From: Hyphomonadaceae bacterium JAD_PAG50586_4
GTDB taxonomy: Bacteria > Pseudomonadota > Alphaproteobacteria > Caulobacterales > Aquidulcibacteraceae
Reading direction: 5' to 3'
DNA length: 64,000 nucleotides
Assembly: GCA_023242925.1 (NCBI GenBank)
Contig: CP096134.1
Span: 3,243,501 to 3,307,500, forward strand
Below are positions 1 through 64,000 of the stretch, piece by piece (position 1 is the first letter of the stretch; the number at the start of each line of letters is the position of its first letter). The notes below the pieces were generated by a model that made no database searches, was not told the DNA's origin, and was given only the letters and a program-made list of their open reading frames with translations. A program made the translations under genes and the position numbers.

Positions 1-384
1 GATCAACGGGGATTATCGGAGCTAAACGCGCCTGCGGGAGACAATTCAAAGCGTTTACGCGCCTTGATCTTCCCTACCTTTGGCATCGCGGTCCTGCTGG
101 TGTTTGGCAGGTTTCTCGACGTCGTCTGGGCGTTGGGTTCTTGATCGGACGCCAAGGCAATTTCCGCTCTTAGCCCCATGCGATTGTCGACAACTCGCGC
201 ATGCGGCGTGGATCAGGCGCATATGCAGCTCCTGACGGGGCTTGCCGTCGCGTGCGAGTGCTGAACGACTATCGATTTGGATCGGACCCTGCCAGCCGCG
301 CCGGCTGGCCCGCTCTTGGCGCAGGCGCCCATCCACGCCGTACACCAAGCCCCTGCAGAGCGCAGAGTTGAGCCTAAAGCGTTG
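1..384. other. Left-edge region without a recognisable gene
   Basis: Short open frames exist on both strands here (for example 55-348 on the minus strand and 242-424 on the plus strand). Their translations are rich in R, Q and S, show no domain, and have no Shine-Dalgarno at their starts. I see no RNA gene or clear repeat. The stretch may hold the 3' flank of a gene lying outside the window. Confidence 0.4.
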
Positions 385-618
385 CTATGGGTGGGAGCTC
401 AGTTTGCTCATTTGCCTCTGGTGACTGGACCGCATGAGCGGCGCGATCATCCATGCTGCGGGCACTGATAGAAGAACGCTAACGCCGATGACCAGGGGTA
501 TGAGCTGCGCTGCGAACGCTTTGAGTGGCGATGCAAGTACGATCACGACGCCGACACCGAAGACAACGCCTTGCACCATCATGAAAATGAGGGCGGCAAT
601 CTGCAATCGTATTGACAT
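385..618 (-). CDS. Small two-helix membrane protein, function unknown
   Basis: This 77-residue protein starts at an ATG (complement of 616-618) with AGGA about 8 bases upstream. The open frame extends further upstream, but that part reads as non-coding. Hydrophobic segments at about residues 5-29 and 38-61 predict two transmembrane helices, followed by a short basic tail containing RSSHQRQ. It is probably an inner-membrane protein. It lies alone, divergent from the small gene at 877. I do not recognise a family and assign no function. Confidence 0.6.
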   Translation of the reverse strand: MSIRLQIAALIFMMVQGVVFGVGVVIVLASPLKAFAAQLIPLVIGVSVLLSVPAAWMIAPLMRSSHQRQMSKLSSHP

Positions 619-876
619 GGTACAATCCTGGCCCGCTGGCCTGGGCCCGCTGGGCACACCCAATTGGGAAACGGGACACAACACGCGATGTTCCAAGCTC
701 TTGTCAGCGCGGCACGGCGGAGAACCGATGTCTCGGCGAGATCGCCCTGCATGACGGCTGAGTGAAAAATCGCCGATTTCGATCGACCAAGCCAAAGGAG
801 CGAAACCGGCGCTTAGAACGACATTGGCGCCCGTTGGGTGTGTCGCGCGTTGTACCTGCATCAGGAGCGGCAACTG

Positions 877-1077
877 ATGCCCGACGATTCCTTTTTCTCC
901 CTACGCAACCGCGCCTACGAACTGGCCGATAGCGGCCTGTTTAAGCGCTGGGACCAAATTGCATTCGCATTGCAGGCCGAGGGCTTTGTGAATTCTCTGA
1001 TCACACGACTGGATGATGACAAGTTGGCTGTGATGATGATTGACCGATGTTGCAACCAAGCCCGTTCGGGCGCTTAG
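877..1077 (+). CDS. Small conserved hypothetical protein (66 aa)
   Basis: The ATG at 877 has AGGAG at 863-867 in good position, so I prefer it to the in-frame codon at 838. The 66 residues look soluble and helical, with a conserved-looking core RNRAYELA ... KRWDQIAFALQAEGF and a short DDDKLAVMMIDRCC tail. Short proteins with this layout occur in several alphaproteobacteria as I recall, without an assigned function. It is monocistronic, with a hairpin downstream (CGGCTGG/CCAGCCG, about 1120-1138) that lacks a T tract. Confidence 0.65.
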   Translation: MPDDSFFSLRNRAYELADSGLFKRWDQIAFALQAEGFVNSLITRLDDDKLAVMMIDRCCNQARSGA

Positions 1078-1320
1078 CGGAAAGGGCCAGCGCCATGGCG
1101 CGATGCGGCGAGACCGCGCCGGCTGGCGAGCCAGCCGTGACGGGCACTATCGGATGCATGCAGACGTTGGCTTGACCATTATCCGACAGGACAATTTTTT
1201 TGATCGCAATTGATAGCTGCGGGTGCGGGACGTTTTTCGCTCATCTATCGGCGAATAACGGACTCCACCTCTCCCCGCGGAGGACAAACGCGGGCGGGGT
1301 GAGCCCCGCTCCATAAAAAC
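1078..1320. other. Intergenic stretch with one hairpin
   Basis: No gene was recognised. The perfect hairpin CGGCTGG-CGAG-CCAGCCG near 1120-1138 follows the small gene at 877. It lacks a T tract, so it is a weak terminator candidate. The right side runs into the terminator at 1321-1360. Confidence 0.4.
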
Positions 1321-1360
1321 AAAAAGCCCGCGAAGGGGGAGCATCCTTCGCGGGCTTTTT
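1321..1360 (-). terminator. Strong rho-independent terminator
   Basis: AAAAAGCCCGCGAAGG and CCTTCGCGGGCTTTTT form a perfect 16-base inverted repeat around GGGAGCAT. It has A/T tracts on both sides and could work in both directions. It lies 20 bases past the stop of the minus-strand peptide gene at 1381, which it most likely terminates. Confidence 0.9.
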
Positions 1361-1380
1361 CAGCCGTTTGATCTGACGCG

Positions 1381-1473
1381 TTACGCGACGATCTGAGCGG
1401 CTTGGTTCAAGGTGGCCATCGCCATCGGTGCGAACAATGCGCAAGCGGCGATCAAGGCGTAAAATTTGGTCAT
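1381..1473 (-). CDS. 30-residue hydrophobic peptide, copy 2 of a tandem pair
   Basis: A 30-codon gene starts MTKFYALIAACALFAP and ends QAAQIVA. It is a near duplicate of the peptide encoded at 1511-1603: the first 12 residues are identical and most of the rest is conserved. One hydrophobic segment (about residues 4-21) suggests a membrane-embedded or secreted peptide. The ribosome site is weaker than that of its neighbour (GAGAG). It sits just before a strong terminator, as the last gene of a two-gene unit. Candidate roles include small membrane regulators or toxin-like peptides, but nothing shows which. Confidence 0.6.
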   Translation of the reverse strand: MTKFYALIAACALFAPMAMATLNQAAQIVA

Positions 1474-1510
1474 TGGTTTGCTCTCGAAAACAAGGGTGGG
1501 GCGGGGCCGA

Positions 1511-1603
1511 TCAGGCGACGATAAGCGCTGCTTGTGTGAGGGTCGCGAAGGCGACGGGGGCAAACACGGCGCAGGCGGCGATCAGGGCGTAAAACTTGGT
1601 CAT
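1511..1603 (-). CDS. 30-residue hydrophobic peptide, copy 1 of a tandem pair
   Basis: The ATG (complement of 1601-1603) has a near-perfect Shine-Dalgarno GGAGGAG 8 bases upstream. That supports translation of a 30-residue peptide beginning MTKFYALIAACAVFAP and ending QAALIVA. Differences from the copy at 1381 are conservative (L/V, M/V, N/T). The central segment is hydrophobic, and the gene is followed after 37 bases by its paralogue and then a terminator. I infer a recent tandem duplication of a real small-protein gene. Function unknown. Confidence 0.65.
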   Translation of the reverse strand: MTKFYALIAACAVFAPVAFATLTQAALIVA

Positions 1604-1728
1604 TGGCTTTGCTCCTCCGAAGCGGCGGCGCTTCGATAAGCCAACCTGGCTAGACCCAAGGTCAGGCGATGTGCCCGCGGTCACACCCGCGAACCCCTCT
1701 CCCGGCAAAACGCGCCACATGAGCGTTC

Positions 1729-3042
1729 GTGAGCAAGAAGACGCAGATCGTGATCGTCGGCGGGGGCGCTGGCGGGTTGGAGCTGGTGCGCAAGCTCGGG
1801 CGCAAGTTTCGCCGCAAGCATTTCGACATCATCCTGGTCGAGCCGCAGCAGACGCACATCTGGAAGCCCTTGTTGCACGAAGTCGCCGCAGGCTCGCTCG
1901 ACGCCAATCTCGATGAAGTCGGCTATCGCGCGCACGCACACCGTTGGGGCTATCGCTTCTTCCAAGGCCGATTGCAGAACATCGACCGCGCCACGCGTGA
2001 AATCATCCTCGCGCCCATTCTCGATGAAGACGGCGCCGAGCTGATCGGCGGCCAGCGCATCCGCTACGATTATCTCGTGCTGGCGCTGGGCTCGGTGACG
2101 AATTCTTATCGGACGCCGGGCGCCGAGCAGCATTGCCTCTTCTTGGACGATCGCGCGCAGGCCGATCGCTTCCGTCTGCGGCTGCTGAACCAATGCCTGC
2201 GCGTGTCGCGCCAGATGAGCGTTGATCCCGCCAGCGACGCGCATGTGCGCGTGGCCATCGTCGGCGGCGGCGCCACAGGAATTGAGTTGGCGGCCGAGCT
2301 TTACAACGCGGCCGCCGCGCTCCGGCATTATGGGCTTGAAGTGTTCGATGAAAGCCGGCTGGAGATCAGCCTGATCGAAGCCGGCCCGCGCATCTTGCCC
2401 GCCCTGCCCGAAAAACTCGCCGACGCCGCGCGCGAAGAATTGGAAACGCTCGGTGTGCGCGTGCTGACCGACGCGCGCGTGGCGGAGGTAAATGCAACGG
2501 GCGTCGTCACCGCCAACGGCGAAACCATCATCGCGGATTTGCGCGTGTGGGCGGCGGGCGTGAAGGGCGCGGACTTCTTGAAGGATCTCTCAGGACTCGA
2601 GACGGACCGCGACAACCGCCTGGTGGTGCTCGCCACCCTACAAACCACGCGCGACGACCGCATCTTCGCGCTGGGCGATTGCTGCGCCTGCCCGCAGCCG
2701 GGCAAGGAGCGCCCCGTGCCACCGCGCGCGCAAGCCGCGCACCAAATGGCCGACACCGCCTTCGCCAATCTCTGCGCTGCGATCGACGGGCGGCCGCTCA
2801 AGGCGTTCACCTATCAGGATTTCGGCTCGCTTGTATCGCTCAGCCGCTATTCGACGGTTGGTTCACTCATGGGCGGCCTGATCGGCGGCAAGCTCGCGAT
2901 AGAAGGCCGGCTCGCGCGCTTCGTCTACGTGTCGCTCTACCAGATGCATCTGCTCGCCATTCATGGCTGGCTGCGCGGGCTGGCGCTGATCGCGGTTGGC
3001 CACGTCAACGCCGTGATCAGGCCGCGGCTCAAGCTGCACTGA
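1729..3042 (+). CDS. ndh: Type II NADH dehydrogenase (NAD(P)/FAD-dependent oxidoreductase)
   Basis: This family passes electrons from NADH to quinone at the inner face of the membrane without pumping protons. The 437-residue length is typical. Residues 7-16 carry the FAD-binding Rossmann motif IVIVGGGAGG. A second dinucleotide motif GGGATG lies near residues 178-183 (NADH), and the FAD-contact motif ALGDC near 317. The C-terminal 60 residues are amphipathic and hydrophobic, as expected for membrane attachment. The start is GTG at 1729, with no clear Shine-Dalgarno. The ATG at 1719 is out of frame, so the true start could differ if a base is missing here. Confidence 0.85.
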   Translation: MSKKTQIVIVGGGAGGLELVRKLGRKFRRKHFDIILVEPQQTHIWKPLLHEVAAGSLDANLDEVGYRAHAHRWGYRFFQGRLQNIDRATREIILAPILDEDGAELIGGQRIRYDYLVLALGSVTNSYRTPGAEQHCLFLDDRAQADRFRLRLLNQCLRVSRQMSVDPASDAHVRVAIVGGGATGIELAAELYNAAAALRHYGLEVFDESRLEISLIEAGPRILPALPEKLADAAREELETLGVRVLTDARVAEVNATGVVTANGETIIADLRVWAAGVKGADFLKDLSGLETDRDNRLVVLATLQTTRDDRIFALGDCCACPQPGKERPVPPRAQAAHQMADTAFANLCAAIDGRPLKAFTYQDFGSLVSLSRYSTVGSLMGGLIGGKLAIEGRLARFVYVSLYQMHLLAIHGWLRGLALIAVGHVNAVIRPRLKLH

Positions 3043-3113
3043 CCCAGGCACATCGCTGACACTTGCCGCAATCGGCCAGCGGCGTAATTCGGTCCTCAAC
3101 AGAGGAGACCCTG

Positions 3114-3722
3114 ATGCAGCTCTATTACGTTCCAGGCGCTTGCTCGCTCGCGCCGCACATCGCCATTCGCGAGGCCGGGCTTGATGTGAAGCTCAATAAG
3201 GTCGCCTTCGGCGCCGAGCGCCGCACCGAGGACGGGCGCGACTTCTACAGCGTCAACCCGCAGGGCGCGGTGCCGACACTGGAGCTCGATAGCGGCGACG
3301 TGCTGACAGAGAACGCCGTGCTGCTGCAATACATCGCCGCCCAAGCGCCTAACGCCGGACTCGCGCCAAGCGACGGCATGGCCCGTTGGCGCCTCTTGGA
3401 AGCGCTGAACTTCATCGCCACGGAATTGCACAAGAGCTTCAGCCCGCTCTTCCGCAATCCAGCGCCAGAGGTCCGCGAGGCGCAGATCAAGCTTATCCAA
3501 GGCCGCTTCAAACTGCTGGAGGGCAAGCTGGGCGATAAGGCCTATCTGATGGGCGATAGCTTCACCGTGGCCGACGCGTACGCCTTCGTGATGTTCTTCT
3601 GGTCGCGCAATTTCCAAATCGATTTGTCCGCGACGCCAAAGCTCACCGCTTACTTCCAACGCGTGATGGCGCGGCCAGCTGTGCAGCAAACCTTGAAAGA
3701 AGAAGGCTTGCCGACGTCGTAA
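3114..3722 (+). CDS. Beta-class glutathione S-transferase
   Basis: The 202-residue protein starts at ATG 3114 with AGAGGAGA at 3101-3108. The N-terminal thioredoxin-fold half begins YYVPGACSLAPHI, putting Cys10 where beta-class bacterial GSTs carry their catalytic cysteine. The cis-proline region VNPQGAVPTLEL and an all-helical C-terminal half with DSFTVADAYAFV follow. It should conjugate or reduce with glutathione in the cytosol. It lies 71 bases after the NADH dehydrogenase and may be co-transcribed. The substrate cannot be read from sequence. Confidence 0.85.
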   Translation: MQLYYVPGACSLAPHIAIREAGLDVKLNKVAFGAERRTEDGRDFYSVNPQGAVPTLELDSGDVLTENAVLLQYIAAQAPNAGLAPSDGMARWRLLEALNFIATELHKSFSPLFRNPAPEVREAQIKLIQGRFKLLEGKLGDKAYLMGDSFTVADAYAFVMFFWSRNFQIDLSATPKLTAYFQRVMARPAVQQTLKEEGLPTS

Positions 3723-3782
3723 ACACGGCGGAAAGGTTGATATGGCTAACGCCTTTCAACCACTCCTCCACACGGCTTCTTC

Positions 3783-4223
3783 ATGCAAATCGGCGATGTT
3801 CCCTCCTCAGCGCGACGCCTCCTTTTGGTGGCGGCGGCCGCGTTGATCGACACCGAGGGGCGTATTCTGATTACGCAGCGCCCCTTACACAAAGCGCTCG
3901 GCGGTCTTTGGGAATTTCCCGGCGGCAAAGTCGAGTTGGGGGAAGCGCCAGAACACGCGCTCGTGCGTGAGCTGAAAGAGGAGCTGGACTTGAACGTCGA
4001 ACCAGATTGCCTCGATCCGTTCGCGTTCGCGTCGCACGCTTACACGGACTTTCATTTGCTGATGCCGCTCTATGTCGTCACACGCTGGCAAGGCGAGCCC
4101 AAGCTCGACCCGAACGCCGCCGCCGCGATGAAATGGGTGCGCGCGGAGGCGCTGCGCGAGCATGAGATGCCGCCAGCCGATGTTGTCTTGGTTGAGCGCT
4201 TGATTGAACGGAGCGCCGCATGA
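3783..4223 (+). CDS. mutT: 8-oxo-dGTP diphosphatase, MutT-type Nudix hydrolase
   Basis: MutT cleans oxidised guanine nucleotides from the pool. The 146-residue protein carries a Nudix box at residues 48-70: G48, E54, then RELKEEL at 62-68. The glycine near the end of the signature is replaced by Asp69. The flanking WEFPGGKVE is typical of MutT rather than of other Nudix groups. The stop codon overlaps the start of the downstream Flp pilin gene (ATGA at 4220-4223), so the two are probably translationally coupled. In many alphaproteobacteria mutT lies elsewhere; this pairing is unusual. Confidence 0.85.
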   Translation: MQIGDVPSSARRLLLVAAAALIDTEGRILITQRPLHKALGGLWEFPGGKVELGEAPEHALVRELKEELDLNVEPDCLDPFAFASHAYTDFHLLMPLYVVTRWQGEPKLDPNAAAAMKWVRAEALREHEMPPADVVLVERLIERSAA

Positions 4224-4387
4224 TCCGCCGTTTTCTCCGCGACGAGCGCGGCACGACCGCGATCGAATACGCCGTCATTGCGAGCCTCATCGGCATCGCC
4301 ATCATCGCCGCGATCCAACCGATCGGCGATATCCTGCAAGGCACGTTCGGCGACGTGAATTCGGGCCTGGAAGGCAGCGGCAACTAA
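4220..4387 (+). CDS. Flp/Fap-type pilin
   Basis: This 55-residue prepilin is too short for most ORF callers. It starts within the mutT stop (ATGA). The leader MIRRFLRDERG is followed by TTAIEYAVIA. That matches the Flp motif, with cleavage after G11 and Glu/Tyr at mature positions 5 and 6. One hydrophobic helix (about residues 17-33) and a short Gly/Ser-rich tail complete it. Flp pilins form Tad-type adhesive pili after processing by a TadV/CpaA peptidase. No tad/cpa genes lie in the window, so this is an orphan pilin or one served in trans. Confidence 0.88.
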   Translation: MIRRFLRDERGTTAIEYAVIASLIGIAIIAAIQPIGDILQGTFGDVNSGLEGSGN

Positions 4388-4497
4388 GCCGCCGGCCAAC
4401 ATTTCAGCTTTATTGCAGCGGCGACGAACGGGCGTAACGCGCCCGCGCCATACCCCTGCCCGCGCGGCTCAGAGCCGGCCCGCGCGGAGGTAGGGAC

Positions 4498-4731
4498 ATG
4501 AACATCGCGCAAGCTCTAGCCATCGCCGCGGCGGCTTATGCGTACGCGCTGCATGCCGAAGAGCCGTGGTCGGCGCGCTACGCAATCCTACAGGCCGAGG
4601 CTCATGCTCGGATTGCCGAAACCGAAGCTATGAGCCGCGAAGCGGTCGACCGCTCCCACGCTTTGTTGGTTCAAGCGGTGCAGCAGAGCGCCAATTACGG
4701 CGTGCACGCTCGACATTCAGTAGCATTGTAA
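4498..4731 (+). CDS. Small hypothetical protein (77 aa)
   Basis: ATG 4498 follows GGAGGTAGGGAC, a strong ribosome site. The product begins with an alanine-rich segment (about residues 4-18) resembling a weak signal or anchor. A charged, helical stretch (AILQAEAHARIAETEAMSREAVDRSHALL) follows, with coiled-coil character. No family was recognised. It may be transcribed with the upstream pilin (110 bases away). Confidence 0.55.
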   Translation: MNIAQALAIAAAAYAYALHAEEPWSARYAILQAEAHARIAETEAMSREAVDRSHALLVQAVQQSANYGVHARHSVAL

Positions 4732-4833
4732 CAAGCGCAAATGAGAGCACGATTCCTGAGTGCTCAGGTCTGCTCTTCTTTGGGGGTGCGGGGGATTCTC
4801 GCGTTTTGCGCGCTAGGGTTAGTATGGGTGTTT

Positions 4834-5775
4834 TCACCCGGTTTGGCCGAAGTGGAGCACACCACCGGCGATGCTGCTGGCATCAGGCTTATACAGCGTC
4901 ATGTGGTGCCGCGTACTAATCGTGTCGGCGTCCTCCTGCCAGAAAACGTCGCAATAGGTGAGTTGAACCGTCAGATTGCCACTGACGCCATCACCCAGAC
5001 GGAGGGTGGCTCTAATGTCGTCGGCGCGCGCGGTGAGTGCCGCGCTATGTCGCTCGGTTGGGCGCTCGGTATTCCCACCCGTATCGACAAGATCGGTTTC
5101 CTCCAACACATCGAACTCATGGCCGTTGACATACATCGCGCCAGAAATCACGGCTCGGATCGCGCGCGCCGGCGATTGACCGGTGTTCTCAACGGTTATG
5201 CTCCATACAATGGAGTCGGCGTTTCCTTTGTGCGTGCCGTTGCAGTGAACTTTGACCTCTTTTACGGACAGGTACGCGCGCACTTGGGCTTGGCCGATCT
5301 GCCGAGCGACCGCGATTTCATTTCTGGACGCCTGCCGCGTGACCGAAATCGCCCACATGCCAACACCGATGGTGAAAACGAGCGCGAGGATTTCGAAGAA
5401 TGTCCATATGATCGCCGTTTGCGCTGTGAGCGCGGTGTTGACCGCAGCTCGCGCACTTTGTTGTTGGGCCAAGAGGTCGGCCCAATTGCGCGCGCGTTCT
5501 TCGCACTGTGCGGCATACTCGCGACGGGTTTCAGCGGCTTCCTTGGCGCGCCAAAGCTCTTGGAGCCGGGCACGGTTCGCGCGCGTCTGTGGGGTGTTGT
5601 AATAGTCTTCTGTGGCCTGTTGTGCGGTTTCGTCGGCCTCTACGTAGCCGCATTCGGCGGCCTGCGATGGCCCCTCTGAAAGAGTCTCCAAAGGCGGCGC
5701 GCATGAGGCAAGCACCGCGAGCGCTACCGCAATTATTCCAAGTGCAAAGTTTGAACGCCGAGCGCTGTCATGCAT
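4834..5775 (-). CDS. Lipoprotein-like membrane protein, accessory patch
   Basis: This 313-residue protein of unknown function has an N-terminus with a lipoprotein-type signal (hydrophobic residues about 10-24 ending LASC, candidate lipid-modified Cys25). A charged region with coiled-coil character (about 50-105) and one strong transmembrane helix (about 116-138) follow. The C-terminal domain (about 160-310) contains the phrase VENTGQSPARAI. This resembles the beta-rich extracytoplasmic or cytosolic domains (RAYL...NTGxxPA) seen in many uncharacterised proteobacterial membrane proteins. Its start lies 43 bases inside the DUF6471 gene, so the two form one coupled unit. Plus-strand frames over this region are shadows. 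Confidence 0.65.
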   Translation of the reverse strand: MHDSARRSNFALGIIAVALAVLASCAPPLETLSEGPSQAAECGYVEADETAQQATEDYYNTPQTRANRARLQELWRAKEAAETRREYAAQCEERARNWADLLAQQQSARAAVNTALTAQTAIIWTFFEILALVFTIGVGMWAISVTRQASRNEIAVARQIGQAQVRAYLSVKEVKVHCNGTHKGNADSIVWSITVENTGQSPARAIRAVISGAMYVNGHEFDVLEETDLVDTGGNTERPTERHSAALTARADDIRATLRLGDGVSGNLTVQLTYCDVFWQEDADTISTRHHMTLYKPDASSIAGGVLHFGQTG

Positions 5776-5978
5776 TGAAGGAAAAACGCCGCTGTGAATC
5801 CGCCCCGCGCGATCTTGTTCGCGACGTTCTTCTCTGTCTCGCGGACTCCCATGTCGGTCAACTTTTCCGCGAGTTGAGCGGCGTTCACGCCCTTAAGGGT
5901 CATCTGTGCCCGGAGCAGGCGCTTGGCCTTCTCGCCCCAGATCGCGTCAATCTCTGCGTTGGCTCTCGGTTCGGACAT
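5733..5978 (-). CDS. DUF6471 domain protein, probable HTH regulator
   Basis: The 81 residues match my memory of the DUF6471 pattern. There is an N-terminal helix with WGEKAKRLLRAQM, then GVNAAQLAEKL, the conserved E-x-N motif in ETEKNVANKIARGGFTAAF, and LQCMTALGV. This reads as a small lambda-repressor-like helix-turn-helix fold. Such genes are common next to mobile elements and restriction or toxin loci. Upstream lies a minus-strand promoter whose -10 is buried in a palindrome (5997-6029), consistent with autoregulation. It overlaps the next gene by 43 bases. DNA binding is inferred, not shown. Confidence 0.75.
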   Translation of the reverse strand: MSEPRANAEIDAIWGEKAKRLLRAQMTLKGVNAAQLAEKLTDMGVRETEKNVANKIARGGFTAAFFLQCMTALGVQTLHLE

Positions 5979-5996
5979 AGGCGCTCCACACTAGCG

Positions 5997-6064
5997 GGGG
6001 TAAAATCATCATATCTGATGATAATCCCCTTGACAACGATGGTTACAATCCTCATATCTGGTGA
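5997..6064. promoter_or_regulatory. Divergent promoter region with palindromic operator
   Basis: Minus strand: TTGTCA (complement of 6031-6036), a 17-base spacer and TATGAT (complement of 6008-6013) make a near-consensus sigma-70 promoter for the DUF6471 gene. The -10 lies inside a palindrome with core ATCATCA-TATC-TGATGAT at 6005-6022, extended by GGGG/CCCC to 5997-6029. Plus strand: TTGACA at 6030-6035 shares the same bases, with CATATC 17 bases on. The half-site TCATATCTGrTGA occurs at 6009-6021 and again at 6052-6064. This is a plausible autoregulatory operator controlling both directions. Confidence 0.7.
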
Positions 6065-7054
6065 ACCGATCCCCGGATGTGATGATTATGGCCCGCCCGA
6101 ACAACTTCCTGAAAACCGCCGCCGCCCGCACACTGAGCCTGTCCTCAGTGATGCGGATGACGGACGAGGAAGCCTTCGCCGCTTTCCGCGCCCTGCGTTG
6201 GCCGGAGACGGCCGGCGAGCCTGTCTGCCCGGTTTGCGGCTGCCTGGACCACTACAGCACGGCGCGCCCGCGCACGTGGAAGTGCAAAGGATGCGCGAAG
6301 ATCTTCACCGTCACCACGGACACGCTTTTTCATGCGCGCAAGATGGCAATGCGCGACATCCTCGCGGCCATCGCGTTGTTCGTGAACGGCGCCAGCGGCG
6401 CGTCGGCGTTGCGTCTTTCGCGCGAGCTGAACATTCAGCACAAAACCGCTTTCGTGTTGCTGCACAAGCTGCGCGAAGCGATGGCCGCTGACAGCGTTGA
6501 GAGCGTCGGCGGCGAAGGCCAAATCGTTGAGGTCGATGGCGCGTATTTCGGCGGCTACGTGAAGCCGGAAAACCGCGCGGAAGATCGCAAAGACATGCGC
6601 TTGAAGGAAAACCAAACGGGCAAGCGCCAAGCTGTTGTAGTGCTTCGCGAGCGCCGTGGCCGCACGCTGGCGTTCGTCGCCAAGAGCGAAGGCGCAGCCG
6701 TCAACACCGTGGTTGAGCGCATCGAAGACGGCTCACAGGTCCATGCTGACGAAGCTGGCGTGTGGGATGAATTGCACAATCGATCTCGATGCGCGCCGCG
6801 TCAATCACTCGATTTGCTTCTGGGATGACGGCGCTTGCACCAACTGGGCAGAGTCGTATTTCTCACGCCTCCGCCGCGCTGAGGTTGGCGTGCATCACCA
6901 CATCAGCGGCAAGTATCTGCAAGCCTACGCCTCGGAAATGGCTTGGCGCGAGGATCACCGCCGTCAATCGAACGGCGCCCAATTCAGCGCCGTCGCGTCA
7001 AAGGCGCTCGCGCTCGGCAAATCGAAGGCGTGGCGCGGCTACTGGCAGCGCTAA
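6061..7054 (+). pseudogene. IS1595-family transposase, interrupted by one frameshift
   Basis: The N-terminal zinc ribbon is CPVCGCLDHY ... KCKGC, followed by a helix-turn-helix region. The DDE-like catalytic part starts at VDGAYFGG, and HADEA is near residue 234. The frame breaks near 6778. The other frame then continues with DDGACTNWAESYFSRLRRAE, HHHISGKYL and WREDHRRQSNG to GYWQR at 7054, the normal end of the family. Dropping one A at 6778-6779 restores H-x3-D-x2-R-x-NH with family spacing and about 330 residues. Starts at 6061 (GTG), 6082 or 6088 (ATG) are possible; the promoter overlap favours the later ones. Terminal inverted repeats were not found by eye. Confidence 0.85.
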
Positions 7055-7130
7055 AACCCTTGAAAAAACCGGATCGGATTCTGATCCGAAACGAGTTTAC
7101 TCGGGATTCACTAATCCGGGAAAAAGCTAC

Positions 7131-7160
7131 AGGTCCGACGATGTGAGTCGCCGGACCTGC
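7131..7160 (+). repeat. Perfect 8-bp inverted repeat before the tRNA-like gene
   Basis: CAGGTCCG and CGGACCTG flank a 14-base loop directly before the tRNA-like sequence. There is no T tract, so it is not a typical terminator. It could be a processing or mobile-element end structure. Two further imperfect stems (CGGATC/GATCCG and CGGGATT/AATCCGG) lie between the transposase stop and this point. Confidence 0.45.
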
Positions 7161-7235
7161 GCGCTCGTAGTTCAACGTATAGAACGCACGCCTGCTAAGC
7201 CTGAGATACGGGTTAGATTCCCGTCGAGCGCGCCA
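7161..7235 (+). tRNA. Degenerate tRNA with anticodon GCT, probable decayed tRNA-Arg
   Basis: The acceptor stem GCGCTCG/CGAGCGC is perfect, the CCA is encoded, and a D stem GTTC/GAAC and T stem ACGGG/CCCGT form. The anticodon loop CTGCTAA gives GCT (Ser), but there is no long variable arm (AGAT only), so it is not a normal bacterial tRNA-Ser. The body looks like tRNA-Arg(CCT). The D loop lacks the usual GG, the T loop is TTAGATT instead of TTCGANT, and the anticodon stem CACGC/GCCTG has a mismatch. I read it as a decayed or element-borne tRNA-Arg derivative. Sequencing error could explain part of this. Confidence 0.6.
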
Positions 7236-7395
7236 AACCTCGAAACTACGAGTCTCATAAGCGTAGATTCTGGTTCGATTTTGTCTACCAAATCGTTAGC
7301 GAAATGCAGCCCGCAAATTCAGCGGGTTATACGCACTGTATAACACCATCAAAATTAGGCGGTGTTTGACGTGTCGTTTTAGCCTCCACAAATCG

Positions 7396-7826
7396 TCATG
7401 GCAGTTTCCAAATCCGTTCGCGCCGCAAACGCTGACGGCCTGCCTCCGCCAAGTTTCCGCGCCGCAGATGCATGGTGAGGTTTTGGATCACGCGGAAGGC
7501 AATGGCTCGCGCTAGCACCGCGTCCGCCACGTCCAAGCCCTTGGCGCGCATGACGCGCTCGGTTAGCTGACGCGTTGAAAGCTCGCCCTCACGCTCCAGC
7601 GCGTCTCGGCAGATGGTGAACATCTCACGATAGCGAAACAGGCGCCGCAGGTTCGTGTATCTTGCCAGATCAATCGGATCGCCCAGGCCTCGAAGATCGT
7701 CAGCGCAGCCGACACATGCGCAAGGTCGGCTCGCGCCTGCGCGAGCTTGTTCTCATATCGCTCTATTGTGTCTTGGATCACCGCTTGCTTGTTGCGGAGC
7801 GTGACGACAGTGGTGCTTTCGGCCAT
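7396..7826 (-). pseudogene. Small conserved hypothetical protein, frameshifted
   Basis: The N-terminal part (from ATG at 7826) reads MAESTTVVTLRNKQ and continues as a coiled-coil-like helix to LTIFEA. The C-terminal part in another frame reads RYREMFTICRDAL, then ELSTRQLTERVMRAKGLDV, a winged-helix-like segment, and ends ERIWKLP at 7396. The frames join if one base is added to the run of three C at 7682-7684, giving GDPIDLARY between them and a protein of about 143 residues. Proteins with this coiled-coil plus winged-helix arrangement occur near mobile genes in alphaproteobacteria. Function unknown. Confidence 0.7.
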
Positions 7827-7896
7827 GGGCCGGATGTAAGGGCGTTCAAGATCGGCGCGAGGCGGCGGTTACATTGCTACTCCGTGCCGTGCACGC

Positions 7897-8457
7897 TTAC
7901 GCGTCGAGTTCGATATCCCAATAGAGATAATCGACCCAGGTCTCGTGCAAATGGTGCGGCGGGAAGCGGCGCCCGACATGCTGGAGTTCATGCATGGTTG
8001 GCCGGCGCGGCTTCTTGTACGGGCGCATGCCGCTCTGTTGGGGCATCAAGCCACCCTTGCGCAAATTGCACGGCGCGCATGCGGTGACGATGTTTTCCCA
8101 GGTCGTGCGCCCGCCGCGCGAACGCGGAATCAAATGGTCGAACGTGAGATCATCGGACGTGCTGCAATATTGGCAGGCGAAACCGTCGCGCAGGAAGACG
8201 TTGAACCGCGTGAACGCCGGTGGGCGATCCTGGGTGACGTAATCGCGGAGCGAGATGACCGACGGCAATTTCATCTCGAACGACGGCGAATGCACCACGT
8301 GATCGTAGTGCGCCACGACGTCGACGCGTTCGAGGAACACGGCTTTCACCGCTTCTTGCCAGGGCCACAAGGACAGCGGGTAATATGAAAGCGGCCGGAA
8401 GTCGGCGTTCAAAACCAGCGCCGGAAAACCCGCGAGAGGGGCGCTGGATACACTCAT
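7897..8457 (-). CDS. HNH endonuclease family protein
   Basis: The 186-residue protein has an N-terminal LVLNADFRPLSYYPLSLWPW motif and a central HNH zinc-finger nuclease core. The core holds CQYC (about residue 96), FDHLIPRSRGG with the catalytic DH, then ENIVTACAPCNLRKG supplying Asn and the second CxxC. This type is widespread and usually single-copy in alphaproteobacteria, and its physiological substrate is unsettled. It starts at ATG 8457. It shows no sign of belonging to a restriction system. Confidence 0.88.
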   Translation of the reverse strand: MSVSSAPLAGFPALVLNADFRPLSYYPLSLWPWQEAVKAVFLERVDVVAHYDHVVHSPSFEMKLPSVISLRDYVTQDRPPAFTRFNVFLRDGFACQYCSTSDDLTFDHLIPRSRGGRTTWENIVTACAPCNLRKGGLMPQQSGMRPYKKPRRPTMHELQHVGRRFPPHHLHETWVDYLYWDIELDA

Positions 8458-8634
8458 CGGCGGCTGCTCCAGTGCAGCCGCTGCAGGATCTGGTGGGGGA
8501 TCAGGCTATGAAGACTGAAGGCCAAAGCTCCTCTAATGCGGGCGAACCTAGCATGAATCGCCAGCTCCGCGAGACGAGCTTTAGCTGATTTGCCGCGACA
8601 GCTTCATGACAGCGGCGCACGTTGCCGAAAAAGC

Positions 8635-9312
8635 TCAGCGGCCCAGCTCAATCTTAGGCGTTTTCAGATAGGTAGCCAAAAAGTCCGCGCCGAGTTCCAA
8701 GCCGTCCGGGCCGATCGCGTGCGGCGTCCCATACGACACGTGCCATTGGGCGCCGTGCCCCGCCGCGGCCAACGCCTCGGCCGACTCGAACATGAACGGG
8801 ATCGGCAGCGTCGGGTCGCGGTCGCCGTGGATCAGCAGCACCGGCGGCTTGGCGCGCATTTCGTCCTTGAGGCGCTGGCCGCCGACGAGCACGCCAGAGA
8901 AGCCAAGCACCGCCGCCAAGGGCTTCTCGCGCCGCAGCGCCACGTGCAGCGCCATCATCGTGCCTTGGCTAAACCCAACGAGCGCGACGCGGCTTGCGTC
9001 GAGTGCGTATTTTTCCATCTCGCGTTCGATGAAGCGGTCGACAGAAGGCGCGGCCATACGCACGCCCTGCTCCATCAAGAGCGGATCGAGATCGGTGATC
9101 GGAAACCATTGATAGCCGCCGGGCGCCATCGGCGTGGGTTCGATCGCGTTGGGCGACACGAACGCCGTGCCTGGCAAAAGATCAGCCCAGTACGGTGCGA
9201 GGCTGATCAGGTCCGCGCCATTGGAGCCGTAGCCGTGCAGGAAGATCACGAGCGAATCTGGCTTGCCCCCGCGCGCGGGCGGCATCCGGGGCCCATCGAT
9301 GAAAACCGTCAT
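8635..9312 (-). CDS. Carboxylesterase/phospholipase, alpha/beta hydrolase
   Basis: This 225-residue cytosolic serine hydrolase belongs to the phospholipase/carboxylesterase group. The oxyanion region is FLHGYGSNG (about residues 24-32). The nucleophile elbow GFSQG has Ser115, and Asp166 (HGDRD) and His198 (TPHAIG) complete the triad. No signal peptide is present. It likely cleaves short acyl esters or thioesters; the substrate is unknown. It is divergent from gluQRS (48 bases between starts). Confidence 0.85.
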   Translation of the reverse strand: MTVFIDGPRMPPARGGKPDSLVIFLHGYGSNGADLISLAPYWADLLPGTAFVSPNAIEPTPMAPGGYQWFPITDLDPLLMEQGVRMAAPSVDRFIEREMEKYALDASRVALVGFSQGTMMALHVALRREKPLAAVLGFSGVLVGGQRLKDEMRAKPPVLLIHGDRDPTLPIPFMFESAEALAAAGHGAQWHVSYGTPHAIGPDGLELGADFLATYLKTPKIELGR

Positions 9313-9359
9313 GGCCCGCTAGTAGCCCTTCGCGGGCCCGAAAGGTAGCCTCGCGCGCC

Positions 9360-10196
9360 ATGCGCTTCGTCACCCGCTTTGCCCCTTCGCCCACGGGCTA
9401 TCTGCATTTGGGTCATGCCTTCTCGGCGCTGACCGCGTTCGACGCGGCGCAGGCCGCAGGCGGGCGCTTCCTATTGCGGATCGAGGACATCGACCAGGGC
9501 CGTGCGCGGCCGGAATTCGAGGCGGCGATCTTCGAGGATTTGGCTTGGCTCGGAATGAACTGGGAAGAGCCGGTGCGGCGCCAGGCCGAGCACATGGCCG
9601 AGTACGCCGCGCCTCTTGAAAGCCTGATGGCGCGCGAGCTGGTTTATCGCTGCTTCCGTACGCGCAAGGAGGTCGCCGAGGCGATCGCCTCCGCCCCGCA
9701 TGGGGCGAGCGAGGATATGTTTCGCGGCGAACCGCTGCCGGCGGATGAGGAGGCCGCCAAGCTTGCGGCGGGCGATGCGTTCGCGTGGCGGCTCTCTTTG
9801 AAGAAGGCGCGCAGCGTGTTGGGGCCGGCCTATTTCACGCTGGTGTTTGAAGATGAGACGGGGCTCGTACGCGCCGAGCCCGACAAGCACGGCGATGTGG
9901 TGCTGGCGCGCAAGGATTTCGGCACGAGCTATCACCTGGCCTCGGTGTGGGACGACGCGTTGCAAGGCGTAACCCACGTGATCCGCGGCGAGGATTTGCG
10001 CGAAGCGGCGCACCTTCACGTGCTGCTGCAAAAGCTGCTCGACCTGCCGCAGCCAACTTATCGCCACCACCGGCTCATTTTGGGCGAAGACGGCAAGCGC
10101 CTTGCCAAACGCGACCAAGCAGCAACTTTGCGCGCGCTGCGCGAAAGCGGCCAAACCCCGGCCCGCATAAGAGAGTTACTGGGGCTTCAACGCTAA
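9360..10196 (+). CDS. gluQ: Glutamyl-Q tRNA(Asp) synthetase
   Basis: It attaches glutamate to the queuosine base of tRNA(Asp). The 278-residue length fits this truncated GluRS paralogue, which lacks an anticodon-binding domain. The class I signature is seen in FAPSPTGYLHLGHAFSAL (HLGH at 16-19) and the KMSKS-like KRLAKR near 246-251. It starts at ATG 9360 in the promoter gap shared with the esterase. The zinc-site cysteines of some family members are not evident, which is common for the family. Confidence 0.9.
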   Translation: MRFVTRFAPSPTGYLHLGHAFSALTAFDAAQAAGGRFLLRIEDIDQGRARPEFEAAIFEDLAWLGMNWEEPVRRQAEHMAEYAAPLESLMARELVYRCFRTRKEVAEAIASAPHGASEDMFRGEPLPADEEAAKLAAGDAFAWRLSLKKARSVLGPAYFTLVFEDETGLVRAEPDKHGDVVLARKDFGTSYHLASVWDDALQGVTHVIRGEDLREAAHLHVLLQKLLDLPQPTYRHHRLILGEDGKRLAKRDQAATLRALRESGQTPARIRELLGLQR

Positions 10197-10290
10197 CGGC
10201 CATTCACCAAGCGAAAGCACGCTTCTCTAAACTTGTTGTCGTAACGTGATTTACAAGAAGAGGCGCCAGCAGCGGCGCGATGATGTTTTT

Positions 10291-10647
10291 ATGGTCTGGG
10301 TCGATCACGCGAATTATTACGGGCCGAACCGCCGGCGCAAACCTCCGGGCTTGCGTCTGAGCGAGCGTCGGCGCGTTGACCATTCCGGTCATGCCCCGCT
10401 CCTCAGCAACGCGCTGCGCCATCTGCGCCTGCTCATCATCGACACGAACGGCGAAGAGAGCGTCGACCGCTTCATCGCACGCGCCAGTGCGGTGGCTGGC
10501 CTGGCGCGCGATCGCATGGAAGTCGAAGCCGCGCGCGCGCTGACGAGCCTGTCGGCGTTTGCTCAGCGCAATCGCGAGGCCGATCTGCGGCCGATCCTTT
10601 ATGAAGGCCTCGACCGCGTGCAGCGCTCACTGCGCGCCTTCCACTAA
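10291..10647 (+). CDS. Conserved hypothetical protein
   Basis: From ATG 10291 the product is 118 residues. The frame is also open from GTG 10246, and neither start has a convincing Shine-Dalgarno. It begins MVWVDHANYYGPNRRRKPPG, with basic patches PNRRR and SERRR. A helical stretch (about residues 45-118) with few charged pairs follows. I do not recognise the family. It stands alone between gluQ and the convergent gene at 10656. Confidence 0.6.
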   Translation: MVWVDHANYYGPNRRRKPPGLRLSERRRVDHSGHAPLLSNALRHLRLLIIDTNGEESVDRFIARASAVAGLARDRMEVEAARALTSLSAFAQRNREADLRPILYEGLDRVQRSLRAFH

Positions 10648-10655
10648 TCGGGCCA

Positions 10656-10949
10656 TTAATCGGGGTAGTGACGGAAGCCTGGCCAGCCTTCGATGGCCTC
10701 GATGGCTTCATGCGCGGATTCCAATTTGTGATCCGGCACGTTTGAAAGCCGCGCCGCTTCGATCCACGCCTTGATCGCGGTCGGCGCGATGCGGTCGCGG
10801 CCGCACAGCACGAACACCGGCTCATCCTTACCCACAGCGGAAAGCGAGCCGTGCTCCAATTCGGCGGCCAGGCGCGCAAAGCCTGCTTCGCGCAGTAGCG
10901 CGGCGCATTGGAGCTTCACGTCGCGACCTTCAATTTCAGTCATGGACAT
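10656..10949 (-). CDS. Small conserved hypothetical protein (97 aa)
   Basis: I place the start at ATG 10949, 9 bases after GGGGAGG. The product looks soluble and mixed alpha/beta (EIEGRDVKLQCAALLREAGF, FVLCGRDRIAPTAIKAWIEAA). A DUF-type fold is likely, but I cannot name it. It lies 41 bases downstream of the transglutaminase gene on the same strand, so it may be the last gene of that operon. Confidence 0.6.
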   Translation of the reverse strand: MSMTEIEGRDVKLQCAALLREAGFARLAAELEHGSLSAVGKDEPVFVLCGRDRIAPTAIKAWIEAARLSNVPDHKLESAHEAIEAIEGWPGFRHYPD

Positions 10950-10989
10950 CGGGCGCCTCCCCAAATACTAGGGCCTCAAGCACGGCGAA

Positions 10990-11811
10990 TCATTGCTGCG
11001 CTTGGTGCGGACTTGGCGCGACATCGACCTCAACCGCAAGCGTTTCGCGCACGCTGGCGCTGACCCATCCGCGCAACGGCGCCGCATCGGCGGCATCCAA
11101 ACCTGAGCAAAGACGCACATAAGCATCGGTTGGGCTTTGCCGGTTCGACGGATCGAAGCCGACCCATCCCAGCTCCGGCACATAGGCTTCCGCCCAGGCA
11201 TGCGATTCCTGGCGGCCGACATAACCGGCTGAAATGTAACCGGCCACGTAGCGCGTGGGGATATCGGCCAAGCGCGCGGCGGCGATGAAGACGTGCGCGT
11301 GGTCCTGGCACACGCCCTTCCCGTTCTGCAGCGCCTCGGTAGCAGTGGTGGCGTGGTGGGTGGAATATTGCTCGTACTCCACGGCGTCGCGCACGTTCTG
11401 AGATATCTCGTGCAACGTATCGAGCACCGAGCCGCGCGCGCTCGCGCGTGCAAGTTCGAGGATTTCTCGGCTTGGCGCCGTGAGGTTGGTTTCGCGCAAA
11501 AACACTGCAGGTTTTGAATGATCTGCGAGCCCGCGCATCACGCCAGCGGCGTCGCTGGTTTCGACGATGCCGTCGGCGATAATTTCAATCTGCGCCTGCT
11601 CGTCCTCGGTGCGCCAGATCGCTTCCGCATCGCCATAAGCGTTCACCAGGAGCGGCTTCACTTCGGCCCCGTTGACCGTGACGCTCCAGCGCACCGGCTT
11701 TTGCCCCTCGAAACGCGAGGGATAAAGACGCAGCCGCAGATCCGCACGCCGCGCGGGCGGGTTGTAATCGTAGCGCGTAACGTGACGGACCGAGAGTCGC
11801 ATGATCTTCAA
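10990..11811 (-). CDS. Transglutaminase-like cysteine protease/ligase
   Basis: The 273-residue protein has an N-terminal beta-rich domain (about residues 1-110) and a transglutaminase-like papain-fold domain. The triad is Cys168 (GKGVCQDHAH), His204 (ESHAWAEAY) and Asp220 (GFDPSN). This is the usual partner of the alpha-E and circularly permuted ATP-grasp proteins encoded just upstream. Comparative genomics has proposed that such operons make or process peptide or amide bonds. The start overlaps the alpha-E stop (ATGA at 11808-11811). There is no signal peptide, so it is likely cytosolic. Confidence 0.9.
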   Translation of the reverse strand: MKIMRLSVRHVTRYDYNPPARRADLRLRLYPSRFEGQKPVRWSVTVNGAEVKPLLVNAYGDAEAIWRTEDEQAQIEIIADGIVETSDAAGVMRGLADHSKPAVFLRETNLTAPSREILELARASARGSVLDTLHEISQNVRDAVEYEQYSTHHATTATEALQNGKGVCQDHAHVFIAAARLADIPTRYVAGYISAGYVGRQESHAWAEAYVPELGWVGFDPSNRQSPTDAYVRLCSGLDAADAAPLRGWVSASVRETLAVEVDVAPSPHQAQQ

Positions 11812-12725
11812 AAATGGTAGGCGCGTGAGATTTCGGCCGAAAGCCGATTTGTCACCTGAATGGCGTCGCCGATGAATTCGTGCAAGCCAGTCTGGAAAAG
11901 CGTTTGAATGTCACAACGTTCCAAGCGGCCGACCATATCGGCGACAATCTCGTGGCAATCGTGGCGTTCGCCGTAGAGCTTTGCCAATTCGTCCAGGTGG
12001 CGCTCCAGCGCCCGGTAGCAGAAATTCGCTGACCTCGGGAACGTGGTGTTGAGCACGAGGAATTCGGCAATGCCCCAAGGCGTGTAGTCGCCGCGATAGA
12101 CGTGGTGATAGGCGCGCACCGCCGAAGTAGCGCGCAGCACCGACGTCCATTGATGGAAATCGCGTCCGCCGCCAACGACATCCGTCTCGGGCAGCAGCAC
12201 GTAATACTTCACGTCCAGCAGACGCAGCGTCATCTCAGCGCGCTCGACATATTCGCCAAGACGCAGAAAGACATAGCCTTCGTTGCGCAATAACGACGTC
12301 TCCGCGGCGCCACGGAACGCGGCAGCGCGCTGCTTTGCCCAATCGAGCCAAACGGGCAGATCGGAGATCGCTTCGTCCGCATCGAGCGCTTCCAGCAGGC
12401 GCCAATGGTCGTTGAGCGCCTCCCACATATCGGCCGTGAGTGCGGTGCGGATGGCTTTGGCGTTGGCGCGGGCTTGGGCGATGCACGATTGGATCGAAGA
12501 GCGGTTTTCGCGATCAAGCAACAGATAGGAAATGATCTCGGAATCCGTGGCGACCTCAGGCAACGCTTCGGCGCAGCCGCAAGCGAGTGCAACAGAGCGC
12601 CACTCCTCGTTAGCGCCAGGCAGCATCGCCATGCGCCGACCCATTTCGATCAGGCGCGCGGTGGCGTCGGCGCGCTCGATGTAGCGGCCCATCCAAAACA
12701 GATTCTGTGCGGTGCGGCTCAGCAT
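11808..12725 (-). CDS. Alpha-E domain protein
   Basis: The 305-residue all-helical protein begins MLSRTAQNLFWMGRYIERADATARLIE, the hallmark start of the alpha-E family (N-F-W-x-G-R-Y-x-E-R-A). The family is always found with a circularly permuted ATP-grasp enzyme and often a transglutaminase, exactly as here. It is thought to act as a partner or scaffold of the ligase; no activity is proven. It starts 4 bases after the ATP-grasp stop. Confidence 0.92.
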   Translation of the reverse strand: MLSRTAQNLFWMGRYIERADATARLIEMGRRMAMLPGANEEWRSVALACGCAEALPEVATDSEIISYLLLDRENRSSIQSCIAQARANAKAIRTALTADMWEALNDHWRLLEALDADEAISDLPVWLDWAKQRAAAFRGAAETSLLRNEGYVFLRLGEYVERAEMTLRLLDVKYYVLLPETDVVGGGRDFHQWTSVLRATSAVRAYHHVYRGDYTPWGIAEFLVLNTTFPRSANFCYRALERHLDELAKLYGERHDCHEIVADMVGRLERCDIQTLFQTGLHEFIGDAIQVTNRLSAEISRAYHF

Positions 12726-12729
12726 GGGC

Positions 12730-14136
12730 TCATTCCGACAACACCCACGTGTCCTTGACGCCCCCGCCCTGACTTGAGTTCACGACGAGCGAACCCTTCG
12801 TCAGCGCCACGCGCGTGAGACCGCCGGGCGCCAAGCGCACTTGTTTGCCGACAAGACAAAACGGCCGGAAATCGACGTGGCGATTGTCGATGCCGTCGGC
12901 GGTGACCGTGGGCGCAGACGAAAGATCAAGCGTGGGTTGCGCAATGTAAGCGTCGGGCTCAGCGAGGATCTTGGTGCGGAATTCGGAGAGCTGTTTTTTG
13001 GTCGCGTGCGGGCCGATCAACATGCCATAGCCGCCCGAACCGTGCACTTGTTTGACGACAAGGTCCTTCAGATTGGCCAGCACGTGGTCGCGCTCATCGG
13101 CAAGCGAACAGCGCCACGTCTGCACGTTTTTCAGGATCGGTTGTTCGCCGAGATAGAAGCGGATCATTTCCGGCACGAACACGTAGATGGCCTTGTCGTC
13201 AGCGATGCCGGAGCCCGGCGCCGAGCAGAGCGTCACACCGCCGGCGCGATAGACGCTGAACAGGCCCGGCACGCCGAGCAACGAATCCGGCCGGAACGCG
13301 AGTGGATCGAGATAGGAATCATCGATACGCCGGTAGATCACGTCGACGCGCTGGGGCCCGCGCGTGGTGCGCATCCAAGCCAGACCATTGTCCACGAACA
13401 GATCGCTGGACTCGACCAGCTCAACGCCCATCAGGTCAGCAAGGAACGAGTGCTCGTAATAGGCGCTGTTGAGCGGACCGGGCGTCAAGAGCACCACGGT
13501 CGGCTCGCCCCTGCAGGCCGGCGGCGCGACTTCCTGCAGCGTGCGCTTCAGCAGCGTCGGATATTCATCGATCGGATCGACGGCGCAGGCCGCGAACAGG
13601 CGCGGAAACATCCGCATCATGATTTCGCGGTTCTCAAGCATGTAGCTCACGCCCGAGGGTGTGCGGCAATTGTCTTCGAGCACCTGAAAATCGGTGTCGT
13701 TGGTGCGGACGATGTCGACGCCGACGATATGGCTATAGATGCGACCCGGCGGATCAAAGCCCGCCATCTCCGGCAGATAGGCTTCGTTCTGGTAGACAAG
13801 GCTCTCCGGCACGATGCCGGCGCGTAGAATCTCGCCGCGATGATAGACATCGTAGAGGAATGCGTTGAGCGCCCGCGCCCGCTGCTGGACGCCGCGCGAG
13901 AGCCTGCGCCATTCGTCGGCGCCGAACACGCGCGGAATGAGATCGAACGGGATCAGGCGCTCTGGATCGCCGCCCTCCCCGTAAACCGAGAACGTGATGC
14001 CGAGGCGTCGGAACAGCGCTTCGGCTTCGCTTTGGCGTTGGCGCAGCGTGGCTTCGCCCGTCGCCTCCAGCCAAGCGGCGACTTGAGCATAGGATGGACG
14101 GATTGACCCGTCCGCGGCGCGCATTTCTTCAAACAT
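12730..14136 (-). CDS. Circularly permuted type 2 ATP-grasp protein
   Basis: A predicted ATP-dependent carboxylate-amine ligase. From ATG 14136 (MFEEMRAADGSIRPSY, after GGGGG) it has 468 residues, normal for the family. The frame continues upstream to 14298, but that part would overlap the neighbouring gene. Family landmarks are RIYSHIVGVDIVR, VLEDNCRTPSGVSYMLENR, LLTPGPLNSAYYEH, SAPGSGIADDKAIY and VKQVHGSGGYGML near the C-terminus. The permutation places the usual N-terminal ATP-grasp elements late. It heads the ATP-grasp, alpha-E, transglutaminase set. Confidence 0.9.
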   Translation of the reverse strand: MFEEMRAADGSIRPSYAQVAAWLEATGEATLRQRQSEAEALFRRLGITFSVYGEGGDPERLIPFDLIPRVFGADEWRRLSRGVQQRARALNAFLYDVYHRGEILRAGIVPESLVYQNEAYLPEMAGFDPPGRIYSHIVGVDIVRTNDTDFQVLEDNCRTPSGVSYMLENREIMMRMFPRLFAACAVDPIDEYPTLLKRTLQEVAPPACRGEPTVVLLTPGPLNSAYYEHSFLADLMGVELVESSDLFVDNGLAWMRTTRGPQRVDVIYRRIDDSYLDPLAFRPDSLLGVPGLFSVYRAGGVTLCSAPGSGIADDKAIYVFVPEMIRFYLGEQPILKNVQTWRCSLADERDHVLANLKDLVVKQVHGSGGYGMLIGPHATKKQLSEFRTKILAEPDAYIAQPTLDLSSAPTVTADGIDNRHVDFRPFCLVGKQVRLAPGGLTRVALTKGSLVVNSSQGGGVKDTWVLSE

Positions 14137-14246
14137 CGGCCCCCGACACTCGACTGATTGTGCAGCGCCGAGAACGTTGGCAGGCGCCGTATGAAGGACG
14201 TGTGAAGCGGGCGCCTTGCTTTTAGGCGCCGGCGCCGCTTCCCCGC

Positions 14247-15413
14247 TCAGGGCGCGGCGGAACGGGCCCCAAATGCTCCAATCAGCCGCGTGCTCCAATC
14301 ACCCAGACCATCCCACGCCTCGCCGCCGCCCGTGAACAGCCCCAGGCGCACCATGACCAAGTCCTTGGACGGCACGACAACGACGATCTGACCCTCGTAG
14401 CCCTGTGCGGAGAACGCGTCGCGCATCTCGTCGCCCGTGATCAGCGAGCGCGCGGGTCGACCGTCGCCAGTCTGGGGCGTCAGCCACCAATGGGCGCCGT
14501 AGGTGTCGGTGTTTTGCGCGGGGCCGGGCGTGCGGGCGAAATCGACCCAGCCTTCTGGCAGCACGCGCTGGCCGTCCCATACGCCGCCGCGCAAATAGAG
14601 ATAGCCAAAGCGCGCCCAGTCGCGGCCAGTCATCCAGATGAGCGAGCTGCCGTAGAAGAGACCTTGGGGATCGAACTCGACGATGGGGTGCACGCCGATC
14701 TGGTCGAACAGGGACGTGTTCATCCAGGCGCGCATGCGGTCGCGGCGATCAATGGCGTTCTGCGGGTTGGGCACGATCGTGCGCGTGAGCGCGTCGGAGA
14801 TCAGCAATGTGCCGGCGGAGGAATAATTCCAATGCGCGCCGGGGTCGTGGATCAGCGGCAAACTCGCGCCCCAGCGCGTCGTGTCTCGACGGCCTTCGCC
14901 GAACAGCATGCGCGCGTTGCCGGCGTGGGCGATGTTGTCGGCGCTCTCGGTGTATTCGAGGCCGTCGACCATGTTCAGCCAGTTGCGCCAGCTGATCGAG
15001 GCGCGCCGATCGCTGGCGCGCCAATGCGGGTTGCCCATCGGCGTATCGATCGCGAGCCGGTTCTGCAGCACAGCGGCGCCGACGAGCGCGTGCGTCACCG
15101 ATTTCGCCATCGACCAGGAATTGAGCCGCGTACCGCGCGAATATCCCTCAGCGTAGCGCTCGAACACGAGACGGCCGCCTTGAATAACAAGCACCGCGCG
15201 CGTTTCACCGAGCAGCGCGTGGCGCCCGGCGAAGGCTTCGGTGATGGCGAGATCGAGGGCTGCGCGATCCACGTCATCGGGCAGCGGCGCTTCGGCCCAT
15301 TCCTGCGTTGGCCACGCCACGCCCGCCGGCTGCGGCGGTAGCGGATAAAGCGATTGCGCGTTTGCTGCTGTTGCGAACAATAACGCCACCGCCCCCATCA
15401 ATACGCGCCGCAT
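14247..15413 (-). CDS. Exported serine hydrolase, class C beta-lactamase-like
   Basis: Start ATG 15413 follows GGGGAG. It is followed by a signal peptide (RRVLMGAVALLFATAANAQ, cleavage near residue 19), so the mature enzyme is periplasmic. The SxxK motif SMAK lies at about residues 101-104, and WNYSSAGT matches the YxN-like position of the penicillin-binding fold. Family members act as esterases, D-aminopeptidases or DD-peptidases. The gene lies 110 bases upstream of the ATP-grasp gene on the same strand, so co-transcription is possible. Substrate unknown. Confidence 0.85.
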   Translation of the reverse strand: MRRVLMGAVALLFATAANAQSLYPLPPQPAGVAWPTQEWAEAPLPDDVDRAALDLAITEAFAGRHALLGETRAVLVIQGGRLVFERYAEGYSRGTRLNSWSMAKSVTHALVGAAVLQNRLAIDTPMGNPHWRASDRRASISWRNWLNMVDGLEYTESADNIAHAGNARMLFGEGRRDTTRWGASLPLIHDPGAHWNYSSAGTLLISDALTRTIVPNPQNAIDRRDRMRAWMNTSLFDQIGVHPIVEFDPQGLFYGSSLIWMTGRDWARFGYLYLRGGVWDGQRVLPEGWVDFARTPGPAQNTDTYGAHWWLTPQTGDGRPARSLITGDEMRDAFSAQGYEGQIVVVVPSKDLVMVRLGLFTGGGEAWDGLGDWSTRLIGAFGARSAAP

Positions 15414-15466
15414 GACGTCTCCCCTCGCCTTCGCTATGCTCACCTCCAAGCATAGGGGAGGCGCAG

Positions 15467-15781
15467 GTGTCGCGCAAACACTGGGTTTGGATGGGCGTAC
15501 TGGCGGCGATCGTTTTCGTGGTTGCGGGCGCCGCTTGGGCGTCGCGCGGTCAGATCGCTTATGCGCAGATCGCGACAGGGTACGCGGCGAAACAGACGTG
15601 CTCGTGCCTGCATGTGAGCGGGCGCGAACTGGACACTTGCATGGCCGATTTCCCCGAAGACGCGCGCCAGCAAATCAGCATCGCGCAAGATGGCTACCAG
15701 GTGCGCGCAAGCGTGCTCTTGGGCGCGATCAGCGCGTCGGCCGTGTACGAACCGGAATACGGGTGCCGAATTCTAGACTAG
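15467..15781 (+). CDS. Small exported or membrane-anchored hypothetical protein
   Basis: It starts at GTG 15467 after AGGGGAGG. The 104-residue product has one N-terminal hydrophobic helix (about residues 7-25), then a small domain. The domain has cysteines in CSC (about 45-47), C58 and a final C, suggesting a disulfide-bonded periplasmic domain. No family was recognised. It is divergent from the serine hydrolase (53 bases). Confidence 0.6.
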   Translation: MSRKHWVWMGVLAAIVFVVAGAAWASRGQIAYAQIATGYAAKQTCSCLHVSGRELDTCMADFPEDARQQISIAQDGYQVRASVLLGAISASAVYEPEYGCRILD

Positions 15782-16225
15782 CCAGCCGTGTGGATTAGGC
15801 ACCGGCTTGCGCATCACCCCAAGCACGAGCGCGATCGCTGCGCGCAACGCCGCCCAGATCGCGACCGCAAGGTGGACATAGATCGTGCCAATACCCAAAG
15901 CGCCGTGCACATATCCCAACAAACTGCCAAGCACCCAGATCGCGTAGCCGATCACCAAGGTGCGCACCGCGTGCTCATGGTGCGTGTTCGCCCACGGCAT
16001 CGCCTGGCCGCGATTGGTGAACGCCAGCGCAATCGCGGCAATGCCCACGGCCATGCCGATCAAGGACCATGGCTGGGGCAAAAGCAAATTCAGCGCGAAC
16101 GCGGCGATGGTGAGCAGATGCACCAGCACAACCTTGCCACGATGCGTCTTCAAACCGACGCCGCCGCTTTGCTGCGGACGCGCCGGCTTCGGGCGGCGGA
16201 AGGGCGTGACGTTGTCGCTCGGCAT
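15773..16225 (-). CDS. Multi-pass membrane protein, possibly DUF4870-like
   Basis: From ATG 16225 (MPSDNVTPFRR) the product has 150 residues: a basic N-terminus (about 1-30), then four hydrophobic segments (about 32-50, 52-70, 88-108, 112-135) and a final PVPNPHGWLV. The four-helix layout and the C-terminal NP-x-GW-like ending resemble small Tic20/DUF4870-type membrane proteins; I am unsure. The longer frame to 16495 reads as non-coding. Its end overlaps the end of the convergent gene at 15781. Confidence 0.65.
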   Translation of the reverse strand: MPSDNVTPFRRPKPARPQQSGGVGLKTHRGKVVLVHLLTIAAFALNLLLPQPWSLIGMAVGIAAIALAFTNRGQAMPWANTHHEHAVRTLVIGYAIWVLGSLLGYVHGALGIGTIYVHLAVAIWAALRAAIALVLGVMRKPVPNPHGWLV

Positions 16226-16275
16226 GATTCTAGAAGAATAGGGCGCGCGGCCGATCAGAGCCAGTTGTTCACTAC

Positions 16276-17567
16276 ATGTCCGCGACAGCCGGCCGCGACC
16301 GCCCCTTGCGTCGAACCGGCGCCCGTGGTCAGAACGCGCCCGTGAGCACAGACGCTTCGACGCCTTCCGCCACCGCGGCCAGTCCCGCCCCTTCGCCAGA
16401 GGGCGCTTCGGATCAGCCGCCGCTGGCGCAGAAAATCCTTCTCGTGACCGACGCCTGGGAGCCCCAGGTGAACGGGGTCGTGCGTACGCTGTCAAACACG
16501 ATGGACGAACTAAAGAAGATGGGCTGCGAGGTCGAAGTGATCTCGCCGGCCGATTACCCGAACACGGTGCCGCTGATCACCTATTCCGAGATCCGCTTGG
16601 CGCTCGGCGCACGCGAGGATGTCGAGGATCGCTTCCTCGCCTTCGCGCCGGACGCCGTGCACATCGCGACCGAAGGCACGCTAGGCTGGGACGCGCGCGC
16701 GATCTGCCTCAAGCACAAGTTTCCGTTCACGACGAGCTATCACACGCAATTTCCCGAATACGTCACGGCGCGCTTTCCGTGGATCCCACTTTGGGCCGGC
16801 TATCGTTACATGCACGCGTTCCACGACAAGTCGGGCCGCGTGATGGTGGCGACGCCGACGATGCAAAAGCAGCTTGAGCTTCAAGGCTTCCGAAATACTG
16901 CGATCTGGAGCCGTGGCGTCGATATCGAACAATTCCATCCGCGTCTGCGCGGCATCGACGGCGGCATTTATCCCCCGATCTTCCGCGACCGATCTTTGCG
17001 TATGTCGGGCGCGTCTCGGTTGAGAAAAATATCGAAGCGTTTCTCAAGCTCGATCTGCCGGGGTCTAAGGTCATCGTTGGCGGTGGGCCCGCGCTGGATG
17101 AGCTCAAAGAGAAATATCCAAGCGCAGTGTTCGCTGGGCCGAAATTCGGCCAAGAGCTGGCGCGCCATTATGCGGACGCGGACGTGTTCGTGTTTCCGAG
17201 CTTCACCGACACGTTCGGGCTGGTGATCCTCGAAGCCGCCGCCACTGGAACGCCGGTGGCGGGTTTCGTAGCGCCAGGGCCTCAGGACATTCTCCCGGGC
17301 ACAGGCGCGGGCATCGTTGATGACGATCTGCAGAAGGCGTGCTTGGAAGCGCTGAAGCTGAAGCGCGAGGACGCGCGCGCCTTGGCGGAGCGTTATTCGT
17401 GGGCCGCATGCGCAGCAGACTTCCGCCGCAATCTTGAGCCGCTACCCAAAGAACGCGGGCGCCGCTTCTGGCACAAGCTGGCTGATCTGAGAAAGCGCGC
17501 CAAGGAGCGCCGGCGTATCGCGAAAGCCAAGCGCCAAGCTGAACGAGAAGCCGCCAATCGGCGCTAG
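16276..17567 (+). pseudogene. Family 4 glycosyltransferase, frameshifted
   Basis: The enzyme is a MgtA-type sugar transferase for glycolipid or polysaccharide synthesis. The first frame holds the donor-fold start KILLVTDAWEPQVNGVVRTL, SYHTQFPEY and RGVDIEQFHP. The second frame holds GRVSVEKNIEAF, GPALDELKEKYP, and FVFPSFTDTFGLVILEAAATG with the conserved acidic donor-site motif. Adding one C to the run of five at 16972-16976 gives YPPDLPRPIFAYVGRV, the expected family sequence, and about 430 residues. The disordered N-terminus (residues about 1-50) is Ala/Pro/Ser rich. The true start may be GTG 16342. Confidence 0.9.
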
Positions 17568-17591
17568 TCGCTCTGCACTGCCCTCAACACA

Positions 17592-17622
17592 AAAAAGCGG
17601 CGCTTCGCAGCGCCGCTTTTCT
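17592..17622. terminator. Bidirectional rho-independent terminator
   Basis: AAAAGCGGCGCT-TCGC-AGCGCCGCTTTT is a perfect 12-bp stem with A and T tracts. It lies between the convergent glycosyltransferase and pstA genes and can serve both. Confidence 0.9.
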
Positions 17623-17623
17623 C

Positions 17624-18823
17624 TTACCATTTGATTCTTTTGCGCAGCCTGTAGCGGAGCCAGATCGCGGCGGCGTTCATGAGCAAAGTGATTACCAACA
17701 GCACAAGGCCAGCGGCGGCGGCGATTTCGAGGAATTCCGCCTGCGGACGTGAGGTCCAGTTGAACATTTGGATCGGCATCACGGTGAATTCCGAGCCCAG
17801 CCAATGCGACGGCGACCAGCTCGCAGCCGCATCGCCCAACGTGGCGACCGATTGCATCGTCGAGCCGTGCGGCAAGTCCAGCACTTCGCCCGCATGCACT
17901 TGTTGCTCGGTGAAATCCGGGAGCACGACAACGCCGTCATGCGTGATCGTAACGCGCTCGGTCGCGCCCGGATCGACGGCTGCGCCGTATTCGTCAAGCA
18001 CGCCAATGGTTTCGAACGTCGCATCGCCCGGACGCGTAATAGGCAGGAACGCAACAAAGGTCAGGCCGCCAATCATAATCAGCGGCGCGGTTTCGCCGAG
18101 CGCGCGGGAAATGCCGATGATGATGCCCGTCACGACGCCGGGCAGCGCATATGGGAGAACGTGATGTTGCGTGGTTTGCCATTTGGTGGCGCCGACAGCC
18201 AACGCGCCTTGGCGCATTTCCTGCGGCACGCTGCGCACCGCCTCACGTGTGGCGACGATCACGACCGGCAAGATCAGCAGCGCCAGCGTAATGCCTGCTG
18301 TGAGAATGGACTGACCGAAAAGATCGGCCGCACCCTCGCGGAAACTTTCGGGAAGGAACGTGAAATAGCGCGAGGGGTTGCCGAGGAATTGCACAAAGAT
18401 GCCAACCGCCATCAAGCCGAACAGAATCGACGGCACGCCGGCAAGATTATTCACCGCGATTTCGATCGCACTCGTGAGCGGGTTCTTCGGCGCGTATTCC
18501 TCAAGATAGACGCCGGCGAACAGGCCGATCGGAATGGCGACCAAAGCGGTCGTCAAAATCACCAGCAGCGAACCAACCCAAGCCGAAAGAATGCCGGCTG
18601 CGGCCGGATCGGCCGACGGGAAACTCATGAAGAAGGCTGGCGTCAAGCGATGCCCGCCATCCAAGAACAGATCGGTGACCAGAGCCACCAACGTGCCGAG
18701 GCCGATGATCGTGGCGACGATGCCCCAGATCACGAACGACTTGTCCTTGAACCTGCGGTTGGCGAGCCCCGGTGGTTGGGCGGTGATATCGCTCGCGCGC
18801 TGTGCGTCGATCGCGGCCATCAA
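17624..18823 (-). CDS. pstA: Phosphate ABC transporter permease PstA
   Basis: The inner-membrane half-channel for high-affinity phosphate import has 399 residues. The transmembrane core (about residues 30-250) includes the ABC-permease EAA loop region (AVGATKWQTTQHHVLPYALPGVVTG) and RALGETAPLIMIGG. A long extracytoplasmic insertion (about residues 255-355, rich in V, T, D) precedes the last helix, as in other alphaproteobacterial PstA proteins. The start overlaps the pstC stop (ATGA). No pstB or phoU follows; the next feature is a terminator. Confidence 0.93.
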   Translation of the reverse strand: MMAAIDAQRASDITAQPPGLANRRFKDKSFVIWGIVATIIGLGTLVALVTDLFLDGGHRLTPAFFMSFPSADPAAAGILSAWVGSLLVILTTALVAIPIGLFAGVYLEEYAPKNPLTSAIEIAVNNLAGVPSILFGLMAVGIFVQFLGNPSRYFTFLPESFREGAADLFGQSILTAGITLALLILPVVIVATREAVRSVPQEMRQGALAVGATKWQTTQHHVLPYALPGVVTGIIIGISRALGETAPLIMIGGLTFVAFLPITRPGDATFETIGVLDEYGAAVDPGATERVTITHDGVVVLPDFTEQQVHAGEVLDLPHGSTMQSVATLGDAAASWSPSHWLGSEFTVMPIQMFNWTSRPQAEFLEIAAAAGLVLLVITLLMNAAAIWLRYRLRKRIKW

Positions 18824-19743
18824 TAGGCCTCCCGGAAGCGGCGCTGCAGATAGAACGCCACAAAGTTGAACAAGAGCGTGAGCACCAAGAGCGCGAGGCC
18901 CGCGGCGAAGATCGAATTGTATTCCAGCGTGCCAAAGGCGACGTCGCCGAGCGCAACTTGCGCGATGAACGAGGTTACCGTGGCGCCCTGCTGCGTCGGG
19001 CTAATGACCATTTGCGGCTGCGTGCCGGCTGCGACGACCACGATCATGGTTTCGCCGATCGCGCGCGACATACCGAGGATGATGGCGCCGACAACGCCGG
19101 AGATCGCGGCCGGCACGACGACACGGAAAGCCGTCTCAAGGCGCGTCGCGCCCATCGCGAACGAGCCCTCGCGCATGGCGCGCGGCACCGCGCGCATGGC
19201 GTCCTCGGAAAGAGACGCGATGTACGGGATAATCATGAGCCCCATGACCAGGCCCGCAGAAAGCAAATTGAAGCCCGGCAAACCCGGGATCAGGCGCTGC
19301 AGCAACGGCGTGACAAACAGCAGCGCGAAATACCCATAGACGACGGTGGGCACAGCGGCGAGCAATTCAAGCGTCGGCTTGATGGTTTCGCGCGTGCGCG
19401 CGCTGGCGAACTCGGAAAGATAGATTGCGACGAGCAATCCCAGCGGCACCGCGACCGAGAGCGCGACCAGCGTGGACATGAAGGTGCCAGTAAGCAGCGG
19501 CGCGATGCCGTATTGAGGATTGTCGAAGAGCGGCGTCCAGGTCGTGGACGTCAGAAACTCGATCGCCGAGACTTGCGCGAAGAATTTGGTGGATTCGGAT
19601 AAAACGACATAGACGATGCCGACCACGATCGCGACGGCGGCGACAGCGGCAAGGAAGAGCAAGCCTTCGATGATGCTCTCGCCCCAGCGCATCTTCCGCT
19701 TGCTGAAATCACGTTCCACGATCACCCCCGCCCGAAGGCGCAT
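18820..19743 (-). CDS. pstC: Phosphate ABC transporter permease PstC
   Basis: Partner permease of PstA, 307 residues. It has six predicted helices, the EAA-type loop FAMGATRLETAFRVVVPAAISG and SRAIGETMIVVVAAG, typical of PstC. A Pho box lies 54 bases upstream of the start, so expression should rise under phosphate starvation through PhoB. pstS would normally be upstream, but none is present in the adjoining 460 bases. Confidence 0.93.
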   Translation of the reverse strand: MRLRAGVIVERDFSKRKMRWGESIIEGLLFLAAVAAVAIVVGIVYVVLSESTKFFAQVSAIEFLTSTTWTPLFDNPQYGIAPLLTGTFMSTLVALSVAVPLGLLVAIYLSEFASARTRETIKPTLELLAAVPTVVYGYFALLFVTPLLQRLIPGLPGFNLLSAGLVMGLMIIPYIASLSEDAMRAVPRAMREGSFAMGATRLETAFRVVVPAAISGVVGAIILGMSRAIGETMIVVVAAGTQPQMVISPTQQGATVTSFIAQVALGDVAFGTLEYNSIFAAGLALLVLTLLFNFVAFYLQRRFREAY

Positions 19744-19796
19744 CAGCCGCGACCAATCAGAGCCGGCAGGCCGGGTCTGTCACGCGCGGTGGCCAT

Positions 19797-19814
19797 ACTT
19801 CAGTTTTGTGACAG
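19797..19814 (-). promoter_or_regulatory. Pho box upstream of pstC
   Basis: Reading the minus strand, CTGTCAC-AAAA-CTGAAGT gives two 7-base PhoB half-sites separated by 4 bases, against the family consensus CTGTCAT-N4-CTGTCAT. The first half-site matches 6 of 7. Position and orientation suit activation of pstC. This is a sequence match only. Confidence 0.75.
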
Positions 19815-19989
19815 TTTGACTGTGGCGCCTGCGTCATCGCGCGGATTGGCCCTATGCAGGATTGCCAGGGTTCCAGATCGACCGAGCGGCGCGGTAGCGC
19901 CAAGCGCGCCGGCGCGCCTCAGGCGCCTGATCCGCAGGCGAAATTAACTACGTTGCGCTCTTTACATTGGGGAACGATCACCATATTTC

Positions 19990-20205
19990 GCATCGTTACC
20001 GGCGGACCTGGAAACAGCGTCCACTAACGCCCCCTCGGCCCAGGCCACCTGGGGGATCGCAAGCAACGGGAAGCAGGATGCTTCCTAGGCGATCCTCCGG
20101 CGCAAGCTCCCAAGGGCGGACCTGACATTAATGCATGTCCGACTAACGCCGGCCTGGGTTTAACAAACGTCGCTTCAAAGCGGCGGCATTGTTTTGGGAG
20201 CTGCC
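19990..20205 (+). ncRNA. Structured 5' leader of ornithine decarboxylase, speF-motif candidate
   Basis: About 215 bases before the decarboxylase form an elaborate structure. A motif GGCGGACCTG...GTCC-ACTAACGCC occurs at 20001-20031 and again at 20115-20150; in each, GGCG pairs with CGCC and GGAC with GTCC around an ACTAA internal loop. Between them, GGATCGC (about 20054) pairs with GCGATCC (about 20090) and encloses GGAAGCA-GGA-TGCTTCC. A final hairpin CGTCGCTT/AAGCGGCG (about 20168-20185) precedes GTTTT and the GGGAG ribosome site. Alphaproteobacteria are known to carry a conserved speF RNA motif at this place. I match it by position and architecture, not by alignment. Confidence 0.65.
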
Positions 20206-20207
20206 GG

Positions 20208-21410
20208 ATGGACTCTGTCCTCTCGCCTCTTGACCTGACTGCGCTTGATGCGCCGGAAGGTCCCGTGGCTATCGCACGTCCGCACCGCGTCGCCGCGGCT
20301 GCGTCCTGGTTCCGTGAAAATTTTCCGGGCGAGGTGTTTTACGCCGTAAAGGCGAATCCGAGCCCGTGGGTGCTCGACGCGCTCTGGGAAAACGGCGTCC
20401 GCAATTTCGACGTCGCCTCCGAGACGGAAGTCGAGCTTGTGGCCTCGCGCTATCCTGGCGCGCAGATCGCTTTCATGCACCCGGTGAAGTCACGCCGCGC
20501 CATCGCGCGCGCCTATCGCGAATTCGGCGTCAAGACGTTCGCCATCGATAGCGAAGACGAACTCGACAAAATCCTCGCTGAAACAGGCGGCGCCAAGGAT
20601 CTGACTTTGGTCGTCCGCTTTGCCGTGTCGGGCGATGGCGCAGCCTACCCGCTCGCGCGCAAGTTCGGCGTCACCGAAGAAGAAGCGCCCGCCCTGCTGC
20701 GCCGGGCGCGCCAAGCGACCGAAGAGATGCTGGGCGTCTCGTTCCACGTCGGCAGCCAATGCATGCGTCCGGATGCCTACCGCACCGCGATGGAAATGGT
20801 GAACCGCGCGATCGTGAAAGCAGGCGTCGTGGTCGATATCGTCGATATCGGCGGGGGCTTTCCGGCGATCTATCCCGGCATGAACCCGCCGGCGATGATC
20901 GAGTACGCCAAGACGATCAAAGACGCGTTCGAGGAAATGTTCGTCGCTCAGAACGCTAAGCTCTGGGCCGAGCCCGGCCGTGCGCTCGTGGCCGAAGCGG
21001 GCTCGACCGTGGCGCGCGTTGAACTGCGCAAGGGCGATGCGCTTTATCTGAACGATGGCGCCTTCGGCACGTTGTTTGACGCCACGCACCTGAATTGGTC
21101 GTTCCCGGCCAAGCTGCTGCGCGCCACGGAAAGCCGCGCCAAACTCGCGCCGTTCCGTCTCTATGGCCCGACCTGCGATTCAATGGACGCGGCCGCTGGC
21201 CCGTTCATGCTGCCGGCCGACATCAGCGAAGGCGATCTGATCGAGATCGGTTCGCTGGGCGCCTACGGCATGGCGATGGCGACGCGCTTCAACGGTTTCG
21301 GCGAAGCCGTGACCATGGAAGCCAAGGACTCGCCGTGGCCGAGCATGTATGGCGCAGCGCCCGTCGCGAAGCCCAAGCGCGCGCGGACGAGCAAGCCCAA
21401 GCAGGCCTAA
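20208..21410 (+). CDS. speF: Type III PLP-dependent ornithine/lysine decarboxylase
   Basis: It makes putrescine from ornithine (or cadaverine from lysine). The 400-residue protein has the alanine-racemase-like barrel with the PLP lysine in VFYAVKANPSPWVL (about residues 44-57). It also has FHVGSQC with the PLP-contact His, DIGGGFP, and AEPGRALVAEAGS. The C-terminal catalytic CDS-MDAAAG motif (YGPTCDSMDAA) supplies the active-site cysteine and aspartate from the partner subunit. The C-terminus ends in a lysine-rich tail (PKRARTSKPKQA). It is translated from GGGAG at the end of a structured leader, so RNA-level control is likely. Confidence 0.93.
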   Translation: MDSVLSPLDLTALDAPEGPVAIARPHRVAAAASWFRENFPGEVFYAVKANPSPWVLDALWENGVRNFDVASETEVELVASRYPGAQIAFMHPVKSRRAIARAYREFGVKTFAIDSEDELDKILAETGGAKDLTLVVRFAVSGDGAAYPLARKFGVTEEEAPALLRRARQATEEMLGVSFHVGSQCMRPDAYRTAMEMVNRAIVKAGVVVDIVDIGGGFPAIYPGMNPPAMIEYAKTIKDAFEEMFVAQNAKLWAEPGRALVAEAGSTVARVELRKGDALYLNDGAFGTLFDATHLNWSFPAKLLRATESRAKLAPFRLYGPTCDSMDAAAGPFMLPADISEGDLIEIGSLGAYGMAMATRFNGFGEAVTMEAKDSPWPSMYGAAPVAKPKRARTSKPKQA

Positions 21411-21433
21411 GCGCGGCGCAACGCATAGATTGA

Positions 21434-21466
21434 GGGCGGCCCACGATAGTGCGGCCGCCCTTTTCT
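21434..21466 (+). terminator. Terminator after the ornithine decarboxylase gene
   Basis: GGGCGGCC and GGCCGCCC form an 8-bp perfect stem around CACGATAGTGC and are followed by TTTTCT, 24 bases past the stop codon. Confidence 0.85.
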
Positions 21467-21502
21467 ACGCCGTCGGCGTCTCACGCCACCAGCCGGTGAT
21501 CG

Positions 21503-22324
21503 CTACGTGACACGGGGCAGCCACATGATCATCGCGGCTCCGAACACGCCAAGCGCCGTCGCACCGGCGGCGAAGATCAGAACAACAGACATGACCGTCT
21601 TTCCAAGCGCACCGCCACGCTTGGAAAGAAAATAGAGCTCGGCTAGCGCGAGCGGCAGCAGGTAGCATCCGAACGCGACGAAGACATCGAACGGGCCATC
21701 CATATTGTCGCCAACACCAGGCGGCTTGCCTTGCACAACCATAATCGCAAACCCGTACATCACGCGCATGAACCAGACGCCGCTGACAACGAGAAAGAGC
21801 CGCACCGCCCAGCGATTGTGCACGTCAAAATCCCGCCGCATCGCCGCTCGCACAGCCAACACAGCAAACGCAATGATCAGCAGCGCGTCGATTGAAATGG
21901 CGATGTCGTTGACGACCGTGCCGATGCCGTCACGCGTCCACACCATGTAAAGGCCGGCAATACTGCTCGCAAAGGCAGTGCCGATATAGATACGCCCGTT
22001 CCAGCGGTGAAACACCGGCGCCGCGTTGCGCACGAAAGGCATGAGTTGCAGCGTGCCGCCAATCGTAATGGTGAAGGCTATGAAGAGGTGGCCGATCAAG
22101 GCAGCGTTGCCGGCGTGATCGCCATCGACGGCGCCGACCGGCATGAACTCGCGCAACGGCGCCCAATCGCCCCACAAGACCGCGCCATACTGCAGCACGA
22201 TGTAGGCGGCGAACACCCATTGTCCGAGCGCCGCGACAGCAAACCAAAGCGCCCCGCCGGTTTTCAGCGCAGCGTCGGCAGCGGCGCCCCAAGACGGCGC
22301 GCGTACGGCGGCAACATCACTCAT
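21503..22324 (-). CDS. DUF2306 multi-pass membrane protein
   Basis: The 273-residue protein (ATG 22324, third codon of the frame) has about seven hydrophobic segments. The DUF2306-like core is HLFIAFTITIGGTLQLMPFVR, FHRWNGRIYIGTAF, and VHNRWAVRLFLVVSGVWFMRVMYG. The histidines of HLF, FHRW and VHNRW recur in the family and could be cofactor ligands; that is speculation. It is divergent from an AraC-type regulator gene, which probably controls it. Confidence 0.8.
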   Translation of the reverse strand: MSDVAAVRAPSWGAAADAALKTGGALWFAVAALGQWVFAAYIVLQYGAVLWGDWAPLREFMPVGAVDGDHAGNAALIGHLFIAFTITIGGTLQLMPFVRNAAPVFHRWNGRIYIGTAFASSIAGLYMVWTRDGIGTVVNDIAISIDALLIIAFAVLAVRAAMRRDFDVHNRWAVRLFLVVSGVWFMRVMYGFAIMVVQGKPPGVGDNMDGPFDVFVAFGCYLLPLALAELYFLSKRGGALGKTVMSVVLIFAAGATALGVFGAAMIMWLPRVT

Positions 22325-22443
22325 CGGCAAATCCTTGGTGCGTCGCGCGAATGCAGCGACTATCGAGTTGCGATATGCTATTGCCGACTAACGATAAGCG
22401 CCCATGATCGCACAACGCAAAAACATGATCCCAGGTAACAGTC

Positions 22444-23454
22444 ATGAGTGACGCGCGCGAAACCGCGTCATCGAGCTTCGTCCTGAGCTTGCTCGATTTC
22501 GCCGTATCTAAAGGCGCCGATCGCTGCGCTCTGCTGGCGCGTGCAGAAATCGACGCCGTCGACATTGCAGACCGTGACAGCCGCATTGCTTACGCGCGCT
22601 ATAGGGCCCTGATGCGCGCAGCGAAGGACATGACGAACGATCCCGCAATCGCCTTGCATTTCGGTGAAGCGATCGACGTCGCGCAATTTTCGATCATCGG
22701 TCTTATCGGCCAAGCCTCGAACACGATGATGGAGGCGTTCGACCAATTGAGCCGCTATGTGCGCTTGATCATCAACATCGATACCGACGGGCCAGATCGC
22801 TTCGTGATGCGCCGCGAAGAGAGCGGTCTTTGGATGTACGATATGCGCAGCCGGCCGAACGATTTCCCGGAACTTGGCGAAAGCGCGTTTGCGCACATCG
22901 TAACGGGCCCTCGGCAAGTAGGCGTGCCCGAATGGGTGCGCGAGGCGCATTTCACGCACGCGGCTCCAACCTATGTCGCCGAGTATGAGCGTGTGTTTGG
23001 CGCGCCAGTGCATTTCTCCAGCGACCGCAACGCGATGCGGCTCGAAGAACGGATTGTGGAGCACAGGCTCGGCGTTTTGCCGCGCTATGTATTCGGCGTT
23101 CTGACCGAGCATGCGGACGCGTTGATGAAAGAGCTTGAGGCGAGCGAAACAATACGCGGCCGTGTCGAGCGCTTGATCATGCCAATGCTGCACACTGGCG
23201 AGATCGGCGTGGACACGATCTCCGCACAGCTCGGCGTGAGCCGTCAGACGCTCTATCGCAATCTAAAGTCAGAAGACGTGACGTTTGAGCAAGTGCTCGA
23301 TGATCTGCGCCATCGCCTCGCGCTCGAATATCTACGCGGCCGAAAAGCTTCTGTGACTGATACGGCTTACCTCGTCGGCTTCTCCGATCCCGCCGCGTTC
23401 TCGCGCGCGTTCAAACGCTGGACCGGCAAGAGCCCGCGCGACGCGCGCAAATAA
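22444..23454 (+). CDS. AraC-family transcriptional regulator
   Basis: The 336-residue protein has an N-terminal ligand-binding domain of the arabinose-binding-like type (about residues 15-210). The C-terminal AraC double helix-turn-helix (about 250-335) is seen in DTISAQLGVSRQTLYRNLKSE and VTDTAYLVGFSDPAAFSRAFKRWTGKSPRD. It is divergent from the DUF2306 membrane gene with 119 bases between starts, the usual place for such a regulator's operator. The inducer is unknown. Confidence 0.88.
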   Translation: MSDARETASSSFVLSLLDFAVSKGADRCALLARAEIDAVDIADRDSRIAYARYRALMRAAKDMTNDPAIALHFGEAIDVAQFSIIGLIGQASNTMMEAFDQLSRYVRLIINIDTDGPDRFVMRREESGLWMYDMRSRPNDFPELGESAFAHIVTGPRQVGVPEWVREAHFTHAAPTYVAEYERVFGAPVHFSSDRNAMRLEERIVEHRLGVLPRYVFGVLTEHADALMKELEASETIRGRVERLIMPMLHTGEIGVDTISAQLGVSRQTLYRNLKSEDVTFEQVLDDLRHRLALEYLRGRKASVTDTAYLVGFSDPAAFSRAFKRWTGKSPRDARK

Positions 23455-23526
23455 TCAATAGCGGTTGACGGGGGCGTCGTTCCGGGAAAAGGTCGCGATT
23501 GAGGGGCCCTTATCGAGGGTGACAAC

Positions 23527-24138
23527 ATGAAAATCGGATTGTGTGCGCTTGCGTTCGCGTGCGCGACAATGCTGGCCGGACCAGCGTTTGCGGAACCTGA
23601 TCTCACAAGCGAAATGTACGGGCGCTCGGATTATTTGGGCGGCAATACCTACACGATCGGCGATGAGATTCTGATCTCGTTCAAGGTGATGAACCGCGCG
23701 ACTGCGACCAGCGCCGCACCAGGCACGCTCAGCGCCCACACGTCCGGCTGGATGGCGGACGTCATTCTTTCTAGAGACACAATCGGCCCGCGCGGCTTCG
23801 CAATCTATTCGCCGACATGGCGCGAAGACGTATTGCTGCGCGGCGGGCGTATGAGCCGCACCAATGATCTGGCGCCCGGGGCCGAGCAATTGTTCAATGG
23901 GCCGACAATCATGCGCGGCGGCCCACCCGCGCGTCCGTACGATTATCTCGCCTTCCCAATGCCGACAGGTCTGCGCGCGGGCGCGTACAATGTGTGCGTC
24001 GTCAGCGATCCCGCGAACGTCGTCCGCGAGATCAATGAGCGCGACAACACCACCTGCATGGCCATCACGATCCGCCCGCGCCTGGTCCGCCCGCCAATGC
24101 CGCGTCCATCGCTGCCGCTGCCCGGTGGCAACAAGTAG
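23527..24138 (+). CDS. Exported protein with CARDB-like domain
   Basis: The 203-residue protein has a clear signal peptide (MKIGLCALAFACATMLAGPAFA, written here only as a motif up to the AFA cleavage site at about residue 22). The mature part is a beta-rich domain. It ends GAYNVCVVSDPANVVREINE followed by DNT, which is how CARDB adhesion-type repeats end (x-D-x-x-x-x-V-x-E-x-N-E-x-D-N). A short proline-rich C-terminus follows. Likely periplasmic or cell-surface. It is preceded by GAGGGTGACAAC and the ATG at 23527. Confidence 0.65.
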   Translation: MKIGLCALAFACATMLAGPAFAEPDLTSEMYGRSDYLGGNTYTIGDEILISFKVMNRATATSAAPGTLSAHTSGWMADVILSRDTIGPRGFAIYSPTWREDVLLRGGRMSRTNDLAPGAEQLFNGPTIMRGGPPARPYDYLAFPMPTGLRAGAYNVCVVSDPANVVREINERDNTTCMAITIRPRLVRPPMPRPSLPLPGGNK

Positions 24139-24140
24139 CG

Positions 24141-25751
24141 CTACGGCGCAAGCCCACCCGGCGGTGTGTAATGCACCGTCGCGTGTGGGCCGAGTGGAAT
24201 GTCGAAATAGACCCACGCCACCGTCATCGCCATCCCAGCCGCCGCAAAGCACAGCGCGTATGGCAGCATCAGCGAGAGCAGCGAGCCGACGCCGAAGCTT
24301 GTGTCCCAGCGTCGCGCGAAGCCGAGGATCAGCGGGAAATAGCTCATAAGCGGCGTCATGATGTTGGTGAAGCTGTCGCCCATGCGATAGGCGGCCTGCG
24401 TCATCTCCGGCGAGATGCCGAGCAGCATGAACATTGGCACGACGACGGGCGAGAGCGCGCTCCACTTGGCCGACGCCGAGCCGATGAAGAGATCGAGGAA
24501 CGAAGAGAACAAAAGCACGCTGACCAGAAGCAGCGGCGCTGGCAGCGCCATCGCTTGCAGCACACTCGCCCCATTGATCGCAGCGATCGGGCCGAGATTG
24601 GACCAATTGAACATCGCAACGAAATGCGCGGCGAACAGCGCGAAGACGATATACGGCGCCATCGACCTGATGCCGTCGATCATCTTATCGATGACGTCCT
24701 TGGCGTTCCTCACCGTGCCAGACGCGATGCCATAGAAGATGCCGCACAGCAGGAAGAGCAGGAAGAAGCCGGAGATCAATGCGCGATAGAACGGCTCCAA
24801 AGCGGCCGGCCCCTCGCGGCTTTCGTCGATAAGCGGCGTGTAGCCCGGCCAAAGCGAGAGCGCGGCAAAGAGGCCAATCACCACCAATGCGGCCACACCC
24901 GCCCAGGCGAGCCCCTTCTTCTCCGCCGGCGTCACCGCCGACTTCGCGAGTTCGGCCGTGATGCTCTCGTCATTTGAGCCACCCCATTTGCCGAGACGCG
25001 GCTCAATGATGCGATCGGTGACGAACCAGATGATCGGCGTGAACAGCACGACGATGGCGAGGATGAAGTACCAATTGCCGAGCGGGTTCATGGTCCAGTT
25101 CGGATCGATGATCTGCGCGGCCTCTTCGGTAAAGCCAAACAGCAGCACGTCGATCTGGCCTGGCGTGATGTTGCCTGCATAGCCGCCCGAAACGGCCGCG
25201 AACGCGGCGGCCAGGCCAACGAGGGGATGACGACCAACCGCGGCGTAGAGCAAAGCCGCGAGCGGAATGAACACGACATACGCCGCATCCGACGCATGGT
25301 GCGAGGTCATGCCGATAATGCAGACGAGCGGCGTCAGGATCACTCTCGGCGCATCGCGCAGGCTGGCGCGGATGAGCGCACTGAACAGGCCTGTGCGCTC
25401 GGCCACGCCCGCGCCAAACATCACGAGCAGAACGATGCCTAACGGCGCAAAGCCCGTCAGTGTGCGCGGCATCTCGGTGAAGAGGCGCGCGACGTTATCG
25501 GCGGAGAAGAGCGAAACGGCGGTATAGGTCAGCACGCCGTCTTCAAGCACGCCACCGGTGGGCGCTTCCTCGCCGGGATACGAAAGCGAGGCCGACCAGC
25601 CAAGCGCGCTGCCCACGGTCGACAGCACCATCAGGATGCCGATCAGCCAGACGAAGATCATGATCGGGTCGGGCAACAGATTGCCGACGCGCTCTACGAA
25701 GCCAAGGAAGCCGCGCTGTCGCGCGATCGCTGGAACTTTCGCTTCGGTCAT
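24141..25751 (-). CDS. abgT: AbgT-family transporter
   Basis: The 536-residue inner-membrane transporter belongs to the p-aminobenzoyl-glutamate / sulfonamide efflux family. Family landmarks are the N-terminal VGNLLPDPIMIFVWLIG, the region GMTSHHASDAAYVVFIPLAA, GGYAGNITPGQIDVLLFG, and late SFLDLFIGSASAKWSALSPV. About 11-13 helices are predicted. It could import p-aminobenzoyl-glutamate or expel antimetabolites; the sequence does not decide which. Confidence 0.9.
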   Translation of the reverse strand: MTEAKVPAIARQRGFLGFVERVGNLLPDPIMIFVWLIGILMVLSTVGSALGWSASLSYPGEEAPTGGVLEDGVLTYTAVSLFSADNVARLFTEMPRTLTGFAPLGIVLLVMFGAGVAERTGLFSALIRASLRDAPRVILTPLVCIIGMTSHHASDAAYVVFIPLAALLYAAVGRHPLVGLAAAFAAVSGGYAGNITPGQIDVLLFGFTEEAAQIIDPNWTMNPLGNWYFILAIVVLFTPIIWFVTDRIIEPRLGKWGGSNDESITAELAKSAVTPAEKKGLAWAGVAALVVIGLFAALSLWPGYTPLIDESREGPAALEPFYRALISGFFLLFLLCGIFYGIASGTVRNAKDVIDKMIDGIRSMAPYIVFALFAAHFVAMFNWSNLGPIAAINGASVLQAMALPAPLLLVSVLLFSSFLDLFIGSASAKWSALSPVVVPMFMLLGISPEMTQAAYRMGDSFTNIMTPLMSYFPLILGFARRWDTSFGVGSLLSLMLPYALCFAAAGMAMTVAWVYFDIPLGPHATVHYTPPGGLAP

Positions 25752-25873
25752 ACGGTCGCGTCTCCAAACTTAACACTGGAGACGCACGCGCCCCCTACCC
25801 TTCGGCGCATTGATGCCGCGCCGCGACAGCCGGGGCAACCCGAGCCGTCGCAGGATGCTTGCCGACCGGCGCG

Positions 25874-26647
25874 TCAGATCGCCGTCATGCCGCCGTCGAC
25901 GACAAGTTCCGAGCCAGTGATGAAAGCGGCGGCGTCGGAGGCGAGGAAGGCGACGGCGTTGGCGACGTCGGTGTCGCGGCCCATGCGGCCGAGCGGATGG
26001 CGCGTTGCGAAATGATCGCGCGTGGTGTTGGCGCCTTGCCCGGTCGTGGCCTCGATCACCTTGGCGGCTTCGGCCATCATCGGCGTGTCGATGATGCCGG
26101 GATGCACTGAGTTCACGCGCACTTTCGCGGACGCATATTCGAGCGCGGCGGATTTCGTCATCAGCCGCACCGCGCCCTTGGAGGCGTTGTAGGCGATGAG
26201 GTTTGGCGCGCCGACGATGCCGGCGACAGAGGAGAGATTCACCACCGCGCCGCCACCGTCCCATTGATGCGCGCGCTCGGCGATCGCTGGGATGCAATGC
26301 TTCAAACCGAGGAAGACGCCCTCGACATTGATCGCCTGCATCTTGCGAAAATTCTCGAGCGTCTCCATCGGCAACGGCATCATCCAGAAGACGCCCGCAT
26401 TGTTCACCAGAATGTCGAGCCCGCCGAACGTGTCCTTCGCGAACTGCACCGCCGCACTCCATTCGTCTTCGCGGGTCACGTCGTGCTTCACGTAGGCGCC
26501 GTCGATGGCGGCCGCTGCCTCGCTCCCGTCGCGAATGTCGCTCACCACCACCTTTGCGCCCTTCGCCGCCAGCGCCTTTGCCGCAGCCGCGCCCAAGCCC
26601 CGCGCACCGCCCGTCACCAGCGCCACGCGCCCACTCAAATCGTTCAT
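25874..26647 (-). CDS. Short-chain dehydrogenase/reductase
   Basis: Start ATG 26647 lies 6 bases after GGAGG. The 257-residue protein is a classical SDR with TGGARGLG at residues 12-19 (NAD(P)-binding), NNAG in ILVNNAGVF, the catalytic Ser in NLSSVAG and YNASK with the catalytic Tyr and Lys. It also has the C-terminal ASDAAAFITGSELVVDGGMT. It oxidises or reduces an alcohol/ketone, and the closest style is glucose 1-dehydrogenase or 3-alpha-hydroxysteroid dehydrogenase-like. Substrate unassigned. Confidence 0.88.
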   Translation of the reverse strand: MNDLSGRVALVTGGARGLGAAAAKALAAKGAKVVVSDIRDGSEAAAAIDGAYVKHDVTREDEWSAAVQFAKDTFGGLDILVNNAGVFWMMPLPMETLENFRKMQAINVEGVFLGLKHCIPAIAERAHQWDGGGAVVNLSSVAGIVGAPNLIAYNASKGAVRLMTKSAALEYASAKVRVNSVHPGIIDTPMMAEAAKVIEATTGQGANTTRDHFATRHPLGRMGRDTDVANAVAFLASDAAAFITGSELVVDGGMTAI

Positions 26648-26817
26648 TGTTTCCTCCCTGCGCAGAGACTGGCACGACGCGTCTGCGCTCGCCACCGGGC
26701 GCCGGAACGGAAACGCTTGCATTCCCCAGCGTATGCCCTATTTGCAGCCGCGATCGCGTGTCGGCGGAGCGTCCGCGCGGTTGGTTTTTCTGACGCCGCC
26801 CATAGGAGCCCACTCCA

Positions 26818-27886
26818 ATGGCTGACACCAAAATCCCAGAGTCGCACAAAGCCAACCGTAAAGCGGAACTTCTCTCCTCGCCGGTCGAGCACATCGACAT
26901 CGCGTCGTTCGACGCACGCCCGATCATCGACGCGTGGGGCAAGATGAGCTTCACCAGCCGCGACGCTGCGCGCGCCGCCGGCATCCTCAACATGGCGCTC
27001 GAAGATCAAAACTGCTCGACCTGGCTGATCATGGCCGGCTCGACGGGCGCGGGCGGCTGCCTGCACGTCTGGCGCGACATGGTCGAATACAACATGGCCG
27101 ACGCCATCGTCGCCACCGGCGCCTGCATCATCGACATGGATTTCCTCGAAGCGCTCGGCTTCAAGCATTACCAAGCCAAGGAAATCCCGGACGACAACAC
27201 GCTGCGCTCGCTCTACATCGATCGTATCTACGATACGTATATTGACGAAGAAGAGCTGCAGAACGTCGACGGCACGATCTACGATATCTGCGAGATGCTC
27301 GAGCCACGTCCCTACACGTCGCGCGAGTTCATCTATGAGCTCGGCAAGTGGCTCGCCGCGGGCAACGCCAAGAAGAAAGATCTCGCTGATCCAGCGCGCC
27401 TACGAAAAGGGCGTGCCGATCTTCGTGCCGGCGTTCTCCGATTGCTCGGCCGGCTTCGGCATCGTGAAACACCAGGTCGAGCGCCGCAAAGCCGGCAAGC
27501 CGTATCTCACCATCGACAGCGGCGGCGATTTCCGCGAACTGACCGAGATCAAGCTTGCGGCGGGCACAACCGCCCTCTTCATGGTCGGCGGCGGCGTGCC
27601 GAAGAATTTCGCGCAAGACACCGTGGTCTGCGCCGAAATCCTCGGCCACCACGACGTCGAAGTGCACAAATACGCCGTGCAGATCACGGTGGCGGACGTG
27701 CGCGACGGCGCCTGCTCGTCCTCAACGCTGCAAGAAGCGGCAAGCTGGGGCAAGGTTTCCACCGTGCACGAGCAAATGGTGTTTGCGGAAGCGACAAGCG
27801 TCGCGCCGATCATCGTCAGCGACGCGTATCATCGCGGCGGCTGGAAGAAGCGCGAGCCGCGGAATTGGGCGAAGTTGTTCGCGTAA
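26818..27886 (+). pseudogene. Deoxyhypusine-synthase-like / homospermidine synthase, frameshifted
   Basis: The first frame begins with ESHKANRKAELL and carries STWLIMAGSTGAGGCLHVWRD, EYNMADAIVATGA and EFIYELGKWL. The second frame continues SLIQRAYEKGVPIFVPAFSD through GGGVPKNF to HRGGWKKREPRNWAKLFA. Removing one A from AAA at 27376-27378 joins them in phase as KKKISLIQ and gives 355 residues, the family length. Bacterial members transfer the aminobutyl group of spermidine to putrescine (homospermidine) rather than to eIF5A. With ornithine decarboxylase 6 kb away it suggests local polyamine metabolism. Confidence 0.88.
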
Positions 27887-27912
27887 ACGAACTGCGCCGT
27901 AGCAGAAACACG

Positions 27913-27946
27913 AAGGCCGCTCCGAAAGGGGCGGCCTTCTTTTCTT
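27913..27946 (+). terminator. Terminator after the deoxyhypusine-synthase-like gene
   Basis: GGCCGCTCC-GAAA-GGGGCGGCC is a stable tetraloop hairpin with a single G·T pair, followed by TTCTTTTCTT. It lies 27 bases past the stop codon and also faces the convergent gene at 27945. Confidence 0.85.
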
Positions 27947-28775
27947 ATTGGTGAAGTTGCGAAGATTGTTCTGGACCATTCCGAATAAAGCTCGGCGCTG
28001 ACTCGGCTGGCGCGATCTCGGATTGAACCGCCCTCGCCTCGCTTGGGTCAAAGCTCTCGATCCTTCTGAATGCCTCGTTCGCGGCCTCTACGTCTTGCTG
28101 CGTGAGCGCCGCAGTAGCTCTCGCCGCCAAACCAGACAGCGACTTGAAATCGTCGTGATGCGCGCCAAGAACGCCATAGACTTTCAATTTGTCCCACCAA
28201 GTCGATGTACGCTTATTGCCGGCGTTCTTAATCGCGCGCAGCGCATTGCCGTCCAAATATGAAAGAGCTTGGTTCAATTTTGGCCACGCCTTGTCCCAAC
28301 GCGTGTCTATGAAGTCGTTGCGTTCTTCTGGCGTTTCTAAAAAGGCGAGCTGATCCTTATGGAGGTGGCCAACCGCCATTGTTTGAAGACGAATAATCTT
28401 CTTGAACTCGTCTCTGGCCTCTTGAGCCGACCTTTGCATCTGCCGCGATGTTTCGTCAGCTACATCCTTCATACGCTTTTCAATGCTCTCGCATGTTTCC
28501 TTGGCGCTATTGGCCGCGCGCTCGACGTTCTCCAGCTGCTCCCCGAATAGCAGCGGCACCAAAACCGCAGCCCACGCCGCGCCGAAGAAGAAAATGAGTT
28601 GCGCGAGAACCGCCGCGTGCGCGTCGCTCAAATTGCTCCAGTACGGCGTGAGCCATCCGGTATAGAAGCCGTACGAAACGCCAGCGATAGCCGCCAGCGT
28701 GAGCAACGTAAGCATCACGAACAGCGATATGAGAATGACTGGTTTCTTTCGGCCGCCTGCAGATCGCTCGTCCAT
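27945..28775 (-). CDS. Two-helix membrane protein with coiled-coil, function unknown
   Basis: ATG 28775 follows GGGGAGG; the longer frame to 28853 lacks a ribosome site. In 276 residues there are two transmembrane helices (about 13-38 and 54-78). A long helical coiled-coil follows (about 80-145, with repeated E/K/R and QMQRSAQEARDEFKKI), then a helical C-terminal domain with a WDKLKVYG segment. No family recognised. It could be a stand-alone stress or structural membrane protein. Confidence 0.6.
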   Translation of the reverse strand: MDERSAGGRKKPVILISLFVMLTLLTLAAIAGVSYGFYTGWLTPYWSNLSDAHAAVLAQLIFFFGAAWAAVLVPLLFGEQLENVERAANSAKETCESIEKRMKDVADETSRQMQRSAQEARDEFKKIIRLQTMAVGHLHKDQLAFLETPEERNDFIDTRWDKAWPKLNQALSYLDGNALRAIKNAGNKRTSTWWDKLKVYGVLGAHHDDFKSLSGLAARATAALTQQDVEAANEAFRRIESFDPSEARAVQSEIAPAESAPSFIRNGPEQSSQLHQ

Positions 28776-28918
28776 CTTTGCCTCCCCGCGACCTGAAGGT
28801 CGCACGATACCCGCCAAGATTGCAGCCCTAAATTGCGCGGCGCGCAAGCGCAAACGCGCGCTCTCAGGCTCGCGCTGCTACAGAAAGGAACGCGGCGAGC
28901 TGCATGAACCTCGTCGCT

Positions 28919-28946
28919 CCCTCTCCCTCTTTTGGGAGGGAGAGGG
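28919..28946. repeat. Palindromic repeat, REP-like (locus A, unit 1)
   Basis: CCCTCTCCCTC and GAGGGAGAGGG form a perfect 11-bp inverted repeat around a 6-base loop, followed by GTTGGGGG. A second unit lies at 29031. The same design recurs at 44298 and 44375. Confidence 0.7.
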
Positions 28947-29030
28947 TTGGGGGAAGGGTGGAGCGTAGGTGTCGGATAGATTTGCGCGCGTACCTTCTCT
29001 GACGGCGCCGGCCCTCACCCTGCCCTCTCA

Positions 29031-29045
29031 CCTCTCGGGGAGAGG
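29031..29045. repeat. Palindromic repeat, REP-like (locus A, unit 2)
   Basis: CCTCTC-GGG-GAGAGG is the second palindrome of the pair, preceded by CCCTCACCCTG (the inverse of the GGTTGGGGG-type flank of unit 1). The 28776-29049 intergenic stretch holds nothing else recognisable. Confidence 0.55.
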
Positions 29046-29049
29046 GGGC

Positions 29050-29604
29050 TCAGGCGGGCACGTAAGTCAGTTTGATCACGTCCTCGCCAATCCGCTCATC
29101 GGCTATGAGGCGAAGCTGCGGGTATTCACCGACGAAGAATGGCCGGCCCTCGTCCGCACCCACCACGACGGGGCGCATGAAGAGGTGATATTGATCGATT
29201 AGTCCAAGCTTTGTTAGGCTTGCCGCGAGGTTGGGCCCACCAACTTCGATCTCACCTTCCACCTCGGCCTTCAGTTTGCGCACGGCGGCTTCGAAATCGC
29301 CGCCGATCAAAGTCGCGTTCGGGCCGACGTCTTTCAGCGATTGCGACACAACCCATTTCGGCATCGCCCGCCATGCTTCCGCAAACGCACGAAGATCGCC
29401 TGGCTCTCGGCTATCTTGATCCCAATCGTCGCCATCCCAATAACGCATCAACTCGTAGAGACCGCGCCCATAGATGCTGCCCGCCGTGTTGCGGGTTTGC
29501 GCGATGAAATAACGGAAGAGTTCGGGATCGGGCATGAACCCTGAATGATCGTGATTGACGTAGCCATCGAGCGACACGTTCATTCCGAAAACGAGCTTGG
29601 CCAT
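29050..29604 (-). CDS. Dihydrofolate reductase/RibD C-terminal-type reductase
   Basis: From ATG 29604 (GGAG 7 bases upstream) the protein has 184 residues. MAKLVFGMNVSLDGYV, GRGLYELMRYW, and the late GGPNLAASLTKLGLIDQYHLFMRPVVVG are the normal landmarks of the bacterial dihydrofolate-reductase-like YwjB/RibD reductase group. It likely uses NADPH, but the substrate is unknown. The next minus-strand gene upstream is a GST (29631), 26 bases away, so they are probably an operon. Confidence 0.85.
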   Translation of the reverse strand: MAKLVFGMNVSLDGYVNHDHSGFMPDPELFRYFIAQTRNTAGSIYGRGLYELMRYWDGDDWDQDSREPGDLRAFAEAWRAMPKWVVSQSLKDVGPNATLIGGDFEAAVRKLKAEVEGEIEVGGPNLAASLTKLGLIDQYHLFMRPVVVGADEGRPFFVGEYPQLRLIADERIGEDVIKLTYVPA

Positions 29605-29630
29605 GCACAACTCCATCGATACGTGTGAGC

Positions 29631-30275
29631 TTACTTGTTCGCTTCCCACAGCGCCAATTGCGCCGCAAACGCGCGTTGATACGCCGGGCGCGCTTGGGCG
29701 CGGGCGATGTAGGCGGCGAGGTTTGGGACTTCTTCCAGCAGCCCCGAGCCTTCCAAGCGCTTCAGCACATGCACCATGATGATATCCGCCGCACTGAACG
29801 CGCCGTCGAGCCATTCGTCGCCGCCCAAGCGCGCTGCGAGCTGCCCCAGCCGCCCGCGAATACGCGCGTCGATCATCGCCATGTGCTCGCCCTGCCAACT
29901 CTTGCCGCGCGCGGCAAAGAAGGCGCTCTGGCGTTCGAGGATCGGCGCCTCGACCGTGTTCAGCGCCGCGAACATCCACATCATCGCGCGCGCCCGCGCA
30001 TGCGCGTCCTTCGACAACAAACCCGCAAAGCGCTCGGCGATGTGCAACACGATGGCGCCGGACTCGAAGAGCGTGAGATCGCCTTCCTCATAGGTCGGGA
30101 TTTGCCCGAACGGATTGCGCGCCAAATGCGCCTCTTGCTTGAACTTTTCCCAAGCGACCAGCCGTACCTCGTAGGGCTGGCCCACCTCCTCCAGCGCCCA
30201 GCGCACGCGCATGTCGCGCGCCAGCCCCCGGCCGTCGTCGAGAGCGCGTTCGAACACGGTGATGGTGATCGCCAT
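29631..30275 (-). CDS. Glutathione S-transferase
   Basis: The 214-residue protein has an excellent ribosome site (AAGGAGGAG then ATC before ATG 30275). The thioredoxin-like N-terminal domain contains RVRWALEEVGQPYEV and NPFGQIPTYEEGD with the cis-Pro, and LFESGAIVLHIAE (glutathione gamma-Glu contact ES). The helical C-terminal domain has SAADIIMVHVLKRL. Cytosolic detoxification enzyme of unknown substrate; it is the first gene of a pair with the reductase at 29050. Confidence 0.88.
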   Translation of the reverse strand: MAITITVFERALDDGRGLARDMRVRWALEEVGQPYEVRLVAWEKFKQEAHLARNPFGQIPTYEEGDLTLFESGAIVLHIAERFAGLLSKDAHARARAMMWMFAALNTVEAPILERQSAFFAARGKSWQGEHMAMIDARIRGRLGQLAARLGGDEWLDGAFSAADIIMVHVLKRLEGSGLLEEVPNLAAYIARAQARPAYQRAFAAQLALWEANK

Positions 30276-30462
30276 GATCTCCTCCTTGGTCGATCCCAGG
30301 ACGATCCGGTCGCACCGTTCCCGACAAGGGTTAAGTCTAGCGGAACTGCCGACCGCGCTACCTTGTAAAAATTATGAGATCACATTGTCGGGCGATGGCT
30401 GTCGCCTACGTCCTTGCCATGATGGCCGCGCGTTGCGCCGAACCTGAGCCAAAGGGTCCCCC

Positions 30463-30936
30463 ATGAACAAGAACACGATCTGCCTCTGGTACAATGGCGA
30501 CGCGGAAGCCGCCGCGCGCTTTTATGCCAAGACCTTCCCTGACAGCAAACTCAACGCGGTGCACCGTGCGCCGTCGGATTATCCATCCGGCAAAAAGGGC
30601 GACGTGCTGACCGTGGATTTCACCGTCTGTGGCATTCCCTGCATCGGCTTGAATGGCGGGCCGATCTTTCCCCAGACCGAAGCCTTCTCCTTCCAGATCG
30701 CGACAGAGGATCAAGAAGAAACCGACCGCTATTGGCATGCGATCGTCGGCAATGGCGGGGCTGAAAGCGCGTGTGGTTGGTGCAAAGACAAATGGGGTTT
30801 GAACTGGCAGATCACGCCGCGCACCTTGACCGAAGCCATGGCCAAGGGCGGCGATGAAGCCAAGCGCGCATTCGAAGCGATGATGAACATGAAGAAGATC
30901 GACGTCGCGGCGATCGACGCCGCACGGCGGGGGTAA
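30463..30936 (+). CDS. VOC-family protein, PhnB-like
   Basis: The 157-residue protein of the glyoxalase/bleomycin-resistance fold begins NTICLWYNGDAEAAARFYAKTF. It continues with GDVLTVDFTVCGIPCIGLNGG, DQEETDRYWHAIV, CGWCKDKWGLNWQITPR and the C-terminal KRAFEAMMNMKKIDVAAI. This is the PhnB / 3-demethylubiquinone methyltransferase-like type often annotated from genomes without a proven reaction. Single cytosolic domain. Confidence 0.88.
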   Translation: MNKNTICLWYNGDAEAAARFYAKTFPDSKLNAVHRAPSDYPSGKKGDVLTVDFTVCGIPCIGLNGGPIFPQTEAFSFQIATEDQEETDRYWHAIVGNGGAESACGWCKDKWGLNWQITPRTLTEAMAKGGDEAKRAFEAMMNMKKIDVAAIDAARRG

Positions 30937-30945
30937 GGAGGGCCG

Positions 30946-31341
30946 CTAAACGTCCTTGGCGTCCTGCAAGAATGTCTCACTGTGCGCGTGACATTCCCAG
31001 CCGTCTGCGCCGCGAATCCAGGTTGAACTATCGGCGGCGCGGATATCCTGCGCCTTGCCGTCCATTGTCACCTTCTGCCTGACTTTGTAGGCGATGATGG
31101 CGACGTCGGGCGTCGGCGTGATCACTTCGACATCGCTGAACTCGTACGATTCAAGCGTCCAATGACCATCTTCGGTCATCTCGCCCATCTTGGCTTTGGG
31201 GATCGTCGTCACGCCGCGCGCGCCGGTCGTCAGCGATACCTTGCCCGAGAGTTGGGCCGTACGCTTGCCGTCCTTGCGCTTCATCGCTTCCCAGTAATCT
31301 TTTTCGAGCGCGATGATTTCGTTTTTGCTGGGATTGGCCAT
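30946..31341 (-). CDS. NTF2-like/DUF4440 protein
   Basis: The 131-residue protein with the SnoaL/NTF2 cone fold pattern has an N-terminal helix IIALEKDYWEAMKRKD, central strands FSDVEVITPTPDVAIIAYKV, and WIRGADGWECHAHSETF at the end. Many such proteins bind small hydrophobic ligands or act in stress adaptation. Function unassigned. Convergent with the VOC gene (9 bases between ends). Confidence 0.8.
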   Translation of the reverse strand: MANPSKNEIIALEKDYWEAMKRKDGKRTAQLSGKVSLTTGARGVTTIPKAKMGEMTEDGHWTLESYEFSDVEVITPTPDVAIIAYKVRQKVTMDGKAQDIRAADSSTWIRGADGWECHAHSETFLQDAKDV

Positions 31342-31414
31342 AGCGGGTCTCCTGATTGCTTAGAGGGCCAACCGCGACGCATGGCGCCAGTTCCTGTTCC
31401 CGTGCGGCCTGACA

Positions 31415-31819
31415 TCAAAGATAGGATTTGATAGAAGGTTCATGCATCCAATCGTTGTCGCGACCATTCTGATACATAATCGGCGCGCCGGCGAGTTCCT
31501 CATCGGTCGCATCGAGCGTCACGACGGAGATGGAAACGAAATCACCGCCGAGTTCGGCCACGTGCCCATCGCCATGGGTGCGCACGCCGCAGATTTTGCA
31601 GAAGCGATTGCGGCCTTGTTTGGAGTTGAAGCGATAGTCCGTCATCTGATCGTCGCCGGCCAGAAGCCGGAATTGATCGGGCTTCAGCAACACGCCCCAA
31701 GCGCGCGTCTTGCGGCAGATCGAGCAATTGCAGCGGCCGGTTCCAGCCGTCAGATCGACATCGGCCTCATACTTTACAGCGCCGCAATGACAGCCGCCCT
31801 GGTAAGTCTTCAACGTCAT
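31415..31819 (-). CDS. GFA-family zinc protein (glutathione-dependent formaldehyde-activating type)
   Basis: Start ATG 31819 lies 6 bases after GGAGG. The 134 residues carry the GFA signature GGCHCGAVKYEAD, NCSICRKTRAWG and FCKICGVRTHG, whose cysteines bind two zinc ions. Family members include formaldehyde-activating enzyme Gfa and many proteins with unproven activity. Cytosolic. It lies alone upstream of the NTF2-like gene on the same strand (73 bases). Confidence 0.9.
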   Translation of the reverse strand: MTLKTYQGGCHCGAVKYEADVDLTAGTGRCNCSICRKTRAWGVLLKPDQFRLLAGDDQMTDYRFNSKQGRNRFCKICGVRTHGDGHVAELGGDFVSISVVTLDATDEELAGAPIMYQNGRDNDWMHEPSIKSYL

Positions 31820-31907
31820 GCTTGCCTCCGATACGTCCACAACGAACCAGAGGCGCTTCTTGCACCTTGCGTGTCAGGATCTTGTCAGCAGTCTGCGTCG
31901 CGAACGC

Positions 31908-31936
31908 AAAAGGGCCGCCAATGCGGCGGCCCTTCG
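31908..31936 (-). terminator. Terminator after the outer-membrane protein gene
   Basis: On the minus strand GGGCCGCC-GCATT-GGCGGCCC is followed by TTTT, 20 bases after the stop at 31956. Confidence 0.85.
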
Positions 31937-31955
31937 CATCTCACCTCTACGGCGA

Positions 31956-32603
31956 TTAGTTCAGATCGTAATTCAACGTGAAGCGAACCACGTCCATTTG
32001 CGTTTCGACGTCCATGCGATAATCGAGCGGATTGGTCTCGGTTTCGGAATCGAAATCGTAGATCACGTATTCCAAACCGGCCGACCATTTCGGCGCGAAC
32101 GCGTATTGCACGCCGGCGCCATAAACGAGCGCGGTCTCGTTGCCGAAATCCTGCCAGCTGTCTTCGGTGTCGTCGATCTCGAGCCACGAATGCTCAAGGT
32201 CCGAATAGGCGACGCCCGCGGTCACGTACGGCAAGAACGAACCCCACGCATAGCCCGCATTGGCGCGCAGATCGGCGATGAAGGAGAGTGAGTTGTCGAC
32301 ATCGACATCGCTATTCACGAACTCGGTTTCAGACGCATCCGCAAACGAGAAGCCGCCTTGCGCGCCGACAACCCAATTGCCCCATTGCCAATTGTAGCCG
32401 AGATGGACGCCGACCGCCGTTGCGTCGACTCCATCAGACGCTTGGATGCCGCCGCCCCAATCGTCATCGAGGTCGTTCCACTCGGTCTCGCGGTTGGCCG
32501 TGCCGATGCTGCCCCCGACATAAAGGCCCGACCAATCCTGGGCCTGCGCCGCGCCCGTCAACGCCGCCATAGCGCCGGCCGCAGCCAACACAAACTTTTT
32601 CAT
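31956..32603 (-). CDS. Outer-membrane beta-barrel protein
   Basis: Start ATG 32603 follows GGAGGCGTT. The 215-residue precursor has a signal peptide cut near residue 22 (GAAQAQ/DW). The mature protein begins DWSGLYVGGSIG, a typical OmpA-like/porin-family barrel start. Alternating strands follow (VHLGYNWQWGNWVVGAQGGF, NAGYAWGSFLPYVTAGVAYSD, WSAGLEYVIYDFD), and it ends RFTLNYDLN with a C-terminal aromatic-rich strand. It is an eight-strand barrel of the outer-membrane protein/adhesin type with an acidic loop region. Confidence 0.88.
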   Translation of the reverse strand: MKKFVLAAAGAMAALTGAAQAQDWSGLYVGGSIGTANRETEWNDLDDDWGGGIQASDGVDATAVGVHLGYNWQWGNWVVGAQGGFSFADASETEFVNSDVDVDNSLSFIADLRANAGYAWGSFLPYVTAGVAYSDLEHSWLEIDDTEDSWQDFGNETALVYGAGVQYAFAPKWSAGLEYVIYDFDSETETNPLDYRMDVETQMDVVRFTLNYDLN

Positions 32604-32784
32604 AACGCCTCCAAGATGAGATGTGCGATCACACTCAAGCGCGCTATGAGCGTTCGCGTTAAGCATTGGCTACCGCCGCGCCGTGTTTGGATCTCGAAGG
32701 CGATTTTTCGATCCGTCGCATTCGGATTTCGCGCAGGCTAGCGCGCGTGCCACACTTTGCGGCGCGCATAAAAGGGGATGGGAT

Positions 32785-33519
32785 ATGTTGAAATCGGCAA
32801 TTGCGGCGACTTGGATGGCTCTAGCGCTCGCGGCATGCGCGACCAGCGCGCCGGCCCAAACCCAAGCTACGCCTGCGCCGACGCACGCAACCTCGGGCGC
32901 ACGCAATCCAGCCGTGCAGGTGGATGCGCTCGCGTTCATTCCGCCCGCGCCGCAGGCAAACGGCGCGCTGGAAATGGCCGAGCGCGCGATCGTGCGTGGG
33001 CCGTGGAGCGCCGAGCGGCGCGCGCAAGCGCTTGCTGACAACGCCATCGATCCGTTCGCGGCGTTTGATTCCGTGTTGGGCGAGACCTTCACCTCAGCGA
33101 ACTTTCCCGCCACCACCGCATTGCTCACGCGCGCCGGCCGCGCCGCAGGCTATGCCGGCGAACCCGTGAAATTCCGCGACCAGCGCCCGCGTCCGTTCGT
33201 GACCGACAGCAGCATCATTCCGTGCATCCCCGATGAGCCAGCGTTGCGCGCCAGTTTCTCCTACCCGTCAGGCCACGCCGCACTCGGCTTCGCTTGGGCG
33301 CTCGTGCTGGCCGAACTCGTTCCCACGCGCGCTGACGCCATCATCGAACGCGGCCGCGACTTCACCTGGAGCCGCGTTGTGTGTGGCGTGCATTATCCGA
33401 GCGACGTGGAAGCTGGCCGCACCGTGGCCGCCGCCGCAATTGCGCGTCTCCACGCCGATCCGGACTTTCAGCGCGAACGCGCTGCGGCGCGCGAAGAATT
33501 GGCGCGCGCTTATCCGTGA
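32785..33519 (+). CDS. Periplasmic PAP2-family acid phosphatase, lipoprotein
   Basis: From ATG 32785 the product has 244 residues. It starts with a signal ending LAAC (lipobox, Cys about 15). The PAP2 signature is complete: KFRDQRPRP, SYPSGHAALG and SRVVCGVHYPSDVEAG, with the catalytic His pair. It resembles class A non-specific acid phosphatases (PhoN-like) that release phosphate from organic esters in the periplasm. Confidence 0.9.
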   Translation: MLKSAIAATWMALALAACATSAPAQTQATPAPTHATSGARNPAVQVDALAFIPPAPQANGALEMAERAIVRGPWSAERRAQALADNAIDPFAAFDSVLGETFTSANFPATTALLTRAGRAAGYAGEPVKFRDQRPRPFVTDSSIIPCIPDEPALRASFSYPSGHAALGFAWALVLAELVPTRADAIIERGRDFTWSRVVCGVHYPSDVEAGRTVAAAAIARLHADPDFQRERAAAREELARAYP

Positions 33520-33520
33520 C

Positions 33521-34746
33521 TCAAAGCGCGTCGCGACGCTGAAGCAAGAACGCGATGACGCCGCGATCACGCTCACGCGCGATCGCTTCGGCATAGGCGG
33601 CGCGCGCGGCTTCGGTGCGACCAAGACGCGCGCAGAGATCAGCGCGGAGCGCCCAATAGGGTTGGTAATCGTTGAGAACGGGATAGAGGTGCGCCACCGC
33701 CTCCGCAGCCTCCAAGCCTTGTTCGGGCCCGTCACGGCGCGCAACCGCAGCCGCGGCATTGAGTTGCGCGACCGGCGAGCCTGTGAGCTCAGAGAGTGCG
33801 CGATAGAGCAAGACGATCGCTTGCCAATCGGCGTCGCCGCGCCACGCGCGCGTCGCGTGCGCGGACTGGATGGCGGCTTCAAGCTGATAGCGGCCAGGGC
33901 GCTTGGCGAGACTTGCGGCGCGCAAGGCGGCTTCCGCCTCCAGCATACATTCGCGCTTCCAAAGCGAGACGTCTTGCTCGTCCAGCGGCACGAAACGGCC
34001 GTCGCGGTCACGCCGCGCAGGACGGCGCGCCTCGAGGTGCAACATGAGTGAGAGCAAGCCCAACGATTCTGGCTCGTCTTGCACCTGTGACACGAGCACG
34101 CGCGCGAGCCACACACCCTCCTCCGCCAAGCCGCGCCGTTCGGGATCAGCGCCCAGCGGATCGCTCCAGCCGGCGGTATAGGCCGCATAGATCGCGTCCA
34201 ACACGGCGTTGAGCCGCGCACGCCATTCGCGTGGTTCAGGCACGTCGAAGCCGATGCCGGACTCGCGGATTTTTTCTTGGCGCGCACGAGGCGCTGCCCC
34301 ATCGCCGAAGGCTCAACGAGAAAGGCGCCGGCGATGCGTTCGGCCGAGAAGCCCAGCACCACTTGCAGCATGAGCGGGGTGCGCACGTTCTCCTCGATCT
34401 CCGGATGCGCGCACGCAAACATGAGACCCAGCCGCCAATCCGGCGCGTCACGCGTCGACATCTCAGCTTCGAGTTCTTCGACGCCAAGAATGATTTGTTG
34501 CTCGCCCTCATTTGCTGTTTTGCGACGGCGCGCGGCGTCGATCAGCTTGCGCTTGGCGGCGGCGAAGAGCCAGGCTTCGGGATTGTCCGGCAAACCGCCG
34601 CGCGGCCAAGCGGAGAGCGCGCCAGCAAACGCATCCGCCAAGGCATCTTCAGCAGCGGCCACGTCACGCGTGCGCGCGGCGAGCATGGCGAGCAAACGCC
34701 CGTAACTCTCGCGCGCGACGCGCTCGGCGGCAGCCGCTGCGTTCAT
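33521..34746 (-). pseudogene. ECF42-type RNA polymerase sigma factor, frameshifted
   Basis: The first frame (from ATG 34746) holds sigma-2 and sigma-4-like parts: DVAAAEDALADAFAGAL, NPEAWLFAAAKRKLIDAARR and GFSAERIAGAFLVEPSAMGQRLVRAKKK. The second frame holds the DUF6596/TPR-like extension (GLLSLMLHLEARRPARRDRDGR and onwards, then GSPVAQLNAAAAVARRDGPEQGL) to LLQRRDAL. One base must be added to the six-A run (T at 34270-34275 on the plus strand) to join KKKIRESGIG and give 408 residues, the family length. ECF42 factors are paired with DGPF/YciI proteins, and one lies 3 bases upstream (34750). Confidence 0.9.
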
Positions 34747-34749
34747 CGC

Positions 34750-35097
34750 TCAGCGCATGACGATGGGGCGCACCTCGATGCGCCCATAGCGCGCGCCAGG
34801 GCATTTCGCGGCCCAGGCCAACGCTTCCTCAATGGTCTCGACATTGACCATGTAATAGCCGCCCAGCGCTTCCTTGGTCTCGGCGAACGGACCGTCGACG
34901 ACTTTGTTCTTACCGTCGGCCACGCTGATGGTTTTCGCGGTGGACACAGGATGCAATTCGTCCCCGCCCACCAGCACGCCCGCCTTCGCCAATTCTTCGC
35001 TATAAGCGAAATAAGCGCCCATCTCGGCCGAGATTTGGTCAGGCGATAGGTTCGCCCAGACCGATTCATCTCCGTAGATCAAAAGCATGTAGTGCAT
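34750..35097 (-). CDS. YciI/DGPF-domain protein
   Basis: The 115-residue protein has MHYMLLIYGDESVW at the start, GGDELHPVSTAKTI, then the name-giving DGPFAETKEALGGYYMV (residues about 70-86) and CPGARYGRIEVRPI. The family is dimeric with a His-Asp pair but no settled activity. Its gene is 3 bases upstream of the ECF42 sigma gene, the standard partnership in which the sigma factor regulates the DGPF gene set. Confidence 0.92.
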   Translation of the reverse strand: MHYMLLIYGDESVWANLSPDQISAEMGAYFAYSEELAKAGVLVGGDELHPVSTAKTISVADGKNKVVDGPFAETKEALGGYYMVNVETIEEALAWAAKCPGARYGRIEVRPIVMR

Positions 35098-35168
35098 GGA
35101 ACGCCTCCTCTAGGTCGCGGACATTCACCCGCACCTCGGTGACGCGCGACGCGAGCGGGTTTCGACAC

Positions 35169-36221
35169 TCACGCAGCTTTTTTCGGCGAATCTTTCAAGA
35201 GGCCCAGTCGGATGAGGCTCTCGGCGGTCGCGACCACCGCTTCCTCATTGGAGCGCGGCGCCCAGCCCAGCAAACGCTTCGCTTTGGCGTTCGTGCCGTC
35301 CTTGCGCTTGCCGAGTTCAGGCAAGATTTGCTGCACCGCCGCGTCATTGCGCGCCGCCATGCGAATGAGGAAGTCCGGCAATTCAAGCGTCGGCACGCGC
35401 TTGGCGGCCGAACCAAGATTGCGCTTCAAGATGCGCGCGATCTGCGCGATCGATAGGAATTCGCCAGCCAGCGCCAAGAAGCGTTCGCCCTTGGCGGCGG
35501 GATCGGTCATGCAGCGCATGTGCATGTCGGCAACGTCGCGCACGTCGACAATGCCAAAATAGAGACGCGGGCAGCCTGGCATCGCCCCATCCATCAAGCG
35601 CTGGATCAGCATGATCGAGGTTGAATAATCCGGCGCGAGTGCTGGGCCTAACACCGCGACCGGGTTCACCACCGAAAGCTCAAGCGCGCCACCTTCGCGC
35701 GCGATGAAATCTCACGCTGCGCGTTCGGCCAGCGTTTTGGACTTTACGTAGGCGCGGACATCGTCGCCGTTGGGGTCAGTCCAATTGGTTTCATCGAACG
35801 GCGCCTTCTGTTCGGGCTGGCCATAGCCGATCGCGGCGTAGGATGAGGTCAACACAACGCGCTTCACACCCGCGTCGCGCGCCGCTTTCAGCACGCGCAA
35901 CGCGCCATCGCGCGCGGGAATGATGACTTCATCCTCGTGCTGGGGGATAGAAGGCGGGAATGGCGAGGCCACGTGATGCACATAAGCGCAGCCCGCAACG
36001 GCTTCGGCCCAGCCCGCATCGCTGGTGAGATCAGCCGCGGCGAAACTTAAGCGATCGCCCGCGTCCACACCGCCGACACGCAGCATCTCGCGCACTTCGC
36101 CTTCGCGTTTCAAAGAACGCACCGTCGTGCGCACCTGACAGCCCGCGTTCAGCAATTGGATGATGACGTGCGAGCCGACGAAGCCCGAGCCGCCAGTGAC
36201 GAGAACCAATTCTCCAGCCAT
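35169..36221 (-). pseudogene. NAD-dependent epimerase/aldehyde reductase with in-frame TGA
   Basis: A 350-codon frame is interrupted once, at codon 170. There TGA (complement of 35712-35714) stands where the family has Trp in AAWDF. Both halves are in the same frame. The N-terminal part carries the Rossmann start [12 protein letters not shown] and SSYAAIGYGQ, and the C-terminal part PVAVLGPALAPDYS, VDVRDVADMHMR and KRLLGWAPRSNEE. It is a dihydroflavonol/cinnamyl-type extended SDR. A single G-to-A change (TGG to TGA) or read error explains it. The catalytic Tyr region YVKSKTLAE is intact. Confidence 0.85.
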
Positions 36222-36299
36222 GAGCGGCCTCCCTTATGTGATGGGATAAGCGTAGTGAGCGTCACGGCGCCGTCCATTGGCGCCTGTCTAGAGCGGCGA

Positions 36300-37241
36300 T
36301 TACGCCGTCGCCGGGACGACGCGCTCGACCAATTCGTCAAACGCCTGCCAAAACAGCGCGCGGAATTCGTCGCGCTCCATCAAGATTTCATGCTTGGCGC
36401 CAGCGATTGTGATGTGGCGCGCTTGCGGGAGCGCATTCGCCACAACCGGGTGGCTTTCATTATCGACCAATTGTTCTTCGCCCGCGGTCGCGATCAGAAC
36501 CGGAATGCGCACATGCGCCAGCGCGCCGGGTTGCTGGAATGATTCCGTCACGTCGGCTGCAGCAGCCACCCAGCCTAGCGTCGGGCCCGCCAACGCCAAG
36601 CGCGGCTCTTCAGCGATGAGGCCCTGACAGCGCGCGTGACGTTCTTTGTCATGCGTGACCGGGTTCTTCTTGAAATTCTCGCGCTTCCATTTTTTGTCGA
36701 CACCGGGCGCGTACATCGCGCCCAGGCCTAGCGCCACCATGAAGCGCACGTATTTCTTGGCCATGTCGGTGAGGCCAGAAATGCCCCACATCGGCGCTGA
36801 GAACGCAGCCGCATCGAGTTCGATCCTGCGCGTCAGCAGCGCACGCAACAGAATGGCGCCGCCCATCGAGTGCGCGAGACCGATATGTGGGCGCGGCAGC
36901 TTTGCGGCGAGCAGCTTGAGCGCTGTCGAGAGATCATTCACCGGATCGTCAAAGGTGACGAAATGGCCTTTTTGGCTGTTCTCAATCTCGCGGCCGGACA
37001 AACCCTGCCCGCGCCAGTCGATACAGAAAACGGCAAATCCGCGAGCCTGAAGCTCGCGGATCACCTCGAAGTATTTTTCGATGAATTCAGTGCGGCCGGG
37101 CGCCACGATGACCGAGCCGCGGGCCGGGCTGCGGGTGGCGGGCGCCGTTAAGACGCGCACCTTCACGCCGCCGCGGCCTTCGAGCCAATGCTCCTCCGCG
37201 CCCTCTGGAATGTCGTTACCTGGGACGCGAACGAACGCCAT
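36300..37241 (-). CDS. Alpha/beta hydrolase, lysophospholipase-like
   Basis: The 313-residue protein has VIVAPGRTEFIEKYFEVI, then CIDWRGQGLSGR with the oxyanion region, the nucleophile elbow AHSMGGAI (Ser in HSMGG, about residue 124), and the final catalytic His in AGAKHEILMERDE. These fit the PldB/monoacylglycerol-lipase type. No signal peptide. It is likely active on lysophospholipids or monoacylglycerols. Starts at ATG 37241. Confidence 0.88.
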   Translation of the reverse strand: MAFVRVPGNDIPEGAEEHWLEGRGGVKVRVLTAPATRSPARGSVIVAPGRTEFIEKYFEVIRELQARGFAVFCIDWRGQGLSGREIENSQKGHFVTFDDPVNDLSTALKLLAAKLPRPHIGLAHSMGGAILLRALLTRRIELDAAAFSAPMWGISGLTDMAKKYVRFMVALGLGAMYAPGVDKKWKRENFKKNPVTHDKERHARCQGLIAEEPRLALAGPTLGWVAAAADVTESFQQPGALAHVRIPVLIATAGEEQLVDNESHPVVANALPQARHITIAGAKHEILMERDEFRALFWQAFDELVERVVPATA

Positions 37242-37260
37242 CAGCCCTTATGCACCTTGC

Positions 37261-37560
37261 TTAGCCGCGCAGCTTCGCCATCACGCTTTGCAGCTGCATG
37301 GCGACGCCCATGTCGCCTTCTACCTTCAACTTGCCTTGCATGAAAGCCGCCGTCGGATCGAGCTTGCCTTCCGCCATCGCGACGAAGTCTTCGAGCTTCA
37401 CCTTGATCGTGGTGTCAGCGGCGGCGTCTTCTTGCGACACCGAATTGCCGATGCCGTCGAGGAAGATCTTGCCGGCGTCGCCGAAATCGAACTTCACCTT
37501 CTTGCCCGCAACCGTGGCGCTGGCGCTGGAGAAGCGGCCAAAGATTTCTTCGAACGTCAT
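37261..37560 (-). CDS. SCP2 sterol-transfer family protein
   Basis: The 99-residue protein starts at ATG 37560 after GGAGGAAAC. VKFDFGDAGKIFLDGIGNSV, TTIKVKLEDFVAMAEGKLDP and MQGKLKVEGDMGVAMQLQSV are the SCP2-fold landmarks. The family binds lipids or acyl-CoA in a hydrophobic tunnel. It lies 19 bases upstream of the lipase gene on the same strand, so they likely form an operon linking lipid hydrolysis and lipid carriage. Confidence 0.88.
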   Translation of the reverse strand: MTFEEIFGRFSSASATVAGKKVKFDFGDAGKIFLDGIGNSVSQEDAAADTTIKVKLEDFVAMAEGKLDPTAAFMQGKLKVEGDMGVAMQLQSVMAKLRG

Positions 37561-37664
37561 ATGTTTCCTCCGGACTGAAAAGCCTCTTCCCCTTACACAC
37601 CAGGGCGGCGCGTCCCGCAAGGGTGACGGCGGCGTCAACCTCGCAATTTAGACTGGTGGCGAGA

Positions 37665-38555
37665 TTATGGCGCGGGGATCGGCGCCCTGGCGCCCGCGCC
37701 GATCGGCTTGCGGAAGCGCAAGGTCATCCGATCACTCTCACCGATCGTTGCGTAAGGCCCGGAATTGAAGTTCGGATCGTCGCCATTGCCAAGCGGCGAG
37801 GTGCGCAACGTGGGCGGCAGCGTCCAAACGCCAAACGGGTGATCGCGCGTATCGCGCGGGTTGGCGTTCACGTCGCTCGCGGACACAAACTCAAAGCCCG
37901 CTTCTTGCGCCAACGCCTTCACGTAGGCTTCTTGCACATAGCCCGTGCCGGCGAGCGGGTCCTGCAAGCCGGTGGACGCGGCGCGATGCTGCTCCACACC
38001 GAACGTGCCGCCCGGCTTCAACGCCGCAAGTGTTTGGCGGAACACTTCCTCTGCCACGCCTTCGGCCATCAGCGTGTGCACATTATTGGCAAGGATCGCG
38101 AGATCGACGCTGCCTGCGGGTGCAAGTTCGCCACGACCAACAATGGTGCGCAGGATTTCACCATAGAGGTCTGGATCAGACGTGAAGCGCGCTTCCCACG
38201 CCGCCAATGTTTCGCGCTGCGCAAGTGAAGTTGATCGTGGATCAAAACTCGCGGCGATGAGATGGCCCTCGTTGTGGGCGAGATAGGGCGCGAGGATCGA
38301 GGTGTACCAACCGCGACCGGGCAATATCTCCAACACCGTCATGCCCGGCGCGAGACCCCAAAATTGCAGCGTCTGTAACGGATGGCGCCATTCATCGCGC
38401 TCGCGCTCGAGGCGCCAGGCGCCATCGATCGCCCACGCCAGTGTGCCCTCAGGCGCGAAATCTTCCTGGCCCAAGCGCGGCGCTTGCTCACCGCATCCGG
38501 CGAGGCCGATTGCAGCGGTAGCGAAAAGCGCTTGTCGACGGGTCCAATTCTTCAT
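37665..38555 (-). CDS. Exported SAM-dependent methyltransferase, lipoprotein-like
   Basis: The 296-residue protein begins MKNWTRRQALFATAAIGLAGC: a Tat-type twin-arginine leader with a lipobox (GLAGC, Cys about 21), so it is probably periplasmic and membrane-tethered. The mature part is a class I methyltransferase fold with the SAM-binding motif I VLEILPGRGWYTSIL, and later VDLAILANNVHTL and LKPGGTFGVEQHRA. SAM is not expected in the periplasm, so its function or cofactor is puzzling. Homologues of this exported type exist in several proteobacteria without proven activity. Confidence 0.8.
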   Translation of the reverse strand: MKNWTRRQALFATAAIGLAGCGEQAPRLGQEDFAPEGTLAWAIDGAWRLERERDEWRHPLQTLQFWGLAPGMTVLEILPGRGWYTSILAPYLAHNEGHLIAASFDPRSTSLAQRETLAAWEARFTSDPDLYGEILRTIVGRGELAPAGSVDLAILANNVHTLMAEGVAEEVFRQTLAALKPGGTFGVEQHRAASTGLQDPLAGTGYVQEAYVKALAQEAGFEFVSASDVNANPRDTRDHPFGVWTLPPTLRTSPLGNGDDPNFNSGPYATIGESDRMTLRFRKPIGAGARAPIPAP

Positions 38556-38659
38556 GCAGGCGAGCGCTAAAGCGGAAGCCCTAACAATGTCAAACCAAGG
38601 CCGCTGCTCGCCCCCTTGAACCGGCTATTTGGCTCCCCATCTGGCTCAATGTGGCGCTC

Positions 38660-38765
38660 TTTAGAGGTCACACGTGGGACGGGCCGTCGCCTTCGGGGAC
38701 GGAACTCGTACCGCAAAACCCTTGCTCCCTCGGGAGCGTGAATGTCGCTTTGAAAGGACAATCAG
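38660..38765 (+). promoter_or_regulatory. ROSE-type RNA thermometer upstream of Hsp20
   Basis: The 3' hairpin is GTCGCTT-TGA-AAGGAC at 38744-38759, in which UCGCU pairs with the Shine-Dalgarno AGGA and one G (38747) bulges out. This is exactly the conserved ROSE pairing of UYGCU with AGGA. Upstream stems are GCTCCC/GGGAGC (about 38724-38736) and CCGTC-G-CC/GG-G-GACGG (38683-38701). The start codon ATG 38766 follows. Heat should melt the weak AU/GC stem and free the ribosome site. Identification is by structure; I did not fold it by computer. Confidence 0.82.
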
Positions 38766-39254
38766 ATGGCTTCGAACGAACTCAATCCGCTTTATCGCAC
38801 GCTGGTCGGCTTCGACCGCATCGCGACTTTGATGGACCAGGCTGCGCGCCTCGACGCTGCGCCGGGCTATCCGCCGTTCAATATCGAGCAAGTTGGCGAC
38901 GACGAATTCCGCATCGAGCTGGCCGTGGCCGGCTTCGGCGAGGATGATCTCACCATCGAATTCAAGCAAAATTCGCTCGTCGTCACCGGCCAGCGCAAGC
39001 AGCCCGAAACGCAGCGCAATTTCCTGCATCGCGGCATCGCCGAGCGCAGTTTTGAACGTCGCTTCGGCCTCGCCGATCACGTGCGCGTGGGCGGCGCGAA
39101 ACTCGAGCATGGTTTGCTGACGATCAATCTTGTGCGTGAGCTCCCGGAAATCCTGAAGCCGCGCAAGATCGAGATCACGAATACGGCGGCACTGAAGTCG
39201 AAGGCCAAAGTGGTCGAGACAAGTGCGGCCAATGACGAGACAGAAGCGGCCTAA
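38766..39254 (+). CDS. Small heat-shock protein Hsp20
   Basis: The 162-residue alpha-crystallin-type chaperone binds unfolded proteins without ATP. The N-terminal arm begins NPLYRTLVGFDRI. The crystallin domain (about residues 35-135) contains YPPFNIEQVGDDEFRIELAV, VTGQRK and the C-terminal LTINLVRELPEILKP with the conserved I-x-I/V-like anchor. A second strong motif is AERSFERRFGLADHV. Heat control is expected through the leader thermometer (38660-38765). A terminator follows at 39337. Confidence 0.93.
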   Translation: MASNELNPLYRTLVGFDRIATLMDQAARLDAAPGYPPFNIEQVGDDEFRIELAVAGFGEDDLTIEFKQNSLVVTGQRKQPETQRNFLHRGIAERSFERRFGLADHVRVGGAKLEHGLLTINLVRELPEILKPRKIEITNTAALKSKAKVVETSAANDETEAA

Positions 39255-39336
39255 ATCCCGCTTCCGCCTGCCGCGCGGCACTCCCCTCCCCCGATGCCGC
39301 GCGGCGGGCCACTTTTGTGAAAACCCTGAGAACCTG

Positions 39337-39370
39337 ACGGCGCGCATTCCCCCAGATGCGCGCCGTTTTC
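39337..39370 (+). terminator. Terminator after Hsp20 gene
   Basis: CGGCGCGCAT and ATGCGCGCCG form a perfect 10-bp stem around TCCCCCAG, followed by TTTTC, 84 bases past the stop. Confidence 0.85.
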
Positions 39371-39435
39371 GCGTCCGTTTCACGCATTTTTGCTTTTGCG
39401 ACGCAGGGATAAAGACGTGCTACAATCTGCGCGCG

Positions 39436-41449
39436 ATGCCTGACGCCCCCGCAAGCTCGCCGCGATCGTGTCCATCGACATCGCAGGCTATTCCGCGCTC
39501 TCGGAGCGCGACGCCGCCGCGGCGCTGACGCACGTTGCCCGCGTGCGCGATCTGGCCGGCGCTGCGGCCACCGCACATGGCGGACGCATCTTCAACACGG
39601 CGGGCGACGGCCTGATGCTGGAATTCGCCAGCGCCAGCGATGCGCTCGCAGCGTCAATCAGGCTTTGTGAACGTGAGCGCGATGCGCGCCTGCGTTTTGG
39701 CGTGCACATGGCCGAGGTCAGCCAAACTGAAGACGGCGATCTGCTTGGCCACGGCGTCAACGTCGCCGCCCGTTTGCAGGCGGAGGCGACGGCCGGCGCG
39801 ATCCTCATCTCCGAGATCGTGCGCGAGAATGTGGCGCCGGAACTGGCGCAGAAATTTGCACCCCGCGGCCGCGTCAAGCTCGCCAAGATGCGCACCACGA
39901 TGGCGGTGTTCGCCTTCGCACCGAGCGGCGAGACAACAAAAGCGCGCGTCGCCGCGAAACCGATTTTGGCGGTGCTGGCCTTCGATACGCCCGCGCGCGA
40001 CCGCGCAACGCGGACGTTTGCTGATGGTGTGTCCGAAGAAATTCTCTACGCCGTCTCGCGCATGCCGGGCCTCAAGGTGATTGGCTCGACGTCAAGCTTC
40101 GCCTTCCGCGGCCGCGACAAGACCCGCGCGGCGAAGACGCTCAACGCCACGCACATCTTGGATGGTTCGGTGCGGCGCATGGAGGATCGCATTCGCGTCG
40201 CGGCCCACCTCGCCGAGGCCGAGAGCGGCGTGGTGCTATGGTCTGAACGCTACGACCGCGACATCGCCGATGCGTTCGCACTGGAAGAAGAGATTGCACA
40301 CGAGGTCGCCAAGGCGCTGGAAGTGACGCTGGCCGAAGCACGCCGCGCGCGTGCGCCGAAACTGACAGCGGCGCTCTCGGATTCATACTTTGAGGCGCGC
40401 GAGTTCATCCGTACCGGCGCGGTCGTCTGCGTGCAAAGCGCGGCGGCGGCCTTGGACAGGATCGTCCGCGAAGCCCCGGATTTCGCGCGCGCGTGGGCGG
40501 CGCTGGCGACGGCAAAGCTGGAGGTGCTTCGCCTGACGCGCGCCGATCGCGCCAAGCTCGTCGAAGAAGCGCGCGAAGCAGCGGAACGCGCACTCGGCAT
40601 CGATCCGAGCATGGGCGAAGCGTATGCGGTGTTGGCCGCACTTGAGGGCGAATATCTTGGCCGCTGGCGCGAACGCGAAGCCCTCATCGAACGCGCGCTG
40701 GAAGTGGAGCCAAACCACCCGCTCCTGCTCTTCCGGCATGGGCAATTCCTGGTCGCGACCGGGCGCGTCGAAGACGGCTACGCGCAGCAAGGGCGCGCCT
40801 ATGAGCTTGATCCGCTCGATCCGATGTTCGCGGCGTTTCACGGCTACAATGTCTGGGCGCGGCGCGAGAAGGCTGACGGCAAAGCCATCCTCGAAGACGC
40901 GGCGAAACGCTACCCGGACAACGTCTTCGTCTGGTTCATGCGCCTGAACACAGCCGCACTCGATGGTGATTTCGTCGCCGCGAATGATCTGCGCGCCGAT
41001 GGCGTGCGGCTCGTGCCGGGCCTGGCGGATTCCGCGTCGTACAAAGCCGGCGAGCGCATGCAGCAGCTGATGATCGCGCCCTCGCCGGAAGCCTTCATGC
41101 AGCTTGGCCAGGATTTCGCGACGATGGCGGACGAAGAGCCCGCCTCGGCCCTTGATCTCGCGGTCGCGCTCGCCGTGCTTGGCTTCACCGGCCCCGCGCT
41201 CGCGATCTTCGGCGATGCGCTCGACAATGTGGATGCTTGGCGCGCGGGTGCGCTCGAAGCAGCGCGCCCGCATATCGGTTACGAAAGCGCGCTGCTCTTC
41301 ATCGATCAAACCAAGCCGCTGCGTATGGATCCGGCTTCGCCGATCTCTGCAAACGCATCGGCCTCGCGCGGTACTGGCGCGAGGCCGATGTTTGGCCTGA
41401 TTGTGTCAGCGAGACGCCCTACGATTTCCGCGCGGCGTGCGCGAACTAA
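39436..41449 (+). pseudogene. Class III adenylate cyclase-TolB-like-TPR protein, two frameshifts
   Basis: A purine cyclase domain (about residues 1-160) with IVSIDIAGYSALSERD and NTAGDGLMLEF is followed by a TolB/CadC-like domain (FADGVSEEILYAVSRMPGLKV, THILDGSVRRM). TPR-like helices follow (about 320-640), e.g. ALGIDPSMGEAYAVLAALEG. Two one-base gaps break it: at the five-C run 39446-39450, where adding C restores MPDAPRKLAAIVSIDIAG, and at GG 41333-41334, where adding G restores MDPGFADLCKRIGLARYW through DFRAACAN. With both repaired it is 671 residues. Such proteins make cAMP in response to a signal sensed by their C-terminal part. Start at ATG 39436. Confidence 0.88.
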
Positions 41450-41452
41450 CGG

Positions 41453-42511
41453 CTATTCCTCGCCGTCATCGCCCTCGTCATCGCCGTCATCTTCATCCGC
41501 GCCGGCGGATTCCATCGGCGGTGAAGCAAGGAACGCGTCGCAGCCTGTCTCTTCCAGCAGCGCCGTGAGCGCGGCTGAATCGTGGTGCGCGGCGCGCTTG
41601 CGCTTCAATTCGGCGAATGCCTTGGCGGCGTAGCGTTGCGGCTTCTGCGTGAAGGTGTGGCCAGCGATCTCGACGCTGACGCCTTGCGCATCGTCGGCAA
41701 CGGCGCGCGCATTGGCTTCCATCCACACAAGGTATGCGCCGGCGATTTCGTCGCGCAGCAATGCGGCGATGTCTTCGCGGATCGCGTCGAGCGAAACGAA
41801 ATCGCCCTCGGCCTTCGGATTTTCCATGCGTTCCAACCAGCGCGACACGTTCGGCGCTTGCGCCTTGATCACAGCGCCCGGCGTCGGATCGGAATTGAGC
41901 TGCGCCAATTGGCCGGCGAGGCCGAAATCGGCGAGACTCGGGCGACCGCCAAAGAGATACGGACGGCCCGCGAGCAAGCGCTCCAGCAAACCCAGCAAAC
42001 GCGTGAACGAGCCTTCGATCAGCGGCGCGGTCTCGGCCGATGAGCCGACATGATAGAGCCGACCGACCATACGCGTGCGCACATTGTCTTCCAGGCCTTC
42101 CGGCGCTTCCGCGCCATCGAAGATCATCGCCACGATGCGACGCGCCGCACTTTGCTGATCTTCCGGATAGGTCCAGCGATAATGGAACATGGCCTTGTTC
42201 AGCCATTCGTCGGCGTAATCTTCAAGCAGCGCCGAGATGAAGCCGAGCGCTGGATCGCTGGGCGTGATCGAGGGTTCGGCAAATTGCGCGTCGAGCGTTT
42301 CGATGATCGGTGTGGAATCCTGCAGCACGTTCTCTTCGGCATCGACCAGAAGCGGGATCAGCGGCAGCTTGGAATAGCGCGCGAATTCCTCCTGACGCGC
42401 ATTGGTGCGCGCCAACCATTCAAAGTCGACGCCCTTGAAGCGCAGATAAGAGCGAACCTTCACCGAGTACGGCGAAAGCTCAGCGCCATAGAGGCGGAAT
42501 GGAGCGGTCAT
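41453..42511 (-). CDS. Long glutathione S-transferase-like protein with acidic tail
   Basis: 352 residues, longer than a normal GST. An N-terminal thioredoxin-like domain begins FRLYGAELSPYSVKVRSYLRF and contains the LQDSTPIIETL region. A helical domain has the distinctive ALLEDYADEWLNKAMFHYRW, then PSLADFGLAGQLAQL, and the protein ends in an Asp/Glu stretch of about 15 residues. Its closest relative in the window is the long GST at 50113, which shares EDYADEWL-x-KAMFHYRW. Starts at ATG 42511. Substrate unknown. Confidence 0.85.
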   Translation of the reverse strand: MTAPFRLYGAELSPYSVKVRSYLRFKGVDFEWLARTNARQEEFARYSKLPLIPLLVDAEENVLQDSTPIIETLDAQFAEPSITPSDPALGFISALLEDYADEWLNKAMFHYRWTYPEDQQSAARRIVAMIFDGAEAPEGLEDNVRTRMVGRLYHVGSSAETAPLIEGSFTRLLGLLERLLAGRPYLFGGRPSLADFGLAGQLAQLNSDPTPGAVIKAQAPNVSRWLERMENPKAEGDFVSLDAIREDIAALLRDEIAGAYLVWMEANARAVADDAQGVSVEIAGHTFTQKPQRYAAKAFAELKRKRAAHHDSAALTALLEETGCDAFLASPPMESAGADEDDGDDEGDDGEE

Positions 42512-42535
42512 GGGAGGGTGTCCTCAAAAGCAATA

Positions 42536-42562
42536 TCGCCGCACGGTGAAACCGCGCGGCGA
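42536..42562 (-). terminator. Possible terminator after cspA
   Basis: TCGCCGC and GCGGCGA pair across a 13-base loop. On the minus strand the distal side is followed by TATTGCTTTTG, not a pure T tract. Confidence 0.5.
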
Positions 42563-42586
42563 CTGAAAGTCAATTCTTGGTGGCGT

Positions 42587-42796
42587 TTATACCGCCTTGA
42601 TGTTCACCGCAGAGGGCTTGTTCTTACGCGGATCATTTTCCACGTCGAAACTTACTGCTTGGCCTTCGCGCAGGCCGTTCAGGCCCGACCGCTCGACGGC
42701 GCTGACGTGGACGAACACGTCCTGCCCGCCGCCGTCCGGCGCGATAAAGCCAAAGCCCTTAGTCATATTGAACCACTTCACAACGCCCGTAGCCAT
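42587..42796 (-). CDS. cspA: Cold-shock domain protein
   Basis: The 69-residue nucleic-acid chaperone starts [18 protein letters not shown], with the RNP1-like KGFGFI and RNP2-like [13 protein letters not shown]. The NMTKGFGFI form is the alphaproteobacterial type. A long untranslated leader (up to about 42960) precedes it, as is usual for csp genes, and could carry cold-responsive structure. The longer upstream frame to 43045 is not coding. Confidence 0.93.
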
Positions 42797-42962
42797 CTGG
42801 CGCTCCTTAGCAACTGCACCGCGGTCAAAAGCGACGACGGCTGGACCCGTAGGAAGAACGAAAGCCGGGCGCAGAAGCGCACGGTCGAAACGTCTCGACC
42901 GGTTTAGTCCGCGCGCATAGGGCGTGACCAATTGGCGCAAGTCAAGCAAAGGTTGCGAAATG

Positions 42963-44277
42963 TCACTGGTTCGCAGGCGCACCACCAACGCGATCGAGCG
43001 CCACTGCGAGCATCGCGCGCAAGCCGGTTTCCATCGCCGGTTCATGCACGAAGAAGCGCGGATTGTGGTTCGGCGCGGCTTCGGCAGTGGAAACCCCTGG
43101 CGGGTTCACGCCGTAAAAAGAACACGCCCGGGACCGCTTGTTGGAAATACGCGAAGTCCTCGGCCGGCATCACCGGGTAACCATTGCGCACCGCGTTTTC
43201 GCCAAGCGCGCCGATTGCGGCGGTGCGCGCGCGTGCGAGCAGCTCCGGCGGATTGACGGTGGGGATGGCGTTTTCGCTGATCGTGACTTCGGCGCTGGCG
43301 CCTGACGCAGCGGCGGTCTCATTGATGGTGCGGCGAATGCGGGCGTAGAGATCTTCGCGCGTTTCCGGGTTCAGATAGCGGATCGTGCCCTGCATCTGAA
43401 CTGTTTGTGGGATGATGTTGTAGCGCACGCCGCCCTGGATCATGCCGATGGTGACGATCACCGGCGAGCGTACAGCGTCCATCTGGCGCGATGGGATCGT
43501 CTGCAGCGCATTGATGATCTGCGACGACACAACAATCGGATCGATGCCAGCGTGCGGCTGCGCGCCGTGGGTTTGACTGCCGGTGATGGTGATGTCGATG
43601 CGATCGGAGCCGGCCATAGTCGGGCCCGGGATCATCGTGATCGTGCCGCTATCGGATGGCCAGGCGTGCATGCCGAAAATCGCCTCCGGCTGCAGATCGC
43701 CGAACACATTTTCCGCCAACATCCGCCGCGCGCCGCCAAGGCCGCCCGGAGGCGCGCCCTCTTCCGACGGCTGAAACACGAAGATGATGCTGCCGGCGAT
43801 CTCCTCGCGCCGCGCCGCAAGCACGCTCGCCGCCGCCATCAGAATGGCGACATGGGTGTCGTGGCCGCAGGCGTGCATGATGCCGACGTCTTGGCCGTTG
43901 TAATGACCTCGCGCTCGTGACCTGAACGGCAGATCGCCTTCCTCGGTGACAGGCAGCGCGTCCATGTCAGCGCGCAGAGCGATCACAGGGCCGGGGCGGC
44001 CGCCGCGCAGCACGCCAACAACGCCGGTTTGCGCGACGCCAGTGCGCACTTCGAGGCGGAGCGAACGCAGATGCGCTGCAACGACGCGCGCGGTGCGAAC
44101 CTCTTCGTAAGAGAGTTCCGGGTTCTGGTGAAAATCCCGCCGCCAAGTGATCATGCGCGGGAGCACGGTTTGGATGGAGGATTCAACGCTGGGCGAGAAG
44201 CCCGTTTGCGTCTGGGCATGGGCGGGCGCCGCCAAGACAAGCGCGACGGCCAGTGCAAACTTCGTGAAGTGCTTCAT
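42963..44277 (-). pseudogene. M20-family amidohydrolase (hippurate-hydrolase type), frameshifted
   Basis: Exported enzyme (signal MKHFTKFALAVALVLAAPAHAQ, ending AHA near residue 21). The zinc site appears in HQNPELSYEE, ALRADMDALPV and MHACGHDTHVAILM, and the M20D-type EEGAPPGG follows. The frame breaks near the end at the five-A run 43115-43119 on the plus strand. Removing one base gives [11 protein letters not shown] and then [13 protein letters not shown] to GGAPANQ at 42963, 437 residues. It likely cleaves N-acyl amino acids. Confidence 0.88.
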
Positions 44278-44297
44278 TACTGTCCCCAATAATCTCC

Positions 44298-44319
44298 CCT
44301 TCCCCCTCGCGGGGGAAGG
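44298..44319. repeat. Palindromic repeat, REP-like (locus B, unit 1)
   Basis: CCTTCCCCC-TCGC-GGGGGAAGG is a perfect 9-bp palindrome followed by ATGGGTTGGGGG, a flank shared with the unit at 28919. Confidence 0.75.
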
Positions 44320-44374
44320 ATGGGTTGGGGGTGCAAGCGCCACGCATTGAGACGACGACGCTCGCTCCCCGCCT

Positions 44375-44404
44375 CCATCTCCTCCCCGCAAGGGGAGGAG
44401 ATGG
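44375..44404. repeat. Palindromic repeat, REP-like (locus B, unit 2)
   Basis: CCATCTCCTCCCC-GCAA-GGGGAGGAGATGG is a perfect 13-bp palindrome. It sits six bases before the kdsD stop and could stop the minus-strand transcript. Confidence 0.75.
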
Positions 44405-44410
44405 GCGTCA

Positions 44411-45392
44411 TTACCTTACCCCAGCCGCCAACAGATCGTGCATGTGCACGACGCCGGCTGGTTTGCCGTCTTCAACGGCAAACAGCAGATTGATGCGCTT
44501 GGAATTCATGATCGCGATCGCATCCGCCAGCGGCGCATCCGGCGCGATTGTTTTCGGATCTCGCCGTCATCAAGTCGCGCGCGGTTTTGCTGAACATGTC
44601 CGGCGTCAAACGGCGACGGACGTCCCCGTCGGTGATGATGCCGATCAGCTTGCCGCCCTCGATCACACCCGCCGCGCCGATGCCGCCAACGCTCATCGCT
44701 TCGAGCACTTTCGGCACGGTCGTCTCCGGCGAGATCAGCGGATCGTCGCCGCCGATGCGCATCACGTCGCGCACGCGCTTCAGCGCCGCACCCAGTTTCC
44801 CACCGGGATGGATCGCGCCGAAATGGTCAGCGGTGAAGCCGCGCGCTTTCAAGAGCGCCACAGAGAGCGCATCGCCCAACGCCAAGCACATCGTTGTCGA
44901 CGTCGTCGGCGCGGGCGCTTCTTCGCTGGCTTCGCCGCAATCGGGCAGGATGAGTGCCGCCGTCGAGGCGCGCGCCAGCGACGAGTTCGGCTTAAACGTC
45001 ATGCCAATCACCGGCACTTCGATGCGGCGGCAATGATAGAGCAGGTCCGACAATTCCGCCGTCTCGCCAGAGCGCGAAATGGCCAGCACGCAATCGGTTT
45101 CAACGATCATGCCGAGATCGCCGTGGCTGGCTTCAGCGGGGTGGACGAATTGCGCCGGCGTGCCGGTGGAGGCCAAGGTCGCGGCGATCTTGCGCGCGAT
45201 GTGGCCCGATTTGCCCATGCCAGAGACGATCACCCGCCCCTTCGCGCCCGCCAACAAGCGCGCGGCGTGCACGAAGGGCGCCTTCAAATCGGCGGCCAAG
45301 GCCTGCGCCAGCGTCTCCAGCGCCCTGGCTTCGATGCGGATGGTTTCCTGGCCCGCGGCGATCGCTGCGTCAGGCTTGATGATGTCGGTCAT
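44411..45392 (-). pseudogene. kdsD: Arabinose-5-phosphate isomerase (KDO synthesis), frameshifted
   Basis: It converts ribulose-5-phosphate to arabinose-5-phosphate, the first step of KDO. The SIS domain (about 35-180) has VIVSGMGKSGHIARKIAATL, PAEASHGDLGM and SRSGETAEL, and two CBS domains follow (about 205-326). The frame breaks near codon 280 at CC on the minus strand (44556-44557). Removing one base gives ARSKTIAPDAPLADAIAIM and then VHMHDLLAAGVR, ending at 44411, 326 residues as expected. KdsD feeds the kdsA product at 48061. Confidence 0.92.
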
Positions 45393-45529
45393 TGGCGTCC
45401 TTCTAGCGGCTGGCCCCGGTTTGTCACCGCATGGCAGGCGCCCGGATTGCCGTTCCTCGGCGCGGGGGCTACAGGGAGCCCCCTTCGGGCAGGCGCTCTG
45501 GTGCGCCCCTTTATCGGACGCGCGCGCTG

Positions 45530-46636
45530 ATGGCTGCGACTATCCTGGCCTATTCGGACAAGATGTTCACGCCGTCGGAGAGCTTCATCCACCGCTCTTA
45601 CCGCGCGTTCGACCAGCTCTCCCCACTCTTCATCGGCCACGAGCTGCGCGGCCCTACGCCCGAGGGCGTGCGCGCGCTGGAGCTCGGGGCCCTGCACGGG
45701 TTCGGTGGCGAAGCCGGCTTCAAGCAATTCGGCTGGGTGTCGGAAAAGCTGAAGGCGCGGCTGTTGGCGGAAAAGCCGATCGCCATTCATGCGCATTTCG
45801 GAAAATCGAGCGCCTATGCGCTACCGCTGGCGCGCGCGCTCAATCTGCCGCTGGTCGTTACCTATTATGGCGGCGACGCCACCAAGACCCAGAACACGGC
45901 TGACAATTTCGTGCGCGTCTATAATCGCCGCCGCGCGGCTTTGTGGCGCGAGGCTTCGCTCATCCTGCCGTGCTCGGATTTCATTCGCCGCGAGTTGGCG
46001 GCGAAGGGTGCGCCTGAAGACAAAATGGTCGTGCACTACAATGCCGCCGACCCGGATCGCTTCTCGCCCGGCGAAAAGCAAAACATCCTCCTCTTCGCCG
46101 GCCGCTGGACCGAGAAGAAGGGCATCGGCACGCTGATCAAAGCGCTCGCGCGCCTGGGCCCACGTTTGCAGAATTGGCGCGTGCGTTTGCTGGGTGACGG
46201 CGAACTCAAAGCGCCGCTCTTGCACCAGCTCGAAGCCGCGAACGTAAAGGTCGAACTCCCCGGCTGGATTCCTGCGGACGAGATGCCGAAGCATTTTGCG
46301 CAAAGCACGATTGTGTGCGTGCCGTCAGAACGCGCGCGCTCGGGCGATGCGGAAGGCCTGCCGCTCGTGTGCGTCGAAGCGATGCTCTCAAATTGCGCGC
46401 TGGCCGCCACCAAGCACGCCGGCATTCCTGAATGCGTCGAGGATGGAAAGACCGGCTATCTGGTGGATGAGCGCGATGACGCTGCACTGGCGGAGCGTAT
46501 CGGCCGCATGCTCGACGATCCCGAAGGCACGCGGCGCATGGGCGAAGCTGGCCGCGCGCTGGCGCTAGAGCGCTTTAATCTGCTGACGCTGTCGCATCGC
46601 TTGCAGGACCATTTACTGCGCGTTTCGCAAAAGTAA
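45530..46636 (+). CDS. GT4-family glycosyltransferase
   Basis: From ATG 45530 the protein has 368 residues. The N-terminal half contains TPSESFIHRSYRAF, HAHFGKSSAYALPLA and VTYYGGDATKTQ. The C-terminal half has GRWTEKKGIGTLIKALA and PSERARSGDAEGLPLVCVEAM, which holds the donor-binding acidic residues. It transfers a sugar, perhaps to LPS core or a polysaccharide. It is divergent from kdsD, in keeping with an LPS role. Confidence 0.88.
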   Translation: MAATILAYSDKMFTPSESFIHRSYRAFDQLSPLFIGHELRGPTPEGVRALELGALHGFGGEAGFKQFGWVSEKLKARLLAEKPIAIHAHFGKSSAYALPLARALNLPLVVTYYGGDATKTQNTADNFVRVYNRRRAALWREASLILPCSDFIRRELAAKGAPEDKMVVHYNAADPDRFSPGEKQNILLFAGRWTEKKGIGTLIKALARLGPRLQNWRVRLLGDGELKAPLLHQLEAANVKVELPGWIPADEMPKHFAQSTIVCVPSERARSGDAEGLPLVCVEAMLSNCALAATKHAGIPECVEDGKTGYLVDERDDAALAERIGRMLDDPEGTRRMGEAGRALALERFNLLTLSHRLQDHLLRVSQK

Positions 46637-46711
46637 GAGGCGGAGCCGCTGCGGTCAGGGCTAGGGGGCGAACAGCGGCCCCGCCATTGGTCGTGACGAA
46701 CGAGATGGGGA

Positions 46712-46852
46712 TCACGCCACGACCGCCGCGCCGACGGCCAAAACCGGCAACGCGACAACGAGAACCAGGATGGCGGCCACCGCAAGCGAAGCGGCCTTTA
46801 CAGCGAACGGCGTGCCGTTTTCGAGGATGTCGAGATAGGGGTAGCCACGCAT
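46712..46852 (-). CDS. 46-residue single-helix membrane peptide
   Basis: ATG 46852 is preceded by AGGAG (10 bases). The 46-residue product begins MRGYPYLDILENGTPFAV and then has a long hydrophobic helix (about residues 21-45, rich in A, V and L). It is a plausible one-helix inner-membrane small protein. The longer frame up to 47362 belongs to non-coding sequence. Confidence 0.6.
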   Translation of the reverse strand: MRGYPYLDILENGTPFAVKAASLAVAAILVLVVALPVLAVGAAVVA

Positions 46853-46999
46853 TGGATTCTCTCCTGAAAGTTTAATGCCGGCTGTTTTTGGGGAGGATCG
46901 CCGGCTACAACGAGGAAATGGGTAGCCGCCCCCTTGATCGCGAACGAGCGATTGACGACTTGGGTGTGAGCGGATTTCACATCCTTCACGGCGCGCATT

Positions 47000-47914
47000 A
47001 TGAGCCATTTGCCCTCGCTGCAGACGCTGCGCGCCTTCGTCGCCGCGGGTCGCCACAAATCCTATTCGAAGGCGGCTGAAGAGCTGGGCCTCACGCATGG
47101 CGCGGTGAGCCATCGCATTCGCGAATTGGAAGAACGCCTCGGCGTGGCGCTTTTCAAACGCGTCGGCAATTCGATGCAATTGACGGAAACTGGCCAGAAG
47201 CTCGAAGCGCAAGTGCGCCAAGGCTTGTCGCTGCTTGAGCAGGCCTTCACGCCGCCGAAAACCGGAGCAACGAAAGCCAAGCGCCACATCGTCATCACCT
47301 CGGTGCCGAGCATGGGCTCGACCTGGCTGTTCGCGCGGCTCGCACAATTCCGCGCCGAGCATCCCGATCTCGACATCGATCTGCGCGTCTCCGAAGCGCT
47401 CAACGACTACAAGCGCGAGGGCATTGATCTGGGCATTCGGCTCGGCAGCGGCGGCTGGCCGGGTTTAAACGCGGTGAAGCTGTTCGATGAAGCGCTGACG
47501 CCAGTGTGTACGCCGGACTATCGCGATCAGTTGGAGCTGCGCACGCCCGCCGATCTGAGGCGCGCCACCATGTTGCTCAATCCATGGACGCCGTGGTCGC
47601 GCTGGTTTCGCGCCGCCGGGCTCGATTGGCCTGAGCCCGCACGCGGACCGAAGTTTGACGATGCGCCGCTCTTGTTGCGCGCGGCATTGGCGGGCAGCGG
47701 CGTGGCGCTTGGGCGGCAATGGCTGGCGGTGGACGAATTGCGCGCCGGGCGCCTGGTTGCGCCGTTCGACCTCGCGGTGCGCGACGACATGGCCTATTGG
47801 CTCGCCTGGCCCACGGGCCGCGCCGCCAATCCGGACGCGCTGCGCCTGCGCGAATGGCTCGAAGCCCAAGCGGCGTCCGAGGAATTGCCCTGCCCCGTCA
47901 GCGTCGTCGGCTAG
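47000..47914 (+). CDS. LysR-family transcriptional regulator, GcvA-like
   Basis: The 304-residue protein has the N-terminal winged helix-turn-helix (about residues 5-65) in LPSLQTLRAFVAAGRHKSYS, KAAEELGLTHGAVSHRIREL and LGVALFKRVG. The periplasmic-binding-protein-like effector domain is about residues 95-300. This is the type often annotated GcvA. Inducer and target are unknown. Its likely start is ATG 47000; the preceding short peptide gene at 46712 is divergent. Confidence 0.9.
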   Translation: MSHLPSLQTLRAFVAAGRHKSYSKAAEELGLTHGAVSHRIRELEERLGVALFKRVGNSMQLTETGQKLEAQVRQGLSLLEQAFTPPKTGATKAKRHIVITSVPSMGSTWLFARLAQFRAEHPDLDIDLRVSEALNDYKREGIDLGIRLGSGGWPGLNAVKLFDEALTPVCTPDYRDQLELRTPADLRRATMLLNPWTPWSRWFRAAGLDWPEPARGPKFDDAPLLLRAALAGSGVALGRQWLAVDELRAGRLVAPFDLAVRDDMAYWLAWPTGRAANPDALRLREWLEAQAASEELPCPVSVVG

Positions 47915-48060
47915 ATTGAATATCCCAATCGCCGGCATTGGGGCTTTCTAATCGCCAAGCGCGCCCAAATGACGGAGAGTTCACCGTCACCCAGCACATG
48001 CGACCGGTTGAGGCAAAGCTTCCGCCGGCCTATTTGGTTGGGAACCAAGATAGGACGAAA

Positions 48061-48921
48061 ATGAACCCCGCCTCCGTGATCCGTATTCCGCGCGTCGAAA
48101 GCACGCCGCTCGAGATCGGCAACAATCTGCCGCTGACCTTCATCTGCGGCCCCTGCCAGCTCGAAAGCCGGGCGCACGCGCTGGAGACGGCGGAATTCCT
48201 GCGCGACGTGTTCAAGCGCGCCGGCGCCGGGTTCATCTACAAAACCAGCTTCGACAAGGCCAACCGCTCGTCCCTCGGCACCAAACGCGGCGCGGGGCTC
48301 TCGGTGGCCGGGCCGATCTTTGAGGAAATCCGCACCAAGTTTGGCATTCCTGTTTTGACGGACGTGCACCTGCCTGAGCAATGCGAGGAGGTGGCCCAGG
48401 TCGTCGACGTGTTGCAGATCCCGGCCTTCCTCTGCCGTCAGACCGATCTGCTCGTCGCCGCCGCTGAAACCGGCAAGCCAATCAATGTGAAGAAGGGCCA
48501 ATTCCTGGCGCCCTGGGACATGAAGAACGTGATCGCCAAGATCACCGGCAGCGGCAATCCGAACGTGATGGCCTGCGAACGCGGCGCGAGCTTTGGTTAC
48601 AACACGCTCGTCTCCGACATGCGCGCGATCCCGATCATGAAGAGCTTCGGCGCGCCGGTCGTGTTCGACGCCACGCACTCGGTGCAGCAGCCGGGCGGGC
48701 GCGGCGAAACCAGCGGCGGCGAACGCCAATTCGTGCCGATCCTCGCGCGCGCGGCGGTTGCGATCGGCGTGGCCACCGTCTTCCTCGAAGCCCACCCCGA
48801 TCCGGACAACGCCCCCAGCGACGGCCCCAACATGGTGCCGTTCGATCAGCTGGAGGATTTGGTCCGCGATCTGGTGGCGTTCGATAAACTCGCAAAGCGA
48901 ACCGCGATCGCGGCGGAATAA
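48061..48921 (+). CDS. kdsA: 3-deoxy-8-phosphooctulonate synthase
   Basis: It condenses phosphoenolpyruvate with arabinose-5-phosphate to KDO-8-phosphate. ATG 48061 gives 286 residues. FICGPCQLESRAHALETAEFL, FIYKTSFDKANRSS, GIPVLTDVHLPEQC, VNVKKGQFLAPWDM and VFDATHSVQQPGG are the family landmarks, with the catalytic Lys and the metal-binding His/Asp types. The LysR gene lies 146 bases upstream, and kdsD at 44411 provides its substrate. Confidence 0.95.
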   Translation: MNPASVIRIPRVESTPLEIGNNLPLTFICGPCQLESRAHALETAEFLRDVFKRAGAGFIYKTSFDKANRSSLGTKRGAGLSVAGPIFEEIRTKFGIPVLTDVHLPEQCEEVAQVVDVLQIPAFLCRQTDLLVAAAETGKPINVKKGQFLAPWDMKNVIAKITGSGNPNVMACERGASFGYNTLVSDMRAIPIMKSFGAPVVFDATHSVQQPGGRGETSGGERQFVPILARAAVAIGVATVFLEAHPDPDNAPSDGPNMVPFDQLEDLVRDLVAFDKLAKRTAIAAE

Positions 48922-48926
48922 GCCGA

Positions 48927-49010
48927 TCGCCGGCCTCCAGCCGGCGCCTACGCCTTAACGATCAGGCGATCTGCGGCCCTAAACGGCCTGCCGGCTGGAA
49001 GCCGGTGGTC
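48927..49010. repeat. Pair of inverted 15-bp GC-rich units (REP-like)
   Basis: Each arm is itself near-palindromic: CCGGCCTCCAGCCGG at about 48930-48945 and CCGGCTGGAAGCCGG at about 48991-49005. The two are inverted copies of one another with one difference. They could pair into a long hairpin between kdsA and the next gene, or be mobile REP units. Confidence 0.65.
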
Positions 49011-49052
49011 GCAAGTGTGGACGCTCGCTCGAAACCTCCATAAGAACGCGCC

Positions 49053-50024
49053 ATGTTTGAACGACGCATTCTCGTAACCGGCGGGTCCGGCTTTCTGGGC
49101 TCTCACCTGTGCGACCGGCTGGTGGAGCGCGGCGACGATGTGATCTGCGCCGACAATCTGTTCACCGGCCGCAAGCGCAATATCGCGCACTTACTCGATA
49201 AGCCGAACTTCGAGTTCACGCGTCACGACGTGACCTTCCCGCTCTATGTCGAGGTCGACCAGATTTATAATCTGGCTTGCCCCGCCTCGCCCGTGCACTA
49301 TCAGCACGACCCGGTGCAGACGACGAAGACGAGCGTGCACGGCGCCATCAATATGCTGGGCCTCGCCAAGCGTTTGCGCGCGCGCATTTTCCAAGCCTCG
49401 ACCTCGGAAGTGTACGGCGACCCGGACGTGCATCCACAACCGGAAGAATATTGGGGCCGCGTCAATCCGATCGGGGTGCGCTCGTGCTACGACGAGGGCA
49501 AACGCTGCGCAGAGACTCTCTTCTTCGATTATTATCGCCAGCACAAACTCGAAATTCGCGTCGGTCGCATCTTCAACACCTATGGCCCGCGCATGCACCC
49601 CAATGACGGGCGCGTGGTGTCAAACTTCATCGTGCAAGCGTTGAGGGGCGAAGACATCACGCTCTATGGCGATGGGCTGCAAACGCGTTCGTTCTGCTAC
49701 GTCGATGATCTGGTCGAAGCGTTCATTCGCTTCATGGATACGGACGGCGACGTGCCGGGCCCAATCAATCTCGGCAATCCTGGCGAGTTCACGATCAAGG
49801 AATTGGCCGAGCACGTGATCGATCTCACCGGCTCGAAATCGAAGATGATCTTCTTGCCGCTGCCGAGCGACGATCCCAAGCAACGTCAACCGAACATCGC
49901 GAAAGCGCGCGAAATCCTGGGCTGGGAGCCCAAAGTGCCGCTGCGCGACGGGCTCTCGCGCACGATCGCGTATTTCGACGGCCTGCTCAAAGAGGGCGAT
50001 CCGTTGATGGTCGCCCGCCGCTAA
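49053..50024 (+). CDS. uxs: UDP-glucuronate decarboxylase (UDP-xylose synthase)
   Basis: It converts UDP-glucuronate to UDP-xylose. The 323-residue extended SDR has [18 protein letters not shown] at the NAD site, [14 protein letters not shown], the catalytic region [10 protein letters not shown] and [10 protein letters not shown] (Tyr-x3-Lys), and [19 protein letters not shown] with [11 protein letters not shown]. These are diagnostic of the UXS group. It lies in a group that also has ugd (54574), which makes its substrate. Confidence 0.93.
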
Positions 50025-50112
50025 AATCGCACCCAACGTAATTGTGGCGCTTGCCTCAGCGCGCACTGCAGGCTCACTTTGGCGCTCAAGCAAACGCCAG
50101 GAGAGAGCGGCC

Positions 50113-51146
50113 ATGAGCGCACAGGATCAACCACTCCGCTTGCTCGGCGCGCCAGGCTCGCCGTACACGCGCAAGATGCTGGCGCTGCTACGCTATCGCC
50201 GCATCCCGCACGCCATCATCTGGGGCGGACACCAATCGCCCCCGCCTGATTTGCCGACGCCTAAAGTCAAATTGCTTCCCACCTGCTATTTCCCAACCGC
50301 CGACGGCGATGTTGAGGCCATGGTGGATTCCACCCCGATTATTCGCCGCCTCGAACGCGAGCACCGCGAGCGCTCGGCACTACCGGACGATCCCATCGTC
50401 TCGTTTCTCAACGACCTGATAGAGGATTACGCAGACGAGTGGCTTACCAAGGCGATGTTTCATTATCGCTGGGCGCACAAGCCCGATCGCGAAAACGCTG
50501 GCCCGCTTTTGATCTTCTGGTCGCTGCCGCTATTGCCTGCGGCGGAGGCGGCAAACTGGTCCGCGATGATCACCAAGCGCCAATTCGACCGCCTCTACGT
50601 CGTCGGCTCGAACGATGTGACCGCCCAGACGATCGAGCGCTCTTATGAGCGCTTCCTTGCCGTGCTCGATGATGTGTTGCAGCACAAGGGCTTCGCTTTG
50701 GGCGCACGCCCGGCCGCCGCCGATTTCGCCATCTATGGCCAGCTCACCCAGCTTGGGCTTGTTGAGCCCACAGCCGCCGCCCTCACCGCACGCTATCCGC
50801 GCGTGCGCGCCTGGATCGATCGCATGGAGGACCTCTCAGGGCTTGAACCCAGCGCAGCAGATTGGATGTCGCGCGATGAGGCGCTGCATGCGTGCGCGCC
50901 CTTGCTTGGGAAATCGGGCGCGTCTACGCACCCTTCCTCATTGCCAACGCCGCCGCCGCTCAGGCGGGCGAAGCGAATTTCGAAACCACCATCGACGGCG
51001 CGCCCTGGGCCCAGCCCACCTTCCCTTATCAAGCCAAGTGCTTGCACTGGCTGAGAGAGACGCTTGAGGCGCTGGCGCCGGGGGACCGCACATGGCTTGC
51101 GCCGCACTTGCAGAGCGCCAATCTGGGGGATGCATTGGGCGCCTAG
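50113..51146 (+). pseudogene. Long glutathione S-transferase-like protein, frameshifted
   Basis: ATG 50113 follows GGAGAG. The N-terminal domain begins LRLLGAPGSPYTRKMLALLR, then MVDSTPIIRRLER and LIEDYADEWLTKAMFHYRWA, as in the paralogue at 41453. The second frame continues LRALAWEIGRVYAPFLIANA, then WAQPTFPYQAKCLHWL and NLGDALGA. Adding one C near 50891-50894 restores EALHALRALAWEIG and yields about 344 residues. Not a homopolymer event, unlike most others here. Confidence 0.85.
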
Positions 51147-51580
51147 CTCTGCTCCCAGCGCGCAAAGAATTCAGCATTTTGCGCGCGGGCTTCTTCTTCG
51201 AGCACGCCAAATTCAACCCGCACGCCCGCCGCTTGCAGCCGTTCAACGCCGACGCCGGCCGCAAATGGATGGGGATCACGCGCGGCGATCACAACGCGCG
51301 CGACACCGGCGGCGATAAGTCGATCCGTGCAGGAGGCCGCGCCGTTGCTGCGCTTGGCGCACGGTTCGAGTGTGACGTAGGCGGCGGCGCCGCGCACATC
51401 GCCCGCGCCTTCGATCGCCTGCTCTTCAGCGTGCGGCCGGCCGGTATCGCCAGTGCGCGCTTGGCCCAACACGACACCATCGCGCACCAATACGCAGCCA
51501 ACACTCGGATTCTCACCCGTCCATCCAACGCCCGTCGCGGCGACATCGAGCGCGCGCTGCATGTGCGCGCGGTCGCTCAT
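51143..51580 (-). CDS. RibD-like zinc deaminase, stand-alone domain
   Basis: Only the deaminase half of RibD is present. The zinc motif is HAE (residues 50-52) with [12 protein letters not shown] (Cys74 and Cys84). [20 protein letters not shown] and [15 protein letters not shown] fit the riboflavin deaminase type. The NADPH-reductase half is absent, and its residue pattern is atypical (KRSNG instead of SHHGKT). It could be an unpartnered deaminase or a neofunctionalised one. Its start overlaps the stop of the phosphoglycerate mutase gene (ATGA), and its end overlaps the convergent GST. Confidence 0.82.
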
Positions 51581-52296
51581 GGCCCTAACGGCGGCAGCTT
51601 TTCAGCGCGGCTCTCGTCGAGATAACGCGCAGCGATCGGCTTCAAAGTCGCGTCGAGCTCGATGAGCAACGGATTGCCGGTGGGAATTTCCACACCGACG
51701 ATCTGGTCGTCCGGCACGCCAAACAGATGCTTCACGATCGCGCGCAGCGAATTGCCGTGCGCAGCGATGATGAGGTTCTTGCCGGCCCGAAGATCAGGCG
51801 CCACCGCCTCGTTCCAATAGGGCAGCACGCGTTCGAGCGTCGTCTTCAGCGATTCCGTCGTCGGCAGATTGGCGACGCCCGCGTAGCGGCGATCCTTGGT
51901 GAAATCGAACTCCCCACCCGGGGCCAGCGGCGGCGGGGGCGTATCGTAGGAGCGGCGCCACACCTTCACTTGCGCTTCGCCGTGCTTGGCGGCGGTCTCG
52001 GCCTTATCGAGCCCGGTCAGCGCGCCATAATGGCGCTCGTTCAACCGCCAATTGCGTTCGACGGGCAGCCAGGCGAGTTCGGCCGCATCCAGAGCCAAAT
52101 TACCGGTGCGAATGGCGCGGGTTTGGACGGATGTGAACAATTTGTCGAACGGCACGCCGCTCGCCTTCAAGAGCGCGCCCGAGCGGCGGGCTTGCGCCTC
52201 GCCCTCGGCGGTCAAATTCACATCGACCCAGCCGGTGAAGCGGTTTTCGAGGTTCCATTGGCTTTGGCCGTGGCGGAGCAGCGCAAGATAGGTCAT
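51577..52296 (-). CDS. gpmA: 2,3-bisphosphoglycerate-dependent phosphoglycerate mutase
   Basis: The glycolytic/gluconeogenic enzyme has 239 residues from ATG 52296 (the TTG at 52332 is a weaker option). The phosphohistidine motif [15 protein letters not shown] has its His at residue 9, and [16 protein letters not shown] and [15 protein letters not shown] carry the other active-site residues. The gene is coupled to the RibD-like deaminase downstream. Confidence 0.93.
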
Positions 52297-52382
52297 GGGC
52301 GGCTTGGTTTCAGCCTGGCCCGGCCCCGTCAAGAGCCGAAGCCGCTTGGAGCCCTGCGGCCCAAAGGCTAAACCCCAAGACC

Positions 52383-52970
52383 ATGCGTTCCTGGCTTTTC
52401 CATCCCCTGGTTTTCTATCCGCTGGCGATCATCTTCGCGGCGTTCGTAATTGTCGTCAGCCTGCAGCCTCAGGCCTGGCCGCGCGAGCCCGCGCCTGTTG
52501 CAGCGCACGTGGTGGATGGCGCGCTTGTGTTTGAGGGCGCGGCGTTCAATTCCCCGGCCGTCGGCCCAGAGCAGCGCATGACGGTGGTGCGTGATTTCTG
52601 GGGCAATGCGCAGGCGCTGCGCATCGCCCAATTGCCCGGCCAGCCGCTGCCGACGCCAGCCGAGCAAGGCGTGCGCCTGCTGCTCACGCCCGAACACGCC
52701 GCCCTGCTGGAAGACAAGCCCGTCACCATCGAGGTCACCTACAACCCCCTGCCGATCAACATGGCCTCCAATCTGGCGGTCAGCGTCCAAGGCATTGGCC
52801 CAGCTGAATGGGTGAGCCTGGCCATGCCGCCCGAGCCCGGCCGCTTGAGCTTTGAAGCGCCAGCACAATTCGCCGTGAACGGGATTGGGCTTCGCGCGCT
52901 GAGCGGCAGCGAGGATCAGGCCTATGGGGTGGAAATCACCCGCGTTAGAGTGACGCCGCATAGCTCCTGA
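52383..52970 (+). CDS. Single-pass membrane protein, function unknown
   Basis: The 195-residue protein has a short cytoplasmic start [17 protein letters not shown] and one hydrophobic helix (about residues 8-28). A beta-rich periplasmic domain (about 35-190) follows. The layout with [11 protein letters not shown]-like strands is seen in conserved alphaproteobacterial envelope proteins, but no name is assignable. It starts at ATG 52383 and is divergent from gpmA. Confidence 0.65.
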
Positions 52971-53047
52971 GCGACAGCGTGCAATTGCACTTTTCGGCCA
53001 TTTCCCCCAAACCCCCGGCTTCCCCGGGTCTTTGACGGACAATCCCC

Positions 53048-54570
53048 ATGCTGCCTGCGCCGCGCGCAAGCCTTGCCGCCAATTCTGCTGAGTTCGAGAG
53101 CTTGCCGCTGGTGAAGCCCACGGGCTTCCGCGAGTACGACGCACGTTGGTGGTTCGGCATCCCTGGCGCCGAAAAGCCGCCGGAACTCAATCTGCTGGGC
53201 GTGCAGGCGTTGGGCTTGGGTCTGGGCACGCTCGTGCATGAATTCGGCGTCGCGCCGCGCATCGTCGTCGGCCACGATTTCCGCTTCTATTCCACCTCGA
53301 TCAAGCAAGCTTTGATCCTGGGCCTCATGCAGGCCGGCATGGAGGTCAACGACATTGGCCTCGCCCTTTCGCCGACCGCCTATTACGCCCAATTCGCCCT
53401 CGACATTCCGTGCGTGGCGATGGTGACGGCCAGCCACAACGAGAACGGCTGGACCGGCGTGAAGATGGGCGCAAACAAGCCGCTCACCTTCGGGCCGGAG
53501 GAAATGGGCCGCCTCAAAGAGATCGTACTCGGCGGCGCGTTTAAGCCGCGCGCGGGCGGTTCTTACGTGCGCGTCGAAGACATGCGCGAGCGTTACATCG
53601 CCGACATCGTCAGCCGGGTGAAACTGACGCGGCCGTTGAAAGTAATCGCCGCATGCGGCAATGGCACGGCGGGCGCGTTCGCACCCGAAGCGCTGCGTCG
53701 CATGGGCGCGGAGGTCATCGATCTGCACACCGCGCTCGATTGGACCTTCCCGAATTACAACGCCAATCCCGAAGACGCCGAAATGCTGCACGACATGGCG
53801 CATGCGGTGAAGAAGCATGGCGCCGACGTCGCGCTCGGCTTTGACGGCGATGGCGACCGCTGCGGCGTGGTCGATGACGAAGGCGAGGAAATCTTCGCCG
53901 ACAAAATCGGTTTGATGCTGGCGCGCGATCTCTCCGCCCAGCACAAGAACGCCACCTTCGTGGTCGATGTGAAATCCACCGGCCTCTACGCGATCGACCC
54001 TGTGCTGCAAGCCAATGGCGTCACGGTCGATTATTGGAAGACCGGCCATTCCTACATCAAGCGCCGCACCACTGAGCTCGGCGCGCTGGCGGGCTTCGAG
54101 AAGAGCGGCCACTTCTTTTCCGCGAGCCGCTCGGCCTTGGCTATGATGACGGCATCGTCGCCGCCGCCGCTGTGCTCGCCATGCTCGACCGCAATCGGGG
54201 CAAAAATCTCTCCGATCTGCGCAAAGCGCTGCCGAAGAGCTACACCTCTTTGACGATGAGCCCACATTGCGATGACGAGACCAAGTACGGCATCGTCGAT
54301 AAGGTCGTGGCGCAATATCAGCAGCTCGCCAAGGACGGCGGCAAAATCCTCGGCCGCAACATCCGCGACGTGAACATTGTCAACGGCGCGCGCGTCACGC
54401 TGGAAGATGGCGCCTGGGTGCTGGTGCGCGCCTCGTCCAACAAACCCGAACTGGTCGTCGTGGTTGAAAGCATGACCAGCGACGACGACATGAAGGCGCT
54501 CTTCCGCGATGAAGTGAAGCCGCGCCTCGCCCGCTTCGCTGAAGTCGGCGCCTACAATCAGGAGATTTGA
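53048..54570 (+). pseudogene. Phosphoglucomutase/phosphomannomutase, frameshifted
   Basis: It interconverts hexose-1- and hexose-6-phosphates. TASHNENGWTGVKMG carries the phosphoserine, FDGDGDRCGVVDDEGEEIF the metal loop, and GFEKSGHFF the sugar-phosphate site, followed in the other frame by REPLGLGYDDGIVAAAAVLAM. The frame breaks at TTTT 54116-54119, and adding one T restores KSGHFFFREPLG. With it the protein is about 507 residues. It most likely feeds UDP-glucose and GDP-mannose synthesis for the polysaccharide genes around it. Confidence 0.92.
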
Positions 54571-54573
54571 TCC

Positions 54574-55878
54574 ATGCGCGTTACGATGATCGGCACCGGC
54601 TATGTGGGCCTCGTGTCCGGCGCATGCTTCGCCGATTTCGGCCACACGGTGACCTGCGTCGACAAGGACGCCAGCAAGATCGAGCGCCTGCAGAAGGGCG
54701 AAATCCCGATCTTCGAGCCGGGCCTCGACGAGCTGGTGAAAGACAACGTCGAGCAAGGCCGGCTCTCGTTCACCACCGACCCGACCGCCGCCATTCGCGA
54801 TGCGGACGCCATCTTCATCGCCGTTGGCACGCCGTCGCGCCGCGGCGACGGCCACGCGGACCTTTCTTACGTCTACGCCGCCGCTGAAGAGATCGCGGGG
54901 CTCATGAACGGCTACACCGTCGTCGTCACCAAATCGACGGTGCCAGTCGGCACCGGCGACGAAGTTGAAGCCATCATCAAGAAGACCAACCCGAGCGCTG
55001 ATTTCGCCGTCGTCTCAAACCCGGAATTCCTGCGCGAGGGCGCGGCCATCGGCGACTTCAAGCGCCCCGATCGCGTCGTCGTCGGCACCAATGACGAGCG
55101 CGCGCGCGAGGTGATGCGCCAGCTCTATCGCCCGCTTTTCCTCAACGAGACGCCGATCGTGTTCACCGAGCGCCGCACCTCGGAATTGATCAAATACGCC
55201 GGCAACGGCTTTCTGGCGATGAAGATTACCTTCATCAACGAAATCGCCGATCTCTGCGAAGCCGTCGGCGCCAATGTGCAGGAAGTCGCCAAAGGCATCG
55301 GCCTCGACAACCGCATCGGCCGCAAATTCTTGAACGCCGGTCCCGGCTATGGCGGCTCGTGCTTCCCGAAGGACACGCTGGCGCTGATGAAGACCGCGCG
55401 CGACAACAACGCGCCGATCGAATTGATCGAAGCTACGGTGCGCGTAAATTCCGCACGTAAGCAAAAGATGGCGCAAAAAATCATCGAAGCCGTTGGCGGC
55501 AGCGTCGCCGGCAAAACCATTGCGGTGCTGGGGCTCACCTTCAAGCCAAATACCGACGACATGCGCGACGCGCCGGCGCTCGACATCGTACCGACGCTGC
55601 AGGCCGAGGGCGCCAAGGTGCGCGCATTCGACCCCGAAGGCATGGCCGAGGCCAAGCACATGCTGAAGGACGTGCAATTCGCCAGCGGCCCGTACGATTG
55701 CGTGCAAAACGCGGACGCGGTGGTGATCATCACCGAATGGGATCAATTCCGCGCACTCGATCTCGACCGCATCAAGGATGCGCTGAAATCGCCAACCTTG
55801 ATCGACCTGCGCAACATCTACAGCCCGGCCGACATGAAGGCCAAAGGCTTCCATTATGTGAGCGTAGGCCGCGCCTAA
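54574..55878 (+). CDS. ugd: UDP-glucose 6-dehydrogenase
   Basis: It oxidises UDP-glucose twice to UDP-glucuronate. The 434-residue protein has the NAD motif TMIGTGYVGLVSGACFADFG, the ATKSTVPVGTGDE-like stretch, and the catalytic cysteine in GPGYGGSCFPKDTLAL (about residue 265). FKPNTDDMRDAPALDIVP follows in the C-terminal UDP-binding half. It is 4 bases after the phosphohexomutase stop and upstream of pgi in one run of same-strand genes. Confidence 0.95.
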   Translation: MRVTMIGTGYVGLVSGACFADFGHTVTCVDKDASKIERLQKGEIPIFEPGLDELVKDNVEQGRLSFTTDPTAAIRDADAIFIAVGTPSRRGDGHADLSYVYAAAEEIAGLMNGYTVVVTKSTVPVGTGDEVEAIIKKTNPSADFAVVSNPEFLREGAAIGDFKRPDRVVVGTNDERAREVMRQLYRPLFLNETPIVFTERRTSELIKYAGNGFLAMKITFINEIADLCEAVGANVQEVAKGIGLDNRIGRKFLNAGPGYGGSCFPKDTLALMKTARDNNAPIELIEATVRVNSARKQKMAQKIIEAVGGSVAGKTIAVLGLTFKPNTDDMRDAPALDIVPTLQAEGAKVRAFDPEGMAEAKHMLKDVQFASGPYDCVQNADAVVIITEWDQFRALDLDRIKDALKSPTLIDLRNIYSPADMKAKGFHYVSVGRA

Positions 55879-55890
55879 ACGAGGATCGCA

Positions 55891-57418
55891 ATGGGTGACG
55901 CTTGGTTGAAGGTGGAAGCTGAAGCCAAGCGGCTTGCCTCTGCGAACTTGCTCGATCTGTTCTCGGCCAATCCGCGCCGCGTCGCTGAACTGACCGTCCA
56001 AGCGCCGCACCTGATCGCGGATTTTTCCAAGCAGCGCATCGATGGCGCAGCGTTAAACGCGCTTGGCGCGTTGGCGCAGGCGGCGGATTTCGACGGCTGG
56101 CGTGGCAAATTGTTCGCGGGCCAAGCCGTCAACAACACCGAAGGCCGTGCGGCCAAGCATTGGGCGCTGCGTGGCGCGGATTCGCCAGCAAATGTGATGG
56201 AGGTGCGCGCGCGCATGGCCGCGTTCGCCGAACACATCCGCCCGCAGATCAACGCCATTGTGCATCTGGGCATTGGCGGCTCGGACCTCGGTCCGCGCCT
56301 CGTGCTCGATGCGTTGAAGCCGCTACGCGTCAGCGGCATCGAGGTGCGTTTCGCTGCGAACGTGGATGGCGCTGATGTCGCCGACGCGATCGACGGGCTT
56401 GATCCCAAGCGCACGCTGCTGATCGTCGTCTCCAAGACGTTTACAACGCAAGAAACACTCGCCAACGCCGAATTCGTCCGCGCCTGGGGACCGGCGCATT
56501 TGGCCGCGGCGACCTCAGCGCCCGACAAAGCCATCGCCTGGGGCGTGCCAGGGGAGAATGTGTTTGCGTTCTGGGATTGGGTCGGCGGGCGCTATTCGCT
56601 GTGGTCAAGCGTAAGCCTTGCCTGCGCCATCGCTTTGCAGGACGGCGCCTTCGAGAATTTGCTGAGCGGCGCAGCGACGATGGACGCACATTTCCGCGAC
56701 ACGCCCTTCGCGCAAAACCTTCCAGCGCTCTCGGCGGCGCTGCAGATGTGGAATCGCGAAGCGCTGGGCCATAGCTCGTACGCGCTGATCCCGTACGCCG
56801 AACGCTTGCGCCTGATGCCGGCCTACATGCAGCAGCTTGAAATGGAGTCGAACGGCAAACGTGTCTCGCGCGATGGCGCCGCACTCGATCGCTCGGCCTG
56901 TGGCGTCACGTGGGGCGCGGCCGGCACCAATGCGCAACACTCGTTCTTCCAATTGCTGCATCAAGGCGTCGGCGAAATCCCGGTCGAGTTCATAATCAAT
57001 GCCGGGCGCCACGAAGGCCCCCTCGCACCGCGCCAAAGTGTTCGCCAATGCGTTGGCGCAAACGCGCGCGCTGATGGTGGGCAAGAGCGCAGCCCAAGCG
57101 CGCGCCGAAATGATCTTTAAAGGCATGAGCCACGCAGAAGCCGATCGCCTGGCGCCCCACCGCGCCTTCCCCGGCAATCGCGCTTCAACGCTGATGGCGA
57201 TCGACGCACTTTCACCCGAGGCGATCGGCGCGCTGCTGGCCTTCTACGAACACCGCACCTTCGCCCAAGCAATTCTCGCCGGCATCAACCCCTTCGACCA
57301 ATGGGGCGTCGAACTCGGCAAGGAAATGGCGAATGCGCTACTGCCCTCGCTCGAGGGCGGCGAGATGAGCGCCGATCTGGATGCGAGCACGGCAGCCTGG
57401 GTGAAGCGGCTGACTTAA
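55891..57418 (+). pseudogene. pgi: Glucose-6-phosphate isomerase, frameshifted
   Basis: HLGIGGSDLGPRLVLDALKP, VSKTFTTQETLANAEFVR and GGRYSLWSSVSLACAIAL are the landmarks, and TWGAAGTNAQHSFFQLLHQG follows near the active site. The frame breaks at CCCCC 57018-57022. Removing one C joins HEGPSHRAKVFANAL and continues to INPFDQWGVELGKEMANAL and WVKRLT, 508 residues in all. Its end overlaps the convergent glmM end by 4 bases. As an enzyme of central metabolism it is unlikely to be truly broken. Confidence 0.93.
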
Positions 57419-58776
57419 GCCGCCCGCGCCGCCGCCACGACAGCGCTTTTCACTTCGGCCACTGCCGCGCGCACCAGAGCTTCATCGTCGCCTTCGGCCA
57501 TGATGCGGACCAGCGGCTCGGTGCCGGACTTGCGCACCAGCAAGCGACCCTTGCCGACGAGCTGCGCTTCGGCCGACTTGATCGCTTCCTTCACGCTCGC
57601 GGCTTCCATCGGATCGATCGCGCCTTTTTCGTAACGCACGTTTTCCAGCACTTGCGGCGCCGGATCGAAGAGTTTGCAAACTTCGCTGGCCGGCTTGCCG
57701 CTTTGCACGATCACGGCAAGCACTTGGAGTGCGGCCAGCAAGCCGTCGCCCGTGGTCGAGAAATCGCTCATGACGATGTGGCCGCTTTGTTCGCCGCCCA
57801 CATTGTAGCCCTTGGCGCGCATGGCTTCGACCACGTAGCGGTCGCCAACCTTGGTGCGCTCGAGCTTCAGCTTCAGGCCATCAAGAAAGCGCTCAAGCCC
57901 CAGATTGCTCATCACTGTCGCCACAATGCCCGCTTTCGAGAGCGTACCGGCCGCTTTCCAGCTCTTCGCAATCAGCGCCATCAGCTGATCGCCGTCGATC
58001 GAATTGCCCTTCTCGTCGACGATGGCGACGCGGTCGGCGTCGCCATCGAGCGCGATGCCGATATCGGCGCGATATTGCAGCACAGCGTCCTTCAGCGCGC
58101 GCGTATCGGTGGACCCGACTTCCTCATTGATGTTGAAGCCGTTGGGATCGACGCCGATTTTGATAATCTCGGCGCCCAATTCGTAGAGCGCCACCGGCGC
58201 CACTTTGTAGCCCGCGCCATTGGCGGCATCGATGACGATGCGAAGGCCCTTCAACGAAAGACCCTTGGGGAACGTCGCCTTGACGATCTCGACATAGCGC
58301 GCCTGGGCGTCATCGATGCGCTTGGCGCGACCGAGCTTGTCGGGCGCGGCCAAATGTTCATCGAGCTTTGAATCCATCAATTGCTCGATCTCGATTTCGG
58401 CGTCGTCGGAGAGCTTGTAACCGTCGGGGCCAAAAAGCTTGATACCGTTGTCGGCGAATTTGTTGTGTGAGGCCGAGAGCATGACGCCTAGGTCAGCGCG
58501 CAGCGAGCGCGTCAGCATGGCCACGGCCGGCGTCGGCAGCGGGCCAAACAGCACCACGTCCATGCCGGCGGCGGTGAAGCCGGCCGTCAGCGCCGGCTCC
58601 AGCATGTAGCCGGAGAGCCGCGTATCTTTACCAATCACGACGAGGTGGCGGCGGTCGTCGGCCGAGCGGAAACGCTTGCCGGCGGCCAGGCCCACCCGCA
58701 TGGCCACTTCGGGCGTCATAGGATAACGGTTCGCTGTGCCGCGGATGCCGTCTGTCCCGAAATAGGCCCTGCTCAT
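57415..58776 (-). CDS. glmM: Phosphoglucosamine mutase
   Basis: It makes glucosamine-1-phosphate for peptidoglycan and UDP-GlcNAc. ATG 58776 gives 453 residues. [16 protein letters not shown] is at the N-terminus, and the phosphoserine is in [19 protein letters not shown]. The metal motif is [16 protein letters not shown], and [10 protein letters not shown] and [13 protein letters not shown] are the late sugar/phosphate sites. It is divergent from glmS, whose product it needs. The two together make the UDP-GlcNAc branch. Confidence 0.95.
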
Positions 58777-58977
58777 GCTTGGAACTCCGTCCCGTGTTTC
58801 GTCGCATGTTGAAAGACTAATTGAGATGCAAATCAATGGCCGCCGGTGCATGAGGGCGCTGGGACAAATCCTGAAGCGGCGTAAAACATAAGCGGCGTCG
58901 CCCTGGCCTGCGGTCGGGGCTCAAACGGCTCGCAACCTGCATGACGCGACCGATATCCCAGGCGGTGAGAATTAAGC

Positions 58978-60801
58978 ATGTGCGGCATTATCGGCATTCT
59001 TGGCGGCGAAGCGGCCGCGCCCCGTTTGGTCGATGCGCTAAAGCGGCTCGAATACCGAGGCTATGATTCAGCCGGTGTCGCCACTTTGGAGGCCGGCGGC
59101 ATGGCGCGTCGGCGCGCCGCGGGCAAGATCCGCAATTTGGAAGCCGAGCTCAATGGCAATCCTCTGGCCGGCGTGTCCGGCATCGGCCACACGCGCTGGG
59201 CAACGCACGGCGCGCCGACCGAAAACAACGCCCACCCGCACGCGACCGACAAAGTCGCCATTGTCCACAACGGCATCATCGAAAATTTCCGCGCGCTGCG
59301 CGAGGAGCTGACCAAAGCCGGCCGCAAATTCGAATCCGAAACGGATTCCGAAGTCATCGCCCACCTGATCAGCGCCGGCCTCGATGCGAACCTCTCGCCC
59401 GAGCAAGCCACGATCTCGGCCGTACGTCGCCTTGAAGGCGCGTTTGCCATCGCCTGCTTGTTCGCCGGCCACGAAGACACGCTGATCGGCGCGCGCAAAG
59501 GCAGCCCGCTCGTGATCGGCCTTGGCGACAACGAGATGTTCTTGGGCAGCGACGCGATCGCGGTGTCGCCGTTCACGACGCGCGTGATCTATTTGGATGA
59601 AGGCGACACCGCCATTCTCTCACGCACCAAGGTCAAAGTGATCGACGCCCACGATCACGTGGTCGAGCGGCCGGTGACGGTGTTTTCCGGCGGCGCGGCG
59701 GCGGTGGAAAAGGGCAATCACCGCCATTTCATGCAAAAGGAAATCTACGAGCAGCCGGAAACCACCGGCCGCACCATCGCGCGCTACGTGAATGCGTTCG
59801 ATGAAAAGGTGGAAATGCCTGATCTCGACGGCGTCGATCTCGCCGCCGACAGCGCCATCATCATCGGCTGCGGCACAGCACATTATGCTGGCCGCGTCGC
59901 CGAATATTGGCTGGAGCAGATCGCGGGCATCACCGTCGAAACCGATATCGCCTCGGAATTCCGCTATAGGAAGCCCGCCTTCGGCAAACGCGCGTTCTCG
60001 GTATTCGTATCGCAATCGGGCGAGACCGCCGACACGTTGGCGGCGCTGCGCTATTGCAAAGAACAAGGCTTAAAGACGCTCGCAGTCGTCAACGTGCCGG
60101 AATCGACGATCTGGCGCGAATCCGATGCGCGCCTGCCGACGCTTGCGGGGCCGGAAATTGGTGTCGCCTCGACGAAAGCATTTACGGCGCAGCTTTCGGC
60201 GCTGGCGGCGTTGACGATTGCTGTTGGCCGCGCCAAGGGCAATCTGTCGAGCCAGCAAGAAGGCCAACTCGTGCGCGCGCTGATGGAAACGCCGCGCCTG
60301 ATCGCGGATGCATTGGCGGCGGAGCCCGAGATCGAGAAGATCGCGCTCGAACTCAGCCATGCGCGCGACGTGCTCTATCTTGGCCGTGGCGTGCATTACC
60401 CCATCGCGCTCGAAGGCGCGCTGAAGCTGAAGGAAATCTCCTACATCCACGCTGAAGGCTATGCCGCGGGCGAGCTGAAGCATGGGCCGATCGCACTGAT
60501 CGATGAGGAAACGCCGGTCGTGGTGGTCGCGCCCCACGATGCCTTGTTCGAGAAGACGCTCTCGAACATGCAAGAAGTCGCCGCGCGCGGCGGCAAGATC
60601 ATCCTGATTACCGACGAAGCGGGTGCTGCGGCCTCCGGCGGCATCGCCAAGCACATCATCTTGGCCCCAGCCTGCGATAGCTTCGTTGCGCCGCTCGTCT
60701 ATTCCGTGCCGATCCAATTGCTGGCGTATTTCACCGCCGTGCACAAAGGCACCGACGTCGATCAGCCGCGCAACCTCGCGAAATCGGTGACGGTGGAATG
60801 A
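58978..60801 (+). CDS. glmS: Glutamine-fructose-6-phosphate aminotransferase
   Basis: It forms glucosamine-6-phosphate. The 607-residue enzyme starts MCGIIGIL with the N-terminal nucleophile Cys after Met removal. The glutamine-amidotransferase half is about residues 1-240 with GHTRWATHGAPTENNAHPH. Two SIS domains follow (about 290-600), including SQSGETADTLAALRYCKEQG and GRGVHYPIALEGALKLKEIS. No glmS ribozyme-like leader is visible in the 200-base divergent gap. Its stop overlaps the next gene (ATGA). Confidence 0.95.
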   Translation: MCGIIGILGGEAAAPRLVDALKRLEYRGYDSAGVATLEAGGMARRRAAGKIRNLEAELNGNPLAGVSGIGHTRWATHGAPTENNAHPHATDKVAIVHNGIIENFRALREELTKAGRKFESETDSEVIAHLISAGLDANLSPEQATISAVRRLEGAFAIACLFAGHEDTLIGARKGSPLVIGLGDNEMFLGSDAIAVSPFTTRVIYLDEGDTAILSRTKVKVIDAHDHVVERPVTVFSGGAAAVEKGNHRHFMQKEIYEQPETTGRTIARYVNAFDEKVEMPDLDGVDLAADSAIIIGCGTAHYAGRVAEYWLEQIAGITVETDIASEFRYRKPAFGKRAFSVFVSQSGETADTLAALRYCKEQGLKTLAVVNVPESTIWRESDARLPTLAGPEIGVASTKAFTAQLSALAALTIAVGRAKGNLSSQQEGQLVRALMETPRLIADALAAEPEIEKIALELSHARDVLYLGRGVHYPIALEGALKLKEISYIHAEGYAAGELKHGPIALIDEETPVVVVAPHDALFEKTLSNMQEVAARGGKIILITDEAGAAASGGIAKHIILAPACDSFVAPLVYSVPIQLLAYFTAVHKGTDVDQPRNLAKSVTVE

Positions 60802-61732
60802 GCAAACCCATGACGCGACTTAGGGCAGGCGTTTTGGGTGCGGGCGCTTTCGGGCGTATTCACGCACGCAAGTACGTTGAAGATTCCCGCGTGCATTTCG
60901 TCGGCGTGTTCGATCCCGACGATGAGCGGGCCAGTCAGCTCGCCGATACGCATGGTGCGGAATCCTTCGCTTCGCTCGATGCGTTATTGAACAAGATCGA
61001 AATTCTCACCATCGCTTCGCCCCCTCATTCCACGCCGCCAATGCGCGCGCAGCGTTGCTGGCGGGCAAGCACGTGCTGGTGGAGAAGCCGCTGGCGACGG
61101 ACGCAGCACTTGGCGCAGAGCTTGTGGCTATCGCCGCCGCCAATACATGCGTGCTCGCCTGCGGCCACCAGGAGCGTTTGGTGTTTGAGGCGATGGGCTT
61201 GTTCGATGCGCCAGAGCGCCCGACACGCATTGAAAGCGTGCGCGAGGGCCCGTGGACCGGCCGTAGCGCCGATGTTTCGGTCACGCTCGATCTTATGGTG
61301 CATGATCTCGATCTGGCGCTGAAGCTCATGGGTCGCAGCGCCGATCGCGTCGCCGCCACCGCCCGCGCCGAGCACGGCAAAGCCGCGGATGCGATCGAAG
61401 CCACACTCGGCTTTGGCGATGCGGAAGCGGTGTTCACCTCGAGCCGCATCGCCGCCGATCGCAAGCGCACCATGCGCGCCGTCTATCCCTCCGGCGAAAT
61501 CCGCATCGATTTCCTGGCGCGCACGTTTGAGAACACGACGCGCTTTCCGCTCAACGCCGCCTTCGCCGAAACCCGCATTGGCGCCGATCCGCTGGGCGCG
61601 AACGTCTCGATCTTTATCGATTCCGTGCTGGGCGTGGCGCCGCGCCCTGTCGTCAATGGCGAAGAAGCGCTCGCGGTTTTGAAATTGGCGCTGGACGTGG
61701 ATCGCGCGTCCGGCCTGCCGTCGCACTCTTAA
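60798..61732 (+). pseudogene. Gfo/Idh/MocA oxidoreductase, WbpB-like, frameshifted
   Basis: The NAD-binding start is AGVLGAGAFGRIHARKY and the conserved GKHVLVEKPLA lies in the second frame. The break is at TT 61028-61029. One extra T gives PPHFHAANARAALLAG and a protein of 311 residues. The start overlaps the glmS stop. With the DegT-type aminotransferase 15 bases downstream, it forms the dehydrogenase/aminotransferase pair of nucleotide-sugar modification. It most resembles WbpB of UDP-GlcNAc3NAcA synthesis, although that is inferred from the partner. Confidence 0.88.
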
Positions 61733-61747
61733 TTTTCGAGGACTATC

Positions 61748-62878
61748 ATGATCCCCTTCATCGACCTGCAAGCGCAACGCGCACGCATTGCCGACAGAAT
61801 CGATTCCGCCATCGCGCGCGTGCTGGCGCACGGCCAATTCATCTTTGGCCCAGAGGTGAAGGCGCTCGAAGGCCAACTCGCCGCGTTCGGCGCCGCCAAG
61901 CATTGCATCGCCAACGCCAACGGCACCGACGCACTCGTGCTGCCGCTCTGGGCTTGGGGCGTCGGCGAAGGCGATGCGGTGTTCTGCCCATCTTTCACGT
62001 TTGCCGCGACCGCGGAGATCGTGCCGTGGGTGCAGGCGACACCGGTGTTCGTCGATGTGCTGCCCGACACCTACAATCTGGACCCCGCCTCGCTCGAAGC
62101 CGCGATCGCTGGCGTCAAGAAGGCCGGTAAGCTCAATCCGAAAGTCGTGATCGCCGTCGATCTCTTCGGCCAACCGGCGGATTATCCCGCCATCAGCGCG
62201 ATCTGTAAGCGCGAAGGCCTGAAGCTCATCGCCGACAGTGCGCAAGGTTATGGCTGCACGCTCGCCGGCTTGCATCCGATGCATTGGGCGGACGCTGCGA
62301 CGACCTCGTTCTTCCCGGCAAAGCCCCTGGGCTGCTACGGCGACGGCGGCGCCACGCTCTCCAACGACGATGCCGAAACCGTGCTGATGCGCTCGATGGC
62401 GTTCCACGGCGCAAGCGGCGACGACAAATACAATTGCGCCCGCATCGGCATGAATTCACGCCTCGACACGATTCAAGCCGCGATCCTGATCGAAAAGCTC
62501 GCGATCTTCGCCGACGAAATCCGCGCCCGCAACGAAGTCGCTGATCGCTACGCGCAAATGCTTGAAGGCTTGGTGACGACGCCGAAAGTGATCGAAGGCG
62601 GCGTTTCCACGTGGGCGCAATACGTGATCGAGCACGAGAAGCGCGACGCATTGGCCGCGCACCTGCGCGAAGCCGGCGTTCCGACTGCGCAATATTATCC
62701 AAAGCCGCTGCATAAGCAGACGGCCTACGAAGGCTTCCCCGTCGGCGCTGGCGGCTTGAAGGTGAGCGAAGACATTGCCCATCGCGTGCTCGCGTTGCCA
62801 ATGCACCCCTATCTCGATGGGCAAACGCAAACCAAAATTGCGGGCGCCATTCGCGAGTTCGTGACGGCGGGCGGCTGA
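61748..62878 (+). CDS. DegT/DnrJ/EryC1 aminotransferase, WbpE-like
   Basis: The 376-residue PLP enzyme has IPFIDLQAQRARI and VLAHGQFIFGPEVKALEGQL, then ANGTDALVLPLW. The PLP lysine lies in TSFFPAKPLGCYGDGGATL (about residue 190), and NSRLDTIQAAILIEKL follows. These phrases match the aminotransferase of UDP-3-keto-hexuronate (WbpE) as I remember it. It probably puts the 3-amino group on a UDP sugar. Start ATG 61748, coupled to the Gfo/Idh gene. Confidence 0.88.
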   Translation: MIPFIDLQAQRARIADRIDSAIARVLAHGQFIFGPEVKALEGQLAAFGAAKHCIANANGTDALVLPLWAWGVGEGDAVFCPSFTFAATAEIVPWVQATPVFVDVLPDTYNLDPASLEAAIAGVKKAGKLNPKVVIAVDLFGQPADYPAISAICKREGLKLIADSAQGYGCTLAGLHPMHWADAATTSFFPAKPLGCYGDGGATLSNDDAETVLMRSMAFHGASGDDKYNCARIGMNSRLDTIQAAILIEKLAIFADEIRARNEVADRYAQMLEGLVTTPKVIEGGVSTWAQYVIEHEKRDALAAHLREAGVPTAQYYPKPLHKQTAYEGFPVGAGGLKVSEDIAHRVLALPMHPYLDGQTQTKIAGAIREFVTAGG

Positions 62879-62895
62879 GGCGCTAGCGTTCGCGG

Positions 62896-63423
62896 ATGGA
62901 CATCAAAACCGCCATCCGCACCATCCCGGATCATCCCAAGCCTGGGATCATGTTCCGCGACATCACGACGCTTCTGGGCAACGCGCGCGCCTTTCGCACG
63001 GTTGTTGACCAATTGGTGCAGCCTTACGCCGGCATCCGTATCGATAAGGTCGTCGCCATCGAAGCGCGCGGCTTCATTTTGGGCGGCGCAGTCGCACACC
63101 AGCTATCGTGCGGCTTCGCGCCGGTGCGCAAGAAGGGCAAATTGCCGTGGCAGACGGTGCGTCAAGAATACGAGCTTGAGTATGGCGTGGACGTGATGGA
63201 GCTGCATGCGGACGCGCTCGCGGCTGGCGAACAAGTGCTGATCGTGGACGATCTCATCGCCACCGGCGGCACAGCGAGTGCGGCCGTGAAACTGATCGAG
63301 CGCCTTGGCGCTAAGCCCATCGGCGCGAGCTTCGTGATTGATCTTCCCGATCTCGGCGGCGCGCAGAAATTGCGAGAGCTAGGCATTCGGGTTGAAGCGC
63401 TCTGCGCTTTCGAAGGCCATTAA
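62896..63423 (+). CDS. apt: Adenine phosphoribosyltransferase
   Basis: It salvages adenine to AMP. The 175-residue type I PRTase has [19 protein letters not shown] and [15 protein letters not shown]. The PRPP-binding motif [18 protein letters not shown] lies near residues 115-131, with the pyrophosphate loop. Single gene, starting 17 bases after the aminotransferase stop. Not obviously linked in function to its neighbours. Confidence 0.93.
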
Positions 63424-63483
63424 AATTGTGAACGCCGCGCTTGCCGATTGCGAGCCCCGTCGCCGCCGCCTAAAGGACAGGCC

Positions 63484-64000
63484 ATGAGCAAAACAGTCTT
63501 CGTCACCGGCGGCGCTGGCTATGTCGGCAGCCATTGCTGCAAAGCCTTCGCGAACGCCGGTTGGAATGTCGTTGTGTTCGACAATCTCTCGCGCGGCTGG
63601 CGCGAAATGGTGCGCTGGGGCGATCTGATCGAAGGCGACATTCTCGACCTTGAATCGCTGAAAGCGGCGATGGCGCGCGTGAAGCCAGACGCTGTCGCGC
63701 ACTTCGCGGCCTTCGCCTATGTGGGCGAGTCCGTGGAAGAGCCAGGCATGTATTATCGTAACAATTCGCTCGGCACGCTCAACATCCTCGACGCCATGCG
63801 CGCCAACGCCGTGAAGAACATCGTCTTTTCCAGCACCTGCGCCACCTATGGCGTGCCAGTGCGCACGCCGATTGACGAAGAGCACCCCAATCGCCGATCA
63901 ATCCCTACGGCTGGTCCAAATTCATCGTGGAAAAAATGCTCGCCGATTATTCGGTCGCGCACGATCTGCGTTATGCGGCGCTGCGCTATTTCAACGCCGC
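63484..64000 (+). pseudogene. galE: UDP-glucose 4-epimerase, frameshifted and cut by the window end
   Basis: It interconverts UDP-glucose and UDP-galactose. VFVTGGAGYVGSHCCKAFAN at the NAD site, HFAAFAYVGESVEEPG and [21 protein letters not shown] are GalE-type. After position 63885 the frame is lost. Adding one C to CCCC at 63885-63888 restores [20 protein letters not shown] with the catalytic Tyr-x3-Lys, and then [12 protein letters not shown]. The gene runs out of the window. It starts at ATG 63484 after AAAGGAC. Confidence 0.92.

Follow-up and report, generated by a model that had tools for sequence, protein, structure and literature searches.

The ornithine decarboxylase (ODC) open reading frame at 20208-21410 of the window, as we call the whole 64,000-nucleotide stretch of DNA analysed here, is directly preceded by a leader RNA (19990-20210). 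This leader is probably a cis-regulatory element of the ODC mRNA, most likely a riboswitch with a junction fold and a candidate ligand from the polyamine pathway. Comparison of related sequences supports that the two copies of a motif contained in it are the halves of one pseudo-two-fold four-way junction, composed of P1, hairpin A, P2 and hairpin B. Through its product putrescine, ODC opens the way to polyamines. A conserved ODC leader that exists in one-module and in interlocked two-module forms allows a direct comparison of aptamer doubling, and provides a clean test bed for the ability of RNA to sense a small symmetric diamine.

The leader and its gene

Features are on the plus strand unless stated otherwise. 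The 400-amino-acid product of 20208-21410 contains the fold-III decarboxylase domains PF02784 and PF00278 of Pfam, its closest PDB relatives (5gjm, 5gjo and 2plj) are lysine/ornithine decarboxylases, and for each of the seven NCBIfam models listed, lysA among them, its score stays below the curated cut-off. By its domains and relatives it is an ODC (or lysine/ornithine decarboxylase) of fold III, in agreement with the type III ODC of the initial annotation. The leader is located in the divergent intergenic region between this gene and two ABC transporter permease genes (PF00528; 17624-19743, minus strand). A tRNA gene at 7161-7232 (63.4 bits) is the sole match at Rfam gathering score in the window, and the plasmid collection searched gave no match.

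The duplicated motif, GGCGGACCTG..GTCC.ACTAACGCC, was located at 20001-20031 (copy 1) and 20115-20150 (copy 2), with the starts 114 bases apart, and the strong hairpin nested between the copies, which varies among leaders, lies at about 20051-20098; both elements had been described correctly from the sequence. A pattern search of the 4.18-Mb genome found the motif at exactly these two places, both in the ODC leader, and the reversed pattern gave 0 matches; for a stricter pattern, which fits copy 2 only, 0.00 matches are expected by shuffling. Folding of the 223-nt leader gave a z-score of -4.16, 0 of 200 shuffles being as good.

A probable promoter (TTTACA, 17-nt spacer, TATTTC; 19961-19989) ends 9 nt before P1. 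TTTAC followed by A or T, with 17-19 nt to TA, is present close 5' of P1 in 34 of the 46 distinct leaders, one of which is truncated; a sigma-70 consensus scan reported 0 promoters at the leader. Given the position of the promoter-like pair just before P1, the RNA would start at the junction. A putative upstream peptide that would begin with ATG 20131, within copy 2, was discounted on inspection by eye, as relatives carry GCAUGUCCGACUAA, with a stop after MSD.

Fold of the two copies

In the proposed fold, P1 is built by the 5' flank of copy 1 (CCGGC, 19999-20003) and the 3' flank of copy 2 (GCCGG, 20148-20152), and P2 by the 3' flank of copy 1 (GCCC, 20029-20032) and the 5' flank of copy 2 (GGGC, 20114-20117). 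Each side has a helix that is directly continued by a GGACCUG hairpin, and an ACUAAC linker then connects this hairpin with the following helix: hairpin A (GGAC-CUG-GAAA-CAG-C-GUCC, 20004-20022) is followed by linker 1 (ACUAAC, 20023-20028), and hairpin B (GGAC-CUGACAUUAAUGCAU-GUCC, 20118-20140) by linker 2 (GACUAAC, 20141-20147).

Comparison of the copies across relatives, for which the initial annotation had foreseen covariation as the test, bore out a conserved ODC leader in which P2 covaries. In each of the 46 distinct twin cores P1 comprises 4-6 consecutive pairs; being nearly invariant, it offers little covariation and cannot be tested by permutation. P2 has at least 4 consecutive pairs in 41 of these cores, 3 in four and 2 in one, and its flanks occur as GCCC:GGGC, ACCU:AGGU, GCGCCC:GGGUGC, GUACCC:GGGUGC and GUCCCUUC:GAAGGGGC, among others that bring the distinct combinations to 12. 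With their own partners these combinations form on average 5.42 of 6 pairs, versus 3.73 when partners are swapped. The observed total was matched by 0 of 100,000 permutations over six positions and by 6 of 100,000 over the first four, figures that are not strict probabilities since the combinations share ancestry. Position 3 of P2 is occupied by five standard pair types.

Linker 1 is ACUAAC in 45 of the 46 cores and ACGAAC in one, and linker 2 is GACUAAC in 45 and UACUAAC in one, an invariance that is partly by construction because the pattern that defines the 46 cores requires both linkers (linker 1 only as ACUAAC or ACGAAC, linker 2 holding ACUAAC). A model search over 59 loci gave 57 matches. 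One leader (L116 of genome G002, the same as L106) combines the usual P1, P2 and ACUAAC linker 1 with GACAUCCC as linker 2, and lies outside the pattern also in GGACACUGG of copy 1. No other twin leader seen has linker 2 broken while P1 and P2 are intact; this one could be a natural mutant, a leader for another ligand or an assembly error.

The compact leaders of one genus, g158 (L108-L110 and L128), consist of CCGGC (CGGC in two), a GGACCUG..GUCC hairpin, ACUAAC, a P2 stem-loop, a second GGACCUG..GUCC hairpin, GACUAAC and GCCG. Here the flanks of copy 1 are unable to pair mutually and pair instead with the flanks of copy 2; the P1 and P2 columns of this genus are unselected, as its leaders were found by the model and not by the pattern.

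RNAalifold applied to 40 leaders gave a covariation term of -0.33, with double changes in 5 of 39 pairs, four of them in the variable hairpin; it finds almost no covariation because this alignment is so conserved. Its consensus is a nested structure that includes the decoy strand described below and not the junction, and is kept here as an alternative state rather than as the core.

The element shows traits looked for in a riboswitch: a conserved structured leader before a metabolic gene, with covariation. P1 and P2 are helices common to both copies, which therefore resemble the halves of one junction more than two independent aptamers; they may bind two ligands or act cooperatively, as had been suggested for the tandem arrangement.

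Distribution of the twin form

A looser pattern was found in 32 of 61 genomes, namely in 32 of 37 members of the same family and in none of 24 genomes that represent four further families of the order; the reversed control matched 3 of the 61. A scan of named species genomes, with a pattern that requires the GGC/GCC flanks, gave 41 stretches, and all 38 that could be classified precede an ODC-like frame; the others are two cut at contig ends (L039 and L044) and one in Mycolicibacterium (L050) that looks like chance. Many leaders were likewise gathered by patterns that hold the motif. Among the named records with a twin leader are Terricaulis, Aquidulcibacter, Candidatus Phycosocius and Hyphomonadaceae UKL13-1, the first two belonging to Caulobacterales. 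Judging from the shared leaders and from kin in the named records, the family that carries the twin form (f1) would be the Terricaulis/Aquidulcibacter group. Across relatives the copies are 89-155 nt apart.

A covariance model (R1) made from 40 leaders was applied to 299 genomes of the order and matched 52, every one of them from the same family, which has 60 genomes in the set. Its eight misses in the family comprise a compact twin form (G262), a single module (G031), a genome with no leader seen (G216), one with only a distant decarboxylase paralogue (G011), two with one copy near a contig end (G024 and G025), and G006 and G014. In a sample of 385 genomes of the class R1 matched the genome of the window alone; since no more than 7-14 candidates per genome are scored when many genomes are searched by model, absence outside the order is provisional. 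One genome (G306) has two twin-form leaders (L117 and L118), apparently before two ODC copies.

Single-module leaders and other families

In the sister family f3, which probably corresponds to Caulobacteraceae, 59 of 60 genomes carry a single-module form, CCGGC-GGAC..CUAAC-GCCGG, and the sole miss (G407) has the same ends with a longer insert (L207). The pattern CCGGCGGAC-N5-35-CTAACGCCGG occurs in 61 of 299 genomes of the order: the 59 of f3, G031 of f1, and G410 of f2, whose match is short and perhaps due to chance; the reversed pattern occurs in about 11 of the 299. The ODC context was read for 36 single-module loci (some genomes counting twice), and in all 36 an ODC frame follows within 330 nt. 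CUGGGU is kept after GCCGG with few exceptions. A model of the single module matched 2 of 318 genomes of the class, both from f3. In the f3 leaders L120-L123 and L177-L205 ODC starts with UUG (once GUG), and a further GUG start precedes it by two nt, frequently within ACGUG..CACGU.

Other families show more distant forms. Five f4 leaders and L124 have CCGGC..GCCGG without CUAAC. Several f2 leaders have CUAAC twice with other hairpins; L126, L217, L219, L221 and L223 have two or more CUAAC, together with a different, short inner stem that reads CCAC-UCG-GUGG or CCC..GGG. These f2 leaders are perhaps independent or decayed forms of the twin junction. In f5, five leaders are without CUAAC and a further one (L129) has a lone CUAAC.

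Putative expression platform

Downstream of the variable hairpin, the decoy strand CCGGCGCAAGCTCCCAA (20097-20113) repeats the P1 and P2 flanks of copy 1 without the hairpin, and can base-pair with either the flanks of copy 2 or the Shine-Dalgarno/start region. In the latter (20194-20207), which has the Shine-Dalgarno sequence GGGAG at 20196-20200 and GCCGG immediately ahead of the start codon, 14 positions can pair with 20097-20101 and 20105-20113. A strict pattern recovers the order ribosome site, GCCGG, start codon from 30 of the 46 leaders. The decoy consensus GGYGYAAGC is present in 42 of the 46 distinct cores, and so are CCCAGG and CUGGG together; all three are jointly absent in the 4 compact ones. 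In the window CCCAGGCC (20039-20046) is complementary to GGCCUGGG (20151-20158), an alternative or pseudoknotted pairing; as CCCAGG and CUGGG are invariant where present, they show no covariation, and the decoy is likewise conserved too strongly for such a test.

The duplex of decoy and start region has -23.9 kcal/mol in the window. Over 35 distinct pairs, whose start codons were picked by rule (more than one candidate in four rows; L004, L043 and L063 look wrong), the mean is -19.4 kcal/mol versus -11.7 kcal/mol for shuffled start regions, and 28 of the 35 duplexes are in the best 5% of their own shuffles. With swapped partners the mean is -19.0 kcal/mol, nearly equal to that of own partners; thus the two regions are complementary beyond shuffles but do not covary. 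The complementarity of the decoy to the Shine-Dalgarno/start region suggests translational control of ODC.

For the window leader, several alternative folds differ by at most 2.3 kcal/mol: the minimum (-102.9 kcal/mol), the decoy state (-102.5) and the decoy on the Shine-Dalgarno sequence (-100.6). The junction, enforced without pseudoknot, has -89.3 kcal/mol, 13.6 above the minimum, which speaks against it as the ground state; tertiary contacts, a ligand, folding kinetics or a pseudoknot would be needed for it to win.

In the compact genus g158 the junction is kept and the rest, decoy and downstream part included, is replaced. There a terminator-like stem with TTTTAGTT comes after the junction, and between this stem and the ODC start lies a conserved stretch. 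This arrangement would represent a different expression platform, as in aptamers with changed platforms.

A model for control and its alternatives

We propose that the linkers and the GGACCUG hairpins would form a ligand site, whose candidate ligand belongs to the metabolites of this pathway (ornithine, putrescine or a further polyamine). Both copies would be rivals of the decoy strand (20097-20113), copy 1 in pairing with the flanks of copy 2 and copy 2 in pairing with the Shine-Dalgarno/start region, and formation of the junction would alter the access to the ribosome binding site. Ligand-dependent strand exchange of this kind fits the complementarity of the decoy and the near-equal fold energies. 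Our best guess for its sign is product feedback, the metabolic default, in which the ligand would stabilise the junction, the decoy would pair with the start region and ODC would be switched off. The opposite sign, with a junction that frees the start region under induction by ornithine, is nearly as likely and is allowed by the topology; once the junction is formed, pairing of decoy and start region would be a pseudoknot, a point against a firm choice between the two signs. A more far-reaching proposal, which we advance only tentatively, is that the leaders constitute a new putrescine/ornithine riboswitch class of Caulobacterales, whose single-module aptamer was duplicated in one family to give an interlocked, pseudo-symmetric four-way junction that can bind two ligands, or one symmetric diamine, cooperatively, the decoy, as a mimic of one half, driving strand exchange at the start codon.

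The part assigned to a small molecule could be played by a protein (or sRNA), the twin ACUAAC sites being a bipartite protein-binding RNA that controls translation. We regard this as unlikely, though it deserves weight: the leader does hold two like, short conserved sites, in this genome carried by ODC only, and its ligand is a candidate. Conservation, however, extends beyond two sites to a closed junction of fixed topology, and the changed platform of the compact form is typical of riboswitches, although a protein is compatible with both.

Transcription attenuation, with or without ligand, would be possible at the hairpin with a T-rich tail at 20168-20187, a lineage-specific terminator-like site with 2 overlapping predictions versus a mean of 0.2 in shuffles. 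The final stem had been proposed as an attenuator from the start; the stem and its T tract were recovered, but a feature of the kind, a stem followed by 5 T in 8, is present in only 12 of the 46 distinct leaders. These include the window leader and all 4 compact cores, in which it follows the junction. Taking into account that 34 leaders lack it, and that the T-rich tail here leads straight into the Shine-Dalgarno sequence, attenuation seems rather improbable; the 12 cases indicate that lineages may have different expression platforms.

More doubtful still is the reading as a tandem of two independent aptamers or riboswitches, each made of one hairpin closed by GGC:GCC. Each copy in this genome can form 3 local flank pairs, and the existence of a single-module form in the sister family would agree with self-sufficient units. 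Nevertheless, the copies do not each fold alone throughout the family: the local flank pairing of copy 1 has 3 pairs in 39 of 46 cores, 2 in 3 and none in 4, and that of either copy ends after three positions almost everywhere, while the pairing between copies is kept with compensating changes. Moreover, the fixed pattern finds both copies together in 40 of 42 distinct leaders, the other two being one cut at a contig end (L054) and one with ACGAAC in copy 1 (L070). The local closure of each copy that the initial annotation had drawn was dropped on account of these pairing counts and of the g158 leaders, which favour pairing between the copies as the one kept in evolution. The preferred reading of the leader is a single junction, probably a riboswitch.

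Comparison with known systems

The speF motif (RF00518) of alphaproteobacteria, with which the leader had been provisionally equated, has the same context, a COG0019-type ODC downstream. The identity was rejected, since RF00518 has no match at gathering score in the 64-kb window, nor at E<=10 in 19850-20260, and real speF leaders look different. The only hit at E<=10 in that interval is Flavivirus_SLIV, on the other strand, with 20.1 bits against a gathering score of 54.5. The twin form matches no Rfam 15 family at gathering score, the same holds for eight related loci, and one single-module leader searched at E<=10 gave three weak unrelated hits only. In the class sample RF00518 was found in 4 of 142 genomes at E<=0.001, three of them over the cut-off and the genome of the window not among them; its four loci (about 3.1 kb each) contain neither GGACCTG nor CTAACG on either strand. 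In the available passages of Corbino et al. (PMC1273637), speF RNA is likewise an alphaproteobacterial leader of a COG0019 ornithine decarboxylase, but with another conserved sequence and fold, and the speF leader of A. tumefaciens, which is unrelated to the present one, did not bind six compounds of the pathway. Hence ODC leaders need not bind pathway compounds directly.

Tandem-aptamer riboswitches such as those for glycine and guanidine-II also have two similar conserved units per leader, and the guanidine-II hairpins act as an interacting pair, according to the part consulted of PMC9481103. In contrast, the units here share helices and close one four-way junction, match no Rfam family and have only a candidate ligand. 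For putrescine, ornithine or polyamines, the spermidine riboswitch, a SAM-I variant, was the only case found in the non-subscription literature. As presented in the sections available of PMC10853860 it is likewise a leader RNA that controls the polyamine pathway; unlike the present leader it has a SAM-I-like aptamer, whereas here no riboswitch family was matched at gathering score or E<=10.

A further published system is odc1 (uORF-25-1), an alphaproteobacterial ODC leader thought to control access to the start codon (PMC8632094, in part). The comparison was made by eye against the published text description only. That the present leader is the odc1 motif or a divergent member of it is very improbable: gene and class are the same, and one twin-form relative (L006) has, about 63 nt past linker 2, a GUG-CG-UUG double start, two start codons 2 nt apart, with an overlapping 11-codon frame (VRWTISILPWT, translated by eye), but in its description odc1 has just one hairpin, with the ribosome site in the right shoulder of P1, an 11-aa uORF and a pseudoknot that links the 5' end and the loop, the text seen has no twin GGACCUG/ACUAAC junction, and the window leader has neither the two start codons nor the 11-aa uORF, the codon 5 nt upstream of ATG 20208 being GCC. 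One leader (L150) fits the odc1 text by eye, yet is without CUAAC. The single-module f3 leaders were also considered as odc1 for their GUG-NN-UUG starts; this was dropped since their overlapping frame from GUG is not closed at 11 codons. Titles and abstracts among the best matches in the non-subscription literature on ODC leaders, riboswitches and structured-RNA surveys describe no such junction, and the main text of PMC11109978 has no mention of ornithine, polyamine, Caulobacter, decarboxylase, putrescine or alphaproteobacteria. Within this coverage the leader would be new, a candidate ODC leader of riboswitch-like type whose tandem architecture is interlocked, and would be set apart from odc1 by the description of the latter.
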